From positions 5,642,001-5,706,000 of the forward strand of contig NZ_CP115669.1 of the NCBI RefSeq assembly GCF_029203285.1: 64,000 nt of DNA, given 5' to 3'. The notes beneath the pieces are model-generated. The model made no database searches, had not been told where the DNA came from, and was given only the letters and a program-made list of their open reading frames with translations. The stretch is from Pseudomonas sp. PSE14. GTDB lineage: Bacteria; Pseudomonadota; Gammaproteobacteria; Pseudomonadales; Pseudomonadaceae. How positions within the stretch are numbered: the stretch's first letter is position 1; every line of letters begins with the position of its first letter. Position numbers and translations under genes: made by a program. Shown here one piece after another: positions 1 to 64,000 of the stretch.

Positions 1-286
1 ATTCCTCGCCGATCAGGAAGGCCTGGGCCAGGCCGTCCGGCGAGGGCTGCACTGCATAGTGCAGGTGCAGGCCGAACTGCTCGCCGTCGCCGAGCAGCGC
101 GCGGAAGTTGGGCAGGTCGGCGGGGGTGCAGATCAGCAGGATCTCGTCGATGCCGGCGAGCATCAGCACCGACAGCGGGTAGTACACCATCGGCTTGTCG
201 AAGATCGGCAGCAATTGCTTGGAGACCCCGAGGGTGATGGGGTGCAGGCGGGTGCCGGAGCCGCCGGCGAGAATGATGCCTTTCAT
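1..286 (-). CDS. rmlA: Glucose-1-phosphate thymidylyltransferase, N-terminal part (cut by window edge)
   Basis: Makes dTDP-glucose from glucose-1-phosphate and dTTP, the first step to dTDP-L-rhamnose. The 95 visible codons start [16 protein letters not shown], the nucleotide-binding signature loop of the family, followed by [19 protein letters not shown], also typical of RmlA. An AAGGAGG ribosome site lies about 7 bases before the ATG. The gene runs off the left edge, so roughly two thirds of it is missing. It is the last visible gene of the minus-strand EPS operon, which suggests that the polysaccharide contains rhamnose or another dTDP-6-deoxysugar. Confidence 0.93.
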
Positions 287-322
287 GGCAATGCCTCCTT
301 GGCGCGGTAGCCGGGAACCGGG

Positions 323-1414
323 CTACTCGAGCGGTTTGAAGCGCGGCAGATAGTCCGCGCGTTCGGCTAGAAAGGAGTCGATCAGGGTGGAGAGACGCAG
401 GGCGGAAAGGTCCCAGGAGAAGCGCAGGACATTCTCCAACCCGGCATTGCGCAGGCTGGTGCGCAGCTTCCCATCCCGCAGCACGCGGCGCATCGCCGTA
501 GCCAGGGCCTGGGTATCGGCGGGGTCGAAGTACAGCGCCGAGGTGCCCAGCACTTCGGGGACCGAGGCACTGCGAGCAGCGATCACCGGGCAACCGCAGG
601 CCTGCGCCTCCAGCGGCGGTATGCCGAACCCTTCGTAGAGCGACGGGAAAACGAAGGCTGCCGCGCCGCGGTACTCCTCGATCAGCTGCTGGTCGTCGAT
701 GCGTCCCAGCCAGCGCACGCGTTCGTGTTGCCCGCTGGACTGCAAGCGGTAATCGACGAAGGCACGGGCGGCCGAGCCGACGATATGCAGGTCGACGTCC
801 AGATCGTGCAGCAGGTCGAACGCCTCGATCATCCGTGCGAAGTTCTTGTGCGCGGCCGGCGAGGACACCGCCAGCAGATAGGGTCGCCCGCCCGAGACCA
901 CGGGACCGGGGCAGAACGCGGAGGACACCGCGTTGGCGATCACGTGGATGCGCTCGCTGGGAAAGTGGTAGTGCGAGGCGATCTCCTGGCGGGAGAACTC
1001 GCTGACGCTGACCAGCGCCAGCACCCGCCGCAGCATCAGCGGGGTCAACGTCCGGTACAGCGCGCGAAAGCGCCAGGAAAAGCTCTCGGGATGCCGCACG
1101 TAGGCGATGTCGTGGTGCGTCGCCAATTGCGGGCCATAGGCCAATGGTGCGGTATTGCACAGCGACACCAGTAGCGGCCGTCCGTTGCGCAACAGCCACA
1201 GCGGCAGGTCGACCTGCTCCCACAGGTGCCCGTGGTTGCGCCCGATGCGCTCGACGTGCAGGCGCTGGGCGACCTCCTCCCGCTGCAGCGGGCCGGGTGG
1301 CGCAACGAAATGCACGTCGCCGCGCAAGCGCGCCAGCGACAGCGAGATCTGCTCGGCGAAGCGCTGCACGCCACTGATTTCCTGGGACAGGAAACGCGCG
1401 TTGATAACGATCAT
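323..1414 (-). CDS. Glycosyltransferase family 4 (GT-B fold)
   Basis: A 363-residue retaining glycosyltransferase, probably cytoplasmic, adding one sugar to the lipid-linked EPS repeat unit. The N-terminus (MIVINARFLSQ, then SGVQRFAEQI) is the usual opening of this subgroup. Near residue 265 it has SLYEGFGIPPLEAQACG, the E-x7-E nucleotide-sugar motif of GT4. The open frame continues well upstream, but that extension is arginine-rich shadow sequence of the neighbouring gene. The MIVINARF start fits the family and the gap to the upstream gene. It follows the polymerase gene by 32 bases. Donor and acceptor cannot be told from sequence; mannosyl- and rhamnosyltransferases both look like this. Confidence 0.9.
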   Translation of the reverse strand: MIVINARFLSQEISGVQRFAEQISLSLARLRGDVHFVAPPGPLQREEVAQRLHVERIGRNHGHLWEQVDLPLWLLRNGRPLLVSLCNTAPLAYGPQLATHHDIAYVRHPESFSWRFRALYRTLTPLMLRRVLALVSVSEFSRQEIASHYHFPSERIHVIANAVSSAFCPGPVVSGGRPYLLAVSSPAAHKNFARMIEAFDLLHDLDVDLHIVGSAARAFVDYRLQSSGQHERVRWLGRIDDQQLIEEYRGAAAFVFPSLYEGFGIPPLEAQACGCPVIAARSASVPEVLGTSALYFDPADTQALATAMRRVLRDGKLRTSLRNAGLENVLRFSWDLSALRLSTLIDSFLAERADYLPRFKPLE

Positions 1415-1446
1415 GGAAGCCCTCTCGGCGAGTCGTCGCGCCGTAT

Positions 1447-4071
1447 TCAGCGCAGTGACAGCTGATAGCCCGGAGCGCTGCGCAGCAGCGTCGGAGCGTT
1501 GTCGATACGGATGTCGGCCTGGCACGGCCCTCCACCCGCGGGGCAGTTCCAGGGCACCTTTTCGCCCGGATTGGCGCTGACGCCATCGAAGTCCCGCAGG
1601 CGCCAGAGGAGATCGGAGCTGCCCGGCTGGCTGGTGATCTTCAGGCTCTGTTCGCGGCCCAGGGTCCAGGCCACCAGGATTTCGTCGCCGGCCTTGGCAA
1701 AACGCAGCAGGTAGACGTTCGGGTCGTCGTTGGGCACCCGGCCGGCGAAGTGGTACTGCCCGATGATCGCCGCCACGCTGGTCATCGCGTGGTAGGCCGG
1801 CTTGGGCTTGCCGTCGGCGGTGAGCAGGCCGAAGTTGTGCTCCATCTCGCGGCGGTCGATGCCGTCGTCCACCAGGTCGTACCACCAGGAGCCCTTCACG
1901 TTCGGCAAGCTGCGCAGCAGGAAGTAGGCACGCGCCAGGTAGGCCGCCTGGCGTTCGCGGCTGAGTCCGCAGCCGCCTTCGTTGGCCGGCCAGCTGAACT
2001 CGGTGAAGTACAACGGCACCGGCTTGCCGGCGGCCCGTTCGAGCTGCTGGTTGACGCCCGTGAACCACCCCAGCCAGTTTTCCGGTGTCGCCAGGTCGCC
2101 CTCGCAGTACACCGACGGGTGCAGCGACAGGCCGTCCGTGACGTCCAGCAAGCCACCGGCAACCAGGCGCTCGGCGAAGCCCTCGCGGATACCGCGCAGC
2201 GTCACGGCGCCGGCGATGATCCTGGCCTGTGGGTCTTCCTCGCGGATCACCTTCGCCGTGGCACGGACCAGAACCAGGTACTCGTCGCTGAAAGCCTTGT
2301 CGGTGGGGTTCTCCACATCCCATTCGTTCCAGATCTCGTAGATCGCCACCTGGCCCTTGAAGCTGCGCACCACATAGCGCACATAGCGCAGGTAGGCGGC
2401 ACGGGAAGCCTCGTCACGGGGCTTGGCGTTGCCGTGGAACTGGTTCTCCACCCCCAGGATCAGCAAGGTGCTGATGCCCAGGCTGCGGGTACTGCGCAGC
2501 TGAGTGCGCCAACTGTCGTAGATGGACAGCACATTGGGTTCGCGCTCGACGCTGGACCAGAAGGCATCGTCGCGGAACGACTGGATGCCGGCCTGTTGTG
2601 CCAGGCGATTGATGCCGTCGCGGTTGCCCGGGCGGCTGTTCTGATGGGTACTGACGCCGACGATGAAATCCGGCGCAACCGACCCGGCCACCGGCGCCTC
2701 GTTGGCCAGTGCGCGGGGCGCCTGCCCTGCTCCGGCGAACAGCAGCGCGCCACACAGCAGCAGGCCGAGCAGCCCGCCCTTGCCCTGCAGACGCCAGGCC
2801 TGCGGCGCCGGCGGCGTGACCAGCTCCTCCGGCAAGCGCAACGCACGGCCGATGGCCAGGCCCAGGAACAGGCTCGGCACCTGCGCTTCCAGTACGTCGC
2901 TGGTCCAGCCCATCAGCAGGATGCAGTAGGTGATGCCCAGCAGCGCACGGGCCTCGCTTCCCGGCTGGCGCTGCAGACGCATCAGCAGCGGGATCGCCAG
3001 CACGTAGAGCCCAATACCTGCGACACCGAACAGCAGCCAGAGGTACAACAGCGTATTGTCCGCCACCGCCAACTGCTCGATGCCGAACACCGGGTAGGCC
3101 GCGTAGGCGCTGCCGGTCATGCCCAGTCCGGCGCCGGTGTAGGCCCAACCGTTGTAGGTCATCACCTTGACCAGGTCCGGCCAGGTGTGGACCAGGCGCT
3201 CCACCATCGAGCCGAGCAGATTGTCGCTGCTGGAACTGGCCAGGTACGGCTCGACATCCACGATCAAGCCGTAGAGCGGTAGCGCCAGCGCGCCGAACAC
3301 CACCACCAGCGTGGCCAGCAGGAATATCAGACGGTACCCGGCAGTGTTCATCACCAGCAGGACGATGACGAAGGCGACGGCGGAGGTCTTGTTGGTGGTC
3401 AGGACGATGCCCACCAGTGCCACCAGGTAGATCAGCCAGCGCAGCAGCAGCGACAGGCGGAACGAGCCCAGGTACAGGCTGAAGATCGACAACATGAAAG
3501 CCAGGCTCGCTGACATCCGCGAGAAGCCGGCGATGCGGTCCAGTCCGTAGGCGCTCCAGGCGCGGTTGCCGCTGATCACGACACCGGCCATGGCGTAGGT
3601 GTATCCCTTCCAGGGCACGTTGCCGAGCATGTCCAGCGCAATGCCCGCCAGCGAGGCGACGAAGCAGAAGAAGACGACCCAGCCCAGCATCTTGCGGTGC
3701 ATCTCCAGATAGGTTCCGCAGAGCAGGCCGAATAGCAGCGGCGCATAGATGAAAATGCTGAAGGCCCCGGCCAGCGAGTTCGCGCCATGCAGCAGGCCGA
3801 GCATCAGCGAGGCCGCCGCCAGGATCAGCAGCAGCCACAGGCCGCGCTGCTGCGGCCGGGTGAACAGCTCCCAGGCCACCGCGATCACGCAGCCCACCTT
3901 CGGCACGTAGACCAGCGCCGACAGGCCGACCTGGTCGGCGTAGAAGCGCAACGCCCCGTTGAAGGTCTCCACCAGCAGCACCGCCACCACTACCCACAGA
4001 ACCAGCAGCGAGCGGTCGAAAGTGATGCCACGGGAGGGCTCAAAGCGTGGATACGGCGATTGCAGATCCAT
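1447..4071 (-). CDS. Wzy-like polysaccharide polymerase fused to a periplasmic glycoside hydrolase
   Basis: An 874-residue two-part protein. Residues about 20-415 form roughly ten hydrophobic segments with the layout of O-antigen polymerase/ligase (Wzy/WaaL-like) proteins. A further hydrophobic stretch at 433-450 ends in APRALANEA, resembling a signal-peptide end, and leads into a soluble domain (about 468-775). That domain has the (beta/alpha)8 clan GH-A pattern: EIWNEWD with the expected acid/base Glu583 after Asn582, and YFTEFSWP with the expected nucleophile Glu691. This spacing is close to that of PslG-type GH39 enzymes. The last 100 residues look like a beta-sandwich. The ATG at 4071 has GGAG six bases upstream and overlaps the preceding gene by 32 bases; a GTG four codons earlier is possible. 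The likely role is chain polymerisation coupled to trimming in the periplasm. The fusion lies in one uninterrupted frame. Confidence 0.85.
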   Translation of the reverse strand: MDLQSPYPRFEPSRGITFDRSLLVLWVVVAVLLVETFNGALRFYADQVGLSALVYVPKVGCVIAVAWELFTRPQQRGLWLLLILAAASLMLGLLHGANSLAGAFSIFIYAPLLFGLLCGTYLEMHRKMLGWVVFFCFVASLAGIALDMLGNVPWKGYTYAMAGVVISGNRAWSAYGLDRIAGFSRMSASLAFMLSIFSLYLGSFRLSLLLRWLIYLVALVGIVLTTNKTSAVAFVIVLLVMNTAGYRLIFLLATLVVVFGALALPLYGLIVDVEPYLASSSSDNLLGSMVERLVHTWPDLVKVMTYNGWAYTGAGLGMTGSAYAAYPVFGIEQLAVADNTLLYLWLLFGVAGIGLYVLAIPLLMRLQRQPGSEARALLGITYCILLMGWTSDVLEAQVPSLFLGLAIGRALRLPEELVTPPAPQAWRLQGKGGLLGLLLCGALLFAGAGQAPRALANEAPVAGSVAPDFIVGVSTHQNSRPGNRDGINRLAQQAGIQSFRDDAFWSSVEREPNVLSIYDSWRTQLRSTRSLGISTLLILGVENQFHGNAKPRDEASRAAYLRYVRYVVRSFKGQVAIYEIWNEWDVENPTDKAFSDEYLVLVRATAKVIREEDPQARIIAGAVTLRGIREGFAERLVAGGLLDVTDGLSLHPSVYCEGDLATPENWLGWFTGVNQQLERAAGKPVPLYFTEFSWPANEGGCGLSRERQAAYLARAYFLLRSLPNVKGSWWYDLVDDGIDRREMEHNFGLLTADGKPKPAYHAMTSVAAIIGQYHFAGRVPNDDPNVYLLRFAKAGDEILVAWTLGREQSLKITSQPGSSDLLWRLRDFDGVSANPGEKVPWNCPAGGGPCQADIRIDNAPTLLRSAPGYQLSLR

Positions 4072-5275
4072 GGCGGGCTCCACGGCTGAGCAGGGTGCGG
4101 TTCAGGACGGCTTCGTACTCGTCGAGCATCCGCTCGACGCTGAGCATCGACGCCACGCTATCGCGGGCGTGGGAGGCCAGGCGCTGGCGTAGCGACGCGT
4201 CCTTGCTGAGGCGGCGCAGCGCTTCGCCCAGCGAGTCGGGGCGCTCCGGCGAGCAGTGCAGACCGTTGACTCCGTCCCGGACGATCTCGACGAGGCCGCC
4301 ACGGGTCGAAACAATCACCGGCAGGTGATGGGCGCAGGCTTCCAGCGCCACCAGGCCGAAGGATTCCGTGCCGATACTGGGCACCACGGCCACGTCGATC
4401 TCGGCGAAGAATCCGCAGGAATTGCGATAGCCAACGAAGTGCACGTGCTGCGGGTCGGCGAGGGATTTCAGCGTGTTCACATAATCCGCCTCACCACGTC
4501 CTGCGATCAGCAGCGAAGCATCCAGCGCCTGCTTCTGGAACTGCTCGATCAGCCACTCCACGCCCTTGTTCGGGGTGAGCGCGCCGATGAAGCCGAAACG
4601 CAGCGGACGGCGTGGCGTGACCTCGGCCGGCGCCTCCTGCCAGGGTATGAACGGCGCGCAGTTGTAGATGACATAGCGCTGGCTGTGGGCGAAGTAGCCC
4701 GCATCGACCAGGGCAGACAGTTGGTAGCGGCTGACGCCGACCACCGTGTCGACCCGTGCCGACGCCTGCGCATGGGAGCGCCGCAGCAGCGCGCAGGAGC
4801 CGCATTGCTGCTGGCAGTGCTTGCCCTTGTGGAAACGCATCCCGCGCGGGCAGGTGAGGTACTGGTCGTGCAGGACCTGCACGATGGGCATCCCGGCATC
4901 GCGGATCGCATCCCAGGCGGCGATCGACCAGCCCGCCAGGTTATGGCATACCACGAGGTCCGGCCGGTTCTGCGCCAGCACCTGCGCCAGCACATCGCGC
5001 ATGCCCCGGTTGTAGCGGTCCAGCGCATGCCAGGCGAGCCGCCGCAGCGGGCCGGGGCGCTGGCCGGCGAACGGCCAGTAGAGGTTGCGCAGGCCGGCGC
5101 GCAACACCGGCACGCCATTGTGCAATTCGCCGTGCACGCCGGCGTCGGGGCCCGTGCTCAGCACCTGCACCGCATGGCCGCGCCCCTGCAGGCCCTCGAC
5201 CATGGCTTGCACCATCAGCTCCGCGCCGCCGCCGATGTGCGGGGCATAGAGGGTGTTGAGGAACAGGAGTTTCAT
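4040..5275 (-). CDS. Glycosyltransferase family 4
   Basis: A 411-residue GT-B glycosyltransferase. The N-terminal Rossmann half opens MKLLFLNTLYAPHIGGGAE, with the glycine loop typical of GT4. The C-terminal half carries FGFIGALTPNKGVEWLI and the E-x7-E motif ESFGLVALE. An unusual cysteine-rich loop in the middle (CPRGMRF...CQQQCGSC, about residues 154-175) is seen in a subset of these enzymes and might bind metal. The start ATG overlaps the stop of the upstream GT2 gene (ATGA), indicating translational coupling. The 3' end overlaps the polymerase gene. Probably adds a sugar to the EPS repeat unit; specificity unknown. Confidence 0.9.
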   Translation of the reverse strand: MKLLFLNTLYAPHIGGGAELMVQAMVEGLQGRGHAVQVLSTGPDAGVHGELHNGVPVLRAGLRNLYWPFAGQRPGPLRRLAWHALDRYNRGMRDVLAQVLAQNRPDLVVCHNLAGWSIAAWDAIRDAGMPIVQVLHDQYLTCPRGMRFHKGKHCQQQCGSCALLRRSHAQASARVDTVVGVSRYQLSALVDAGYFAHSQRYVIYNCAPFIPWQEAPAEVTPRRPLRFGFIGALTPNKGVEWLIEQFQKQALDASLLIAGRGEADYVNTLKSLADPQHVHFVGYRNSCGFFAEIDVAVVPSIGTESFGLVALEACAHHLPVIVSTRGGLVEIVRDGVNGLHCSPERPDSLGEALRRLSKDASLRQRLASHARDSVASMLSVERMLDEYEAVLNRTLLSRGARHGSAIAVSTL

Positions 5276-6270
5276 AGCGGATAGGTCCGGCTCATGCCCA
5301 GTGCGCCGGACTCGCCGTCGCGGATCGCACGCAGCAGCAGTTGCAGGCGCCCTTCGCGGCCATGCCGGCGGGCGAAGAAGTGCAACAGGCGCAGGAATAC
5401 CCAGCGGTTGAAGCGGTACATCAGCGGCGAGGTGACCCACAGGTTCTTGTCGAACCAGGCCTGGTTGCGCGCGGCGTAGTAGGCGCGCAGGTCCGAGCTG
5501 CCGAGCAGGTAGGTCTCGTAGATGTTGGAGGTGCGCTGCTTGAGGTTCCAGGAGCGCTCCAGGTCATCCAGCCCGGCATCGGGTACCAGATAGAGATGGC
5601 CGCCGCAGGCGCTGATGCGAAAGGTGTATTCGGTGTCGTCGGCATAGAGCACCAGCTCGCGGCGCGGCAGGCCGATGCGCTCGATCAGCCGGCGGTGCGC
5701 CAGCAGCCCGCCGTAGTAGGCGAATGGCAGCTCCAGCAAAGGCTCCAGTGGGTGCGGGTGGGGCTTGCCCCAAGGCGTGCGGCGCCAGAGCTTGTAGGGC
5801 AGTTGGTGCACGTGGAAGCCGAAGTAGCTGGAGCGCGGCGGCGCGATGAAGCGTCTCGGCACGCCAGCGACGACGTCCGCCTGGTGCTCCGCGCGAAAGC
5901 CCAGCACCGCAGTCTGGTCCGCCCCGTGGCGTTCCACGCAGTCGAGCAGGCGCTGCTTGAGCAGGGGGAAGGCGCCCGGCATCGGCGCGTTGTCGTCATC
6001 CATCAGCCAGATGTAATCGCAGCCGGTGTTCAACGCCGCCGCGATGCCCACGCAATAGCCGTTGGCCGAGCCAGTGTTGCTGCTGAGCTCGATCACCTGG
6101 ACGCGGTTGGGCCAGAGCTTGAACAAGTGGTCCAGTTCGGCCACCGAGGCGTTGCTGACGACGATCGCACGGGCTATGTCCGGCTCGCGCAAGGCCCTGG
6201 CGAGCAGTTCCTCCAGGTACGCCAGGCGATCGCCATAGGTCAGCGTCACCAGTACGGTCGATCCACTCAT
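5272..6270 (-). CDS. Glycosyltransferase family 2, rhamnosyltransferase-like
   Basis: A 332-residue GT-A type enzyme. The opening STVLVTLTYGDRLAYLEELL and the DxD-type metal site in WLMDDDNAPMPG (about residue 97) place it in GT2. The pattern near ELSSNTGSANGYCVGI and the later LVLYADDTEYTFR resemble rhamnosyl/galactofuranosyltransferases of the GlfT/WbbL kind. An AAGGAG site precedes the ATG at the right distance. It overlaps the next GT4 gene by 4 bases. With rmlA nearby, a rhamnosyl transfer step is a fair guess but not proven. Confidence 0.88.
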   Translation of the reverse strand: MSGSTVLVTLTYGDRLAYLEELLARALREPDIARAIVVSNASVAELDHLFKLWPNRVQVIELSSNTGSANGYCVGIAAALNTGCDYIWLMDDDNAPMPGAFPLLKQRLLDCVERHGADQTAVLGFRAEHQADVVAGVPRRFIAPPRSSYFGFHVHQLPYKLWRRTPWGKPHPHPLEPLLELPFAYYGGLLAHRRLIERIGLPRRELVLYADDTEYTFRISACGGHLYLVPDAGLDDLERSWNLKQRTSNIYETYLLGSSDLRAYYAARNQAWFDKNLWVTSPLMYRFNRWVFLRLLHFFARRHGREGRLQLLLRAIRDGESGALGMSRTYPL

Positions 6271-6292
6271 GATGGCGCGTCTCCTTCGTCGC

Positions 6293-6814
6293 TCAGCGGG
6301 CACTCAGGCCCACCCTCTTTTTTTCCCCGCCGGCCGCCGAGAGCTGGCTCAGCGGCACCCGCACGCGCTGTTCGCGCTGCAACAGGTTGAGCAGGATCAG
6401 CGCCCGCTCGGCGCCGTCGTCGCAGAGGAAGATCGCTTCCACCTCGCAGTTGCCGGCGCAGTGCAGGTGCACCACCTGGCCCTGCTGGAAGTGCCCGGAC
6501 GCGCGCTCCGGCATCGCCTGGGAACGCTGGCGGATGTCCTCCACCAGCTCATCGGCCACTGGCAAGGGTTGCGGACCGAAGCTGACGATGCGCGCCACGC
6601 CGCGGGTCGAGCGAATCGGGAACCAGTTGTCGTGCTGCTGATCCAGGTGGATGAACAGGTAGCCGGGGAACAGGGGTTGCGGGCGCGGCCCCTGCCCGAC
6701 CACTGGCCGGTAGCAGCAGAAGCCCTGACGCGTCAGGTTTTCCTCGGCGCGCAGCTCCTGGTGTGGTTTGGTCTGGATCAGGTACCAGCGATGAAGGGGT
6801 TCAGCGTGACTCAT
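6293..6814 (-). CDS. rfaH: RfaH-type NusG paralogue (operon-specific antiterminator)
   Basis: A 173-residue protein with an N-terminal NGN domain and a short C-terminal KOW-like domain. Hallmarks shared with E. coli RfaH are RWYLIQTKPHQELRAEENL at the start, PLFPGYLFIHLD, RSTRGVARIVSFG, and near the end EAIFLCDDGAERALILLNLL. RfaH is recruited to RNA polymerase paused at ops DNA and suppresses Rho termination while recruiting ribosomes. Here the gene is embedded in the EPS operon, downstream of the Wzc kinase gene, and ops-like sites lie in the operon leader (see 14746-14759 and 14834-14847). It therefore probably controls its own operon. Function by homology is strong; the target is inferred from position. 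Confidence 0.9.
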   Translation of the reverse strand: MSHAEPLHRWYLIQTKPHQELRAEENLTRQGFCCYRPVVGQGPRPQPLFPGYLFIHLDQQHDNWFPIRSTRGVARIVSFGPQPLPVADELVEDIRQRSQAMPERASGHFQQGQVVHLHCAGNCEVEAIFLCDDGAERALILLNLLQREQRVRVPLSQLSAAGGEKKRVGLSAR

Positions 6815-6919
6815 GATGCGTATGCCTCGACGCCGGGGCAGGCGATGAGTGAGGACGGGGCCAGGCATGCCGTGGAACGGCGGCCCCGTAGGCAGTGATG
6901 GTTGCCCGGCGGTTCCAGC

Positions 6920-6947
6920 CCCGGCCCGTCATGAGTGGCGGGCCGGG
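6920..6947 (-). promoter_or_regulatory. GC-rich hairpin between wzc and rfaH
   Basis: A perfect 9-bp stem (CCCGGCCCG pairing with CGGGCCGGG) encloses a 10-base loop. It sits in the 158-base gap after the Wzc stop and before rfaH. No T-run follows on either strand, so it is not a classical terminator. It may be an mRNA stability or processing element, or a partial attenuator that lowers downstream expression. Confidence 0.6.
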
Positions 6948-6972
6948 CAGAAAGGTGCCGAACGTCGTGGCC

Positions 6973-9186
6973 TCAGTTGCGGTTGTCGTAGCGGTAGGCG
7001 TAGGCGCCGTAGTCGTAGGCGGCGGTCGAGGCCTTGCGCCTGACTCCATTGAGGATCGCGCCCTGCAGATGGATGCCGTTCTGGCCCAGGCGGCGGCGGG
7101 CGGTATCGATTTCGCTGGTCGGGCTCTGGCCGAAGCGGGTCACCAGCAGGCTGATGCCGCACAGCCGGCCGATCAGCGACGCGTCGGTCACCGCCAGCAC
7201 CGGCGGAGTGTCGACGATGACCAGGTCGTACATCGCCGAAGCGTCGCGCAGCAGCTGGGCGAAGCTTTCATTCATCAGCAGTTCCGACGGGTTCGGCGCG
7301 GCGAAACCACAGGAGATGAAGTCCAGGTCCGACACCTCGGTCGGCAGGATCACCTCGCTCAGCGGGCGACGGGAACTCAGCGCATCGGACAGGCCATGCC
7401 GCGGGGTCAGGCCGAACACGCGGTGCAGGTAGCCCTTGCGCATGTCACCGTCGATCAGCAGGGTGCGCAGGCCGGACTGGGCAATGATCGCCGCCAGGTT
7501 GCAGGAGACGAACGACTTGCCGGCGCCCGGCGCCGGGCTGGTGAGCATCACCACGTTGTTGCGTGCCTCCAGCAGGGCGAAATGCAGGTTGGTGCGCAGG
7601 CTGCGCAGCGCCTCGTTGGCCAGGTCGCCCGGATTGGCGGCGGCCAGCAGCATGGGCGCATGCGCGGTGATATTCCCCTTGCGCTCCCTTTCCAGGCGCT
7701 CCTGCTGACGGGAGTACGGCACCGCCGCGAGCACCGAGAGGCCGAGCTGTTCGATCGCCTCGGGATTCTCCACGCCCCGGTAGAAGGCCTGGCGCAGGAA
7801 CAGGATGCCCATCGAGACACAGAAGCCGAGCAGGGTGGCGAGCAGCACGATGATCTTGCGCATCGGCTTGGCCGGTTTTTCCACGTCAGCCTGGGCGGTG
7901 TCGATCACCCGCACGTTGCCGATGGTGCCGGCGCGCAGGATGTCCTGCTCCTGGGCCTTGTCCAGCACGGTGGTATAGGTCTGCTGGGTAACGCGCATGT
8001 CACGGGAGAGACGCAGCAGTTCCTGCTGGGTGGAAGGCAGGGCCTGGATACGCCCCTGCAACGCCTGCTTGCGGGCCTCCAGGCTCGCCACCTGCTTGAG
8101 CAGCGCCTGGTAGGTCGGATGACTGGGGGCGTACAGGCGGTCGTACTCGGCGCGCTTGAGCTTGAGGTCGGAGAGCTGGTTGTCGATGCCGACGACCTGG
8201 TCCAGCACGCCACGGGTCTCGACGCTGATGTCGGCGGACTTGGCGCTGGTCTGGTAGGCGTTGTAGGCGGCCTCGGCGCGCTCCAGCTCCATGCGTACCA
8301 TCGGCAGCTGCGAGCGCAGGAACTGCAGGCGCTGGGAGGCTTCGGCGGAACTGCGCTCGACGTTCTGCAGCACGTAGAGATGGCTGATCTTGTCGAGGAT
8401 GAGGTCGGCCTGCCCGGCGTTGGGGTCCTCCAGGGTCATGTAGATGATTCCGGAATCCTTGCCGGCCTCGACCACCTTGAGCGCCTTCTGATACTCCAGG
8501 GTGGTGGTCAGCAGGCGGTTGCGGGTGAGGATGAACTCGGTGCCCGGATGTGCCACCAGCGCGTCCACCTCGATGGTGAAGCCCTTCTCGATGACGGTCT
8601 TGTTCACCTCGCCGCGCAGCAGCTGTTCCCCGTCGGCATTGAGCAGGACATAGGCGCCGCCATTCTCGGTGACCAGGGTCAGCGGTTCGCCGAGATACTC
8701 TTCGGGCACTTCCAGCTGGTACACCTTGATCTGCTCGCCGCCCCAGGCGAAGGCGCCCATGCCGAACAGCGGCGAGGCCAGCGGCTGGGCCGGGGTCGGC
8801 TTGAAGTGCCGCGCCATGTAATCGCCCAGCAGCGGCATGTGCCGGGGCTTGGCAACGATATAGAGCTTGAGCAGCTCCACCGCCTTGCCGAGCACCGCAC
8901 GGGATTTCAACAGCTCGATCTCGGTGGCGGCCAGGGACACCGAGTCGGGGCGGTTGATCACCTCGGGAGTGCCGTTGAGGCCGTTCTTCTTCTGCTCGAC
9001 CTGGATCATCGCGCCCGAGACGTAGATCGGCGTGGCGATCAGCGCATAGACCAGTCCCAGGGTGGCGAACAGCCCGGTGACGATGAGGATCATTCGCTTG
9101 TGGTCAAAGAGCAGGCGTAGCAGGCCGGCCACGTCGATTCGGGTGTCCTGGACATTCTCCAGGGACGAGTGGGGCATGATACTCAT
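6973..9186 (-). CDS. wzc: Wzc-type chain-length regulator and bacterial tyrosine autokinase
   Basis: A 737-residue inner-membrane protein. TM1 is at about 31-52, followed by the periplasmic Wzz domain with a long coiled-coil stretch (about 270-430), then TM2 at about 444-465. The cytoplasmic BY-kinase domain has Walker A PAPGAGKS (551-558), Walker A' LLIDGD (576-581) and Walker B VIVDTPP (656-662). The C-terminal tail has five tyrosines (724, 726, 729, 731, 733), the expected autophosphorylation cluster. It co-polymerises with export proteins to set EPS chain length. The start at 9186 has GGAGG ten bases upstream; a second ATG three codons later is possible. The partner exporter (Wza) and phosphatase (Wzb) are not in this window. 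Confidence 0.93.
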   Translation of the reverse strand: MSIMPHSSLENVQDTRIDVAGLLRLLFDHKRMILIVTGLFATLGLVYALIATPIYVSGAMIQVEQKKNGLNGTPEVINRPDSVSLAATEIELLKSRAVLGKAVELLKLYIVAKPRHMPLLGDYMARHFKPTPAQPLASPLFGMGAFAWGGEQIKVYQLEVPEEYLGEPLTLVTENGGAYVLLNADGEQLLRGEVNKTVIEKGFTIEVDALVAHPGTEFILTRNRLLTTTLEYQKALKVVEAGKDSGIIYMTLEDPNAGQADLILDKISHLYVLQNVERSSAEASQRLQFLRSQLPMVRMELERAEAAYNAYQTSAKSADISVETRGVLDQVVGIDNQLSDLKLKRAEYDRLYAPSHPTYQALLKQVASLEARKQALQGRIQALPSTQQELLRLSRDMRVTQQTYTTVLDKAQEQDILRAGTIGNVRVIDTAQADVEKPAKPMRKIIVLLATLLGFCVSMGILFLRQAFYRGVENPEAIEQLGLSVLAAVPYSRQQERLERERKGNITAHAPMLLAAANPGDLANEALRSLRTNLHFALLEARNNVVMLTSPAPGAGKSFVSCNLAAIIAQSGLRTLLIDGDMRKGYLHRVFGLTPRHGLSDALSSRRPLSEVILPTEVSDLDFISCGFAAPNPSELLMNESFAQLLRDASAMYDLVIVDTPPVLAVTDASLIGRLCGISLLVTRFGQSPTSEIDTARRRLGQNGIHLQGAILNGVRRKASTAAYDYGAYAYRYDNRN

Positions 9187-9217
9187 GGACTTCCATCCTC
9201 CGGTGACGTGACGCGGC

Positions 9218-10147
9218 TCAGCGCGCGTGGATCGGGTTCAGCCGCTTGAGCAGGTTCAGGCTGTGATTGCCGATCAGCAGCAGGAACGCCTCGATCTTGC
9301 GCGGCAGGGGAATCGCGGCCATCGACAGGCGGCAGACCTGGACCAGGAAGTACTCGTGCAGCGCCTGGTCGCCGATGCGCTGGTAGTAGCGCGACAGGCA
9401 GTAGTAGGTGTGCAGCGTCATCCGTTGCTGCACGCGGTCCGCCTGCATGGAGAAGATCCCGCCCTTGTGCCGGCGGTAGGCGGCCGGGCCGATCTGTTCG
9501 AGGAACTTGCCCTTGCCATAGGCCCCCAGCAGCGACCACCAGCACAGGTCCACCATGCGGGTGGTGCGCAGCTCCTCGGGCATCTCGCCCAGGACATTGC
9601 GGAAGCAGGCAGTCAGGGTGGAAATCGCACGTCCCTGTTGCAGTTCCCGGCGGCTGGCATCACGGCGGAAGCGCCCGGTGAGCTGCCGCGGCTTGATGAC
9701 GCCGTTCTCGTCGAAGACATAGGCATCGTGATAGGTGATCACGTAGTCCGGATGGCGCTCGAGGAAATCGACCTGGATCTGCAGCTTGTGCGGATCGGTC
9801 CAGAAGTCGTCGCCCTCGCAATAGGCGATGTAGCGGCCACGCGCCTTGCGGAAGGTCGGCATGCCGTGGGAGACGCCCTTGGAGTACTGGTTTTCCTTGT
9901 GGAAGATCGGCTTGATGATGTGCGGGTAGCGCGCGGCGTAGTCGGCGATCAGCTCGGCGGTGCCATCGGTGGAGGCGTCGTCGTTGATCACCACCTCGAA
10001 GCGGAAGTCGGTGATCTGTTCGAGGAAACTGTCCAGCGTGCGACCGATGTAGTTCACCTGGTTGTAGGCCAGGCACACGATACTCAGCAGCGGTTCAGGG
10101 GCTTCCGGCCAGTTGGACAGAATCTGCAGCTCGGAGCGGATATCCAT
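9218..10147 (-). CDS. Glycosyltransferase family 2
   Basis: A 309-residue GT-A enzyme. It has LLSIVCLAYNQVNYIGRTLDS, then VINDDASTDGT (metal-nucleotide site) and YCEGDDFWTD, the second acidic motif typical of family 2 enzymes with tailored acceptor loops. A C-terminal hydrophobic stretch (KIEAFLLLIGNHSLNLLKRL) may be amphipathic and membrane-associated. It lies directly after the flippase gene with two bases between, and about 30 bases before wzc. Probably adds one residue of the EPS repeat; sugar unknown. Confidence 0.9.
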   Translation of the reverse strand: MDIRSELQILSNWPEAPEPLLSIVCLAYNQVNYIGRTLDSFLEQITDFRFEVVINDDASTDGTAELIADYAARYPHIIKPIFHKENQYSKGVSHGMPTFRKARGRYIAYCEGDDFWTDPHKLQIQVDFLERHPDYVITYHDAYVFDENGVIKPRQLTGRFRRDASRRELQQGRAISTLTACFRNVLGEMPEELRTTRMVDLCWWSLLGAYGKGKFLEQIGPAAYRRHKGGIFSMQADRVQQRMTLHTYYCLSRYYQRIGDQALHEYFLVQVCRLSMAAIPLPRKIEAFLLLIGNHSLNLLKRLNPIHAR

Positions 10148-10149
10148 GT

Positions 10150-11670
10150 CTAGGCACTCGGCTTCTGGAACGGTTTGAACAGACGCAGCAACGCGGCAGC
10201 GCAGCCCACGCCCACCAGGGTCAGGGTGATCAGCCCGCAGGCGGCCAGCGCCAGCAGCAGGGACAGGCGCTCGCCGGTACGAGCCAGCAACGCGTAGACG
10301 GGTTCGCTGAGCAGCAGCCCGGCACCGCTCAGCGCGGCGATCTGCAGGGTGTCGCGCAGCCAGGGCCAGTGCAGGTCATCGCCAAAGCGGCGATGCACGA
10401 TCGGCGGCCAGATCAGGAAGGACGCCAGGCGCAGGCCGAACCAGCACAGCGCCACGCCGAGCACGCCGTACAGGTAAGCGCTGGCCACCACCAGCGGAAT
10501 GCTCACCAGCGCCGACACCACGCTGTACCAGACGTGCAGGTGCAGCTGGCCGTGGGCGTACTGCAGGTAGAACTGGAAACTGCTCACCGCCATCAGGCCG
10601 GCGCCGAGCACATACCAGACCAGTACGGGCTGGCACCATCTGGCGGCCTCGGGATCGCCGCTCCAGGCCAGGATCAGGTCGTGACCATGAGCGGCGATCA
10701 CCGCGACCATCGGGAGCAGCAGCACACAGACGAAACGGTTCGCCTTCAGGTAGAGCTGCTGCATGTCATCGTGACGCCCCTCGGCGATCAGCATGGTCAT
10801 GCGCGGCAGCAGCGACTGCGCCAACGGGTTGACCAGACTGAGGATGCCGCCGCTGACCAGCGCCACCAGGGAGAAATAGCCGTAGTCTCGCAACGGCATC
10901 AGGCTCGACAGCAACACCTTGTCGAGTTGGGTGAGGATGATCCACAGCCCGGAGGTGAAGCTCATCCCCAGAGCGAAGGGAATCACCGGCCGCAACGTGT
11001 TCCAGCAGAACCGCGTGAACAGCCGCACCTCCATCCACAGGTAAGCCTTGGCGCCGAGCATCAGGGTTTCGAGCAGCGACACCGCCACCTGGAATTCGAA
11101 GAACACCAGCGGGTCCTGGCTGACCTTGACCACCAGCAGCAGGCCGCCGAAGTAACGCAGGGTGGTGATGAAGACGTTGATCCCGTTGATCCAGCCGTGC
11201 AGCTCCAGCCCCTGCAGCGCGCTGCGGTACAGCGTGCCGTACAGGCGCAGGGCGACCAGCAGGCCCATCAGGCTGATGCACTGCGCCACCAGCGCCGGGC
11301 TCAGCACGTGGACGTTCAGCCAGCGCCCGGCGATCCAGGAACTGCCGGCATACACCGCCAGCGAACTGAGCAGGGTCAGCGGCAGCAGGATCAGCTCGAA
11401 GGAGCGCAGCAGGCTCGCCTGGCCATAGGACTCGCCCTCGGTACCGCGGACGTGGGCCACCTCCCGCACCAGGGCTGGCGAGAGCCCGACATCCAGCAGC
11501 AGCAGCCAGGACTGCAGGACCGCGAAGAAACCGATCAGACCATAGGCCTCGGCGCCCAGATGGCCGAGATAGAACGGCTGGATCAGGATGCCGATGACGA
11601 TCGCATAAGCCTGCCCCACGTAGTTCAGCAGGGTATTGCGGATCATCGACAGCGAGCGCTTGGCCGACAT
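10150..11670 (-). CDS. wzx: Wzx-type lipid-linked oligosaccharide flippase
   Basis: A 506-residue integral membrane protein with about 12-14 hydrophobic helices and few charged residues between them, the MOP-superfamily polysaccharide transporter layout. The N-terminal NTLLNYVGQAYAIVIGILIQPFYLGHLG and AYGLIGFFAVLQSWLLLLDVGL are characteristic of Wzx flippases. It moves undecaprenyl-PP-linked repeat units across the inner membrane to the polymerase. GAGGAA precedes the ATG. The gap to the upstream aminotransferase gene is 10 bases, so they are surely cotranscribed. With a Wzy-like protein and Wzc nearby, the system is the Wzx/Wzy-dependent type. Confidence 0.92.
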   Translation of the reverse strand: MSAKRSLSMIRNTLLNYVGQAYAIVIGILIQPFYLGHLGAEAYGLIGFFAVLQSWLLLLDVGLSPALVREVAHVRGTEGESYGQASLLRSFELILLPLTLLSSLAVYAGSSWIAGRWLNVHVLSPALVAQCISLMGLLVALRLYGTLYRSALQGLELHGWINGINVFITTLRYFGGLLLVVKVSQDPLVFFEFQVAVSLLETLMLGAKAYLWMEVRLFTRFCWNTLRPVIPFALGMSFTSGLWIILTQLDKVLLSSLMPLRDYGYFSLVALVSGGILSLVNPLAQSLLPRMTMLIAEGRHDDMQQLYLKANRFVCVLLLPMVAVIAAHGHDLILAWSGDPEAARWCQPVLVWYVLGAGLMAVSSFQFYLQYAHGQLHLHVWYSVVSALVSIPLVVASAYLYGVLGVALCWFGLRLASFLIWPPIVHRRFGDDLHWPWLRDTLQIAALSGAGLLLSEPVYALLARTGERLSLLLALAACGLITLTLVGVGCAAALLRLFKPFQKPSA

Positions 11671-11680
11671 GACCGATTCC

Positions 11681-12775
11681 TCAGACCGCCACGGCCACCC
11701 GGCCGACGTCCATCTGCAGCACCTCGATCACCGCATGCTGCACATCCTGCGGCAGCCCCGGATACAGCGGCAGGCAGAGAATGCGCTGGCTCAACTCCCG
11801 CGAGATGGCTTGCGGCTGCTGCGGCGCGAGGTAGTCGAGGGTGTCCAGCGAGGGGTAGAAGTAGCGCCGTGGGTTGACCCCGATGGCATTCAGCCCGCTG
11901 CGCACGCGCAGCACCTGCTCCTCGTCGCGCAGGCCGATCGGGTAGTAGCTGTTGTTCTGCCGGGCGCCGGCCTGGACGGTCTGCAGGTCGTAGTAGCCAC
12001 TCAGGGCAGCGGTGTAGCGGGCAGCGATTTCCTCGCGCTGGGAGAGGATGCTGTCGATGTCATCGAGCAGGCACAGCCCCATGGCGGCGGAGAACTCATT
12101 GAGCTTGGCGTTGATCCCGGGGCCGGTAATCTTGTCCACGCCGGCGATGCCGAAGTTGCACAGCAGGCGGATCTGCCGGGCGAGCTCGTCATCGGCGGTC
12201 ACGATGGCGCCGCCCTCGATGGTGTGGAACAGCTTGGTGGCGTGGAAGCTCAGGGTGCTCAGGTCACCCCAGGCCAGCACCGAGCGGTCGCGGTAGCGCG
12301 AACCGAAGGCGTGGGCGCCGTCGTAGATCACCTTCAAGCGATTGCGCTGGGCCACCGCCTGGATCTCTTCCACCGCGCAGGGGTTGCCGAACACGTGGGT
12401 GGCGACGATGGCCGTGGTGTCCGGCGCCAGGCTCGCCTCGATCAGTTGCGGATCGAGGTTCCAGGTGCGCGCGTCGATATCGGCGAAGCGCGGGCGGATG
12501 TGCTCCCACTCCAGCGTGCTGCTGGTGGCGACGAAGCTGAACGGCGTGGTCACCGCGCTACCGGTCACGCCCAACGCGCGGTACGCCACCTGCAGGGCGA
12601 TGGTGCCATTGCAGGTGAGGATCACATTGCGCACCCCCAGGTAGTCCTGCAGACGCTCCTCTAGCGCGGTGGCGAAGGGGCCGTGGTTGGTCAGCCAGCC
12701 CGTGGCGTATATCTGCTCCACGTAGCGCTTGAACTTGTCCAGGTCGCCCAGATACGTCTTGGTCACATTGATCAC
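11681..12775 (-). CDS. DegT/DnrJ/EryC1/StrS-family sugar aminotransferase
   Basis: A 364-residue PLP enzyme that probably transfers an amino group onto a keto-deoxysugar nucleotide. The phosphate-binding loop region TCNGTIALQVAY, Asp152 in VIYDGAHAFG (pairs with PLP nitrogen) and the Schiff-base lysine in SFHATKLFHTIEGG (Lys181) are all present. I chose the GTG at 12775 because it gives the standard MINVTKTYL opening of the family and has AGAGGG about 8-9 bases upstream. A GTG at 12814, directly after the upstream TGA, would add 13 residues. The product would be an amino-6-deoxysugar, likely dTDP-linked given rmlA, so the EPS may contain an N-acylated aminosugar. Confidence 0.88.
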   Translation of the reverse strand: MINVTKTYLGDLDKFKRYVEQIYATGWLTNHGPFATALEERLQDYLGVRNVILTCNGTIALQVAYRALGVTGSAVTTPFSFVATSSTLEWEHIRPRFADIDARTWNLDPQLIEASLAPDTTAIVATHVFGNPCAVEEIQAVAQRNRLKVIYDGAHAFGSRYRDRSVLAWGDLSTLSFHATKLFHTIEGGAIVTADDELARQIRLLCNFGIAGVDKITGPGINAKLNEFSAAMGLCLLDDIDSILSQREEIAARYTAALSGYYDLQTVQAGARQNNSYYPIGLRDEEQVLRVRSGLNAIGVNPRRYFYPSLDTLDYLAPQQPQAISRELSQRILCLPLYPGLPQDVQHAVIEVLQMDVGRVAVAV

Positions 12776-12814
12776 AATCGCATCCCTCTGATGGATGAAA
12801 AGTGCCTCTGCCAC

Positions 12815-14227
12815 TCAACCCAGCGCGGACAGCACGAAAGGCGTGCCGTCGAGCGGGGTTTCCAGTGACGGCTCGGGTGCTTGCGGGGCGTGGCCGGCCA
12901 GGTGTTCCTGAAGGGCTTCGATGACCCTGCCGCTGGCGTCGTGGTGGAACTGCCAGACGCCATAGATGCGGCTGTCGAAGGAGCGCTCGCTGCCGAGCAT
13001 CGGGTTGGCCGCCAGCCCCGATCCGAGACCAAAGCTGTACAGCCCGGGGATCGGCTGGCCGTTGATATCGCGCAGGCAACCGGCGGCGTCAGAGTCCAGC
13101 CCGCCCTTGCTCTCGCGCACCTGCAGCGGCTCGCCGTTGGCGTGGCGCATTGCCGGCAGGCAGGGCTGATAACCGATGGCCTGGACCATCACACCCGGCT
13201 CGCTGCAACACCGTTCCAGGCGTTCGCGGGTAGCCGGCGAGCGGTCCTCCAGACGCAGCAGTTCAACCTTCACCCGAGTACCACTGACATGGCCGTTGGC
13301 GAGCACATCGGTACCCACCTGGTGGGCGCGGTAGCGCAGCCCGCCGGAGCGATTGACCCGGCCGGACACCGGGCAGACATCCATGCTCTCGTCCACCTGG
13401 TAACCGGCGGCCAGCGCCTCCTCGACACTCTCGAAGAACAGGCGGATCGGCGCGCGGTGCAGCAGGGTCAGCCGTTCCAGGCCGAGACAGTCGAGGGCGC
13501 AGGCCAGGTTGTCGAGCACCGAGAAGGCGCTGTGGGAGCCGCCGACCACGGTGAAATGGCTGTCCGGCGTCACCCGATCGCTGAACAGTTCCACCAGTTC
13601 GGCGGGACTCAGGCTGAGCAGCGCGTCGGAGGAATAGACGATGGGGCCGTCGGCGCTCAGGTGCAGGTCCTGCTCGGCCAGGCTCCAGTGCAGGTACTCG
13701 CGGGTCTGCCGGCCGCCGAGGTTGAGCACCAGGCCGCCCGCCTCCACCTGCCAGGAGCAGGAGCCGCTGCGCAGGGCCAGCTGGAAGCTGCCGTCGCCGT
13801 GGGCGGTGACCTTCTCGATGCGGGTACCCAGGGCGACATCGACACCCAGGTGCTGGGTGACGTAGCGCATGAACAGCGTCGAGGCGTGCGCCAACAACTC
13901 GCCCACTTGCGTGAGCATCGGCGCGCCGTGGGGATCGTCGCGCAGCCGGCGGAAGGCTGCCGAATGTTCCAGCGGCGCAAAGATCGGCAGCAGTGCCGGA
14001 TCACGCAGGCAGTCGAGGAACACATCGCCCACCGAGTTGGCGGTGATGTGGTAGTCCCCCAGGCGGCCACGGCCGACCGCCAGCGCGGCATCCACGACCA
14101 ACAGGCCGGAGCGCGCCAGGCTGGCGAGCGCTCCGGTCTTGTAGGCATTGAACAGAAACCCCATGCCGGCTGGGCCGGCACCACCGACCACACAGGCATA
14201 ACTGGAACGAAAGGATTGCTCGGTCAT
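12815..14227 (-). CDS. FAD/NAD(P)-dependent oxidoreductase, first gene of the EPS operon
   Basis: A 470-residue flavoprotein. Its N-terminal CVVGGAGPAGMGFL carries the GxGxxG dinucleotide fold. A second Rossmann-like site, FTVVGGSHSAFSVL (about residue 245), is arranged as in lysine/ornithine N-hydroxylases and related flavin monooxygenases. Toward the C-terminus, GLYSFGLGSGL resembles the FAD-closing motif of this superfamily. An AGGGAG site lies about 9 bases before the ATG. It ends directly before the aminotransferase frame. Substrate unknown: it could hydroxylate or oxidise a sugar or its amino/acyl group, or act on an unrelated metabolite. Such an enzyme is not part of standard Wzx/Wzy clusters. 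Confidence 0.75.
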   Translation of the reverse strand: MTEQSFRSSYACVVGGAGPAGMGFLFNAYKTGALASLARSGLLVVDAALAVGRGRLGDYHITANSVGDVFLDCLRDPALLPIFAPLEHSAAFRRLRDDPHGAPMLTQVGELLAHASTLFMRYVTQHLGVDVALGTRIEKVTAHGDGSFQLALRSGSCSWQVEAGGLVLNLGGRQTREYLHWSLAEQDLHLSADGPIVYSSDALLSLSPAELVELFSDRVTPDSHFTVVGGSHSAFSVLDNLACALDCLGLERLTLLHRAPIRLFFESVEEALAAGYQVDESMDVCPVSGRVNRSGGLRYRAHQVGTDVLANGHVSGTRVKVELLRLEDRSPATRERLERCCSEPGVMVQAIGYQPCLPAMRHANGEPLQVRESKGGLDSDAAGCLRDINGQPIPGLYSFGLGSGLAANPMLGSERSFDSRIYGVWQFHHDASGRVIEALQEHLAGHAPQAPEPSLETPLDGTPFVLSALG

Positions 14228-14745
14228 CAGCCTGACTCCCTAGCGAGCTCGGGCACATGGCCCTCGTCGTGACGCCGGCACGACCGGCCGGCAAGGGGCG
14301 CGCGTTCGCGCCGAAATTCCGTCGCACACTGCAGGGGCTCGATCAGAGCGGGGACGGATGCGTGAACGGCACATCGCGAACGAGTGCCGGAGAAAGCACT
14401 TCGAAAACCCGCCGAAGTTGCACTTTCTGCGATAAGGGAAATAGCGTTCGGTGCTTTTGAAGTTCGACAGGAAGTTCAAAAACAGCGAAGCCTGGAAGAA
14501 AGGGATAAATACGATTGGCGATATATCAGAAGGTCGTATAAAACTTCTTCCGGGACTTGAAACTATTAATGCTTACTTTTCCGGCAAACCTGCCGGAGGT
14601 GCATTCCTGCGTAACCAGATGGGGTTCCCGCTTGACTCGGAAGCCCCTGGGGCCTCACCTGCCGCCCTGCTTTCTTCGCTCATCCACGGTAGTGGCTCCA
14701 CCAGCGGAGATCGCTGCGCATCGGGCTCCTGGAAAAATTCGAAGA

Positions 14746-14759
14746 CAAAGCTACCGCCC
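14746..14759 (-). promoter_or_regulatory. ops/JUMPstart-like element, copy 2 (promoter-distal)
   Basis: On the minus strand it reads GGGCGGTAGCTTTG. It matches bases 1-9 and 11 of the E. coli ops core GGCGGTAGCGTG. It is a perfect 14-base repeat of the copy 88 bases upstream in the transcript. It is flanked by TTCGAA on both sides (14738-14743 and 14762-14767), so the site could sit in a loop. Expected role: pausing RNA polymerase and loading the RfaH encoded in the same operon. Confidence 0.7.
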
Positions 14760-14833
14760 GAGTTCGAATGACCCGATTCCATCAACGATTGATCAGCTGC
14801 TTGTCCCTGCCGTGGCCGTTACGTTCCGCCGGG

Positions 14834-14847
14834 CAAAGCTACCGCCC
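14834..14847 (-). promoter_or_regulatory. ops/JUMPstart-like element, copy 1 (promoter-proximal)
   Basis: The same 14 bases as the distal copy, GGGCGGTAGCTTTG on the minus strand, preceded by GAGG as in JUMPstart (CAGGGGCGGTAGC). It lies about 190 bases downstream of the predicted transcription start and about 610 bases before the first gene. Confidence 0.7.
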
Positions 14848-15003
14848 CTCGGCCAACTCCGAAAATCTGGAAACGACAGCAAAAAAGCCTCGCTTCCGTT
14901 GCGGCGAGCGCCACGGAAGTGCGTGAGCTGAGGACAGGAGGTGGTGGGAAGACAGGGGATGGATCAAATCTTCCGTGACACGCCGCTCGTGAGATAACTC
15001 CCC

Positions 15004-15024
15004 TGGTGTCTCATCCAGACACCA
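15004..15024 (-). promoter_or_regulatory. Hairpin near the 5' end of the EPS transcript
   Basis: An 8-bp perfect stem (TGGTGTCT with AGACACCA) encloses a 5-base loop. With the promoter proposed at 15046-15075 it would begin about 15 bases into the mRNA. It may stabilise the 5' end or be a protein-binding palindrome in DNA. No T-run follows, so it is not a terminator. Confidence 0.5.
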
Positions 15025-15045
15025 TTCGATATTGCTATGTGATTA

Positions 15046-15075
15046 GTAATAGAGGGGGGGCTGGAGGTATGTCAA
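15046..15075 (-). promoter_or_regulatory. Candidate sigma70 promoter of the EPS operon
   Basis: On the minus strand there is a perfect -35 TTGACA (15075-15070), an 18-base spacer, and TATTAC as -10 (15051-15046). Transcription would start near 15039. It is the best -35 in this 1-kb region and is placed upstream of both ops-like sites. The spacer is one base longer than ideal, and AT-rich DNA nearby offers weaker alternatives. Confidence 0.45.
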
Positions 15076-15257
15076 TCAACGAAGTCCCGAACCGCCAATA
15101 ATCCGACAAAAGGCAACAGCGAACTTGTAACTTATTGATTATTAAGCCGCCAATATAATGACATTATCAAACTGGCAACGGCAGTTATTCTCCACGATGA
15201 AACAATGGTATTAGCCGAAAAGTATTAGCTCCGCCACCTGATCCGAGGAGTGGTGTT

Positions 15258-16229
15258 TCATCCTTGAACTATGCGGTCCTTGCCGGTGCGCTTGGCCTGA
15301 TACAGCGCCGCATCGGCGCGACTGTAAAGTGCCGACAGGTTCTGATCGTCCGGTTGCAGCAAGGTCAGCCCCTGGCTGATGGTCACGCTGAAGACCTGCT
15401 CGGCTTCGTTGAAGCGCAGGCGCTGGACTTCCCGTTGCAGGCGCTCGCCGATCTGCCGCGCCATCGTCTCGTTACATCCAGGCAACAGCACGGCGAATTC
15501 CTCGCCACCGATGCGGCCGAACAGGTCGCCACGGCGCAATGCGCCCGCCCCACTCTGGGCAATCCGTTGCAACACCACGTCGCCCACCTGGTGGCCGTAG
15601 GCATCGTTGATCTTCTTGAAGTCGTCCACGTCCAGCAGCAGGAAGGCCAGGGGCGTGGAAGTCGCCTTGCAGTCGAGGAAGGCCTGCTCGGCGCTGTCGA
15701 AGAAGTAGCGGCGGTTGCTGCTCTGGGTCAGCACGTCGGTGGTGGCCAGGCGGTGTAGCTCGGTCTCCATGTGCTTCTTGTCGGTGATGTCCTCGGCGAT
15801 ACCGACGATCATCTGCGGCACGCCGGCGTCGTTGTGCTGGCTGACGAAGCACTTGTCGCTCAGCCAGCGCACCTGCCCGTCGGCTCGCAGGATGCGGTAC
15901 TCGCGCTGCTCGATGGCGCCGCGTTCGAGCACCTCCAGCAGGCTGCTCTGGGCGTAGTCCAGGTCATCGGGATAGATGCAGTTCTGCCATTCGCCGTAGT
16001 CCGCCAGCAACAGCGCCGCGGAACGGCCGAAGATGCGCTCGTAGGCCGGGCTGACATAGACCATGCGCTGGGCTTGCCAGTCGAAGGCCCAGAGGACTGA
16101 GTTGATACTGGCAAGCAGCACGCTGAAGAGCTGTTCGCGCTCCTTCAGCCGCTGTACCTCGGCGCGGCTGTGCAGCAACGCCAGCAGGGCTTCGTCCTGA
16201 TCCGCAGGCATCTTGTTCTGTTCATCCAT
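15258..16229 (-). CDS. PAS-GGDEF diguanylate cyclase
   Basis: A 323-residue soluble protein that probably makes c-di-GMP. Residues 30-155 form a PAS/PAC sensor (VLWAFDWQAQRMVYVSPAYERIFG, then REYRILRADGQVRWL). The GGDEF domain follows, with the catalytic GGEEF at 241-245 and an upstream RRGD (232-235) fitting the product-inhibition site RxxD. I chose the ATG at 16229 because GGGAGG lies nine bases upstream; an ATG at 16250 lacks a good site. The gene points the same way as the EPS operon but is separated from it by the long leader. An effect on EPS via c-di-GMP is plausible but inferred. Confidence 0.9.
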   Translation of the reverse strand: MDEQNKMPADQDEALLALLHSRAEVQRLKEREQLFSVLLASINSVLWAFDWQAQRMVYVSPAYERIFGRSAALLLADYGEWQNCIYPDDLDYAQSSLLEVLERGAIEQREYRILRADGQVRWLSDKCFVSQHNDAGVPQMIVGIAEDITDKKHMETELHRLATTDVLTQSSNRRYFFDSAEQAFLDCKATSTPLAFLLLDVDDFKKINDAYGHQVGDVVLQRIAQSGAGALRRGDLFGRIGGEEFAVLLPGCNETMARQIGERLQREVQRLRFNEAEQVFSVTISQGLTLLQPDDQNLSALYSRADAALYQAKRTGKDRIVQG

Positions 16230-16299
16230 GTATTGGCGCCTCCCGCTCATCGACCGGGGCTATGACCGCAAACTACGCCAGGCGGTTGCAAAATAAACG

Positions 16300-16325
16300 A
16301 AAAGCCCGCCGAACGGCGGGCTTTT
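16300..16325 (-). terminator. Rho-independent terminator after desA
   Basis: An 11-bp stem (AAAAGCCCGCC with GGCGGGCTTTT) with a GAAC loop, followed on the minus strand by CGTTTATTTTG. It lies between the desA stop and the start of the downstream GGDEF gene, and because of its A/T flanks could work in both directions. Confidence 0.85.
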
Positions 16326-16366
16326 CTTGCGACCGGCTTCACATCGTCCTAGGACGATGGAGTCGG

Positions 16367-17548
16367 CTACACGGCAGGGCGCAGCGAATAGGTCTTGAGC
16401 TGCTCGGCGAACTCCTTCAGCGACTGGATGCCACTGGCTTCCGCCTCCTGCACCCACTGCTTGATCGCGGCGAGCATGTCGTGGCCATTGGCGCTGGTCT
16501 TCACCCAGATCTGCTGCAGCGCCAGACGCTTCTCGTAGATCACCTGCAGGGACTGGCTCTGCGCCAGCAGGTCCTGGATGCGCGCGTGGTGGCGCTCTTC
16601 CAGCAGGCTGGTTTCCCGCGACAGCAGACGCTTGGCGCGGCGGAACAGGTGGCGTACCGACGCGTCGGCCTTGGCCAGTTCCTGCTTGACCAGCGGGCCG
16701 ATCACCAGCTTGCGGTACTGGGCCATGATCTGGAAGCGGTTGTTGAGGATGGCCATGGCGGTATCCATGTCCAGGCTGCCCTTGCCTTCGACGCGGTGGG
16801 CAATCGGCGCCACGCGGGCCACCTTGGCCAGGCGCAGGAAGCTGAAGACCTTGATCCAGGCCCAGCCCAGGTCGAATTCCCACCTCTTCACCGACAGCTT
16901 GGCCGAGTTCGGGTAGGTGTGGTGGTTGTTGTGCAGCTCTTCACCGCCGATCAAGATGCCCCAAGGCACCAGGTTGGTGGCAGCGTCGCGGCACTCGAAG
17001 TTGCGGTAGCCGACCGCATGGCCCAGGCCGTTGATCACCCCGGCGGCCCACACCGGAATCCACGCCATCTGCACGGCCCAGACGGTCAGGCCGAGGGCAC
17101 CGAACAGGGCGACGTCGATCAGGAACATCAGAACGATGCCGCCCAGCGGGTAGCGGCTGTAGACATTGCGCTCCAGCCAGTCGTCCGGGCAGTTCTTGCC
17201 GTAGATGCGCAGGGTGTCCTCGTTCTTCGCCTCTTCGCGATAGAGCTCGGCGCCACGCCGCAGGACGGTGCCCAGGCCCTTGAACACCGGGCTGTGCGGA
17301 TCGTCGGCGGTTTCGCACTTGGCGTGGTGCTTGCGGTGGATGGCGGTCCACTCGCGGGTGTTCATGCCCGTGGTCATCCACAGCCAGAAACGGAAGAAGT
17401 GTTGCAGCACGGGGTGCAGTTCGAGGGCGCGGTGCGCGGAATAGCGGTGTAAATAAACGGTGACACTGACGATGGTGATATGCGTCAGGACCAGGGTGAC
17501 CGCCACCAGTTGCCACGGCGACAGGTCAAGAAAACCGTTGTACCACAT
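16367..17548 (-). CDS. desA: Membrane delta-9 fatty acid desaturase
   Basis: A 393-residue integral membrane di-iron desaturase that introduces a double bond into acyl chains; the P. aeruginosa DesA acts on membrane phospholipids. The three histidine boxes are present: HRYSAHR, HRKHH and HNNHH, with hydrophobic helices between them. The C-terminal 120 residues are charged and helical. The start MWYNGFLDLSP matches the family; the frame stays open 17 codons upstream but without a ribosome site. It is divergent from the PAS-GGDEF-EAL gene, an order I recall from PAO1 (PA0286/PA0285), which supports DesA over DesB. Confidence 0.88.
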   Translation of the reverse strand: MWYNGFLDLSPWQLVAVTLVLTHITIVSVTVYLHRYSAHRALELHPVLQHFFRFWLWMTTGMNTREWTAIHRKHHAKCETADDPHSPVFKGLGTVLRRGAELYREEAKNEDTLRIYGKNCPDDWLERNVYSRYPLGGIVLMFLIDVALFGALGLTVWAVQMAWIPVWAAGVINGLGHAVGYRNFECRDAATNLVPWGILIGGEELHNNHHTYPNSAKLSVKRWEFDLGWAWIKVFSFLRLAKVARVAPIAHRVEGKGSLDMDTAMAILNNRFQIMAQYRKLVIGPLVKQELAKADASVRHLFRRAKRLLSRETSLLEERHHARIQDLLAQSQSLQVIYEKRLALQQIWVKTSANGHDMLAAIKQWVQEAEASGIQSLKEFAEQLKTYSLRPAV

Positions 17549-17715
17549 GGTCGACAATGAACCTCGGAAGTGGTGTGAAAGAGCGACTTTGTCGGACAAA
17601 GCCAGCTCGCATTATCACCAAGCGGGTGCGGAAAACCATCCGGTCTTTTAGATAAGAACGACCGTCGGCGGGCATCCTTTATACTGCCTGGCCAATATCT
17701 CCACCTTGCCGCCGC

Positions 17716-19989
17716 ATGAACCCTCGACTTAGCGCCCTTCGCATCAGCCTGCTGTACCTGGTGTTCGCCGCCCTCTGGATGGTGCTGGGTGACCATTGGT
17801 TACAAATGGTCTTCACCGAGCCGACCCAGCTCCTGCGTTGGATGATCGCCAAGAAGTACGTGTTCCTGGGTGTCAGCGCACTGCTGTTGTACCTGCTGCT
17901 GACCCGACACCTCTGCCGCCAGCAGACGACCGTGAGCGCCCTGGCCGACCGCGAGAATCGCCTGAGCCGCGCGCTGAACGTGGTCGAGGACGGGGTCTGG
18001 GACTGGGACCTGCGCACCCAGCGCGTCTATTACTCGCCAGGCTACGCCAACCTGATCGGCCTGCCCTGCGAGCGCCTGAGCGACGACTTCCTGCTCTGGG
18101 AAAACCGCCTGCACCCCGACGACCGCGACACAGCCCTCGCGGCCTACCAGGACCACATCGATGGGCTGAGCGAACAGCTCGACTGCGTCTATCGCATCCT
18201 CCACAGCGACGGCGGCTATCGCTGGATTCACGCCCGCGGCCGGGTCGAGCGCAGCGCCACGGGCGATGCGCTGCGCATGACAGGCATCAGTCGCGACGTC
18301 ACCCGCCAGCGCAGCAACGAGGAACACCTGCGCCAGGCCGCGGCGGTATTCGAGGCGACCCAGGAAGGCCTGCTGGTCACCGACAGCCGCGGCATCATCG
18401 TGCACACCAATCCGTCGTTCTCGCGCATCACCGGCTACACGGCCGAAGAGGTGCTCGGCGGCCAGCCGTCGCTGCTCAAGTCCGGCCGGCAGAACGCCGC
18501 CTTTTACCAGCACATGTGGGAAGCCCTGGTGCGCGACGGCGTGTGGAGCGGCGAAATCTGGAACCGCCGCAAGAGTGGCGAGGTGTACCCGCAGTGGCAG
18601 CACATCCGCGCGGTGCGCAACGACCAGGGCCAGCTGACCCACTACGTGGCGGTGTTTTCCGACCTGAGCAGCCTCAAGCGCTCGCAGCATGAGCTGGACT
18701 TCCTCGCCCACCACGACCCGCTCACCGGCCTGCCCAACCGCCTGCTGCTGCGCGAGCGCATCGAGCAGGCCCTGGCCCGCGCCGAGCGTGAACAGGGCGG
18801 CGGCGCCCTGCTGGTGATCGATCTCGACCACTTCAAGCACATCAACGACAGCCTCGGACACAGCACTGGCGACCAGTTGCTCAAGGCCATCGCCGAACGC
18901 ATGCAAGCCTGCCTCGACGAGCGCTGCTCCCTGGCGCGGCTGGGTGGCGACGAGTTCGCGGTGATCCTCGAAAGCCCGCAGCAACAGCACGCCAGCAGCC
19001 TCGCCCAGCGCCTGCTGGAAGCGATGAACGCGCCCTTCGCGGTCGACGGACAGACCATCTACATGTCCGTCAGCCTCGGCGTGAGCCTGTTCCCCGAGGA
19101 CGCACGCAACGTCGACCACCTGATGCAGCACGCCGACGCCGCGCTGTTCCAGGCCAAGGCGAGCGGCCGCAGCCTGTACGCCTTCTACACCCCGGAACTG
19201 ACCGCCCGCGCGCGCTCCCATGTGCAGGTGGAAGCCGCGCTGCGCCACGCGCTGGACCACGACGAACTACGCATCTACTTCCAGCCGGTGCACGACCTGG
19301 CCAGCGGGCGCATGGTCGGTGTCGAGTCGCTGGTGCGCTGGCAGCATCCGCAGCGCGGCCTGGTGCCGCCCAGCGAGTTCATTCCCGTGGCCGAGGAAAC
19401 CGGACTGATCACCGCGCTCGACGCCTGGATGCTCGACCAGGCCTGTCGGCAGATGCGCGCCTGGCTCGATGCCGGCATCACCCTGGACTTCATCGCAGTG
19501 AACGTCTCCAGCCGGCTCTTCGGGCGCGGCGGCCTCGAAGAACGCGTCGCCCTGGCGCTGGAACAGAGCGGCCTGGAACCCCACTACCTGGAACTGGAAG
19601 TCACCGAAAGCGCGGTGATGCAGAACTTCGACCAAGGCCTGGAGCTGCTCTGCCAGCTGCGCCTGCTGGGCGTGCACCTGGCCATCGACGACTTCGGCAC
19701 CGGTTATTCCTCGCTGATGCGCTTGAAGCGCATGCCGGTGCACAAGCTGAAGATCGACCAGGGCTTCGTCGCCGGTCTGCCCGACGACGCCGAGGATGCC
19801 GCCATCGCCTGCGCGGTGATCGCCCTGGGCCAGAGCATGGGTCTGCAGGTGGTCGCCGAAGGAATCGAACGCCCCGACCAGGCCGCTTTCCTCCTCACCC
19901 ACGCCTGCGACTTCGGCCAGGGCTACTGGTACGACAAGCCGCAGCCCGCGCAGGCCCTGCTGGCGAAACTGCCGCGCCAGACCAGCTAA
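17716..19989 (+). CDS. Membrane PAS-PAS-GGDEF-EAL c-di-GMP enzyme (PipA/PA0285-like)
   Basis: A 757-residue protein. Two TM helices (about 9-30 and 48-63) anchor it, followed by PAS domains at about 80-200 and 205-320. The GGDEF domain has an intact GGDEF at 410-414, and the EAL domain spans about 505-755. The EAL signature reads ESL (537-539), keeping the metal-binding Glu, and the downstream DDFGTGYSS (658-666) is intact, so phosphodiesterase activity is likely. No clear RxxD inhibitory site is seen. The order desA / this gene / oscA / sbp matches PAO1, where PA0285 is a known phosphodiesterase, but I rely on memory for that. It probably acts as a c-di-GMP hydrolase responding to a signal at the PAS domains. 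Confidence 0.88.
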
Positions 19990-20019
19990 CTGGCGCTAAA
20001 AACTTTCTGATATATAAAA

Positions 20020-20044
20020 ATTCTTAAACAGTATTTTTAAGAAT
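20020..20044 (+). promoter_or_regulatory. AT-rich inverted repeat upstream of oscA
   Basis: Perfect 9-bp arms (ATTCTTAAA and TTTAAGAAT) with a 7-base spacer, in a strongly AT-rich 50-base patch 85 bases before oscA. A run of T does not follow, so it is more likely an operator or promoter element for the sulfate-starvation genes than a terminator. CysB is the expected regulator, but I cannot match a defined CysB consensus. Confidence 0.5.
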
Positions 20045-20128
20045 ATCCAGCTCCTGCCTAAGATGCGCTCACACCGCACGCGCCGCCAGTGAAACGGCCG
20101 GTGGTCAACTCACTAGGAGCAGATACCC

Positions 20129-20311
20129 ATGAGCGCAACCCTCCGTAGCCTGGACGGCCAGGACGAAGCCAACATCCTGCGCGAAGTGCAGAGCGCCCTG
20201 CGTGGCCTGCGTTTCGGCGCCGTCGAGATCACCGTGCACAACGGCCAGGTCGTGCAGATCGAGCGCAAGGAAAAATTCCGCCTGCAGCAGAGCCCCGGCA
20301 AGCAAGCCTGA
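20129..20311 (+). CDS. oscA: OscA, small DUF2292 protein of sulfur starvation
   Basis: A 60-residue protein (MSATLRSLDGQDEANILREV...). The central GLRFGAVEITVHNGQVVQIER is the DUF2292/YezD-type core, ending in a basic tail. In Pseudomonas the small gene next to sbp is oscA, named for a role in organosulfur use and in tolerance of chromate, which competes with sulfate uptake. AGGAGC precedes the ATG. It lies upstream of sbp on the same strand with 171 bases between, and is likely induced with it when sulfur is scarce. Its molecular function is unknown. Confidence 0.85.
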   Translation: MSATLRSLDGQDEANILREVQSALRGLRFGAVEITVHNGQVVQIERKEKFRLQQSPGKQA

Positions 20312-20482
20312 GCCTGAGGCGCGCCTCATAACGCGTGACATGACTGGACAACCGGAGCGTCGCCATGACCGCCCTACCCCACCGGTACTGCAGCAGCCAG
20401 CCGCGAATGCGCGGCTGATATAGCCCTCCGAAAGACCCTGCCAAACAAACACAAAGAACTGCATTTTTTTCAGGAGCTGCAC

Positions 20483-21481
20483 ATGTCCATCCGTCGTTTC
20501 GCCCTGGCCGCCCTCGCCAGCGCCCTCATTGCCGGCCCGGTTTCCGCCGCCACCCAACTGCTGAACGTTTCCTACGACCCAACCCGCGAGCTGTACCAGG
20601 CCTACAACGCCGCCTTCATCAAGCACTGGAAGGCCCAGGGCGGTGACGACCTGACCGTGCAGCAATCCCACGGTGGCTCGGGCAAGCAGGCCCGCGCCGT
20701 GATCGACGGCCTGAAGGCCGACGTGGTGACCCTGGCCCTGGCCGGCGACATCGACGAACTGAACAAGCTGGGCCAACTGCTGCCCGCCGACTGGCAGGCG
20801 CGCCTGCCGGATAACAGCACCCCCTACACCTCGACCATCGTGTTCCTGGTGCGCAAGGGCAACCCCAAGGGCATCAAGGACTGGGGCGACCTGACCAAGC
20901 AGGGCGTGGAAGTCATCACCCCGAACCCGAAAACCTCCGGCGGCGCCCGCTGGAACTTCCTGGCCGCCTGGGCCTGGGCGAAGAAAGAGTTCGGTAGCGA
21001 CGAGAAAGCCCAGGAATACGTGAAGAACCTGTACAAGCACGTCCCGGTTCTGGACACTGGCGCCCGCGGTTCGACCATCACCTTCGTCAACAACAACATC
21101 GGCGACGTGCTGCTGGCGTGGGAGAACGAAGCCTTCCTGGCCAAGAAGGAACAGGGCGGCGAGAACTTCGAGATCGTCGTACCGTCGGTTTCCATCCTGG
21201 CCGAGCCGCCGGTGGCCGTGGTCGACAAGACCGTCGACAAGAAGGGCACCCGCAAGGTCGCCGAGGAATACCTGAAGTACCTGTACAGCGAAGAAGGCCA
21301 GCGCATCGCCGCGCAGAACTTCTACCGTCCGCGTAACGCGAAGGTCGCTGCCGAGTTCGCCAACCAGTTCCCGAAACTCAACCTGGTGACCATCGACAAG
21401 GACTTCGGTGGCTGGAAGGTCGCGCAGCCCAAGTTCTTCAACGACGGCGGCATCTTCGACAAGATCTACCAGGCGCAGTGA
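20483..21481 (+). CDS. sbp: Periplasmic sulfate-binding protein
   Basis: A 332-residue protein with a signal peptide ([22 protein letters not shown], cut about residue 23). The mature part begins [22 protein letters not shown], the classic start of sulfate/thiosulfate-binding proteins. [16 protein letters not shown] and [18 protein letters not shown] contribute the sulfate-contact backbone. It delivers sulfate to CysTWA. A CAGGAG site precedes the ATG. Three hairpins follow the stop, before cysT, consistent with making more binding protein than permease. Confidence 0.95.
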
Positions 21482-21490
21482 TGCGCCACC

Positions 21491-21576
21491 CGCCCGGCCT
21501 CGCGCCGGGCGACCCGATCCGCGCGAGCCGGTGCACAGCTCGCGCGGAAGGAAAAACCCCCGCCCCATGGCGGGGG
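21491..21576 (+). terminator. Cluster of three hairpins between sbp and cysT (attenuator-like)
   Basis: Stems are at 21491-21511 (8 bp, CGCCCGGC), 21519-21547 (10 bp, CCGCGCGAGC) and 21557-21576 (8 bp, CCCCCGCC with GGCGGGGG, loop CCAT). The last is preceded by an A-run but followed only by CTCAACG, so termination should be partial. The arrangement fits protection of the abundant sbp mRNA and reduced read-through into the permease genes. Confidence 0.7.
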
Positions 21577-21605
21577 CTCAACGCGTTAGAGAGAAAGGAC
21601 AGCAA

Positions 21606-22424
21606 ATGTCACGACGCATCTCCCCGGTCATACCCGGCTTCGGGCTGACTCTGGGCTACACCCTGGTGTATCTCAGCCTGTTGGTGCTGATTCCGCTGGG
21701 GGCCATGTTCCTCAAGACGACCCAACTCTCCTGGGATCAGTTCTGGACCATCATCACCGCGCCGCGCGTCATCGCCGCGCTCAAGCTGAGCTTCGGCACC
21801 GCGCTGATCGCCGCCCTGATCAACGGCGTGATCGGCACCCTGCTGGCCTGGGTGCTGGTGCGCTACCGCTTCCCGGGGCGCAAGATCATCGACGCGATGA
21901 TCGACCTGCCCTTCGCCCTGCCCACCGCCGTGGCCGGTATCGCGCTGACGGCGCTGTACGCACCCAACGGCCTGGTCGGCCGCTTCGCCACCGAGATCGG
22001 CCTGAAGATCGCCTACACCCCGCTGGGCATCACCCTGGCGCTGACCTTCGTGGTCCTGCCCTTCGTCGTACGTACGGTACAGCCGGTGCTGGCGGACATT
22101 CCGCGTGAAGTCGAGGAAGCTGCCGCCTGCCTGGGCGCCAAGCCTTTGCAGGTATTCCGCCACGTGCTGCTGCCGGCACTGCTCCCCGCCTGGCTGACCG
22201 GTTTCGCCCTGGCCTTCGCCCGCGGCGTCGGCGAGTACGGCTCGGTGATCTTCATCGCCGGCAACATGCCGATGAAGACCGAAATCCTGCCGCTGCTGAT
22301 CATGGTCAAGCTGGACCAGTACGACTACACCGGCGCCACCGCCATCGGCGTGCTGATGCTGGTCGTCGCCTTCGTCCTGCTGCTGCTGATCAACCTGCTG
22401 CAACGCCGCATCGAAACGCCTTGA
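21606..22424 (+). CDS. cysT: Sulfate ABC transporter permease CysT
   Basis: A 272-residue inner-membrane permease with about six TM helices. The binding-protein-dependent transport motif [21 protein letters not shown] (about 175-195), with the EAA...G loop that docks onto the ATPase, is clear. The start [20 protein letters not shown] is typical and has AAGGA upstream; the longer open frame before it is not coding. It sits ten bases before cysW. Confidence 0.94.
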
Positions 22425-22434
22425 GGAGCGCGCC

Positions 22435-23307
22435 ATGAGTACCGCAAGCCTTTCCGCCGCGGCCGCTGCCAATGCTGCTCGCCGGGGTAATGTCTGGGGC
22501 CGCCGCGCCCTGATCGCGCTGGCCTGGCTGGCCTTCGCGCTGTTCCTGCTGCTGCCGCTGTTCGTGGTGCTGAGCGAGGCGCTGAAGCAGGGTTTCGGCA
22601 CCTTCTTCGACGCCATCCTGGAACCCGACGCACTGTCCGCGCTGAAGCTGACGCTGATCGCCGTGGGCATCTCGGTGCCGCTGAACCTGGTGTTCGGCGT
22701 CGCCGCCGCTTGGTGCGTGACCAAGTTCGAGTTCCCCGGCAAGAGCATCCTGGTGACCCTGATCGACCTGCCGTTCTCGGTCTCGCCGGTAATCGCCGGC
22801 CTGATCTACGTGCTGCTGTTCGGTGCCCAGGGCTACTTCGGCCAGTGGCTGTCGGACCACGACATCCAGATCGTCTTCGCCGTGCCCGGCATCGTCCTGG
22901 CCACCATCTTCGTCACCTTCCCCTTCGTCGCCCGCGAACTGATCCCGCTGATGCAGGAACAGGGCACCCAGGAAGAGGAAGCCGCGCGCCTGCTAGGCGC
23001 CAATGGCTGGCAGATGTTCTGGCACGTGACCCTGCCGAACATCAAATGGGGCCTGATCTACGGCGTGGTGCTGTGCACCGCGCGGGCCATGGGCGAGTTC
23101 GGCGCCGTGTCGGTGGTCTCCGGGCACATCCGCGGCGTCACCAACACCCTGCCGCTGCACGTCGAAATCCTCTACAACGAGTACAACCACGTCGCCGCTT
23201 TCAGCGTCGCCACCCTGCTGCTGCTGATGGCCCTGGTCATCCTGCTGCTCAAGCAGTGGAGCGAATCGCGCCTGACCCGCGCCAAAGTCAAAGCTGACGA
23301 AGAGTGA
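22435..23307 (+). CDS. cysW: Sulfate ABC transporter permease CysW
   Basis: A 290-residue partner permease to CysT, with about six TM helices and the EAA loop [43 protein letters not shown] is a family signature. It is preceded by GAGGAGCGCGCC and ends ten bases before cysA, in one operon. Confidence 0.95.
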
Positions 23308-23317
23308 GAGCCACACC

Positions 23318-24307
23318 ATGAGCATCGAGATCCGTAACGTCAGCAAGAACTTCAACGCCTTCAAGGCGCTGAACGACATCAACCTGGATATCCACAGCGG
23401 CGAACTGGTGGCCCTGCTCGGCCCGTCGGGCTGCGGCAAGACCACCTTGCTGCGCATCATCGCCGGCCTGGAAACCCCGGACGCCGGCAACATCGTGTTC
23501 CACGGCGAGGACGTCTCGCAGCACGACGTGCGCGATCGCAACGTCGGCTTCGTGTTCCAGCACTACGCGCTGTTCCGCCACATGACGGTGTTCGACAACG
23601 TCGCCTTCGGCCTGCGCATGAAGCCGAAGAAGGAACGCCCGAGCGAATCTCGCATCGCCGAGAAAGTCCACGAACTGCTGAACATGGTGCAGCTGGACTG
23701 GCTGGCCGACCGCTACCCGGAACAGCTCTCCGGCGGCCAGCGCCAGCGTATCGCCCTGGCCCGCGCCCTGGCGGTGGAGCCGAAGATTCTGCTGCTGGAC
23801 GAACCCTTCGGCGCCCTCGACGCCAAGGTGCGCAAGGAGCTGCGCCGCTGGCTGGCGCGCCTGCACGAGGAGATCAACCTGACCTCGGTGTTCGTCACCC
23901 ACGACCAGGAAGAAGCGATGGAAGTCGCCGACCGCATCGTGGTGATGAACAAAGGCGTGATCGAGCAGATCGGCTCGCCGGGCGAGGTCTACGAGAACCC
24001 GGCCAGCGATTTCGTCTACCACTTCCTCGGCGACTCCAACCGCCTGCACATCGGCGGTGACGAGCACGTGCTGTTCCGTCCGCACGAGATCTCGCTGTCA
24101 CGCTCCGAAGTGGCCGAGCACCGCGCCGCCGAAGTCCGCGACATCCGTCCGCTGGGTGCGATCACCCGGGTGACGCTGAAAGTGGAAGGCCAGGACGAGT
24201 TGATCGAGGCCGAAGTGGTGAAGGACCACGACAGCCTGACCGGCCTCGCCCGTGGCGAGACGCTGTACTTCAAGCCGAAGGCGTATCAGCCGGTGGCGAA
24301 TATCTGA
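23318..24307 (+). CDS. cysA: Sulfate ABC transporter ATP-binding protein
   Basis: A 329-residue ATPase. Walker A GPSGCGKT, the ABC signature [15 protein letters not shown], Walker [13 protein letters not shown] and the switch histidine in [15 protein letters not shown] are all intact. The C-terminal 90 residues form a TOBE-type regulatory domain ([14 protein letters not shown]). It energises sulfate/thiosulfate import with CysT, CysW and Sbp. It is the last gene of the operon; a REP pair follows after about 30 bases. Confidence 0.96.
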
Positions 24308-24339
24308 TCGCGCCCCGTGCCGGGGCAATGGCGCTTTTC

Positions 24340-24407
24340 GTAGGAGCGAGCTTGCTCGCGAACCAGGCCCTGCAGCGGGTTTTGTTCGCGAGCAAGCTCG
24401 CTCCTAC
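24340..24407. repeat. REP-type inverted pair (cysA / tetR junction)
   Basis: A 23-base palindromic unit beginning GTAGGAGCGAGCTTGC (24340-24362) recurs exactly inverted at 24385-24407, 22 bases apart. This is the Pseudomonas REP/REPIN layout. The second copy contains the stop codon of the tetR gene. Two more exact copies lie at 26440-26462 and 26477-26499, and a shortened one at 42834-42855. Confidence 0.9.
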
Positions 24408-24985
24408 GCGGTTGAGTCCTGCGACTTCTCGTCCAGGTGACGCAACAGGAAATCCCGACTCGACTCGACGATCGCCTTCTGCACCTTCTCGCTCGCCGCC
24501 ATCCGCGCCAGCATGAGTGCGCCGACGCACTGCGCCAGCAGCGCCCAGGCATCTTCCTGCGAACCCAACACCTCGGCCCAGGCCTGCTGCAATTCCACCA
24601 ACGCATCCTCTGCGCTCTGTCGCACGGATACGTCGGCACGGGCGATCTCCGCCCCCAACGCCGGAATCGCACAACCGGCAGCCGCGTCCTGCACATGGGC
24701 GACATTCAGATAACGCTTGAGCCCACGCTCAAGACGGGCGCGATCCAGCACCTTGCCTTTCGCCGCAAGCCGCTCGACGCTCTGCTGCAACTCGCGCTCG
24801 ACGATGGCCGCGAACAGCTCGTCCTTGGAGCCGAAGTGGTTGTAGAACGCCCCGCCGGACAAGCCCACCGCCTTCATCAGCCCGTCCACGCCGGTGGTGG
24901 CGAAGCCGCCCTGCTTGGCAATCGCGCCGCTGCTGTCGATCAGGCGCTGGCGGGTTTCTTCCTTGTGGGTGGCTGAGTAGCGCAT
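24404..24985 (-). CDS. TetR-family repressor
   Basis: A 193-residue regulator. The N-terminal helix-turn-helix is clear: ATTGVDGLMKAVGLSGGAFY followed by NHFGSKDELF (about 27-57). The C-terminal ligand domain has CAIPALGAEIARAD, as in the AcrR-like subgroup that responds to reactive electrophiles or xenobiotics. It is divergent from an SDR gene with 91 bases between the starts, where two AACGnnCGTT palindromes lie. It therefore probably represses the SDR-isomerase operon and itself. The TAG stop lies inside a REP element, so the last residues may be set by that insertion. Confidence 0.9.
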   Translation of the reverse strand: MRYSATHKEETRQRLIDSSGAIAKQGGFATTGVDGLMKAVGLSGGAFYNHFGSKDELFAAIVERELQQSVERLAAKGKVLDRARLERGLKRYLNVAHVQDAAAGCAIPALGAEIARADVSVRQSAEDALVELQQAWAEVLGSQEDAWALLAQCVGALMLARMAASEKVQKAIVESSRDFLLRHLDEKSQDSTA

Positions 24986-25031
24986 CGGGCGACTCCGGAA
25001 AGCGTGTTGACGGTCCGCCGGAGAATAGCAT

Positions 25032-25056
25032 AACGTTCGTTTACCCAACGACCGTT
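25032..25056. promoter_or_regulatory. Twin palindromes, candidate TetR operators
   Basis: AACGTTCGTT (25032-25041) and AACGACCGTT (25047-25056) share the form AACG-nn-CGTT, with centres 15 bases apart. They sit between the divergent tetR and SDR genes, just upstream of the SDR ribosome site, where a repressor would block both promoters. Confidence 0.65.
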
Positions 25057-25076
25057 TACCAAAGAGGAAAACGAGG

Positions 25077-25808
25077 ATGTCGCAGAACAAGAAAGTCGTA
25101 CTGGTGATCGGCGCCGGCGACGCCACCGGTGGCGCCATCGCCCGCCGCTTCGCCCGCGAAGGCTATGTCGCCTGCGTCACCCGGCGTTCGGCGGACAAGC
25201 TGCAACCGCTGGTGGATGCGATCCGCGCCGAGGGTGGCGAGGCCCACGGCTTCGCCTCCGATGCGCGCAAGGAAGAGGCAGTGATCGAGCTGGTGGAAAC
25301 CATCGAGCGCGACATCGGCCCCATCGAAGCCTTCGTCTTCAACATCGGCGCCAATGTGCCCTGCAGCATCCTCGAAGAGACCGCGCGCAAATACTTCAAG
25401 ATCTGGGAGATGGCCTGCTTCTCCGGCTTCCTCACCGGCCGCGAAGTGGCCAAGCGCATGGTCAAGCGCCAGCGCGGCACCATCCTCTTCACCGGCGCCA
25501 CCGCCGGCCTGCGCGGCGCCTCGGGCTTCGCCGCCTTCGCCGGGGCCAAGCACGGCATCCGCGCCCTGGCCCAGAGCATGGCCCGCGAGCTGGGGCCGAT
25601 GGGTCTGCACGTCGCCCACGTGGTGGTGGACGGCGCCATCGACACCGAGTTCATCCGCGAGACCTTCCCCGAGCGCTACAAGCTCAAGGACCAGGACGGC
25701 ATCCTCGACCCCGAGCACATCGCCGACAGCTATTGGTATCTGCACTCCCAACCCAGGGATGCTTGGACTTTCGAACTGGATCTGCGCCCGTGGATCGAGC
25801 GCTGGTGA
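25077..25808 (+). CDS. Atypical short-chain dehydrogenase/reductase
   Basis: A 243-residue SDR. The dinucleotide-binding start VVLVIGAGDATGGAIARRF is a variant of the usual GxxxGxG. NIGAN matches the NNAG structural motif. At the active site the usual YxxxK reads FAGAK (about residue 159), with Phe in place of the catalytic Tyr, so a classical oxidoreductase reaction is doubtful. GAGG lies two to five bases before the ATG, with AAAGAGG further upstream. It is followed by a 2-hydroxychromene-2-carboxylate isomerase-like gene and faces a TetR gene. Substrate unknown. Confidence 0.85.
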   Translation: MSQNKKVVLVIGAGDATGGAIARRFAREGYVACVTRRSADKLQPLVDAIRAEGGEAHGFASDARKEEAVIELVETIERDIGPIEAFVFNIGANVPCSILEETARKYFKIWEMACFSGFLTGREVAKRMVKRQRGTILFTGATAGLRGASGFAAFAGAKHGIRALAQSMARELGPMGLHVAHVVVDGAIDTEFIRETFPERYKLKDQDGILDPEHIADSYWYLHSQPRDAWTFELDLRPWIERW

Positions 25809-25843
25809 TCCACCCATAACGACAACAACAAAGAGAGCCACTC

Positions 25844-26434
25844 ATGAGCAAGAGCGTCGAGTTCTACTTCGACTTCGGCAGCCCGACTTCCTATCTGGCC
25901 TACACCCAACTGCCGAAGATCTGCGCCGAAACCGGCGCCGAGCTGGTCTATCGTCCGGTATTGCTGGGCGGCGTATTCCAGGCCACCGGCAACGCCTCCC
26001 CCATCGCCATCCCGGCCAAGGGCCGCTACACCCTGATCGACATGCTGCGCTTCGCCCGCCGCTACGGCGTGCCGCTGGAGATGAACCCGCATTTCCCGAT
26101 CAACACCCTCACCCTGATGCGCGCCGCCACCGGCATCCAGATGCGCCAGCCGGAACGCTTCGAGGCGCTGCTGGCCTGCGTGTTCAAGGGCATGTGGGTG
26201 GACGCGCTGAACCTGGGCGATCCGGCGCTGCTCGGCCCGTTGCTGGCCGAAGCGGGCTTCAATCCGCAGGCGCTGCTGGCGCTGACCGCCGAGCAGGAAG
26301 TGAAGGACACGCTGAAGGCCAATACCGAGGCGGCGATCAAGCGCGGGATGTTCGGCGCACCGACGATATTCGTCGGCGACGAGATGTTCTTCGGCCAGGA
26401 TCGGCTCGACTTCGTCCGCGAAGCGCTGGCTTAA
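25844..26434 (+). CDS. 2-hydroxychromene-2-carboxylate isomerase-like (DsbA/kappa-GST fold)
   Basis: A 196-residue thioredoxin-fold protein. VEFYFDFGSPTSYLAYTQLP is the glutathione-binding start of the HCCA isomerase family, with Ser in place of a redox Cys. FGAPTIFVGDEMFFGQDRLDFV near the end carries the cis-Pro loop. Known members isomerise an aromatic-ring catabolic intermediate (nahD type) using glutathione. Here there is no aromatic pathway nearby, so with the SDR and TetR it may instead serve detoxification. It starts 36 bases after the SDR stop. Confidence 0.88.
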   Translation: MSKSVEFYFDFGSPTSYLAYTQLPKICAETGAELVYRPVLLGGVFQATGNASPIAIPAKGRYTLIDMLRFARRYGVPLEMNPHFPINTLTLMRAATGIQMRQPERFEALLACVFKGMWVDALNLGDPALLGPLLAEAGFNPQALLALTAEQEVKDTLKANTEAAIKRGMFGAPTIFVGDEMFFGQDRLDFVREALA

Positions 26435-26439
26435 AGCGG

Positions 26440-26499
26440 TTCGCGAGCAAGCTCGCTCCTACGAAGAGCGCACCCTGTAGGAGCGAGCTTGCTCGCGAA
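26440..26499. repeat. REP-type inverted pair
   Basis: Exact copies of the 23-base REP unit in opposite orientation (26440-26462 and 26477-26499), 14 bases apart, forming a REPIN-like doublet directly after the isomerase gene. They could also act as a transcription stop or mRNA end. Confidence 0.88.
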
Positions 26500-26530
26500 C
26501 CCAAGGCCAGAACGGAAGCGAAACAACACC

Positions 26531-26606
26531 GTAGGGCGCATAACCTGGAACAGGTTATCCGCCAGCTCCGGTCCGGCGGATAACGCTGGGGCGTTATGCG
26601 CCCTAC
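26531..26606. repeat. Nested cruciform-like intergenic element
   Basis: Outer 14-bp arms (GTAGGGCGCATAAC at 26531-26544 and its reverse complement at 26593-26606) enclose a second 10-bp inverted repeat (GTTATCCGCC at 26554-26563, GGCGGATAAC at 26575-26584). Its ends (GTAGGGCG / CGCCCTAC) resemble the hairpins at 60542-60660. It looks like a small non-autonomous repeat. TTTTGTT follows the right arm. Confidence 0.8.
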
Positions 26607-26617
26607 TTTTGTTGCAT

Positions 26618-27019
26618 TCACAGCGCCAGCACAGCCGACCGGCGCAGGCCGAAGAACTCCAGCTCGGCGAACAGCAGGACCACCAGCGCCTGTCCGATGA
26701 CGAAGGCATAACCCAGAGTGGTCGGTTGTACATAGCCGGTCACCAGCAAGGCTACGCTCTCCACCACCCACAGGCCGTTCAGCGCGATCACCGCCCAGAC
26801 GCCGGTGCGGGACAGCGCCGGCTGGTTGCTCATCCAGTAGAGCACCAGCGCCAGCGGCAACAGCACGATGCCCGCCACCATCAGCAGGACGAAAGGCAGG
26901 TCAAACAGCTCGCCGAGCGGCTGCGCGGCCAGGGCCATCAGCAGGCCCATGGCGCCACCGGCGAGGGCGTCGATCTTCAAGGTAAGGCGAAGCAGCGGGG
27001 ACGGTTGCAGCAGAGTCAT
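26618..27019 (-). CDS. Small membrane protein with four helices
   Basis: A 133-residue hydrophobic protein with about four TM helices (near 17-35, 42-62, 74-94 and 101-122) and a short basic tail. I do not recognise a named family. It is divergent from an XRE regulator; a perfect 17-bp palindrome lies in the 128-base gap, suggesting the regulator controls it. AAGGAGCTTCGCC precedes the ATG. Confidence 0.75.
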   Translation of the reverse strand: MTLLQPSPLLRLTLKIDALAGGAMGLLMALAAQPLGELFDLPFVLLMVAGIVLLPLALVLYWMSNQPALSRTGVWAVIALNGLWVVESVALLVTGYVQPTTLGYAFVIGQALVVLLFAELEFFGLRRSAVLAL

Positions 27020-27094
27020 GGCGAAGCTCCTTCAAGTGTCGCCACCGGTTGGCGGCGTGTAGCTGCAGAATCCGCCCGAGCCTGCCGCGCGTCG

Positions 27095-27111
27095 ATTACC
27101 TGCCAGGTAAT
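27095..27111. promoter_or_regulatory. Perfect 17-bp palindrome, candidate XRE operator
   Basis: ATTACCTG-C-CAGGTAAT, with perfect 8-base half sites. It lies between the divergent membrane-protein and XRE genes, 37 bases before the XRE start. Length and symmetry suit a dimeric helix-turn-helix repressor. Confidence 0.7.
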
Positions 27112-27147
27112 GGCCGTAATGAAGTGCAAGGTCTATCGTTCGATGCC

Positions 27148-27951
27148 ATGAACAGTCCAGCCCAGAACAGCCCAACCCACCCCGTCGGCGCCCTGCTCCG
27201 CCAATGGCGCCAGCGCCGCCGACTCAGCCAGCTCGACCTCGCCTGCGACGCGGAGATTTCCACGCGCCACCTGAGCTTCGTCGAAACCGGACGCGCCCTG
27301 CCCAGCCGCGAGATGCTCCTGCATCTGGCCGAACAGCTGGACATTCCCCTGCGCGAACGCAACCGCCTGCTCAGCGCCGCCGGCTACGCCCCGGTGTATT
27401 CGGAAAAAGGCCTGGACGACCCGGCACTGACCGTGGCGAAACAGGCCATCGACCAGTTGCTCAAGGCCCACGAGCCGAACCCGGCGATGGTGGTGGACCG
27501 CCACTGGAACCTGCTGGCGTCCAACCGTACGGTGGATATCTTCCTGATCGGCGTTGATCCGGAGCTGCTGCAACCGCCGATCAACGTGCTGCGCATGAGT
27601 CTCCACCCCAAGGGCCTGGCGCCGCGCATCCTCAATCTCGGGGCGTGGAAGGCGCACGTGGTGGAGCGCCTGCAGCACGATTTCGAGGCCAGCGGCGACC
27701 CGGCATTGGCGGCGTTGCGCGACGAAGTGGCGGCCTACCCGGCGCCGCCCTACGACGAGACGGCCAGCGGCGACATGGTGCTGATTCCGGTGCAGTTGCA
27801 GACCGAACTGGGCGTGTGCAGCCTGATCGGCACCATCACGGTGTTCGGCACACCGGTGGACGTGACACTGTCGGAGCTGGCGCTGGAAACCTTCTTCCCC
27901 GCCGACCCCGACAGCGCGCGCATCCTGCGCCAGCTCAGCGGCACAGAATGA
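27148..27951 (+). CDS. XRE-family regulator with MmyB-like ligand domain
   Basis: A 267-residue regulator. The N-terminal helix-turn-helix (about 14-70) shows LRQWRQRRRLSQLDLA and EISTRHLSFVETGRALPSRE. The rest carries the MmyB-like domain (NPAMVVDRHWNLLASN, about 112-127), a PAS-like fold that can bind fatty-acid-type ligands in related proteins. I chose the ATG at 27148; a longer open frame upstream lacks coding character. The neighbouring membrane gene is the likely target, along with self-control at the 27095 palindrome. Ligand unknown. Confidence 0.88.
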   Translation: MNSPAQNSPTHPVGALLRQWRQRRRLSQLDLACDAEISTRHLSFVETGRALPSREMLLHLAEQLDIPLRERNRLLSAAGYAPVYSEKGLDDPALTVAKQAIDQLLKAHEPNPAMVVDRHWNLLASNRTVDIFLIGVDPELLQPPINVLRMSLHPKGLAPRILNLGAWKAHVVERLQHDFEASGDPALAALRDEVAAYPAPPYDETASGDMVLIPVQLQTELGVCSLIGTITVFGTPVDVTLSELALETFFPADPDSARILRQLSGTE

Positions 27952-27957
27952 GCTGAA

Positions 27958-28482
27958 TCAGGCGGTCGCCTTCTTCTCGCGGATGCAGGTGGGGCCGGCG
28001 CGCTCTTCCACGGCATGTCGCACGTCATCGCGCAGCCCCAGCAGGAAAGCCGCCTCGGCGGCGACGAACAGCGGGCCGACGATCAGCCCGGTGAGGTCAT
28101 CGACGAACGCCGGCTTGCGGCCTTCGTACCAGTGGCCGACGAACTGGATGATCCAGCCGACCACGAACAGGCCGATGCCCCAGGCCAGCCAGGATGCGGT
28201 GGAGCCCGCGGCGAAGGCGGCCCCGCCCCAGAGCGAAAGCCCCAGCAACGCCGCCATCAGCACGCCGAAGCGCAGATCCAGGCGCAGGTAGAACACCACC
28301 GAGACCAGCGCCAGCAGCGCGGCGGGCGAGACCAGAAGGCCGGCCAGTTCGACGCCGGGGCGCGAGAGTAGCGTGGCGATGGCCAGCACGATCATCGGAA
28401 TACCGATGAAGTGGCTGACGATATTCCGCCGGTCACGGTGGTAGGCGGCATATTGGGCAAGGTGATCGACGAGCGTTTTCAT
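27958..28482 (-). CDS. Mpo1-like (DUF962/YGL010w) membrane protein
   Basis: A 174-residue protein beginning MKTLVDHLAQYAAYHRDRRNIVSHFIGIP, the signature start of the Mpo1/DUF962 family, with conserved histidines that bind iron in the yeast enzyme. There, Mpo1 is a dioxygenase for alpha-oxidation of 2-hydroxy fatty acids. Four or five TM helices follow, with FVGHWYEGRKPAF as the second histidine region. The bacterial role is unproven. It converges with the XRE gene, six bases apart. Confidence 0.85.
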   Translation of the reverse strand: MKTLVDHLAQYAAYHRDRRNIVSHFIGIPMIVLAIATLLSRPGVELAGLLVSPAALLALVSVVFYLRLDLRFGVLMAALLGLSLWGGAAFAAGSTASWLAWGIGLFVVGWIIQFVGHWYEGRKPAFVDDLTGLIVGPLFVAAEAAFLLGLRDDVRHAVEERAGPTCIREKKATA

Positions 28483-28557
28483 TGTTGTTCTCCCGCAAGG
28501 TGCTGGCATGATGGCGTTTGCGCGCTTTCCCACTCTGTCAGTTAGCCGACAAAGCCC

Positions 28558-29247
28558 ATGACCGACGCCAAACCCTTCCTCCCCCGCCTCAACGAAGGCC
28601 GCTGGTTCCAGGCCCTGCCCGAAATCCTGCGCCACGCGCTGTGCGCCGCCGCCCTGGTGCGCCGCCTGCCGGCCGGGCAGCGGCTGTTCGCCCGTGGCGA
28701 TGCGCCCTGCGGTCTGTATTGCGTGGTGGAAGGCGCGATCCGTGTCAGTGTGGTCGGCGAGAGCGGCAAGGAAGCGCTGCTGGCCCTGGTCGAGCCGCCC
28801 AACTGGTTCGGCGAGATCTGCCTGTTCGACGGCCAGCCGCGCACCCACGACGCCTACGCCGAGGGCGCCACCGTCCTCCTGCAGGTGCCCCTGGCGCCGC
28901 TGCAGGCCTTGCTGGCGCAACACCCGGAGTACTGGCGCGACTTCGCCCTGCTGATGAGCCACAAGCTGCGCATCACCTTTGCCGTGCTGGAGGAGCTGTC
29001 ACTGCTGCCGGCCGCGCCGCGCCTGGCCCGGCGCCTGCTGATGATCGCCGAGGGCTACGGCGAGTCGGCCACCGCCAAGCGCGAGCTGCACCTGCCCCAG
29101 GACCAATTGGCGGCCATGCTGTCGCTGTCGCGGCAGACCACCAACCAGATCCTCAAGGAGCTGGAAGCTCAGGGCATCCTGCGCCTGAGCTATGGCGGCA
29201 TCGAGATTCTCGACCGCGAGCGCCTGCGCCACGCCGCACATGCCTAA
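28558..29247 (+). CDS. Crp/Fnr-family transcription regulator
   Basis: A 229-residue regulator. The N-terminal cyclic-nucleotide-binding-like beta roll (about 20-130: LPAGQRLFARGDAPCGLYCVVEGAIRV, then GEICLFDGQPRTHDAYA) resembles Crp but without a certain cAMP site. The C-terminal winged helix has LPQDQLAAMLSLSRQTTNQILKELEAQGIL (about 180-210). No N-terminal cysteine cluster for an Fe-S cluster as in Fnr. Target and signal unknown. It starts 75 bases from the divergent Mpo1-like gene. Confidence 0.9.
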   Translation: MTDAKPFLPRLNEGRWFQALPEILRHALCAAALVRRLPAGQRLFARGDAPCGLYCVVEGAIRVSVVGESGKEALLALVEPPNWFGEICLFDGQPRTHDAYAEGATVLLQVPLAPLQALLAQHPEYWRDFALLMSHKLRITFAVLEELSLLPAAPRLARRLLMIAEGYGESATAKRELHLPQDQLAAMLSLSRQTTNQILKELEAQGILRLSYGGIEILDRERLRHAAHA

Positions 29248-29391
29248 GCCTGCATCCTGACGAATCCTCCTTTTGGATGGTTGCAGAGGCACCGTTCAGC
29301 GCTAGCCTTGGAGTAGCTGCGACTCTGGCGCCAAGATGCCCACGCCCCGACGCCTGGCGCGGCACACAATAACAACAAGGAAACGCCCGCC

Positions 29392-30159
29392 ATGCTCCGA
29401 AAGCTCGATGTGCTTCGCGGTATTCTGCTGTGCTGTTTCGGACTCCTCGCTCTCACCGCCCAGGCCAACCTGCCCAGCGACGAACTGCAGCTGCAGACCT
29501 TGCAGGTCTACACCTGCCGCTCGATCAACAGCCTGCTGTTGCTGCGCGGCGAAGGCTTCCAGGAAGAACACGCCGCCCAACTGGAGAAAGACCTCGCCAC
29601 GCTGGACCAGGCGGTCAAGACCTACCCCAAATCCGATGAGGCGCTGAAAAAAGCCCACGCCGCCTTCGTTACACAAATACGCAATGGCGTTTCCTACGGC
29701 CCCAAGGAAGAAGACCTGCCCTGGCGCTACAACCAGGAACTCAGCCGCGCCGTGCGCGACTTGTTGAGCCAGATCGAACGCTTCGTCCCCGCCAGCGCCG
29801 ACGCCAGCCAGATTCCGCTATGGCAGTTGCCGGTACGGGTCGAATTCCTCGCCACCCAGTACCTGGGCCGCGCCTACCTGAGCGGGCTGGAACTGGCGCG
29901 CGAACAATCCCAGGAGTACCTGGGCCAGGACGAGCGCGTGCTGGTGCCGCTGCTGTCGCAGCGCATCGAGCAACTGCCGGACAGCGACGCGACCAAGAAG
30001 CTGCGCACCCGCTGGGAGTACCTGAGCAAGGCGCTGCAGGACATGAACAGCAGGAGCAACACCGTGGTCAGCGCCTCCGGCCGGCCCTGGGCGCCGATCA
30101 TCGTCGAACGCAACGCCCGGGCGGTGTCCGGCCAGTTGATGCAGCTCAGCCAGCAATAA
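29392..30159 (+). CDS. Exported protein of unknown function
   Basis: A 255-residue protein. The N-terminus (MLRKLDVLRGILLCCFGLLALTAQA) is a signal peptide with a likely cut after QA, so it is periplasmic. The rest is mostly helical and charged, with no motif I recognise; QLQTLQVYTCRSINSLLLLRGEGF and WEYLSKALQDMNSRSNTVV are the most distinctive parts. A single cysteine (Cys42) remains after cleavage. It converges on ppk2 with four bases between the stops. Confidence 0.8.
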   Translation: MLRKLDVLRGILLCCFGLLALTAQANLPSDELQLQTLQVYTCRSINSLLLLRGEGFQEEHAAQLEKDLATLDQAVKTYPKSDEALKKAHAAFVTQIRNGVSYGPKEEDLPWRYNQELSRAVRDLLSQIERFVPASADASQIPLWQLPVRVEFLATQYLGRAYLSGLELAREQSQEYLGQDERVLVPLLSQRIEQLPDSDATKKLRTRWEYLSKALQDMNSRSNTVVSASGRPWAPIIVERNARAVSGQLMQLSQQ

Positions 30160-30163
30160 GGAC

Positions 30164-31132
30164 TCAGGCCGGGACCGGCTCCGCTACAGGGGCCGGTACC
30201 AGGCGTTCCAGTTCGTCACGGTCCAGCTCGGCGGCCCGGCCGACCAGAAGCTCGTCCGGGGCGTGGGCGATCCTCGGGTCCTTGCCGGGATAGTCCAGCG
30301 AATGCAGGAAGTGGCGCAGGCAGTTCAGCCGCGCGCGCTTCTTGTCATCAGACTTGATCACCACCCAGGGCGCATCGGCGGTGTCGGTGTGGAAGAACAT
30401 CGCCTCCTTGGCCTGGGTGTACTCGTCCCAGCGGTCCAGCGACTGGATGTCGATGGGCGACAGCTTCCAGTGCTTGAGCGGATCGTCGCGGCGCGAGACG
30501 AAGCGGCGCAGTTGCTCCTCGCGGCTCACCGAGAACCAGAACTTGAACAGGTGGATGCCGTTGCGTACCAGCATGCGCTCCAGCTCCGGGGTCTGCTGCA
30601 TGAACTCCAGGTACTGGCGCGGCGAGCAGAAGCCCATGACCCGCTCGACGCCGGCGCGGTTGTACCAGGAGCGGTCGAAGAAGACGATCTCGCCAGCGGT
30701 GGGCAAATGCTGGACGTAGCGCTGGAAGTACCACTGCCCACGCTCGGCGTCGCTGGGTTTCTCCAGCGCCACGACGCGGGCGCCGCGCGGGTTCAAGTGC
30801 TCCATGAAGCGCTTGATGGTGCCGCCCTTGCCGGCGGCGTCGCGACCCTCGAAGAGCACGACGATGCGCTGGCCGGTTTCCTTCACCCAGCTCTGCACCT
30901 TCAGCAGTTCGACCTGCAGCTGCGCCTTCTGCTTCTCGTAGGCCTTGCGCTGCAGACGGGTGCGGTAGGGGTAGCCGGCGGGCAGCTCGGCGGACGTGGA
31001 GTCCTCGTTGCTGCCGCGCGGAGCCATGGCCACGGTCAGCGCCACCGGTCCGTGGCTTTGCGCGCGGATGTCCTCGCCACCGGCGGTGGGGGTATTGGCG
31101 GGAAGGGGCTTGTTGGCGTCGGGCTGCGGCAT
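30164..31132 (-). CDS. ppk2: Polyphosphate kinase 2
   Basis: A 322-residue single-domain PPK2 that moves phosphate between polyphosphate and GDP/ADP, typically to make NTP from polyphosphate. Walker A EGRDAAGKGGT (about 95), Walker B-type VFFDRSWYNRAGVERVMGF and the lid region RFVSRRDDPLKHWKLSPID are intact. The first 45 residues are a low-complexity extension. AGGAGGAG precedes the ATG. It is an orphan gene here, with no ppk1 or ppx nearby. Confidence 0.93.
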   Translation of the reverse strand: MPQPDANKPLPANTPTAGGEDIRAQSHGPVALTVAMAPRGSNEDSTSAELPAGYPYRTRLQRKAYEKQKAQLQVELLKVQSWVKETGQRIVVLFEGRDAAGKGGTIKRFMEHLNPRGARVVALEKPSDAERGQWYFQRYVQHLPTAGEIVFFDRSWYNRAGVERVMGFCSPRQYLEFMQQTPELERMLVRNGIHLFKFWFSVSREEQLRRFVSRRDDPLKHWKLSPIDIQSLDRWDEYTQAKEAMFFHTDTADAPWVVIKSDDKKRARLNCLRHFLHSLDYPGKDPRIAHAPDELLVGRAAELDRDELERLVPAPVAEPVPA

Positions 31133-31210
31133 GGTCTCCTCCTGTGAGACGGGGTCGGCCCTCCACTGTGCAATCCGCATCGCGGGCCCTCGTTGACCCG
31201 CATCAACGCC

Positions 31211-32179
31211 TTACAACCAGCCTTTGTACTTGAACCAGTAGTACGGAATGATCGCCGAGACCACCATCGCCACCAGCGCCATCGGGTAGCCGGCCATCCA
31301 GGCCAGCTCCGGCATGTGCTGGAAGTTCATGCCGTACACGGTGCCCACCAGGGTCGGCGGCAGGAACAGCACGGCGGCGATGGAGAACACCTTAATGATG
31401 CTGTTCTGCTCGATGTTGATCAGGCCGAGGGTTGAGTCGAGCAGGAAGGTGATCTCCGCCGACATCTTCGACTGGTACTCGCTCAGCGAGCGCACGTCGC
31501 GCTCCACCGACTTCATGCCCAGCTTGGTCTCCTCGCTGATCCAGCCGTTGCTGCCCTGGCGGAAGTAGGACAGCGGCCGGCTAATGCTCAGCAGGCTTTC
31601 GTTGAGCTTGGAGAGCAGCGAGTTGCCCCGCCCCAACTGCTTGACGATGCCCTGCAGGTCCGTCTTGCCGCCACTGGCCTGGCCTTCCTGGAAAATGCCG
31701 TTGGACAGCGAATCGAGTTGCTGCTGTACCGTCTCCAGCACGTCGGCGATGCGGTCCACCACGCTGTCCATCAGGGTCACGAACAACTGGTCGCTCTTGC
31801 CCTGGCAGCCGCCGCGCTGGGTGCGCGCCTCGAATGTGCGGAAGGCCAGCAGGTCAGTGTAGCGCACCGTCACCAGCCAGTGCGGGGTCAGCACGCAGGT
31901 GACTTCCGAGGTACTCGGCTTGTGCTCGCGGATGCCGCCGACCACGGTGGTGGTCATATACAGCGCGCCGTTGCTCTCGTAGAAACGTGAAGAGTCCTCG
32001 ATCTCGGCCATTTCCTCGCGGGTCGGCACATCCACCGCGATGATCGACTCCAACAGCTGCTCCTCTTCCAGCGTGGGCTGGAACAGGTCGATCCACAGGG
32101 TGTCCTTGGGCATGCCGTGGCATTCGCTGCCGTTGTGGCGCACCAGGCGGTCGCCGACGAGGGTGTAATAGGTGATCAT
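31211..32179 (-). CDS. corA: CorA-family divalent cation transporter
   Basis: A 322-residue protein with a large cytoplasmic N-terminal funnel domain and two C-terminal TM helices (about 262-285 and 297-316). The selectivity motif GMN is present in VYGMNFQHMPEL between them, and the protein ends in the usual basic KYKGWL. It imports Mg2+ (or Co2+/Ni2+) as a pentamer. It faces a small acidic gene across 87 bases, matching what I recall for PA5268 in PAO1. Confidence 0.92.
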   Translation of the reverse strand: MITYYTLVGDRLVRHNGSECHGMPKDTLWIDLFQPTLEEEQLLESIIAVDVPTREEMAEIEDSSRFYESNGALYMTTTVVGGIREHKPSTSEVTCVLTPHWLVTVRYTDLLAFRTFEARTQRGGCQGKSDQLFVTLMDSVVDRIADVLETVQQQLDSLSNGIFQEGQASGGKTDLQGIVKQLGRGNSLLSKLNESLLSISRPLSYFRQGSNGWISEETKLGMKSVERDVRSLSEYQSKMSAEITFLLDSTLGLINIEQNSIIKVFSIAAVLFLPPTLVGTVYGMNFQHMPELAWMAGYPMALVAMVVSAIIPYYWFKYKGWL

Positions 32180-32266
32180 GTCGCCCGACAGTCCTTCTAC
32201 AAGCCGAAGTTGCCCGCAGGTTGGCCAACTTCCCGCCGCTTCACAAGCCCATCGGAGAGCAACGTG

Positions 32267-32545
32267 ATGACCGACCACGACGATGGCGAAGAGTCCTTCG
32301 CCGAAGACACCCTGATCCAGGCCATCGAAAACCAGATCGAGAGCGAGAGCCCGCCGGCCGCCCGCGCGGTGTTCAACAAGCTCACCCTGGTCGGCTACGA
32401 GCGCGAGGATGCGCTGCACCTGATGGCCCTGGTGCTCGCCCACGAAATCGAGGCCATGCTGGCCGACGACCGCGCCTTCGACGGCGCGTGGTACGAGCAG
32501 GCCCTGCGCGCGCTGCCGACCCTGCCCGACGGTACCGAGGCATAA
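32267..32545 (+). CDS. Conserved small acidic protein
   Basis: A 92-residue, strongly acidic, probably helical cytosolic protein (MTDHDDGEESFAEDTLIQAIENQIESESPPAARAV in its first third). GGAG lies nine bases before the ATG. It is divergent from corA and upstream of another small gene and cyaA. I do not recognise a characterised family. Confidence 0.75.
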   Translation: MTDHDDGEESFAEDTLIQAIENQIESESPPAARAVFNKLTLVGYEREDALHLMALVLAHEIEAMLADDRAFDGAWYEQALRALPTLPDGTEA

Positions 32546-32613
32546 GAGCGCTTGCCGAACCGGTCGGACTTGAGACTAAACTGAGGCCTCACTGACCATT
32601 GGGAGTTGCGCGT

Positions 32614-32847
32614 ATGGCTTTCACCAAAGATATGGTTGCGGAACTGGATCTGCTGGCACTCTTCGATCTGGAGAACAGCCAGGCGGGATTGAAAGTCCAC
32701 CACGACGCCTCGCGGGACACCGTCGCGGCCGCCGAACGCCTGCACGCCAAGGGGCTGATCGACAAACCCGACGGCGGCTACCTGACCAGCCTGGGTCTCG
32801 ACGCCGCCGAGCATGCCCAGGTCCTGCTGGGCATCCTGCGCAGCTGA
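32614..32847 (+). CDS. Small conserved Pseudomonas protein (TIGR02647-like)
   Basis: A 77-residue protein starting MAFTKDMVAELDLLALFDLE, with DTVAAAERLHAKGLIDKPDGG in the middle, which looks like a short winged-helix-like fold. I believe it fits the TIGR02647 family of small possibly DNA-binding proteins, but that name is from memory. GGGAG lies upstream of the ATG. It is 69 bases after the preceding small gene and 93 before cyaA. Confidence 0.75.
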   Translation: MAFTKDMVAELDLLALFDLENSQAGLKVHHDASRDTVAAAERLHAKGLIDKPDGGYLTSLGLDAAEHAQVLLGILRS

Positions 32848-32939
32848 TCTCAAGATTCGCCATGAGCGGGCGATAACCTGGCAAATTTCCGGGCGCCGCA
32901 CACCCTGATGCGGCGCCGTTGGCCAGGCCGTAGTACGCC

Positions 32940-35786
32940 ATGACGCTCACCCCCGAGATTCGCCCGGACATCGACGACGGCATCGACCGCAAGGTATTGG
33001 CGCAGCTGCGCCAGCGCTTCCTGAAGGTCAATGCCGGCCGCCTGCGGCGCGCCAGCGAAGCGCTGTCCACCCGCCAGCAACTGGTGCTGAAGCTGCTGCC
33101 GCTGCTGCTGGACGTGAACCATCCGCTGCTGCCCGGCTATGTGTCGGCGGCAACGCCGGCGGGCCTGTCCAACTTCGTCCCGGACGACGAGTTGCTCGCC
33201 GAAGCCCAGCGCCTGACCCGCTCCTTCAGCTACAAGCCGCGCCGAGGCGACCCGCCGTTGCCGATCCACGGCCTGTTCCTGATGGGCAGCCTGGGCACCG
33301 TCGCCCAGGCCGAGCAGAGCGACCTGGACCTGTGGGTCTGCCACGCCTCCGATCTTTCCCCGCAGGAACTGAGCGAACTGCGCCGCAAGTGCGACCTGCT
33401 GGAACAGTGGGCCGCGACACAGGGCGCCGAGGTGCACTGCTTCTTCATCGAGCCGCAGCGCTTCACCCAGGGCGCGCGCGACGCCCGCCTGACCTCCGAC
33501 GACTGCGGCACCAGCCAGCACTACCTGCTGCTCGACGAGTTCTACCGCACCGCCATCTGGCTCGGCGGGCGCACGCCCTTGTGGTGGCTGGTGCCGGACT
33601 ATGAAGAAGGCCGTTACGCGCAGTACTGCCAGACGCTGCTGAGCAAACGCTTCATCCGCGCCGAAGATGTCCTCGACCTCGGCCACCTGGCGCGCATCCC
33701 ACCCGGCGAGTTCATCGGCGCGGGCATGTGGCAGCTGTTCAAGGGCATCGAGTCGCCCTACAAGTCGGTGCTCAAGCTGCTGCTCACCGAGGTCTACGCC
33801 AGCGAGCACCCGAACGGCGCCTGTCTGAGCCTGCGCTACAAGCAGGCGATCTACGCCGGGCGGCTCGATGAGGACGAGCTCGACCCCTACGTGATGCTCT
33901 ACCGTCGCTTGGAGGAATACCTTTCGGCGCGCGGCGAGCGGGAGCGCCTGGAGCTGATCCGCCGCTGCCTTTACCTGAAGGTCGGCAAGAAACTCAGCCG
34001 TCCGCCACGCCAGGGCCACAAGAGCTGGCAGCGCAAGCTGATGGAGCGCCTGTCCGCCGAGTGGAACTGGGACAGCCGCACCTACGGGCTGCTCGACAGC
34101 CGCAGCCAGTGGAAGGTCCGCCAGGTGCTGCTGGAGCGCCGCGCGCTGGTCAACGAGCTGACCCACAGCTACCGCTTCCTCTCCCAGTTCGCCCGCCTGC
34201 AGCAGGCCGCCAGCGGCATCGACCCGCGCGACCTGAGCGTGCTCGGCCGGCGCCTGTACGCCGCCTTCGAGCGCAAGGCCGGCAAGGTCGAGTTCATCAA
34301 CCCGGGCATCGCCCCGGACGTCGCCGAAGACATCCTCACCCTCGCCCAGCTGCCCGCCGAAGCCGGCAAGCCGCCGTACTGGGCGCTGTTCAGCGGCAGC
34401 CTGTCACTGCAGGAAATGGCCGACTTCGCCCCGCTGCGCCGCGCCCGCGACCTGATGGAGCTGCTGGCCTGGAGTCATCGCAATGGCGTGATCGACGCCA
34501 CCACGCGCCTGTCCCTGCAACCGGGCGCCAGCGACCTCAGCGAATTCGAACTGCAGAACCTGCTGGGCTGCCTGCAACAGGCCTTCCCGCTGCCGCTCGC
34601 CGACGTGCCGGAAAGCGCCCTGCTGCGCAGCAGCGTGCCGGCGCAGACGCTGATCCTGGTGAACGTCGGCCTCGACCCGTTGCGCCAGCACAGCCAGATG
34701 AACGTGCACATGACCACCGAGCGCACCGACTCCCTCGGCTACTCCGGCGTGCGCGACAACCTGGTGCTGACCCTCGACCAGATCACCCTGAACAGCTGGA
34801 ACGAGCTGGTGGTCAGCCGCTTCGCCGGTCCCCACGCGCTGCTCGACTGCCTGCGCGACTTCCTCAACGGCCTGCCGAGCGACGCCCCGCCGCCGCGCCT
34901 GCTGGTGCGCTGCTTCTGCCGCAACCGCGCCGTCGCCATCGCCCAGCGCGTGGAAGACCTGATCCGCGATGCCCACGGACAACTCGCCAGCGGGCGCGGC
35001 GGACGCTTCCTGCTGCAGGTGCGGCAGCACTTCCACCTGCTGCAACTGACCCCGGGCGACGTCAGCCACCGGGTGGTGGAAGGGATGTCGGCGCTGATCG
35101 AACACCTGGGCGACACCCAGCAGGACAACGGCGTCCTGCAACTGGACCGGCATGCGCTGGAAGGCGAGGACCTGGCGCTGATCCTGCCGCTGGGCCGGGC
35201 CAACTGCGTGCAGGTGTTCTATCGCCTGGACGAAGGGACCGCCGAGATCAGCGTCCTCGACGAACGCAATGCGCTCTGGCGCCGTCGTCAGGCCTACGAC
35301 AACGAGGAAAGCCTGCTGCTGCCGCTGCAACGCTTCCTGCAATCGGTGCAGTACCGGCGCAATGCGCTGCTGCCGCTGGTCGAAGGCCAACGCACGGTGG
35401 GCGCGGAGATACTCTTCTACGAGGTCCTGCCCAACGGCCACCAGCGCGCGCAGCGGATCGAGCGGCGCACCGCCCCGCAGGCACTGGAAGCGATGCCGTA
35501 CTACAACGTGCAGGCGATCATCGAGCCAGGCGACGGGCAACGCGCCCGCACCACGCTGTACTGCAACCACCGCGAATTCTCCGAGTTGGAGTACGGCGAC
35601 GGGCTGTTCCAGGCGGTGGCCCGGCACATCCTCAGCCAGCGCAGCGGCCAGGAGCGCTATCCCTGCTACATCACCGACCTCGACCTGACGGCGATGCAGG
35701 AAGGCGGCGAGCTACAGACGGTGCATTTCCTGCGTTACAAGCAGAGCCTGGAGCTGGCTCTGAACCGGGCGTTGGCCGAGGCCTGA
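32940..35786 (+). CDS. cyaA: Class I adenylate cyclase
   Basis: A 948-residue cytosolic enzyme making cAMP from ATP. The N-terminal catalytic half has the nucleotidyltransferase-like signature LMGSLGTVAQAEQSDLDLWVC (about 113-133), with the two catalytic aspartates in DLD. The C-terminal half is the glucose-regulated domain described for enteric class I cyclases. Length is normal for the Pseudomonas enzyme. cAMP acts through Vfr in this genus. It converges with rnk. Confidence 0.95.
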   Translation: MTLTPEIRPDIDDGIDRKVLAQLRQRFLKVNAGRLRRASEALSTRQQLVLKLLPLLLDVNHPLLPGYVSAATPAGLSNFVPDDELLAEAQRLTRSFSYKPRRGDPPLPIHGLFLMGSLGTVAQAEQSDLDLWVCHASDLSPQELSELRRKCDLLEQWAATQGAEVHCFFIEPQRFTQGARDARLTSDDCGTSQHYLLLDEFYRTAIWLGGRTPLWWLVPDYEEGRYAQYCQTLLSKRFIRAEDVLDLGHLARIPPGEFIGAGMWQLFKGIESPYKSVLKLLLTEVYASEHPNGACLSLRYKQAIYAGRLDEDELDPYVMLYRRLEEYLSARGERERLELIRRCLYLKVGKKLSRPPRQGHKSWQRKLMERLSAEWNWDSRTYGLLDSRSQWKVRQVLLERRALVNELTHSYRFLSQFARLQQAASGIDPRDLSVLGRRLYAAFERKAGKVEFINPGIAPDVAEDILTLAQLPAEAGKPPYWALFSGSLSLQEMADFAPLRRARDLMELLAWSHRNGVIDATTRLSLQPGASDLSEFELQNLLGCLQQAFPLPLADVPESALLRSSVPAQTLILVNVGLDPLRQHSQMNVHMTTERTDSLGYSGVRDNLVLTLDQITLNSWNELVVSRFAGPHALLDCLRDFLNGLPSDAPPPRLLVRCFCRNRAVAIAQRVEDLIRDAHGQLASGRGGRFLLQVRQHFHLLQLTPGDVSHRVVEGMSALIEHLGDTQQDNGVLQLDRHALEGEDLALILPLGRANCVQVFYRLDEGTAEISVLDERNALWRRRQAYDNEESLLLPLQRFLQSVQYRRNALLPLVEGQRTVGAEILFYEVLPNGHQRAQRIERRTAPQALEAMPYYNVQAIIEPGDGQRARTTLYCNHREFSELEYGDGLFQAVARHILSQRSGQERYPCYITDLDLTAMQEGGELQTVHFLRYKQSLELALNRALAEA

Positions 35787-35836
35787 GTGGCCGCGGCGCG
35801 AAACGCCCGGAGGCGGGGTCTTCAGAGACTGAACGC

Positions 35837-36241
35837 TCAGCGGTCGAAATCGCCGGCAGCCTCGGGCTGGTATTCCACTTCCAGCAGGGTCAGATTCAGG
35901 GTCTTGCCGCTGGGCGCCGGCCAATCGATGCTCTGGCCGGTGGTCAGGCCCAGCAGCGCGGTGCCCACCGGGGCGAGGATCGATACCCTGCCTTCGCCGC
36001 CGGCGTCGGCCGGGTAAACCAGGGTCAGGTGGTATTCCTTGCCGCTGCCTTCCTCGCGGCAGCGCACGGTGGAGTTCATCGTGACCACGCCCGGCGGTAC
36101 CTCGTCGTGGCCGACGACCGTGGCACGGGCCAGTTCAGCCTCCAGCGCCTCGGCAGCGGGACCGTACTCATCCAGGCTGTCGAGCAGGCGCTCCAGACGT
36201 TGCAGGTCGAGCCGGGTAACGGTGATGGGTGTCGTGGTCAT
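35837..36241 (-). CDS. rnk: Regulator of nucleoside diphosphate kinase (GreA/GreB-like)
   Basis: A 134-residue protein with an N-terminal short coiled coil (about 10-45), much shorter than in Gre factors, and a C-terminal FKBP-like Gre domain (about 50-125) with RVSILAPVGTALLGLTTGQSIDWPAPSGK, the family signature. In P. aeruginosa Rnk affects Ndk levels and alginate-related nucleotide pools. It binds RNA polymerase in the secondary channel. It lies between cyaA and the DUF1289 gene as in PAO1. Confidence 0.93.
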   Translation of the reverse strand: MTTTPITVTRLDLQRLERLLDSLDEYGPAAEALEAELARATVVGHDEVPPGVVTMNSTVRCREEGSGKEYHLTLVYPADAGGEGRVSILAPVGTALLGLTTGQSIDWPAPSGKTLNLTLLEVEYQPEAAGDFDR

Positions 36242-36354
36242 GATGGTTGGCAGTCTCCTTACAGGAGAGCCCCGGACGCTCGCGCGCTCGGGGCCCTGGT
36301 TCTCTGGTATCGAAAGCTAGTGACTACTGAAAGCGTTCTGGAATTCGAAAAATG

Positions 36355-36382
36355 AAAAACCCCGCCCTAAGGCGGGGTTTTT
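36355..36382. terminator. Bidirectional Rho-independent terminator
   Basis: Perfect 12-bp arms (AAAAACCCCGCC with GGCGGGGTTTTT) and a CTAA loop. It separates the AraC-cyaY-DUF1289 transcript from rnk on the minus strand; the plus direction also has a T-run. Confidence 0.92.
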
Positions 36383-36423
36383 CCGGACACTAACACAGCA
36401 CAGAAAATAAGCAATACCAACCC

Positions 36424-36630
36424 TCACCCCACGGGTGAGCGGTTGTTTCGGCGCTTTTCACAGTCCGCCAGGATCGCCCGGCGGCGCTCGCCGTCCGCCT
36501 CGTTCCACTCCAGGATCTCGCCCAGAGTGCGGCCGCAGCCCAGGCAGATGTCCGCCTCGTCCAGGCAACAGCGCCGGCAGCAGGGCGAGGCGACCCTCGC
36601 CTGCGGCTCAGATTCCGGGGAAGTCGACAT
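36424..36630 (-). CDS. DUF1289 cysteine-rich protein
   Basis: A 68-residue protein. SPCCRRCCLDEADICLGCG followed by RTLGEILEWNEAD is the DUF1289 pattern, with cysteines that probably bind an Fe-S cluster or zinc. The ATG overlaps the last 23 bases of cyaY, so it is cotranslated. The link with frataxin hints at iron or Fe-S handling, but no function is established. Confidence 0.88.
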   Translation of the reverse strand: MSTSPESEPQARVASPCCRRCCLDEADICLGCGRTLGEILEWNEADGERRRAILADCEKRRNNRSPVG

Positions 36631-36943
36631 CCTCGCCCGCCTGTTCCAGCGTGGCGCGGTTGAGCAGCGCGCCCAGCGGCTCGCGGGTGCTGTCGCAGAT
36701 CCACAGCGAGCCGGATTCGTCGTAGTCGAAGTGGAAACCACCGGAGCGCGCCGCCACCCACAGCTGGCGCAGCGCCGGCTGGCGGCTGAGGATCAGCTGG
36801 GTGCCATTCTCGAAACGCACGGTCAATACGCCGCTGGAGTTCTCCAGGTCCACGTCCAGGTCGCTGTCGTCGAAGGCGTCCTCCACCGTTACCTGTACGG
36901 CGTCCACCAGGTCATGGAAGCGGGCTTCGCTCAAAGTGCTCAT
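36608..36943 (-). CDS. cyaY: Bacterial frataxin
   Basis: A 111-residue protein of the CyaY family, which binds iron and tunes IscS/IscU in Fe-S cluster assembly. The acidic first helix (RFHDLVDAVQVTVEDAFDDSDLDVDLE) and the beta-sheet signature RQLWVAARSGGFHFDY are intact. Its ATG overlaps the TGA of an upstream AraC-type gene, and its 3' end overlaps the DUF1289 gene. Confidence 0.95.
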   Translation of the reverse strand: MSTLSEARFHDLVDAVQVTVEDAFDDSDLDVDLENSSGVLTVRFENGTQLILSRQPALRQLWVAARSGGFHFDYDESGSLWICDSTREPLGALLNRATLEQAGEDVDFPGI

Positions 36944-38001
36944 GCATCGTCCTCGGGATCGGTCAAAGGCACCAGTTTACGCCGGTATTGGCCCAGACTC
37001 TGCCCCGTCCAGCGCCGGAATGCGCGGGCGAGCGAGCCGGCTTCGCTGAAGCCCAGCAGGTAGGCGATGTCGGCGCTGTCCAGCGCCGGGTCGCGCAGGT
37101 AGTGCAGCACCAGTTGCTGGCGGGTTTCGTCCACCAGCTGGCTGAATGACAGGCCGGTATCGCGCAGACGGCGCTGCAGCGTGCGGGGGCTCAGCGCCAG
37201 CGTCTGCGACAGGCGCTCGAGGTCCGCGCCCTGCTCCGGCAACTGGCGCGCCAGCTCCAGGCGGGCGCGGTCGAGTACGCTGTCGCCCTTGTTGATCTCC
37301 GCCAGCAGGCGCTCGGCGTAGGCATCCAGGGTACTGCGCACCTGGGCGTCGGCCTGGCCCAGCGGCAGCGCCAGCAGGCGTTTGGGGAAGACCAGGGCGT
37401 TGTCCGGCTGATCGAACAGCACCGGGCAGCGGAAGATGCGCTGATGCTCGCGGGTGTCGGCCGGCGCGCCGTGGCGGAAGCGCACCTCGAAGGGCGCCTC
37501 GTCCACACCGCTGACCCAATGGCCGAAGCTGACCCAGCCGGCCAGGGTCTCCTCGCTCATCTGTCGCTGCTGTTGCGGCAGCAGCGGCTCCCAGCTGTGC
37601 TTTACCAGGGCTTCGCAGCCCGCGCGCGGCGGTTCGTCGGCCAGCTCCACGCGCCCCAGGTTGCCCACCAGCGCGGCGTAGCGAGCCTGGCGGTGCAACG
37701 CATCGGCGAGGGTCGCGCAACTCATGATCAGGTAGCCCAGCACCCCGTAGTAGCCCGGGCGTACCGCCTCGCCCAGGTGCAGGCCGAGGTTGTCGTCGCC
37801 GCTGAGCCGCACGCCAGCGCCGACCAGTTCCAGGTACGCGCTGGCAGCGATGCGCTGATCGCGCTGGGCGAGGATCGAAGGCTCCAGGTGCACCGTCGCC
37901 AGCAGCTGCGCAGGCTCTACGCCCTGGCGCTGCAGATGCTCCACGAGGCCCTGCAGGTAGGCCACCGATACCGAACTGGGCAGGGGATCGCGATAGTCCA
38001 T
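36940..38001 (-). CDS. AraC-family regulator, OruR/ArgR-like architecture
   Basis: A 353-residue regulator. The N-terminal part (about 25-210) is the Arabinose_bd/DUF4880-like ligand domain found in OruR and VirS-type regulators ([20 protein letters not shown]). The C-terminal double helix-turn-helix has [25 protein letters not shown] and [21 protein letters not shown], both good AraC matches. Its stop overlaps the cyaY start (ATGA), an unexpected coupling. In PAO1, as I recall, cyaY and lppL are adjacent, so this gene appears to be an insertion. Ligand and targets unknown. Confidence 0.88.
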
Positions 38002-38153
38002 CGAGCTTTCCGTTTTTTGCCCGCATCATAGGGCCAGTTGCCCGCCCGGCGCGACCCGCAAGCCCCGCCGGGCGGGAGCCCGCTCGAATAGGCAAGCCGG
38101 CGGGGGGTCGGTATACTCCGGTCCAATTGACGCTTTATTACAAGGATTCCGCC

Positions 38154-38294
38154 ATGAAGCGACTGCTGCTTCCCTTCGTCGCGCTGGCCGTGCTGACCGC
38201 CGCGCTGGCCGGCTGCGGCCAGAAAGGCCCGCTGTACCTGCCGGACGACGAGAAGGCCAAGAGCGAACACAGCAAGGACCGCTACGGTCTCTGA
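38154..38294 (+). CDS. lppL: Small lipoprotein LppL (LptM/YifL family)
   Basis: A 46-residue lipoprotein. A signal peptide ends in the lipobox LAGC (Cys20), followed by GQKGPLYLP, the diagnostic CGxKGPLY motif of YifL/LptM, recently shown in E. coli to help maturation of the LPS translocon LptD. CAAGGA lies upstream of the ATG. It is too short for many gene callers. It sits 11 bases before lysA in the conserved lppL-lysA-dapF order. Confidence 0.93.
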
Positions 38295-38305
38295 GGGTAG
38301 CTCCC

Positions 38306-39553
<1,248 letters not shown>

Positions 39554-39566
39554 GGCCGAGACGACG

Positions 39567-40397
39567 ATGCTTCTGCGCTTTACCAAGATGCATGGGCTGG
39601 GCAATGACTTCATGGTCCTGGACCTGGTCAGCCAGCACGCCCATGTGCAACCACGCCACGTGAAACAGTGGGGCGACCGCAATTTCGGGGTCGGTTTCGA
39701 TCAGTTGCTGATCGTTGAGCCGCCGAGCACGCCGGAGGCGGATTTCCGCTACCGCATCTTCAACTGCGACGGCACCGAGGTCGAACAGTGCGGCAACGGC
39801 GCGCGCTGCTTTGCCCGCTTCGTGGTCGACAAGCGCCTGACGGTGAAGAAGACCATCCGCGTGGAAACCAAGGGCGGGATGATCGAACTGACCATCACCA
39901 ACGATGGCCAGGTCACCGTGAACATGGGCGCGCCGCGCCTGGCGCCCGAGCAGGTGCCGTTCCAGGCCGACGTCGAGGCGCTGAGCTACGGCGTCGAAGT
40001 GGACGGCCAGAGTTACCAGCTGGCGGCGATCTCCATGGGCAACCCGCACGGCGTGCTGCGCGTGGATGACGTGGACAGCGCCCCGGTGCGCACGCTGGGG
40101 CCGAAACTCGAAATCCATGAAAGCTTCCCGCAGAAGGCCAACATCGGCTTCCTGCAGGTGGTCGACCCGCACCAGGCGCGCCTGCGCGTCTGGGAGCGCG
40201 GCGTCGGCGAGACCCTCGCCTGCGGCACCGGCGCCTGCGCGGCGGCGGTCGCCGGAATCCGCCAGGGCTGGCTGCAATCGCCGGTACAGATCGAGCTTCC
40301 CGGCGGACGGTTGTCCATCGAGTGGGCAGGACCGGGTCAGCCCGTTATGATGACCGGGCCCGCGGTGCGGGTGTTCGAAGGCCAGGTACGTCTATAA
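39567..40397 (+). CDS. dapF: Diaminopimelate epimerase
   Basis: A 276-residue cofactor-free epimerase converting LL- to meso-diaminopimelate. The two catalytic cysteines are in [20 protein letters not shown] and [16 protein letters not shown]. The start [19 protein letters not shown] is the family standard; the frame stays open upstream into lysA but without support. It is 13 bases after lysA. Confidence 0.96.
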
Positions 40398-40449
40398 GGC
40401 CTGTTTCCAACGCCGCATGAACAGGCGCAGGCAATAAACCGGGACGCTT

Positions 40450-41151
40450 ATGACCGATACTCCGCAGGAACCCACCGTTACCCTCGAAGCCGACCAGGTC
40501 GCCGACTATCTTCGTCGGCACCCGGAATTCTTCGTCGACCATGACGAGCTGATCCCGGAGATGCGCATTCCGCACCAGCCGGGCGATGCCGTGTCGCTGG
40601 TGGAACGCCAGGTGCGCCTGCTGCGCGAGCGAAACATCGAGATGCGCCATCGCCTGTCGCAGCTGATGGACGTGGCCCGCGACAACGACCGGCTGTTCGA
40701 CAAGACCCGCCGCCTGGTGCTCGACCTGCTCGACGCCACCAGCCTGGAAGACATCGTCAGCACCGTGGAAGACAGCCTGCGCCACGAATTCCAGGTGCCC
40801 TACGTCAGCCTGATCCTGTTCAGCGACAACAACCTGCCCGTGGGCCGCTCGGTGAGCAGCGCCGAGGCGCACCAGGCCATCGGCGGCCTGCTGTCGGGCG
40901 GCAAGACCGTCTGCGGCGTGCTGCGCCCCCACGAGCTGGCCTTCCTGTTCTGCGAAGACGAACGCGAGCAGGTCGGCTCCGCCGCCGTGGTGCCGCTGAC
41001 CTTCCAGGGCCTGCACGGCGTGCTGGCGATCGGCAGCCCCGACCCGCAGCACTACAAGAGTTCGCTGGGCACCCTGTTCCTCGGCTACGTCGCCGAAGTC
41101 CTCGCCCGCACCCTGCCGCGCTTTTCCACGCCGCTGCGGTCGGTTCGATAA
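40450..41151 (+). CDS. DUF484 (GAF-like) protein
   Basis: A 233-residue protein of the DUF484 family, conserved between dapF and xerC in pseudomonads. The N-terminal coiled region (VSLVERQVRLLRERNIEMRHRL) leads into a GAF-like fold (VSLILFSDNNLPVGRSVSSAEA; AVVPLTFQGLHGVLAIGS). Function is unknown. GGGACGC precedes the ATG. Confidence 0.9.
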   Translation: MTDTPQEPTVTLEADQVADYLRRHPEFFVDHDELIPEMRIPHQPGDAVSLVERQVRLLRERNIEMRHRLSQLMDVARDNDRLFDKTRRLVLDLLDATSLEDIVSTVEDSLRHEFQVPYVSLILFSDNNLPVGRSVSSAEAHQAIGGLLSGGKTVCGVLRPHELAFLFCEDEREQVGSAAVVPLTFQGLHGVLAIGSPDPQHYKSSLGTLFLGYVAEVLARTLPRFSTPLRSVR

Positions 41152-41212
41152 CAGCAGCGGCACGCCTCACGCTGTAAGCTGCAAGAGGACAGCCTGTACT
41201 TGGAGCTGACGC

Positions 41213-42130
41213 TTGAAGCTTGAAGCCGACATCGACGCCTACCTGGAACACCTGCGCAGCGAGCGCCAGGTGTCCAGCCACACGCTCGACGGTTACCGCC
41301 GCGACCTGACGCGCCTGGCATCCCTCTGCGAAAAAGCCTCGCTCAGCGACTGGCCGGCACTTCAGGTGCGGGACCTGCGCCTGTTCGTCGCCCGCCTGCA
41401 CCAGCAAGGCCTCGCCAGCCGCAGCCTGGCGCGCCTGCTGTCGGCCACCCGCGGGCTGTTCCAGTACCTGATTCGTGAAGGCCGCTGCCGGCACAATCCC
41501 GCCGACGGCCTGTCCGCGCCCAAGGGCGCGCGCAAGCTGCCGCGCACCCTCGATACCGACCGCACTGCACAACTGCTCGACGGTGGTGTCGAGGACGACT
41601 TCATCGCCCGCCGCGACCAGGCCGTGCTGGAGCTGTTCTATTCCTCCGGCCTGCGCCTGTCCGAGCTGGTCGGCCTGGACCTGGAGTGGCTCGACCTCAA
41701 GGAAGGCCTGGTGCGCGTGCACGGCAAGGGCAACAAGGTGCGCGAACTGCCCGTGGGCCGCGCCGCGCGACAGGCCATCGAAGCCTGGCTGCCGTTGCGG
41801 GCGCTGGCCTCGCCGCAGGACAACGCGGTGTTCATCGGCCGCAGCGGCAAGCGCCTGACCCCACGCGCCATCCAGCTGCGAGTGCGCGAAGCCGGCGTGC
41901 GCGAGCTGGGCCAGCACCTGCATCCACACATGCTGCGACACTCCTTCGCCAGCCATATGCTGGAGTCGTCCCAGGACCTGCGTGCCGTACAGGAGTTGCT
42001 CGGCCACGCCGACATTGCCACCACGCAGATCTACACCCACCTGGATTTCCAACACCTCGCCACGGTCTACGACCAGGCGCACCCGCGGGCGCGCCGCAAG
42101 CACGATGGCGAGCCGGGAGCTGAAGAATGA
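41213..42130 (+). CDS. xerC: Site-specific tyrosine recombinase XerC
   Basis: A 305-residue recombinase that, with XerD, resolves chromosome dimers at dif. The N-terminal SAM-like core-binding domain ([22 protein letters not shown]) is followed by the catalytic domain with Arg in [25 protein letters not shown] (His-x-x-Arg), then [17 protein letters not shown] carrying the nucleophile Tyr. The start is a TTG with GGAG eight bases upstream; no ATG fits. It overlaps the HAD gene by four bases. Confidence 0.94.
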
Positions 42131-42819
42131 GTATCCGTCTGGTCACCTTCGACCTCGATGACACGCTGTGGGACGTCGCCCCGGTGATGAACAGCGCGGA
42201 AGCCACCCTGCGCGAATGGCTGGCGGTGAACGCCGCACAACTGGGCCCGGTGCCCATCGAGCACCTGTGGGCGATCCGCTCGCGCCTGCTGGGCGAGGAC
42301 CCGATGCTCAAGCACCGCCTGAGCGAACTGCGTCGGCGCATCCTGTTCCACGCGCTGATCGACGCCGGTTATCCACAGGCCGAGGCGGGTGACCTGGCCG
42401 AAGCCGGCTTCCAGACCTTCCTCCACGCGCGGCATCAGGTGGCGCTGTTCCCCGAGGTGCATCCGACGCTGGAGCGGCTAGCCAACCAGTTCATCCTCGG
42501 CGTGCTCACCAACGGCAATGCCGACGTGCGCCGCCTGGGCCTGGCCGACTACTTCCAGTTCGCCCTGTGCGCAGAGGAGCTGGGGGTTGGCAAGCCGGAC
42601 CCGCATCCGTTCCAGGAAGCGCTCAAGCGCGGTGGCGTGGCGGCGGAGCAGGCCGTGCACATCGGCGACCATCCCAGCGACGACATCGCCGGGGCGCGGC
42701 GCGCCGGCATGAAGGCGGTCTGGTTCAATCCGGGGCGCAAGGACTGGGATGGCGAAGAGGCGCCCAGCGCGATCATCCACAACCTTTCCGAGCTGCCGGG
42801 AGTTCTGGCGAAGCTCTGA
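42127..42819 (+). CDS. HAD-superfamily hydrolase (YigB-like)
   Basis: A 230-residue phosphatase. Motif [10 protein letters not shown], motif [12 protein letters not shown], motif III lysine in [10 protein letters not shown] and motif [15 protein letters not shown] are all intact. The E. coli homologue YigB can dephosphorylate a riboflavin precursor; substrate here is inferred. The ATGA overlap with xerC indicates coupling. Confidence 0.9.
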
Positions 42820-42833
42820 GGCTTTGGCTCTTC

Positions 42834-42855
42834 GTAGGAGCGAGCTTGCTCCTAC
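42834..42855. repeat. Shortened REP palindrome
   Basis: GTAGGAGC-GAGCTT-GCTCCTAC, a compact relative of the REP unit at 24340 in which the outer CGCGAA is lost and the arms pair directly. It lies 15 bases after the HAD stop and may form a transcript end. Confidence 0.8.
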
Positions 42856-42940
42856 AAGGGCAGCGACCCAATTGGTTGAGCTAGGTGCTCCCGTCGTCCC
42901 TAAGGCCAGGAGACGGCAATACACTCAACAGACGGCCATG

Positions 42941-42982
42941 AAAAAGCCCCGCCACTCCCTCTCGGGAATGGCGGGGCTTTTT
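42941..42982. terminator. Bidirectional terminator between HAD gene and sutA
   Basis: Arms AAAAAGCCCCGCCA (42941-42954) and TGGCGGGGCTTTTT (42969-42982) with an inner CCC/GGG pairing in the loop. T-runs lie on both sides, fitting convergent genes. Confidence 0.9.
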
Positions 42983-42998
42983 CATGTCGCGTCAGATA

Positions 42999-43325
42999 TC
43001 AGATAGGGCGGCTGCCGTATTTGCTATCCGGCTTCTTGGGCGGATCGGCGACCACATTGGGTTCGATCTCCTGCACCTTGCCACCGCGATTGAGGAATTC
43101 CTCCATCGCCTTGGCCAGGGCATCGCGTTCCTTCTGCTTGGCTTCGACCGAGGGCAGTTCCTCTTCCTCTACCGCGGCCTTGGCTTTCTTGCCGCCACCG
43201 GAAGAAGAAGGGGCTTCATCCCCATCGTTGCCTTCGGCTTCACCATCGTCAGCCGCGGCGAGTTCCTCGCCATCGTCCTCATCGGCGCCGTCCAGCTCGT
43301 CCTGTTCCAGTTCTTCGTCGCTCAT
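42999..43325 (-). CDS. sutA: RNA polymerase-binding regulator SutA
   Basis: A 108-residue protein whose first 40 residues are highly acidic and likely disordered (MSDEELEQDELDGADEDDG...). A predicted helix follows (PSVEAKQKERDALAKAMEEF), then a conserved C-terminal tail ending SKYGSRPI. This is the layout and sequence of P. aeruginosa SutA, which binds RNA polymerase and raises transcription of housekeeping genes in slow growth and biofilms. AGAGG precedes the ATG. Confidence 0.93.
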   Translation of the reverse strand: MSDEELEQDELDGADEDDGEELAAADDGEAEGNDGDEAPSSSGGGKKAKAAVEEEELPSVEAKQKERDALAKAMEEFLNRGGKVQEIEPNVVADPPKKPDSKYGSRPI

Positions 43326-43403
43326 TGTTCAACCTCTGTGGTGCTGCAAAGCACGTTAGTTATAGCCCAGCTGCGCGCTTTGACGAACGCAGCTGGAAAA
43401 AAT

Positions 43404-43829
43404 TCACACAAGCTCGCCCTGCCAGGTCGCCAGTATCCTGCGCGGGCCCCCGTGGTCACGGTGCTCGCCGAGATAGATACCTTGCCAGACGCCCATTGCC
43501 AAGTGGCCATCCTGTATCGGCAGGGTCAGCTGGCAGCCCAGCAGGCTGGCCTTGAAGTGCGCCGGCAGATCGTCCGGGCCTTCGTAGTCATGCTCGTAAC
43601 CGCCCTCGCCCTGCGGCACCAGGCGATTGAAGAATCGCTCGAAGTCGCGGCGCACCGAGGGATCGGCATTCTCGTTCACCGTCAGCGACGCCGAGGTGTG
43701 CTGCAACAGCAGGTGCAGCAGGCCGACACGGCACTTCGCAAGCTCCGGCAACGCGGCCAGGACCTCGTCAGTGACCAGGTGGAAACCTCGCGAACGAGGG
43801 CGCAGGGTGATGGATTTCTGCTGCCACAT
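43404..43829 (-). CDS. YjbQ family (UPF0047) protein
   Basis: A 141-residue YjbQ-fold protein. [26 protein letters not shown] is the family signature with its metal-binding histidine, and [20 protein letters not shown] near the end carries the second. Members have a weak thiamine-phosphate synthase activity, but the physiological role is uncertain. The ATG at 43829 has GGAG upstream; a longer reading adds 19 residues without support. Confidence 0.9.
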
Positions 43830-43893
43830 GGCGGGCTCTCCTCCGTCGGGAACGGTGATGCGCGCGCATTCTAGCGTGATGCTCAAAAAAACA

Positions 43894-43915
43894 AAGGGCG
43901 CCCGTAGGCGCCCTT
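43894..43915 (-). terminator. Terminator after amtB
   Basis: Stem AAGGGCGCC / GGCGCCCTT with a CGTA loop, followed on the minus strand by TGTTTTTTTGAG. It ends the glnK-amtB transcript. Confidence 0.9.
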
Positions 43916-43935
43916 CGTCGAACTTGCGCGAACCC

Positions 43936-45270
43936 TTACAGGTTGTAGCCGCGCTCGTTGTGCAGGGAGAGGTCCAGACCCATGGTTTCCTCTTCCTCGC
44001 TGACGCGCAGGCCCATGACCAGGTCCAGCACCTTGAGGATCACGAAGCTGACGATCGCGGTGTAGACGATGGTGAAGGCCACACCCTTGAACTGGATGAA
44101 CAGCTGGGCGCCGATGTCGGTCACGGTGCCGAAGCCGCCCAGGGCAGGCGCGGCGAACACACCGGTGAGCAGGGCGCCGACGATGCCGCCGACCGCATGC
44201 ACGCCGAAGGCGTCCAGGGAGTCGTCGTAGCCGATGGCACGCTTGAGGCTGGTGGCGGCGAAGAAGCAGATCACGCCGGCGGCCAGGCCGATCACGATGG
44301 CACCCATCGGGCCGCAGGTACCGGCGGCCGGGGTGACGGCGACCAGGCCGGCAACCACGCCCGAAGCGATGCCCAGGGCGCTCGGCTTACCGTGGGTGAT
44401 CCACTCGGCGAACATCCAGCCCAGGGCTGCGGCAGCGGTAGCGATCTGGGTGACCAGCATGGCCATGCCGGCGGTACCGTTGGCGGCAGCAGCGGAACCG
44501 GCGTTGAAGCCGAACCAGCCCACCCACAGCAGCGCCGCGCCGACCAGGGTGTAGCCCAGGTTGTGCGGTGCCATGGCGGCATTCGGGTAGCCCTTGCGCT
44601 TGCCCATCACCAGAGCGGCGACCAGGCCCGCGACACCGGCGTTGATGTGCACCACGGTGCCACCGGCGAAGTCCAGCACGCCCCAGTCCCACAGCAGACC
44701 GCCGTCACCGCTCCACACCATGTGGGCGATCGGCGCGTAGACCAGGGTGAACCACAGCGCGGTGAAGATCAGCAGGGCGGAGAACTTCATGCGCTCGGCG
44801 AAGGCACCGACGATCAGCGCCGGGGTGATGATCGCGAAGGTCATCTGGAACATCACGAACACGCTTTCGGGGAACAGCGCGGCGGCGGAAGTCAGACCGG
44901 TGTTGGTCAGGCCGCTGAGGAAGGCCTTGTCCAGACCACCGACGAAGGAGGCGAAGTTGACCACGCCCTTTTCCATGCCGACGGTGTCGAAGGCCAGGCT
45001 GTAGCCGTAGACGACCCAGAGGATGCTGATCAGCGCGGTGATCGCGAAGCACTGCATCATGATCGACAGGACGTTCTTGGCGCGCACCATGCCGCCGTAG
45101 AACAGGGCCAGACCGGGGATGGTCATCAGCAGCACCAGCGCGCTGGAAATCAGCATCCAGGCGGTGTCACCGCTGTTCAGGACCGGGGCCGCGGCTTCGT
45201 CAGCCAGGGCCAGTCCGGGCATTGCGAGGGGCAATAGGGCGCCTAGCCCTGCGTATTTGCGCAGAGTCAT
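43936..45270 (-). CDS. amtB: Ammonium transporter
   Basis: A 444-residue Amt/Rh channel with a cleavable-looking N-terminal signal ([14 protein letters not shown]) and 11 TM helices. [21 protein letters not shown] is the Amt signature with a pore histidine, and [19 protein letters not shown] carries the second. It moves ammonium in nitrogen limitation and is blocked by GlnK. It follows glnK after 41 bases, in the usual operon. Confidence 0.95.
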
Positions 45271-45311
45271 TGTTGTTTCTCCTGGGGCGTGGGGTTCGGT
45301 GTGGGCTTGGC

Positions 45312-46053
<742 letters not shown>

Positions 46054-46335
46054 ATGCTGCCGCCCAAAGCCTTCCTCGATGCCATCAGCCAACAAGCCGG
46101 ACGCCTGTTCGGTGGCGAATCGCCCCTGCCGAAGGCCGAGCTGGAAGCCCAGTTCAAGGTTCTGATGCAGAGCGCCTTCAGCAAGCTCGACCTGGTCAGC
46201 CGTGACGAGTTCGACAGCCAGATGGTGGTACTCGCCCGCACCCGCGCCCGCCTCGAAGCACTGGAAGCCAAGGTCGCGGAAATGGAAGCCAAGCTCTCGC
46301 CGCCCGCCGAGGCCCCGGCCGAACACGCCGAATAA
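46054..46335 (+). CDS. ubiK: Ubiquinone biosynthesis accessory factor UbiK (BMFP domain)
   Basis: A 93-residue coiled-coil protein. The N-terminal half is amphipathic (PPKAFLDAISQQAGRLF) and the C-terminal half is a clear heptad coil (LARTRARLEALEAKVAEMEAKL), the BMFP/YqiC layout. UbiK works with UbiJ to assist aerobic ubiquinone synthesis. It is followed by the ComM-like gene after 38 bases, as commonly seen. Confidence 0.9.
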   Translation: MLPPKAFLDAISQQAGRLFGGESPLPKAELEAQFKVLMQSAFSKLDLVSRDEFDSQMVVLARTRARLEALEAKVAEMEAKLSPPAEAPAEHAE

Positions 46336-46373
46336 GCCCACCGGCGGGGCGGCATGTGATCAAGGAGTGATCC

Positions 46374-47864
46374 ATGTCCCTCGCCATCGTCCACAGCCGC
46401 GCCCAGGTCGGCGTCGAAGCGCCCGGCGTTACCGTCGAGGCGCACCTGGCCAACGGCCTGCCGTCGCTGACCCTGGTCGGCCTGCCCGAAGGCGCGGTGA
46501 AAGAGAGCAAGGACCGCGTGCGCAGCGCCCTGCTCAACTCAGGTTTCGACTTCCCCGCCCGCCGTATCACCCTCAATCTTGCCCCGGCTGATCTGCCGAA
46601 AGATGGCGGGCGCTTCGACCTGGCCATCGCCCTGGGCATCCTCGCCGCCAGCGGACAGCTCGCCGATGCCGGTGGCCTGGATGACCTGGAATGCCTGGGC
46701 GAACTGGCGCTCTCCGGCACCCTGCGTCCGGTGCCGGGCGTGTTGCCCGCCGCCCTGGCCGCCCGCGCCGCCGGGCGGGCGCTGGTGGTGCCGAAGGAGA
46801 ATGCCGAGGAAGCCAGCCTCGCCAGTGGGCTGACGGTCTATGCGGTCGGCCATCTGCTGGAGCTGGCCGCGCACTTCAGCGGCCAGGAACGCCTGCGGCC
46901 CTACGAGGCGAACGGCCTGCTGCGCAGCACGCCGCCCTACCCCGACCTGGCCGACGTACAGGGCCAGACAGCCGCCAAGCGCGCCCTGCTGGTGGCTGCA
47001 GCCGGCGCGCACAACCTGTTGCTCAGCGGCCCGCCCGGCACCGGCAAGACACTGCTGGCCAGCCGCCTGCCCGGCCTGATGCCGCCGCTGGATGAAGACG
47101 AGGCCTTGCAGGTGGCGGCGATCCATTCCGTGGCCGGTCGCGGGCCGCTGACCCACTGGCCGCAGCGGCCCTTCCGCCAACCGCACCATACGGCGTCAGC
47201 GCCAGCGCTGGTCGGTGGCGGCAGCCGCCCGCAGCCGGGTGAAATCACTCTGGCTCACGAAGGCGTGCTGTTCCTCGATGAGCTTCCGGAGTTCGACAGG
47301 AAGGTGCTTGAGGTGCTTCGAGAGCCCCTGGAAGGCGGCGAAATCGTCATCGCCCGCGCCAGCGGCCGGGTGCGCTTCCCGGCGCGTTTCCAACTGGTGG
47401 CGGCGATGAACCCCTGCCCCTGTGGATATCTCGGCGACCCCAGCGGCCGCTGCCGCTGCACGCCGGAGCAGGTCCAGCGCTACCGCGCCAAGCTGTCCGG
47501 GCCGCTATTGGACCGTATCGACCTGCACCTGACGGTCAGCCGCGAAAGCACCAGCCTGGCGCCCAGCGGCCCCAGCACCAGCAGCGCCGAACTGGCCGTG
47601 CAGGTCGCCGCCGCACGCCAGCGCCAGTTGGACCGGCAAGGTTGCGCGAACGCCTTCCTCGACCTGAAGAAGATGCACCAATTCTGTGCGCTGGGCGCTG
47701 AGGACCAAGCCTGGCTGGAGAAGGCCGGCGAGCGCCTGAACCTGTCGTTGCGCGCCCTGCACCGGATTCTCAAGGTGGCCCGCACCCTCGCCGACCTGCA
47801 GCAGGCGCAAGCCATCGGCCGGACGCATCTGGCCGAAGCACTGCAGTACCGCGCCGGTCATTAG
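46374..47864 (+). CDS. comM: YifB/ComM-type AAA+ ATPase
   Basis: A 496-residue protein. The N-terminal Lon-protease-like domain (VEAHLANGLPSLTLVGLPEGAVKESKDRV), the central AAA+ core with Walker A GPPGTGKT and Walker B VLFLDELPEF, and a C-terminal domain (LSLRALHRILKVARTLADL) are present. ComM is a hexameric branch-migration helicase that helps integrate transforming DNA. A zinc-like cysteine set, MNPCPCGYLGDPSGRCRC, is intact. It overlaps the convergent DUF1127 stop. Confidence 0.93.
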   Translation: MSLAIVHSRAQVGVEAPGVTVEAHLANGLPSLTLVGLPEGAVKESKDRVRSALLNSGFDFPARRITLNLAPADLPKDGGRFDLAIALGILAASGQLADAGGLDDLECLGELALSGTLRPVPGVLPAALAARAAGRALVVPKENAEEASLASGLTVYAVGHLLELAAHFSGQERLRPYEANGLLRSTPPYPDLADVQGQTAAKRALLVAAAGAHNLLLSGPPGTGKTLLASRLPGLMPPLDEDEALQVAAIHSVAGRGPLTHWPQRPFRQPHHTASAPALVGGGSRPQPGEITLAHEGVLFLDELPEFDRKVLEVLREPLEGGEIVIARASGRVRFPARFQLVAAMNPCPCGYLGDPSGRCRCTPEQVQRYRAKLSGPLLDRIDLHLTVSRESTSLAPSGPSTSSAELAVQVAAARQRQLDRQGCANAFLDLKKMHQFCALGAEDQAWLEKAGERLNLSLRALHRILKVARTLADLQQAQAIGRTHLAEALQYRAGH

Positions 47865-48091
47865 CAGCGCCAGAACGGGCGCATCGCCTCCAGCCGCGCC
47901 TGTTCGCGGCTGATGCCGATATCGCGCAGTTGCTCGTCGCTGAGTTCCAGTAGCTGCTTGCGGGTGCGCAGCCGGCGCCAGAACTGCTGCCAGCGGTTTT
48001 CCCGGGGGCCACCCGGTATCACGCGGGCCTCGGGAAGGCCCAGCAGTTCCTGTTGATACAGGGTCAGGCGTACATCGCTCATGCCGGTCAT
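47861..48091 (-). CDS. DUF1127 (YjiS-like) small protein
   Basis: A 76-residue protein whose C-terminal half (RWQQFWRRLRTRKQLLELSDE, then RDIGISREQARLEA) is the DUF1127 motif; this arginine-rich helix can bind RNA or proteins in other genera. GGAGG lies nine bases before the ATG. It is divergent from a MocR regulator, which may control it. No function can be stated. Confidence 0.85.
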   Translation of the reverse strand: MTGMSDVRLTLYQQELLGLPEARVIPGGPRENRWQQFWRRLRTRKQLLELSDEQLRDIGISREQARLEAMRPFWRC

Positions 48092-48277
48092 GTCGTCGTT
48101 CCTCCACGTTCGGGTTCACCGGATGTGGGATTAGCCTGACGAATTGGCAAAAAGCATTACAGATTCAACAATTCTGAATTTTCTCCATACAGAAAGGCGC
48201 TAAAAGCCTCTGAATGGCGTATTTTTGTTCGATCTGTACTGCTTTCAGCCAGCCACGACCGGCTTGGGAGATCTGTC

Positions 48278-49726
48278 ATGAAGCGCTATGCACAGCTCGC
48301 CGCCACCCTCGGCGAACGCATCGAGCAGGGGCTGTACCGCCCCGGCGACCGCCTGCCCTCGGTGCGCGCGCTGAGCGAAGAACACGGCGTCAGCATCAGC
48401 ACGGTGCAGCAGGCCTACCGCGTGCTGGAGGACTCCGGGCTGGTGGAGCCACGGCCGAAATCCGGCTACTTCGTGCCCGAACGCCGCCACCTGCCGCCGC
48501 TGCCGGCGATGACCCGGCCGGCGCAACGGCCGGTGGACGTGTCGCAATGGGACCAGGTGCTGGAACAGGTGCGCTACGCACCCGGCAGCGACTTCGTCCA
48601 ACTCGGGCGCGGCACGCCGGATGTCACCAGCCCCTCGCTCAAGCCGCTGCAGCGCGCCATGGTGCATGCCGCTCGACGCACCGACGTACACAGCCTTGGC
48701 TACGAAGGCATCCAGGGGTCGCTGGCGCTGCGCGAGCAGATCGCCCGGCTGATGCTCGACTCCGGCTGCCAGGTGCCGCCCAGTGAGATCGTCATCACCA
48801 CCGGGTGCCAGGAGGCGCTGGCGATCACCCTGCGCGCCATCTGCCAGCCGGGGGACATTGTCGCCATCGACTCGCCGAGCTTCCACGGCGCCATGCAGGC
48901 ACTGAAGGCCTATGGGCTCAAGGCACTGGAAATCCCCACCGACCCGATCAATGGCGTCAGCCTGGAGGCACTGGAGCTGGCCATGGAGCAGTGGCCGGTG
49001 AAGTTGATCCTGCTCACCCCCAACTGCAACAACCCGTTGGGCTACATCATGCCCGACGCGCGCAAGCGCGCCTTGCTGTGCCTGGCGGCGCGCTATGACG
49101 TGCCGATCCTGGAAGACGATGTCTATGGCGAGCTGGCCTATGCCTTCCCGCGGCCGCGCAGCATCAAATCCTTCGACGCCGACGACCGCGTGCTGCTGGC
49201 CAGCTCCTTCTCCAAGACCGTGGCGCCGGGCCTGCGCACCGGCTGGGTGGTGCCGGGGCGTTACCTGGACCGCATCCTGCACTTCAAGTACATCGCCAGC
49301 GGCACCTGCGCGCCGCAGCCGCAGATGGCCCTGGCCGAGTTCGTCGGCGGCGGCCACTACGAGCCGCACATCCGCCGCATGCGCGCGCAGTATCAGCGCC
49401 ACCGCGACCTGATGACCGAATGGATCGGCCGCTACTTCCCTGAAGGCACCCTGGCCAGCCGGCCGCGTGGCGGCTTCATGCTCTGGGTGGAGATGGACGA
49501 GCAGTTCGACAGCGTGCGGCTCAACCACGAGCTGCGCCGCGACAACGTGCAGGTGGCGGCGGGCAACATCTTTTCCGCCTCGGGCAAGTACCGCAATTGC
49601 ATCCGGATGAACTACTCCAGCCGCGACCTGGCGCGGATCGAGGACGCCGTGCGCAAGGTCGGCGCCTGCGCCACGCGGCTGACCGCCGAGCGCCGCGCGC
49701 AGGACGAGGAACTGCTGCCGGCCTGA
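48278..49726 (+). CDS. MocR-type regulator (GntR winged helix fused to aminotransferase)
   Basis: A 482-residue regulator. The N-terminal GntR winged helix (about 5-75) shows GLYRPGDRLPSVRALSEEHG and VSISTVQQAYRVLEDSGLVE. The C-terminal type I aminotransferase fold has the PLP lysine in SSFSKTVAPGLRTGWV, NCNNPLGYIM, and Asp/Tyr in LEDDVYGEL. MocR proteins usually sense an amine or amino acid through PLP. Its target is unknown. The upstream 186 bases are AT-rich, with the divergent DUF1127 promoter. Confidence 0.93.
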   Translation: MKRYAQLAATLGERIEQGLYRPGDRLPSVRALSEEHGVSISTVQQAYRVLEDSGLVEPRPKSGYFVPERRHLPPLPAMTRPAQRPVDVSQWDQVLEQVRYAPGSDFVQLGRGTPDVTSPSLKPLQRAMVHAARRTDVHSLGYEGIQGSLALREQIARLMLDSGCQVPPSEIVITTGCQEALAITLRAICQPGDIVAIDSPSFHGAMQALKAYGLKALEIPTDPINGVSLEALELAMEQWPVKLILLTPNCNNPLGYIMPDARKRALLCLAARYDVPILEDDVYGELAYAFPRPRSIKSFDADDRVLLASSFSKTVAPGLRTGWVVPGRYLDRILHFKYIASGTCAPQPQMALAEFVGGGHYEPHIRRMRAQYQRHRDLMTEWIGRYFPEGTLASRPRGGFMLWVEMDEQFDSVRLNHELRRDNVQVAAGNIFSASGKYRNCIRMNYSSRDLARIEDAVRKVGACATRLTAERRAQDEELLPA

Positions 49727-49823
49727 CGGGAAACATTTATCCACAGCCTGGCGCTGCCGTGCGGCGCCGGGCTGCTGTACCTTCCGCCTTTCCGCAAGGC
49801 ACTCTCGATTCAAGGCGCTCGCG

Positions 49824-50633
49824 TTGACCAGTCTCACCCTCGGCTCCCTGGCCATTCCCCTGCCCCACGTGCTGCTCTACCTCGGCTTCTTCGCCGCGCT
49901 CTTCGCCGGCTGGCTGGCCGGGCGCAAACGCGGCGCCAACCCCGAGGGCGCGCTGTTCAGCATGCTCGTCGGGGGCCTGCTGGTGGCGCGGCTGGCCTTC
50001 GTCGCGCGCTACGCCGAGCAGTATGCCGCCACGCCACTGGGCATCGTGGATATCCGCGACGGCGGCTTCCTCGCCCTGCCGGGCATCCTCGCGGCGGTGG
50101 TGGTCGGTGGCCTGCTGGCCTGGCGCAAGGCCGCACTGCGCCGGCCGCTGGCGGTGGCCGCGCTGGTGGGGGCCTGCGTCTGGGGTGGAGGCAATGCCGT
50201 GGTTTCGGCGCTGGACCGCAGCCAGCAGATTCCCGCGCTGACGGTGCTGGACCTGCGTGGCCAGCCGGTCGACCTGCGCGCCCTGGATGGCCGGCCGCTG
50301 GTGGTCAATCTCTGGGCCAGCTGGTGTCCGCCCTGCCGACGCGAAATGCCGGTGCTGGAAGCCGCGCAGCAACAACGCAGCGACGTGCGCTTCCTGCTGG
50401 TCAACCAGGGCGAGTCCGCCGAAGCCGTGCAGCGCTTCCTCCGCGCCCAGGGCCTGAGCGATGCGGCAGTGCTGCTCGACAGCGGCAACCGCCTGGGCCA
50501 GGCCACCGGCGCCTATGGCATGCCCACCACGCTGTTCTACGACGCCCAGGGGCGCCTGAGGCACAGCCAGATGGGCGAACTCTCCGCCGCCAGCCTGGAA
50601 TATGGGCTGGGCCGGCTCAAGGGCACCGACTGA
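49824..50633 (+). CDS. TlpA-like thioredoxin with a membrane N-terminal domain resembling Lgt
   Basis: A 269-residue protein. Residues 1-130 hold about four TM helices (PLPHVLLYLGFFAALFAGWLAG onward) with similarity in style to the prolipoprotein diacylglyceryl transferase (Lgt) N-terminus. Residues 135-269 form a periplasmic TlpA/ResA-like domain with WASWCPPCRREMP (active-site CPPC) and the cis-Pro in YGMPTTLFYD. It probably reduces or oxidises periplasmic thiols. The start is TTG with AAGG about 8 bases upstream; no better start is visible. Confidence 0.88.
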   Translation: MTSLTLGSLAIPLPHVLLYLGFFAALFAGWLAGRKRGANPEGALFSMLVGGLLVARLAFVARYAEQYAATPLGIVDIRDGGFLALPGILAAVVVGGLLAWRKAALRRPLAVAALVGACVWGGGNAVVSALDRSQQIPALTVLDLRGQPVDLRALDGRPLVVNLWASWCPPCRREMPVLEAAQQQRSDVRFLLVNQGESAEAVQRFLRAQGLSDAAVLLDSGNRLGQATGAYGMPTTLFYDAQGRLRHSQMGELSAASLEYGLGRLKGTD

Positions 50634-50870
50634 CGTCACCTCCCGGCACAGCCGTTCGACAGGCTGCTTCTACCGAGGTCTTGAGCAAGGGAAAGTCACG
50701 GCTGGCACTCAACCTGAACACAACCTCGAAAATGTTCGAGATCAGCCTTGAAATACCAAAAAGCTATCGACTAACAGCATTCAGATCAAATAAAGCTATC
50801 AACTTGTGCTAGAATGTTGCGTCTTCCGCCCTCAGGGTGGCAATCCGATAACAAGGAGAGCTAGCTCAAG

Positions 50871-52844
50871 ATGGAGACACCTTCCCGCCCCCGGAGCACC
50901 TTGAACCCTCCGGTTTTCTATACCTCCGCCGTACTCATCCTCGCCCTCGTCGCCTTCGCGACGCTGCTGCCGGAGCAAGCCCAGTCGCTGTTCGGCCTGA
51001 TGCAGAAATGGATCATCAGCAACGCCAGCTGGTTCTATGTCCTCGCCGTGGCGCTGGTGCTGATCAGCGTGGTCTTCCTCGCCGTCAGCCGTTACGGCGA
51101 CATCCGGCTCGGCCCCGACCACAGCCGCCCCGACTACCGCAACACCACCTGGTTCGCCATGCTGTTTTCCGCCGGCATGGGCATCGGCCTGATGTTCTTC
51201 GGTGTCGCCGAACCCGTCATGCACTTCATCGCGCCCCCTGTCGGCGAGCCGCACACCGTGGAAGCGGCACGCGAAGCGATGAAGCTGACCTTCTTCCACT
51301 GGGGCCTGCACGCCTGGGCGATCTACGCCATCGTCGCGCTGATCCTGGCCTTCTTCAGCTTCCGCCACGGCTTGCCGCTGACCCTGCGCTCGGCGCTCTA
51401 CCCGCTGATCGGCGAACGTATCTACGGCCCCATCGGCCACGCAGTGGATATCTTCGCGATCATCGGCACGGTATTCGGCGTGGCGACCTCGCTGGGCTAC
51501 GGCGTGCTGCAGATCAACAGCGGCCTGCACTTCCTGTTCGGCTGGCCGGTGAACCAGACGGTGCAGGTGATCCTGATCGCCGTGACCTGCGGCCTGGCCA
51601 CCCTCTCGGTCGCCAGCGGCCTCGACCGCGGCATCCGGATCCTCTCCGAGTTGAACCTGGGGCTGGCGGTCATCCTGCTGCTCTTCGTGCTGGTCCTCGG
51701 CCCCACCGTGTTCCTGCTGCAGACCTACGTGCAGAACACCGGGGCCTACCTCTCGGAAATCGTCAACAAGACCTTCAACCTGTACGCCTACCAGCCCACC
51801 GACTGGATCGGCGGCTGGACCCTGCTCTACTGGGGCTGGTGGTTGTCGTGGTCGCCCTTCGTCGGGCTGTTCATCGCACGCATCTCGCGCGGGCGGACCA
51901 TTCGCGAGTTCGTCTGCGGCGTGCTCTTCGTCCCTGCCGGCTTCACCCTGCTGTGGATGACCGTGTTCGGCGACAGCGCGATCCACATGATCCTCCAGGA
52001 CGGCTTCACCCAACTGGCGGACGTGGTGAACCAGGACAGCTCGGTGGCGCTGTTCGCCTTCCTCGAACACTTCCCGCTGGGTAGCCTGATCTCGCTGGTA
52101 GCGGTGGCGATGGTGGTGGTGTTCTTCGTCACCTCGGCCGACTCCGGCGCACTGGTGGTCGACATGCTCGCCTCCTCCGGCCACGACCACTCGCCGCTGT
52201 GGCAGCGCATCTTCTGGTCGGTGCTGATGGGCGTGGTGGCCATCGCCCTGCTGCTGACCGACGGGCTGAAAGCGTTGCAGACGGCGACCATCGCCAGTGC
52301 GCTGCCCTTCGCGATCATCCTGCTCGCCTCGATCTGGGGGCTGTTCAAGGCCCTGCACCTGGACGCCACCAAGCGCGGCATCCGCCACCAGGCGCTGAGC
52401 TTCTCCCCCGCCCGCAGCCGCAGCAGCGAGGGCTGGCAGCGCCGCCTGCGCAACATCGCCATGTTCCCGCGGCGCAGCCATGTCAACCGCTTCATCGATG
52501 AGGTGGCGCACCCGGCCTGCGAAGATGTCGCGGCCGAACTGCGCAAGCAGGGCTACGATGCCACCGTGACGACGGGCGACGACCGCCGGGTGCGGCTGGA
52601 GGTCGGGCATGGCACCGAGGTCGACTTCATCTACGAAGTCCGCCCGCGCGCCTTCACCACTCCCAGTTTCGTCATGCGCGATACCGAGGACACCAGCGAG
52701 TCGCGCAAGTACTTCCGCGCCGAGGTGCACCTCAAGGAGGGCGGCCAGGACTACGACATCATGGGCTGGGGCCGCGACGGGGTGATCAGCGACATCCTCG
52801 ACCAGTACGAACGCCACCTGCACTTCCTGCACGTGGTGCGCTGA
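50871..52844 (+). CDS. betT: BCCT-family choline/betaine transporter (BetT-like)
   Basis: A 657-residue transporter with 12 TM helices. The BCCT signature region GWTLLYWGWWLSWSPFVGLF (aromatic cage for the quaternary amine) is intact. The long cytoplasmic C-terminus (about 510-657) is the osmosensory type of BetT. The pchP gene downstream, converging on it, releases choline from phosphorylcholine, so choline is the likely substrate. An extended -10 TGCTAGAAT lies about 50 bases upstream. Several betT paralogues exist in Pseudomonas; I cannot number this one. Confidence 0.9.
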   Translation: METPSRPRSTLNPPVFYTSAVLILALVAFATLLPEQAQSLFGLMQKWIISNASWFYVLAVALVLISVVFLAVSRYGDIRLGPDHSRPDYRNTTWFAMLFSAGMGIGLMFFGVAEPVMHFIAPPVGEPHTVEAAREAMKLTFFHWGLHAWAIYAIVALILAFFSFRHGLPLTLRSALYPLIGERIYGPIGHAVDIFAIIGTVFGVATSLGYGVLQINSGLHFLFGWPVNQTVQVILIAVTCGLATLSVASGLDRGIRILSELNLGLAVILLLFVLVLGPTVFLLQTYVQNTGAYLSEIVNKTFNLYAYQPTDWIGGWTLLYWGWWLSWSPFVGLFIARISRGRTIREFVCGVLFVPAGFTLLWMTVFGDSAIHMILQDGFTQLADVVNQDSSVALFAFLEHFPLGSLISLVAVAMVVVFFVTSADSGALVVDMLASSGHDHSPLWQRIFWSVLMGVVAIALLLTDGLKALQTATIASALPFAIILLASIWGLFKALHLDATKRGIRHQALSFSPARSRSSEGWQRRLRNIAMFPRRSHVNRFIDEVAHPACEDVAAELRKQGYDATVTTGDDRRVRLEVGHGTEVDFIYEVRPRAFTTPSFVMRDTEDTSESRKYFRAEVHLKEGGQDYDIMGWGRDGVISDILDQYERHLHFLHVVR

Positions 52845-52848
52845 ATGA

Positions 52849-52874
52849 AAGAGGCCGGCAAATGCCGGCCTCTT
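52849..52874. terminator. Bidirectional terminator betT / pchP
   Basis: A near-continuous palindrome AAGAGGCCGGCA-AA-TGCCGGCCTCTT between convergent genes. T-runs are short (TTCGTTTC), so it may be a modest terminator. Confidence 0.8.
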
Positions 52875-52884
52875 CGTTTCGGGC

Positions 52885-53943
52885 TTACTGGATCTCTTCG
52901 GGCTTCACGATCACCCAGTTCTTGTCGGCGGTGACCGTCTGGCCCAGCTTGGCCTGGGCCTCGGCGTTCTTCTTGATCATGCCGTTGAGCTGGTCCATGT
53001 ACTTGGGCTTGCGGTTGACCCACAGGTGGATGCCGTTGTCGGCGGTGCCGTTGAACAGCATGTAGCCATCGCTGCTGGGGGTGTCGCCGCCGACCAGGAT
53101 CGGGCGCTTCCACTGGTCGATGTAGGTAAGGATCGCGGCCTGCTTGCCAGCCATCCAGGTCGCCGGGGTCCACAGGTAGGGGGTGACTTCCAGGTCCAGG
53201 TTGGCCTTGGGATCGTACTTGCCGGCGGTGATCTGCTTGCGCGCAGTGGTCAGCTCGCCGCTCTTGCGGTCCTTGAGCAAGGTGGTGACGCCGATGACGT
53301 TCTCCGGCTTCACGTTGTAGCCGTACTTCGGATCGGAGGCGACCATCCGCACCAGCTCTTCGTGGGCGGCGGTCATCACGTAGACCTCGATGCCGTTCTC
53401 CATCAGCTTGTTGTACAGCTCGGTCTGGCCGGTGAAGACCTTGGGCGGGTTGATCTCGATGGGCTTGACCGCATCGCCTTCGTAGTAGGTGCTGGGGATC
53501 GGCTTGCCGTACGCCATCAGCTCGTCGACGTAGCCCTTGAGCTCCTTGAGGGTGAAGCCGGAGAACACCTGGGCGACCCAGGGGTAGCAGACCATGTCGT
53601 CGATTTCGCAGAGCCGGTAGTAGTAGCTGTTGAGGCTCTCCTTGTGGCCGTTCACGTCCTTGAACGGAATCAGCTTGAGCGAGGGATCGAGCTTCTCGCG
53701 GGTCAGCACGCCCTTCATTTCCAGGAAGGGCAGCAGCGATTCTTCCAGGTCGTAGCGGTAGCTGGTGTTGTCCATGTCGAAGACCGCGAAGGCGCCCTTG
53801 TTGGCGTTGGCGGCGATCAGGGCGTCGAGCTGTTTCGCGGCCGGCGCCGGCCAGTGCTTGAGCTCCGTGGCGGCGTTAGCGGTGGCGGCAACGGCGGTGC
53901 TGGCGAGAAGCAGGCTGGCGAGCAGAGTACGCATGGGCTTCAT
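52885..53943 (-). CDS. pchP: Phosphorylcholine phosphatase
   Basis: A 352-residue periplasmic HAD-type enzyme that frees choline from phosphorylcholine, e.g. after host phospholipid breakdown. The signal peptide is about residues 1-24. The catalytic FDMDNT (Asp56/Asp58) is followed by motif II in VYVMTAAHEE and motif IV GGDTPSSDGYM. Length and motifs match P. aeruginosa PchP. It is convergent with the betT-like gene, so both serve choline use. Confidence 0.94.
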   Translation of the reverse strand: MKPMRTLLASLLLASTAVAATANAATELKHWPAPAAKQLDALIAANANKGAFAVFDMDNTSYRYDLEESLLPFLEMKGVLTREKLDPSLKLIPFKDVNGHKESLNSYYYRLCEIDDMVCYPWVAQVFSGFTLKELKGYVDELMAYGKPIPSTYYEGDAVKPIEINPPKVFTGQTELYNKLMENGIEVYVMTAAHEELVRMVASDPKYGYNVKPENVIGVTTLLKDRKSGELTTARKQITAGKYDPKANLDLEVTPYLWTPATWMAGKQAAILTYIDQWKRPILVGGDTPSSDGYMLFNGTADNGIHLWVNRKPKYMDQLNGMIKKNAEAQAKLGQTVTADKNWVIVKPEEIQ

Positions 53944-54104
53944 GGGGTTCCCCCGAGGTGGTCTTTTGGGTTGGAAAGAGCCCGTTGCGGGCTCCTCCCT
54001 GGACTAGTCCACCCATGACGCTAGCAAAGCTCTGTTTCAACTCGACTACTGAAGCCGACCTGGAACATCGTGTCCGCGCCAGGACTTGTCTGGCCGCGGC
54101 AGCG

Positions 54105-55025
54105 CTATTCGAGCAGCTCGACCGGCGGCAGCTGCATGGCCTGGACTTCGGCCTGGAGGAAGTCGCGCAACCGGCGCAGGCGCTCCTGCTGCCGGCGCGC
54201 CCGCGGCCAGACCAGGTAGTAGCTTTCGCCGCTGGCCACCGCGCTCGGCCAGGGCAGCGCCAGCCGGCCCTGGTTGGCGTCTTCGGCGACCATCACCAGG
54301 TCGCCGATGGATACACCATAGCCCCGCGCCGCAGCGACTATGCCCAGTTCCAGGGTGTCGAAAACCTGCCCGCCCTTTAGCGAAACCTGCTCGCTCAGGT
54401 CCATGCGCTGCAGCCAGCGGCGCCAGTCGCGGCGGTCGGGCGTTGGGTGCAGCAGCTCGGCGCGGGCCAGGCGCTCGACGTCCCACGGACCGTCGTCGAG
54501 CAGCGCCGGCGAACCCACCGGAATCAGCCACTCGGGGAACAGCAGGGTGCCTTCCCAGTCCGGCGGGAAGTGCCCGGCGCTGAGTAGCACCGCGCAGTCG
54601 AAAGGCTCGTTGACGAAGTCCACCTGGTCCACGTCCATCCAGGCGCTGGTCAACTGCACCTCGATATCGCTATTGCGCATGCGGAAGTTGCTCAAGCGCG
54701 ACAGCAGCCAGCGCATGGTCAGGGTCGAAGGCGCCTTCAGGCGCAGCACGCCCTCCTCCGCCCGCAGGCTGGAACAGGCGCGCTCCAGTGCGTCGAAGCC
54801 ATCGCGCAGGCCGGGCAGCAGCAGGCGCGCCGGCTCGGTCAGTTCCAGCTTCCGGCCGCGGCGCTGGAACAGGCGGCAGGCGAAGTGTTCTTCCAGGGTC
54901 CTGATGTGCCGGCTCACGGCGCTCTGGGTGATCGCCAGCTCCTCGGCGGCGCGGGTGAAGGACGCATGCCGGGCGGCGGCCTCGAAGGCGCGCAGGGCAT
55001 AGAGGGGCGGCAATTGGCGGTTCAT
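54105..55025 (-). CDS. LysR-family regulator
   Basis: A 306-residue regulator, GcvA-like. The helix-turn-helix has ARHASFTRAAEELAITQSAV and SRHIRTLEEHFACRLFQRRG. The C-terminal effector domain is of normal length. The ATG at 55025 has GGAG upstream. It is divergent from a MATE transporter, its probable target. ATGAGTATGACTCAT (55052-55066), a partial dyad, lies in the gap. Confidence 0.92.
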   Translation of the reverse strand: MNRQLPPLYALRAFEAAARHASFTRAAEELAITQSAVSRHIRTLEEHFACRLFQRRGRKLELTEPARLLLPGLRDGFDALERACSSLRAEEGVLRLKAPSTLTMRWLLSRLSNFRMRNSDIEVQLTSAWMDVDQVDFVNEPFDCAVLLSAGHFPPDWEGTLLFPEWLIPVGSPALLDDGPWDVERLARAELLHPTPDRRDWRRWLQRMDLSEQVSLKGGQVFDTLELGIVAAARGYGVSIGDLVMVAEDANQGRLALPWPSAVASGESYYLVWPRARRQQERLRRLRDFLQAEVQAMQLPPVELLE

Positions 55026-55174
55026 CGCGGGCTCCAGGGCGCAACCAGCCATGAGTATGACTCATGAATGGCATCGTTTTTTTCCTTTTGTGCCCGCCCG
55101 TGCACACGCCAGAGAATGAGGCACTTTCCATTCGGAAGGCCCCACTGCGGGCCGCCGCTGACTGAGCCTGACTC

Positions 55175-56560
55175 ATGAAACGCCTGTACCGTGACGAACT
55201 CGCCGCCATCCTGCGCCTGGCCGGCCCGCTGATCGCCGCCCAGTTGGCCTATGTGGCCATGGTGTTCACCGACACCGTGATGATGGGCAAGCTCGGCCGC
55301 GAGGCGCTGGCCAGCGGCGGCCTGGGCGCGTCCAGCTACGCGCTGATTTCGACCTTCTGCGTCGGCGTGGTGGCGGCCACCGGCAACCTGGTCGCCATTC
55401 GCCACGGCGCGCGGGACTCTTCTGGAGTAGTCCAGGCGACCCAGGCCGGCCTGTGGATCGGCCTGGCGCTGTCGCTGCTGGCGGGGCTATTGCTGTGGAA
55501 CCTGGGGCCGATCCTGCTGACCTTCGGCCAGGCGCCGGAAACCGTCGCCGGCACGATGAGTTTTCTACGCAGCATCGTCTTCGCCCTGCCCGGCTACATG
55601 GTCTTCATGGTGCTGCGCGGCTTCACCAGCGCCATCGAGCGCACCGGCCCGGTGATGGCGATCAGCGTGCTCGGCGCGCTGGCCAACTTCGCCCTGAACT
55701 ATGCCTTCATCGAGGGCCTGTTCGGCCTGCCGCGCCTGGGGCTGGCAGGGATCGGCCTGGTCACCGCGGTGGTGATGAACGCCCTGCCGGTGATACTCGC
55801 GCTGTACCTGCGCTGGCACCCCGCCTACCGCGACTACCCGCTGCTGCGCGGGCTGTCGCGGCCGGACTTCAAGGTAATCGGCGAATCCCTGCGCCTGGGC
55901 CTTTCCATTGGCGGCACTTACGCGGTGGAGTCAGGGATGTTCACCGTGGCCACGCTGTGCATGGGCGCCATCGGCAGCACCGCGCTGGCCGCACACCAGA
56001 TCGCCATCCAGTCGGTGTACGTGGCCTTCATGGTGCCGGTGGGGATTTCCTATGCGGTGACCTTCCGTATCGGCCAACACTACGGCGCCGGCCGGCTGGT
56101 CGAGGCGCGCCGCGCCGGACGCCTGGGAATCGGCTTCGGCGCCGCCTGCATGTTCGCCTTCGCCGCGCTGTTCTGGCTGGCCCCGGAGCTGGTCATCGGC
56201 CTGTTCCTCGACCACGACGACCCGGCCAACCAGGAGGTGGTGCAACTGGCCGTCAGCCTGCTGGCGATCGCCGCCTGGTTCGAGCTGTTCGACGGCACCC
56301 AGAGCATCGCCATGGGCGCGATCCGGGGCCTGAAAGATGCGCGCACCACCTTCCTGGTCGGGCTGGCGGGTTACTGGCTGGTCGGGGTGCCGATGGCCTT
56401 GCTGCTGGCCTTCCCGCTCGGCTGGGGACCCAGCGGCGTATGGTGGGGCCTGGCATCGGGGCTGGCTTGTGCGGCGATCGGCCTGTGCCTGGCGTTCGAA
56501 GCCAAGACCGCCCGACTGCTGCGGCCGCAGGCGACGGGCAGCGTCCTCGGCACTTGCTAG
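55175..56560 (+). CDS. MATE-family multidrug efflux protein
   Basis: A 461-residue transporter with 12 TM helices of the NorM type. LAGPLIAAQLAYVAMVFTDTV at the start and the repeat-half signature SIGGTYAVESGMFTVATLCMG are typical; acidic residues in TM1 and TM7 suit Na+/H+ coupling. Substrates could be cationic drugs. It ends overlapping the convergent EAL gene stop. Confidence 0.92.
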   Translation: MKRLYRDELAAILRLAGPLIAAQLAYVAMVFTDTVMMGKLGREALASGGLGASSYALISTFCVGVVAATGNLVAIRHGARDSSGVVQATQAGLWIGLALSLLAGLLLWNLGPILLTFGQAPETVAGTMSFLRSIVFALPGYMVFMVLRGFTSAIERTGPVMAISVLGALANFALNYAFIEGLFGLPRLGLAGIGLVTAVVMNALPVILALYLRWHPAYRDYPLLRGLSRPDFKVIGESLRLGLSIGGTYAVESGMFTVATLCMGAIGSTALAAHQIAIQSVYVAFMVPVGISYAVTFRIGQHYGAGRLVEARRAGRLGIGFGAACMFAFAALFWLAPELVIGLFLDHDDPANQEVVQLAVSLLAIAAWFELFDGTQSIAMGAIRGLKDARTTFLVGLAGYWLVGVPMALLLAFPLGWGPSGVWWGLASGLACAAIGLCLAFEAKTARLLRPQATGSVLGTC

Positions 56561-58236
56561 CTGTTGATCGAGTCCTGCAGGCGTAGCGCGCGGGTTCCGC
56601 CGAACACCAGGAAGCGCGCCAGCTCCGCTAGGGGCAGCGGCCGGCTGATCCCGTAGCCCTGGACCTGGTCACAGCCGAACTGACTCAGCTGGTCCTGCTG
56701 CTCGACGGTCTCGACGCCTTCGGCCACCACCTCGAGATTGAGGTTATGCGCCAGGTTGATCATCGCCCGCACCAGTTGCAGGTTTTCCGGGCGCTCCTGC
56801 ATGTCGCCGACGAAGCTCTTGTCGATCTTCAGCAGGGTGATCGGCAGGCTGCTGAGGTGCACGAAGGACGAGAAGCCGGTGCCGAAGTCATCCAGCGAGA
56901 AGCGCACGCCCAGCCGGCCGAGGACCTGCATGGTCTGCAGCACCTTGTCGCTGCGACGCATCACGGCGGTTTCGGTGAGTTCGAACTCCAGCCACCGGGC
57001 ATCCACGCCGCGCAGGCGGATCAGGCGCTCCAGGGTCGGCAGCAACTGGCCGTCCTGGAACTGGCGGAACGACAGGTTGATCGCCATGTGCAGCGGCGGC
57101 AGGCCGCGCCCACGCAGCCATTGCATGTCGCGCAGGGCGCGGGAGATCACCCAGTAGCCGAGCGGCACGATCAGCCCGCTTTCCTCCGCCAGCGGCACGA
57201 AGTCCCCCGGCATCAGCAGGCCGCGTTCGGGATGACGCCAGCGCACCAGCGCTTCCAGGCCGACGATGTGGCCATCCTTCAGGTCCAGGCGCGGCTGGTA
57301 GTGCAGTTCCAGCTCGTCGCGGCGCAAGGCGCGGCGCAGTTCGCTCTCCAGATCGGCGAGGCTGCGCGCGCCACGGTTGATGCGCTCGTCGAACACATGG
57401 AAGGTGCAACCCTGGCGGGCCTTGGCCTGCTGCATGGCGATGTGCGCGTGCCACATCAACGGGTCGGCGCCATCGCCGGTGTGAGCGTGGGCCATGCCCA
57501 GGCTGCAACCCAAGAGCAGGCTTTCCCCCTCCACCCGGTAGGGCTCGCCGAGGACCTCGACGATGCGTTCGGCGACCCATTCCACCCGCTCCGGATCGTG
57601 GCGGGTATCCAGCAGCAGGGCGAATTCGTCACTGCCCAGACGGGCGATGAGATCACCGTTGTCCAGTTGGGCCTTGAGTCGGTCGACCACCTGCAGGATC
57701 AGCCGGTCCCCGGACTGGTGACCGAGGGCATCGTTGACGTGGCGGAAGTTGTCCAGGTCCAGGTGCCCCAGCGCCAGGCCGCGGCCACCGCACTCGCTCA
57801 GGCGGGCGGCGAGCAGGGTCTGGAAGCCCTGGCGGTTGGCAATGCCGGTAAGCGGATCCTGTTCGGCCAGGTTCTGCAGGGTGTTCTGCAGCGAGGCGCG
57901 TTCGCGCACGTAGCGCAGGCAGCGGCGTAGCACTTCGACGCTGAGGCTTTCCGCGGCCAGCCAGTCGGCAACGCCCACCGGCTCCTGTGTGGGCTCGCGT
58001 TCGAGCAGCAGGACCATCGGCAGGTGGCATTGCTGGGAGGATGGCAGCTTGCCAGGCGTGGCCAGGACCAGGCCGACCTGGCCTTCATCGAACAGGCTGC
58101 TGGCGGCCTGCCAGGACGGTGCTGTGATCAGGGAATAGCCCTGCCCCAACGCGGCCAGATATCCGCGAAGTAGCTGGGCCCACTGCGGCGCTTCCGCCAG
58201 CAGGAGCAGGCGCGCTGGTTCGACCGACGCTGCCAC
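56557..58236 (-). CDS. REC-like/degenerate GGDEF/EAL c-di-GMP phosphodiesterase (ProE-like)
   Basis: A 559-residue soluble protein. Residues 8-105 resemble a receiver fold but lack a clear phospho-acceptor Asp. The GGDEF domain is degenerate at its key motif (GSDEF, 201-205). The EAL domain (about 300-550) has an intact EAL (328-330) and DDFGTGFSS, so the protein is likely a phosphodiesterase. The position between the MATE gene and rep matches PA5295, known to affect EPS in P. aeruginosa. The start is GTG; a run of G just upstream could serve as ribosome site. Confidence 0.88.
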   Translation of the reverse strand: MAASVEPARLLLLAEAPQWAQLLRGYLAALGQGYSLITAPSWQAASSLFDEGQVGLVLATPGKLPSSQQCHLPMVLLLEREPTQEPVGVADWLAAESLSVEVLRRCLRYVRERASLQNTLQNLAEQDPLTGIANRQGFQTLLAARLSECGGRGLALGHLDLDNFRHVNDALGHQSGDRLILQVVDRLKAQLDNGDLIARLGSDEFALLLDTRHDPERVEWVAERIVEVLGEPYRVEGESLLLGCSLGMAHAHTGDGADPLMWHAHIAMQQAKARQGCTFHVFDERINRGARSLADLESELRRALRRDELELHYQPRLDLKDGHIVGLEALVRWRHPERGLLMPGDFVPLAEESGLIVPLGYWVISRALRDMQWLRGRGLPPLHMAINLSFRQFQDGQLLPTLERLIRLRGVDARWLEFELTETAVMRRSDKVLQTMQVLGRLGVRFSLDDFGTGFSSFVHLSSLPITLLKIDKSFVGDMQERPENLQLVRAMINLAHNLNLEVVAEGVETVEQQDQLSQFGCDQVQGYGISRPLPLAELARFLVFGGTRALRLQDSINS

Positions 58237-58522
58237 GCGACCCCCGTCATGCGATGGGAAGAAACCTGGCGCCGTCCCTGTGCCCGTCCTTCCGGTTTTG
58301 AAGCCTCCGCCGCCTCCGGCTCCCCGGATACAAACGAGACTTCAGAGAAACTCTTAAGAGTTTTCTTCAAGTATTGCTCACACAAGCCTAATACATGTAC
58401 GGATTTATCCAAAATAAGGAAGTACGATCCCGTCACAGATCGCCGCTATTCCGAGCGGCACCCCGACGCCCGGCACGGCCTGCTAGAATACGCGCCCGCT
58501 CCACTACAGACCCCCGCCCTTC

Positions 58523-60532
58523 ATGTCCCGACTCAATCCCCGGCAGCAAGAGGCCGTGAACTACGTCGGCGGCCCGCTCCTGGTGCTGGCCGGCGCCGGC
58601 TCCGGCAAGACCAGCGTGATCACCCGCAAGATCGCGTACCTCGTGCAGCAATGCGGCATCCGCGCCCAGTACATCGTCGCCGTGACCTTCACCAACAAGG
58701 CCGCCCGCGAGATGAAAGAGCGCGTCAGCACCCTGTTGCGCCCGGGCGAGGGCAAGGGCCTGACCGTCTCCACCTTCCACAACCTGGGCCTGAACATCAT
58801 CCGCAAGGAGCACGCGGCCCTGGGCTACAAGCCCGGCTTCTCGATCTTCGACGAGAGCGATGTGAAGGCGCTGATGACCGACATCATGCAGAAGGAGTAT
58901 TCCGGCGATGACGGTCTGGACGAGATCAAGAACCTGATCGGTGGCTGGAAAAACGACCTGATCCTTCCGGAAGAAGCGCTGGAAAAGGCGCGCAATCCCA
59001 AGGAACAGACCGCCGCGATGGTCTACCTGCATTACCAGCGCACGCTCAAAGCCTACAACGCGGTGGACTTCGACGACCTGATCCTGCAGCCGGTGAAGCT
59101 GTTCCAGGAGCACCCGGAAATCCTCGATAAGTGGCGCAACCGCGTGCGCTACATGCTGGTGGACGAGTACCAGGACACCAACGCCAGCCAGTACCTGCTG
59201 GTGAAGATGCTGGTGCAGCAGCGCGCGCACTTCACCGTGGTGGGCGACGACGACCAGTCGATCTACGCCTGGCGGGGCGCGCGCCCGGAAAACCTGATGC
59301 AGCTGAAGGAAGACTTCCCCTCGCTGAAGGTGGTGATGCTGGAGCAGAACTACCGCTCCACCAGCCGCATCCTGAAGTGCGCGAACATCCTCATCGCCAA
59401 CAACCCCCACGTGTTCGAGAAGCAGCTGTGGAGCGAGATGGGCGAAGGTGACCCGATCCGGGTGATCCGCTGCCGCAACGAGGAAGCCGAGGCCGAGCGG
59501 GTGGCCGTGGAAATCCTCACCATCCACCTGAAGACGCAGCGGCCCTACAGCGAATTCGCCATCCTCTACCGGGGCAACTATCAGGCGAAGCTGATCGAGC
59601 TGAAACTTCAGCACCACCAGATTCCCTATCGTCTGTCGGGCGGCACCAGCTTTTTCGGACGCCAGGAAGTGAAGGACCTGATGTCCTACTTCCGCCTGCT
59701 GGTGAACCCGGACGATGACAACGCCTTCCTCCGCGTGATCAACGTGCCGCGCCGGGAAATCGGCTCCGCGACCCTGGAGAAGCTCGGCAACTATGCCACC
59801 GAGCGCGGTTGCTCGATGTTCAACGCCGCCGGGGAGCTGGGCCTGTCCGAACACCTGGACGCCCGCTACATCGAGCGCCTGCAACGCTTCAAGCGCTTCA
59901 TCGACAAGGTCCGCGAGCAGTGCGCCGGCAACGACCCGATCGGCGCGCTGCGCAGCATGGTGATAGATATCGACTACGAGAACTGGCTGCGGCAGAACGC
60001 GTCCAGCGACAAGGTCGCCGATTTCCGCATGGGCAACGTCTGGTTCCTCATCGATGCGCTGAAGAACACCCTGGAGCGCGACGAAGAAGGCGACATGACC
60101 ATCGAGCAGGCCATCGCCAAGCTGGTGCTGCGCGACATGCTGGAACGCCAGCAGGAAGAGGAAGAAGGCGCCGAGGGCGTGCAGATGATGACCCTGCATG
60201 CGTCCAAGGGCCTGGAATTCCCCTACGTGTTCATTCTCGGCGTAGAAGAAGAAATCCTTCCGCACCGCTCCAGCATCGAGGCCGACACCATCGAGGAAGA
60301 GCGGCGCCTGGCCTACGTGGGCATCACCCGGGCGAAGAAGAACCTGGCCATGACCTTCGCCGCCAAGCGCAAGCAGTACGGCGAGATCATCGACTGCTCG
60401 CCCAGCCGTTTCCTCGACGAGCTGCCGCCGGAGGACCTGGTCTGGGAAGGCCAGGAAGACGCGCCGGTGGAGGTCAAGGTGGCCAAGGGCAACTCCGCGC
60501 TGGCGGATATCCGGGCGATGCTCAAGCGCTGA
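58523..60532 (+). CDS. rep: ATP-dependent DNA helicase Rep
   Basis: A 669-residue SF1A helicase. Walker A LAGAGSGKTSVIT, motif II VDEYQDTN, motif III GDDDQSIYAWRGA, motif IV LEQNYRST, motif V HASKGLEFPYVF and motif VI AYVGITRAKKNL are all in order. It moves 3'-5' on DNA and clears proteins ahead of the fork. The upstream 286 bases are divergent with the EAL gene. Confidence 0.96.
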   Translation: MSRLNPRQQEAVNYVGGPLLVLAGAGSGKTSVITRKIAYLVQQCGIRAQYIVAVTFTNKAAREMKERVSTLLRPGEGKGLTVSTFHNLGLNIIRKEHAALGYKPGFSIFDESDVKALMTDIMQKEYSGDDGLDEIKNLIGGWKNDLILPEEALEKARNPKEQTAAMVYLHYQRTLKAYNAVDFDDLILQPVKLFQEHPEILDKWRNRVRYMLVDEYQDTNASQYLLVKMLVQQRAHFTVVGDDDQSIYAWRGARPENLMQLKEDFPSLKVVMLEQNYRSTSRILKCANILIANNPHVFEKQLWSEMGEGDPIRVIRCRNEEAEAERVAVEILTIHLKTQRPYSEFAILYRGNYQAKLIELKLQHHQIPYRLSGGTSFFGRQEVKDLMSYFRLLVNPDDDNAFLRVINVPRREIGSATLEKLGNYATERGCSMFNAAGELGLSEHLDARYIERLQRFKRFIDKVREQCAGNDPIGALRSMVIDIDYENWLRQNASSDKVADFRMGNVWFLIDALKNTLERDEEGDMTIEQAIAKLVLRDMLERQQEEEEGAEGVQMMTLHASKGLEFPYVFILGVEEEILPHRSSIEADTIEEERRLAYVGITRAKKNLAMTFAAKRKQYGEIIDCSPSRFLDELPPEDLVWEGQEDAPVEVKVAKGNSALADIRAMLKR

Positions 60533-60541
60533 TCACCGTGG

Positions 60542-61376
<835 letters not shown>

Positions 61377-61390
61377 TCCACCGCTCAATG

Positions 61391-61424
61391 AAAAAGGCGG
61401 GCACCGCAAGGGCCCGCCTTTTTT
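61391..61424 (+). terminator. Terminator after xpt
   Basis: 12-bp arms (AAAAAGGCGGGC with GCCCGCCTTTTT), a 9-base loop and a T6 run on the plus strand. Confidence 0.92.
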
Positions 61425-61453
61425 CATGCATGCGATCAGGGCATGCCCTCCCC

Positions 61454-61532
61454 GTAGTAGCGGAACTTGTCCGCGAATCTTCCCCGCCGCACGGCCGCCT
61501 ACCGGCGAATCGCGGAGAAGCTCCGCTCCTAC
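61454..61532. repeat. Second-type REP inverted pair
   Basis: GTAGTAGCGGAACTTGTCC...GAAT (61454-61478) and an inverted relative GAATCGCGGAGAAGCTCCGC...CTAC (61507-61532), each a small hairpin. They resemble the 24340 REP in overall pattern but differ in core, suggesting a second subfamily. Confidence 0.75.
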
Positions 61533-61613
61533 GAAAACGGCCGGCCAGCCTCGCGTCCACGGCAGGAGTCCAGACCGACCTCACCGCACACCACCCGGTA
61601 AATCGCGGACATG

Positions 61614-61638
61614 AAAAAGCCGCCCGGAGGCGGCTCTT
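61614..61638 (-). terminator. Terminator after cytochrome c5 gene
   Basis: A stem around AAAGCCGCC-CGGA-GGCGGCTCTTT just downstream of the minus-strand cytochrome gene, with an A-run on the plus side giving TTTTTCATG on the minus strand. Confidence 0.88.
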
Positions 61639-61655
61639 TCGGCACAGGTCGGCGA

Positions 61656-62084
61656 TTACAGGCCGGACATGTGATGAATCGCGGCTTTCAGCTCGTCATC
61701 CGAGCAGTCGGCGCAGGTGCCCTTCGGCGGCATGGCGTTGATGCCGGAGATGGCCTTGGCCAGCAGGCCGTCGATACCACCCTGTTCCTTCGCACGCTTG
61801 CCCCAGTCGGCCTTGTCGCCGATCTTCGGCGCGCCCAGCAGGCCGCTGCCGTGGCAGTTGGTGCAGACCTTGCCGACGATCTCTTCGCCCGAACGCGGAG
61901 CGCCACCGCCACCGGCCGAAGCCACGGCGCCAACGCCTGCGCATTCCTGACCCTGCACGCAGACTTTCCCCACTGGTTCCAGACGCTTGGCAATGGCGTC
62001 ATCGTTGGTCGCGGCCTGAGCGCTTACAGCCCACAGGGCCAGCACGGCAGCTTGGGCTGCCAGCATTTTTTTAATCAGGTTCAC
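61656..62084 (-). CDS. cycB: Cytochrome c5
   Basis: A 142-residue periplasmic mono-heme cytochrome c. The signal peptide (NLIKKMLAAQAAVLALWAVSAQA) is followed by a glycine/alanine linker, then the heme site CTNCH, with the axial Met likely in NAMPPKG. A second cysteine pair (CADC) is as in c5 proteins. It carries electrons to terminal oxidases or denitrification enzymes. I chose the GTG at 62084 because GAGGGTGAAAGG precedes it; an ATG nine codons earlier is possible. Confidence 0.9.
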   Translation of the reverse strand: MNLIKKMLAAQAAVLALWAVSAQAATNDDAIAKRLEPVGKVCVQGQECAGVGAVASAGGGGAPRSGEEIVGKVCTNCHGSGLLGAPKIGDKADWGKRAKEQGGIDGLLAKAISGINAMPPKGTCADCSDDELKAAIHHMSGL

Positions 62085-62260
62085 CCTTTCACCCTCATCG
62101 TGGCTTATCACACCCGGGCGCGGTAGCAGTCATCACGGTCTCGGGCCGCGCGGGCGGGCGCAAGTATAACGGCAAAGCCGGCAAGCTCGAAACAATTGCT
62201 CTGCCTTGCCGGGCCTTGCGGCATTAGGTCGCAGCTGGTCTGGCCGGTCCTACCGGCTGT

Positions 62261-62809
62261 TCAAAAATTTGCCGGTGTGGTGGCGCTGATCAGCCGCGCC
62301 GGGGCATCGAACGGATTGCGGAAACGGTGGGGCTTGGTGCTGTCGAAATAGTAGCTGTCGCCACGTTCGAGGACGAAAGTCTCGTCGCCGACGGTTAGCT
62401 CCAGACGGCCTTCAACCAGTACGCCGGTCTCTTCGCCTTCGTGGGCATACATGTCGTCGCCGGTGTCGGAGCCCGGCGGATAGGTCTCGTCGAGCAGGGT
62501 GATGGCGCGGCTGGGATAGTCCTTGCCAACCAGCTTCATGATGATCGAGCCACTGGACAGGTCGCTGAGTTCGTCTGCCTTGTAGACCACCGGAGTGTTG
62601 CTGTTCTGCTCCAGGTCCAGGGAGAAGAACTCGACCAGGGACATCGGAATACCACCCAGCACTTTCTTCAGCGAGCTGATGGAGGGGCTGACGCTGTTCT
62701 TCTCGATCATCGAGATCGTGCTGTTGGTCACACCCGCCCGTTTGGCGAGTTCGCGCTGGGACAAACCTTTGAGCTTACGGATGGCTTGCAGACGAGCACC
62801 GACGTCCAA
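62261..62809 (-). CDS. pauR: PauR, XRE-cupin repressor of polyamine catabolism
   Basis: A 182-residue regulator. The helix-turn-helix (GLSQRELAKRAGVTNSTISM) lies at about 15-35, and the C-terminal cupin domain (about 105-175) has EGEETGVLVEGRLELTVGDE and GDSYYFDSTKPHRFRNPFD. Its sequence fits P. aeruginosa PauR, which represses putrescine and other polyamine genes. The start is TTG, with a strong AAGGAGG nine bases upstream and the expected DVGARLQAIRKLKG following. It lies between dadX and the cytochrome gene, as in PAO1. Confidence 0.93.
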   Translation of the reverse strand: MDVGARLQAIRKLKGLSQRELAKRAGVTNSTISMIEKNSVSPSISSLKKVLGGIPMSLVEFFSLDLEQNSNTPVVYKADELSDLSSGSIIMKLVGKDYPSRAITLLDETYPPGSDTGDDMYAHEGEETGVLVEGRLELTVGDETFVLERGDSYYFDSTKPHRFRNPFDAPARLISATTPANF

Positions 62810-62973
62810 GGGTGGGGTCCTCCTTATTCTTGTGTTCAGGCAGGCGCTGAAAGGCAGAACCCGCCAACGGCTTGAGCCGAGCGGGTTCCAAGTGCCACGT
62901 ATCATGGCAACACCGTTCAGTATTTACAACAGATCGGCTGTCGATCCTGCGCAAACTTTACGGACGGTATCCG

Positions 62974-64000
62974 TCACTCGCCGCTATAGACCCGCGGCAC
63001 GCGCTTGAGGTTGCAGAACAGCTGGTAGGGAATGCTGCCGCAGAGCGCGGCGAGCTGGCTGGCGGGGACGTTCGGCCCCCAGAGTTCGACGCGGCTGCCC
63101 AGGCCGGCTTGCGGCAGGTCGGTCAGATCAACGGTGAGCATGTCCATGGACACGCGGCCGATGATGCGGCTGGGCTTGCCGTCGATGAACACCGGCGTGC
63201 CGTCCGGCGCATGGCGCGGATAGCCGTCGGCATAGCCCATGGCGACCACGCCGACGCGTACCGGGCGATCGGCGACGAAGCGCGCGCCGTAGCCCACCGG
63301 CTCGCCGGCGGGCAGTTCGCGGATGCTGATGACCTTGGATTCCAGGGTCATCACCGGGCGCAGTTGATCGGCCAGCGGGTGCGCCTGTTCGAACGGAGTG
63401 GCGCCGTAGAGCATGATGCCGGGGCGCACCCAGTCGCTGGGCACGTCGGACCAGCCGAGGATGCCGGGAGAGTTGCGCAGGCTGACCTCATGGCCCTGGC
63501 ACGCGGCTTCGCGCACGGCCTGGAAGGCGGCGACCTGCTCCTCGGTGCGCGGGCAATCCAGCTCGTCGGCACGGGAGAAGTGACTCATCAGCACGACCTT
63601 GGCCACGTGGGGCAGCGCCTTCAGGCGAGCCAGCGCGGCGGCATAGTCCTGCGGGAAGAAGCCGACGCGGTGCATGCCCGAGTCCATCTTCAGCCACACG
63701 GTGAGCGGCTTGCTCGGACGGGCGCGCTCGATGGCATCCAGCTGCCAGGCCGAGTGCACCACGCACCAGAAATCATGGGCGTCGATCAGTTCCAGCTCGC
63801 TGGCCTCGAAGAAACCTTCCAGCAGCAGGATCGGCGCGCGGATGCCGGCTTCACGCAGCTCCAGTGCTTCCTCGATGCAGGCCACAGCAAAACCATCGGC
63901 CTCGCCCTCCAGGGCACGGGCACAGACCACGGCGCCATGGCCGTAGGCGTCGGCCTTGACCACCGCCAGCGCTCGGGCGCCGCTGACTTCACGGGCCAGA
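62974..64000 (-). CDS. dadX: Catabolic alanine racemase, 5' end cut by window
   Basis: 342 codons are visible; about 15 N-terminal residues lie beyond the right edge. The PLP lysine in [12 protein letters not shown], the tyrosine in PVGYGARF and the substrate arginine/tyrosine regions ([22 protein letters not shown]) match Alr/DadX. It interconverts L- and D-alanine for alanine breakdown with dadA, which should lie just right of the window. DadX over Alr is based on its position next to pauR. Confidence 0.92.

What the first reader, a model, noticed from the sequence alone, without database searches (positions are those of the whole stretch)
1447..4071. Polysaccharide polymerase and glycoside hydrolase in one polypeptide
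One unbroken frame joins a Wzy/WaaL-like multi-helix membrane part (residues about 20-415) to a signal-like helix and a clan GH-A domain with both catalytic glutamates in place (Glu583 and Glu691). In known EPS systems (for example Psl with PslG) the glycosidase is a separate periplasmic protein. A fusion would fix polymerase and hydrolase one to one at the growing chain and could set chain length, release chains or edit them. I do not know of a described example.
Basis: partly seen in the sequence, partly recalled or inferred. Interest (0 to 1): 0.82.

Follow-up and report, generated by a model that had tools for sequence, protein, structure and literature searches.

The report
Fused sugar-chain polymerase and hydrolase gene
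A group of Pseudomonas species makes a probable slime-polymer-building enzyme and a probable slime-cutting enzyme from one joined gene, although relatives keep them as two neighbouring genes; the hydrolase half still carries an export signal, so the protein may be cut apart again after it is made.

Summary
Window 4071-1447, minus strand, is one unbroken 874-codon frame: an 11-12-helix part resembling Wzy/O-antigen ligases, then a GH39-like hydrolase with both catalytic glutamates. It is no artefact: 16 of 25 genomes of the genus (own included) carry it unbroken, and the fused forms make one group in the polymerase tree. It lies in a Wzx/Wzy exopolysaccharide cluster largely collinear with the published EPS273 locus of P. 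stutzeri, where the two proteins (EPS273-K and -J) are separate. In 62 of the 70 named loci I had with both halves, they are adjacent separate genes, 12 overlapping as ATGA and 18 in one frame with only stops between. So this is an in-frame fusion of a known pair, not a new system. In 28 of those 62 (mostly one lineage) the pair lies with none of 13 cluster proteins nearby, which suggests a shared function. The linker is an intact signal peptide with a conserved signal-peptidase site (16 of 16). The hydrolase is therefore probably exported and at least partly released, weakening the fixed one-to-one idea. No structure could be modelled. The literature searches made showed no description of the fusion.

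The parts
1447..4071 (-). fused polymerase-hydrolase gene, 874 aa (stop at 1449-1447)
   Evidence: 16 of 25 genomes of the genus
2839..4071 (-). polymerase part, residues 1-411, 11-12 membrane helices, Wzy_C/O-antigen-ligase-like
   Evidence: hydropathy; PF04932 in 10 of 19 aligned sequences, not in this one; separate gene in relatives
2773..2838 (-). presumed cytoplasmic tail of the polymerase and n-region of the signal peptide, residues 412-433
2725..2772 (-). h-region of the internal signal peptide, residues 434-449
2704..2724 (-). c-region QAPRALA with the predicted signal-peptidase I site after Ala456
   Evidence: Ala at -1 in 16 of 16, A/S/T/G at -3 in 16 of 16, Pro at -5 in 16 of 16
1450..2667 (-). 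GH39-like hydrolase part, residues 469-874
2323..2325 (-). Glu583, predicted acid/base (aligned with PslG E165)
   Evidence: hand count
1999..2001 (-). Glu691, predicted nucleophile (aligned with PslG E276)
   Evidence: hand count
4040..5275 (-). GT4 glycosyltransferase (GT4a); overlaps the fusion gene by 32 bases
323..1414 (-). GT4 glycosyltransferase (GT4b) downstream of the fusion
5272..6270 (-). GT2 glycosyltransferase (GT2b)
6293..6814 (-). RfaH/NusG-like transcription factor
   Evidence: PF02357
6973..9186 (-). Wzc-type co-polymerase and tyrosine kinase
   Evidence: Wzz, WZC_N, GNVR
9218..10147 (-). GT2 glycosyltransferase (GT2a)
10150..11670 (-). Wzx-type flippase
   Evidence: PF13440
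11681..12814 (-). DegT/DnrJ aminotransferase
2..286 (-). RmlA-like nucleotidyltransferase, cut by the window edge; WbaP and Wza follow outside the window (L013)

Best explanation
The gene is the polymerase gene (Wzy) of an EPS273-type Wzx/Wzy exopolysaccharide pathway, fused in frame to the gene of its partner, a periplasmic GH39-like hydrolase that relatives encode next door. Shown: the fusion is real, the fused forms are one group in the polymerase tree, both halves are under purifying selection, and a signal peptide lies inside the fusion just before the hydrolase. Inferred: the membrane half is the polymerase; its C-terminus is cytoplasmic; the former signal peptide crosses the membrane as a further helix; the hydrolase folds in the periplasm. 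I think it most likely (about 60%) that signal peptidase I cuts after Ala456 in part or all of the molecules, giving equal amounts of polymerase and hydrolase made at the same spot. There the hydrolase trims or edits the growing or misrouted chain, as proposed for PslG in Psl, where the membrane-held full-length form helps synthesis and the released form goes with less polymer. The fusion's main effect would be co-translational 1:1 supply and placement; permanent tethering is possible but not required.
For: One open frame in 16 of 25 genomes of the genus; one group of 16 among 81 polymerase domains, SH-aLRT 100. Pathway around it: WbaP, Wzx, Wzc, Wza, RmlA and four GTs; apart from Wzx, Wzc and WbaP I see no other polytopic protein there (by eye; no membrane prediction was run on the neighbours). 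Split relatives: 62 of 70 named loci with both halves have adjacent separate genes, 12 of 62 overlapping as ATGA and 18 of 62 in the same frame with only a stop or stops between (for L033); of 55 hits in 198 family genomes 16 are fused, 29 split and adjacent, 10 polymerase only (my tally). The pair without any of 13 cluster proteins nearby in 28 of 62. Signal peptide and AxA-type site in 16 of 16; the 37 separate relatives printed begin with signal-peptide-like sequences (by eye). EPS273-K and -J (PMC5532660, passages and table). PslG: catalysis needed for normal Psl amounts, membrane-held full-length form versus shorter periplasmic form (PMC6813494, abstract, passages and section 3.1).
Against: Nothing shows cleavage, localisation or activity. 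The window's polymerase half has no Wzy_C hit, only 6 of 120 listed relatives carry that domain, and A6 has no PDB sequence match. The Wzy_C search of the genome found one other place, 328 kb away, and missed this gene, so another divergent polymerase could be missed too. The linker's h- and c-regions are the fastest-changing parts (pN/pS 0.76 and 0.71), so only single positions, not the whole site, are held. The 11 shorter linkers lack a basic residue close to the hydrophobic stretch. The GH39 score lies below Pfam's cut-off. The 28 pairs apart from the cluster are mostly one lineage, so perhaps one event. Strain 273's own sequences were not compared.
Confidence: 0.6

Rival explanations
1. 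The protein stays whole: the internal helix is a stable anchor and the hydrolase is permanently tethered to the polymerase, acting as a built-in chain-length or release device.
For: One frame in 16 of 16 distinct fused orthologues; for PslG the membrane-held full-length form is the one linked to synthesis (PMC6813494). Polymerase and hydrolase stay paired outside the cluster in one lineage.
Against: The linker keeps a standard signal-peptidase site, with Ala at -1, a small residue at -3 and Pro at -5 in 16 of 16, and a hydrophobic stretch of about 15-16 residues (by eye), short for a stable membrane helix.
Confidence: 0.3
2. Free hydrolase is also made by a second translation start at the old hydrolase start codon inside the fused gene.
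For: Codon 434 is ATG in 9 of 16 distinct fused genes, GTG in 2, TTG in 2, with an AGG five bases upstream in the ATG forms.
Against: In the window's own gene and two others the codon is CTG; the product would lack a basic n-region; position 434 is also just a hydrophobic position where M, V and L interchange.
Confidence: 0.1
3. The membrane half is a ligase (WaaL-like) or another transferase rather than the cluster's polymerase.
For: The Pfam family is named O-antigen ligase; EPS273-K was annotated 'O-antigen ligase'; in 28 of 62 loci the pair has none of 13 cluster proteins nearby.
Against: I see no other candidate polymerase in the cluster. The ligase motif recalled from memory, H[NSQ]-x9-GxxG, reads DN-x9-GxxG here (residues 338-352), without the ligase histidine.
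Confidence: 0.12
4. Artefact: frameshift or missed stop in one assembly.
For: None found.
Against: 16 genomes, one-contig and draft, the same frame, no stop; purifying selection on both halves.
Confidence: 0.01

Closest known systems
EPS273 locus of Pseudomonas (Stutzerimonas) stutzeri 273, genes eps273-K and eps273-J
   Same: The split locus L014 follows the letters Q-P-O-N-M-L-K-J-I-H of the paper with near-equal protein sizes; K (417 aa, 'O-antigen ligase') and J (445 aa, 'glycosyl hydrolase') bear neighbouring letters (PMC5532660, passages and table). The window has the same genes except N.
   Different: Two proteins there, one here. In the window GT2b lies between the RfaH-like gene and GT4a, no WbqC gene (N) lies between Wzc and RfaH, and RmlA, WbaP and Wza follow. 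The paper's mutants were in H+I and in O. Strain 273's sequence was not compared here; that the letters follow gene order is my reading of its figure legend.
PslG (with PslE, PslA, PslD) of the Psl pathway, P. aeruginosa
   Same: GH39-type hydrolase in an exopolysaccharide machine, both catalytic glutamates aligned, signal peptide, membrane-held and released forms.
   Different: Weak sequence match (32 bits); separate protein.
WadA, bimodular O-antigen ligase (GT121 + GT25)
   Same: A ligase-type membrane enzyme carrying a second enzyme domain in one chain (PMC10920833, passages).
   Different: The added domain is a glycosyltransferase, not a hydrolase.
Bradyrhizobium FbcH (cytochrome b/c1 precursor)
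   Same: Recalled, not read: a polytopic membrane protein fused to an exported protein with an internal signal peptide that signal peptidase cuts.
   Different: Unrelated proteins. One search found nothing; one paper listed (PMC12456017) holds the word fbcH and was not opened.
PelA hydrolase of the Pel pathway
   Same: A hydrolase inside a biosynthetic pathway that generates the low-molecular-weight form of its own polymer (PMC9894940, abstract).
   Different: Another pathway type and fold family (recalled); joined to a deacetylase (abstract of PMC10269871 in the listing), not to a polymerase.

Membership tests
Wzy/O-antigen ligase (Wzy_C, PF04932) superfamily | Pfam PF04932 match | tested here: inconclusive
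   No hit for P0001 nor for the L014 polymerase at E<=0.01; listed for 6 of 120 relatives; 10 of 19 in A6 at E<=0.01, best 7.7e-7
Wzy/O-antigen ligase (Wzy_C, PF04932) superfamily | about 10-14 membrane helices with one large periplasmic loop (recalled) | tested here: met
   11 segments plus a weak twelfth, 79-residue loop 267-345 (hydropathy only)
Wzy/O-antigen ligase (Wzy_C, PF04932) superfamily | polymerase activity | not testable with these tools
   needs a mutant and polymer sizing
Glycoside hydrolase family 39 / clan GH-A | sequence match to the family | tested here: inconclusive
   PF01229 E 5.4e-5, 22.6 bits against a cut-off of 26 for P0001; listed for 9 of the other 10 fused proteins; no PF01229 hit for the three separate hydrolases scanned
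Glycoside hydrolase family 39 / clan GH-A | two catalytic glutamates after strands 4 and 7 | tested here: met
   Glu583 and Glu691 align with PslG E165 and E276 (counted by hand) and are invariant in 12 of 12 rows; their strands were not modelled
Glycoside hydrolase family 39 / clan GH-A | (beta/alpha)8 fold | not tested
   structure tool switched off; inferred from homology to 5jvk, 4ekj and PslG
EPS273-type Wzx/Wzy exopolysaccharide cluster | flippase, co-polymerase kinase, RfaH-like factor, GTs, ligase-like and hydrolase genes in collinear order | tested here: met
   against the table; GT2b displaced and WbqC lacking in the window
EPS273-type Wzx/Wzy exopolysaccharide cluster | sequence relation to strain 273 itself | not tested
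   no locus of strain 273 was fetched
Psl | psl gene set | tested here: inconclusive
   the hydrolase is only a 32-bit match to PslG and the gene set differs from Psl as I recall it; psl genes were not searched
Signal-peptidase I substrate | n-, h-, c-regions and small residues at -3 and -1 | tested here: met
   -3/-1 in 16 of 16; in the 11 shorter forms no basic residue lies at 431-433 and Arg427 is the nearest
Signal-peptidase I substrate | actual cleavage | not testable with these tools
   needs protein

The most novel reading that the evidence does not exclude
The chain is not cut: polymerase and hydrolase work as one machine in which the hydrolase, held by a single helix beside the polymerase exit, sets chain length or releases chains, making a covalent length-control device for a Wzy polymer and a handle for the open question of why exopolysaccharide pathways encode hydrolases of their own product.
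Probability: 0.25. Interest if true: 0.7.

Novelty: new variant of a known kind. Interest (0 to 1): 0.45.

Why it matters
Why exopolysaccharide pathways carry a hydrolase, presumably for their own polymer, is unsettled. A natural polymerase-hydrolase fusion, plus a lineage in which the same two genes stay together away from the other pathway genes (28 loci), ties the hydrolase to the polymerase step rather than to later degradation. The clade with fused genes and its split relatives form a ready-made comparison: same cluster, same parts, joined or separate. If the internal signal peptide is cut, it is also a bacterial example of a polytopic enzyme and an exported enzyme made as one precursor.

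Tried and rejected

A second fusion in another genus: one search listed both halves of G143 in one 938-aa frame. Reading the DNA showed two in-frame TAG stops (same sequence as L033, P. duriflava), so it is split. The tool's open-frame value reads through stops; I therefore classed rows by stops and by separate matches.

Fusion elsewhere: a search with the hydrolase part gave 24 proteins, the 11 fused ones (window included) and 13 others, none with Wzy_C among its listed Pfam domains (several have none listed). Only proteins of 0.55-1.75 times the query length that share exact words are reached, so far-off fusions could be missed. No wider taxonomic search than the family sample (198 genomes) and a sample of relatives (95) was made.

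Only the polymerase tree was built (quick method, SH-aLRT alone, midpoint root); no hydrolase tree. That fusion, not splitting, is the derived state rests on how widespread the split form is.

Dropped before counting: L013, L019, L020 (same genes as L001, L006, L005); L025-L031 and L039 carry proteins identical to eight of the 16, so 16 distinct sequences are used for the linker. The 80 named loci are the best 80 of 348 confirmed, several from one species.

Literature: searches; one search found nothing. No paper on a Wzy-hydrolase fusion was seen in the listings; a 2025 review of Wzy polymerases (PMC12004945, word search of its text) has 'fused' once, about PhoA, and no 'hydrolase'. Most subscription journals are not held.

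Full report
1. The observation. The frame 4071-1447 on the minus strand codes for 874 residues without a stop. The N-terminal 411 residues hold 11 hydropathy segments, a probable twelfth under my threshold, and a 79-residue loop. The C-terminal part matches GH39 proteins: Pfam GH39 at 22.6 bits against a cut-off of 26, PDB 5jvk at 93-96 bits, GH39 beta-xylosidases and PslG. Glu583 and Glu691 line up with PslG's catalytic E165 and E276 (counted by hand; residue numbers from PMC6813494). The membrane half is weaker: no Wzy_C hit of its own, that domain listed for 6 of 120 relatives, 10 of 19 sequences in an alignment that includes those six, no PDB sequence match.

2. It is real. 16 of 25 genomes of the genus, own included, carry the whole fusion without a stop; nine have no match. 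Named carriers include P. nitroreducens, P. nicosulfuronedens and P. pseudonitroreducens. Among 16 distinct orthologues pN/pS is 0.33 for the polymerase and 0.23 for the hydrolase core. In a quick tree of 81 polymerase domains the 16 fused ones form one group with SH-aLRT 100.

3. Where it came from. The best 80 named loci (of 348 confirmed) fall into 8 fused, 62 with adjacent separate genes on one strand, and 10 with the hydrolase alone. In 12 of 62 split loci the genes overlap as ATGA; in 18 of 62 the two frames are the same with only a stop or stops between (for L033). A sample of 198 family genomes gave 55 with matches at E<=1e-30: 16 fused, 29 split and adjacent (22 as two matches, 7 as one match with an in-frame TGA), 10 with the polymerase only (my tally). 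So the fusion needed little more than loss of a stop between two neighbouring genes; that the split state is the older one is inferred from its spread.

4. Setting. The window and the stretch beside it (L013) hold Wza, WbaP, RmlA, four GTs, Wzx, Wzc, an RfaH-like factor and a DegT aminotransferase. The split locus L014 has Wzx, GT2, Wzc, WbqC, RfaH-like, GT4, polymerase, hydrolase, GT4, GT, GT2. That order and the sizes match the letters of the EPS273 locus: Q flippase 508, P GT2 309, O kinase 736, N WbqC 247, M regulator 175, L GT 419, K ligase-like 417, J hydrolase 445, I GT 372, H GT 405, E GT2 332 (PMC5532660, passages and table). The window differs in the place of one GT2 gene and in lacking WbqC there. 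Deleting O nearly abolished EPS273; the mutants named are O and H+I, not J or K.

5. The pair belongs together. In 28 of 62 split loci none of 13 cluster proteins (twelve from the window's cluster, and WbqC) has a match in the flanks held, usually 7 kb a side, yet polymerase and hydrolase are side by side; 27 of these 28 have an OpgD-like gene nearby (the other, L088, has almost no left flank) and 9 an OafA-like acyltransferase gene; 0 of the other 34 loci has either. These 28 lie in one set of 31 polymerases (SH-aLRT 99) with the three lone ones L015-L017, so they may stem from one relocation. In P. graminis and P. petrae the exopolysaccharide cluster itself keeps a second hydrolase but has no room for a polymerase between the GT4 gene and that hydrolase (L099, L103; the far ends of those clusters were not seen). 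This is the best evidence here for joint action.

6. The linker. Residues 427-456 read as a signal peptide inside the chain. Ala at -1, A/S/T/G at -3 and Pro at -5 are each found in 16 of 16; separate relatives start with signal-peptide-like sequences (37 rows printed before the script stopped, judged by eye). The rest of the linker changes fast (pN/pS 0.45-0.76), so the claim rests on these positions. An in-frame ATG at codon 434, perhaps the old hydrolase start, is present in 9 of 16, but the window's gene has CTG there.

7. Mechanism. With the polymerase C-terminus inside, the old signal peptide carries the hydrolase to the periplasm (inferred). PslG is the nearest studied case. Deletion and E165Q+E276Q both lower Psl; full-length PslG sits mainly in the inner membrane, helped by PslA, PslD and PslE; more released periplasmic PslG goes with less Psl (PMC6813494: abstract, passages, section 3.1). 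I infer that here too membrane-held hydrolase trims chains near the polymerase and that signal peptidase can release it. The fusion guarantees equal synthesis at the same place. Whether the protein is cut is undecided; I put 60% on cutting of at least part.

8. Known or new. Parts, pathway and neighbourhood are known kinds; the covalent union is a clade-specific variant. I saw no description of it in the listings. A comparable union of a ligase-type membrane enzyme with another enzyme is WadA (PMC10920833, passages). Hence 'new variant of a known kind'.

Noticed in passing
28 of 62 split loci, e.g. L041, L043, L044, L049, L066, L077 (about 7000-9640): Polymerase-hydrolase pair without any of 13 cluster proteins nearby; an OpgD-like gene (named by eye from its start) lies close in 27 of 28 and an OafA-like acyltransferase gene in 9 of 28, against 0 of 34 in the other split loci.
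   Followed up: partly
L099:5554-8230, L103:5521-8230: Exopolysaccharide clusters of P. graminis and P. petrae keep a hydrolase but have only about 90-120 bp between the GT4 gene and it, no polymerase; the polymerase may act from another locus.
   Followed up: partly
L015, L016, L017: A polymerase relative (41-43% identical) without hydrolase, outside any exopolysaccharide cluster seen; in L015 near an OafA-like acyltransferase. 10 of 198 family genomes have the polymerase only.
   Followed up: partly
window 12815-14227 (-): A 470-aa protein at the start of the cluster with a GGAGPAG stretch (FAD-binding-like, by eye) and no Pfam match at E<=0.001.
   Followed up: no
G000:C1:5314650-5315021 (L105): The only Wzy_C match in the genome, about 328 kb from the fusion gene; perhaps the O-antigen ligase or another polymerase. 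The search did not detect the fusion gene itself.
   Followed up: no
G133:C32:271504-272733: The separate hydrolase of this genome has an in-frame TGA, so it may be broken.
   Followed up: no
window 1750-3282 (+): A 510-codon open frame antisense to the fusion gene; probably only a result of high G+C.
   Followed up: no
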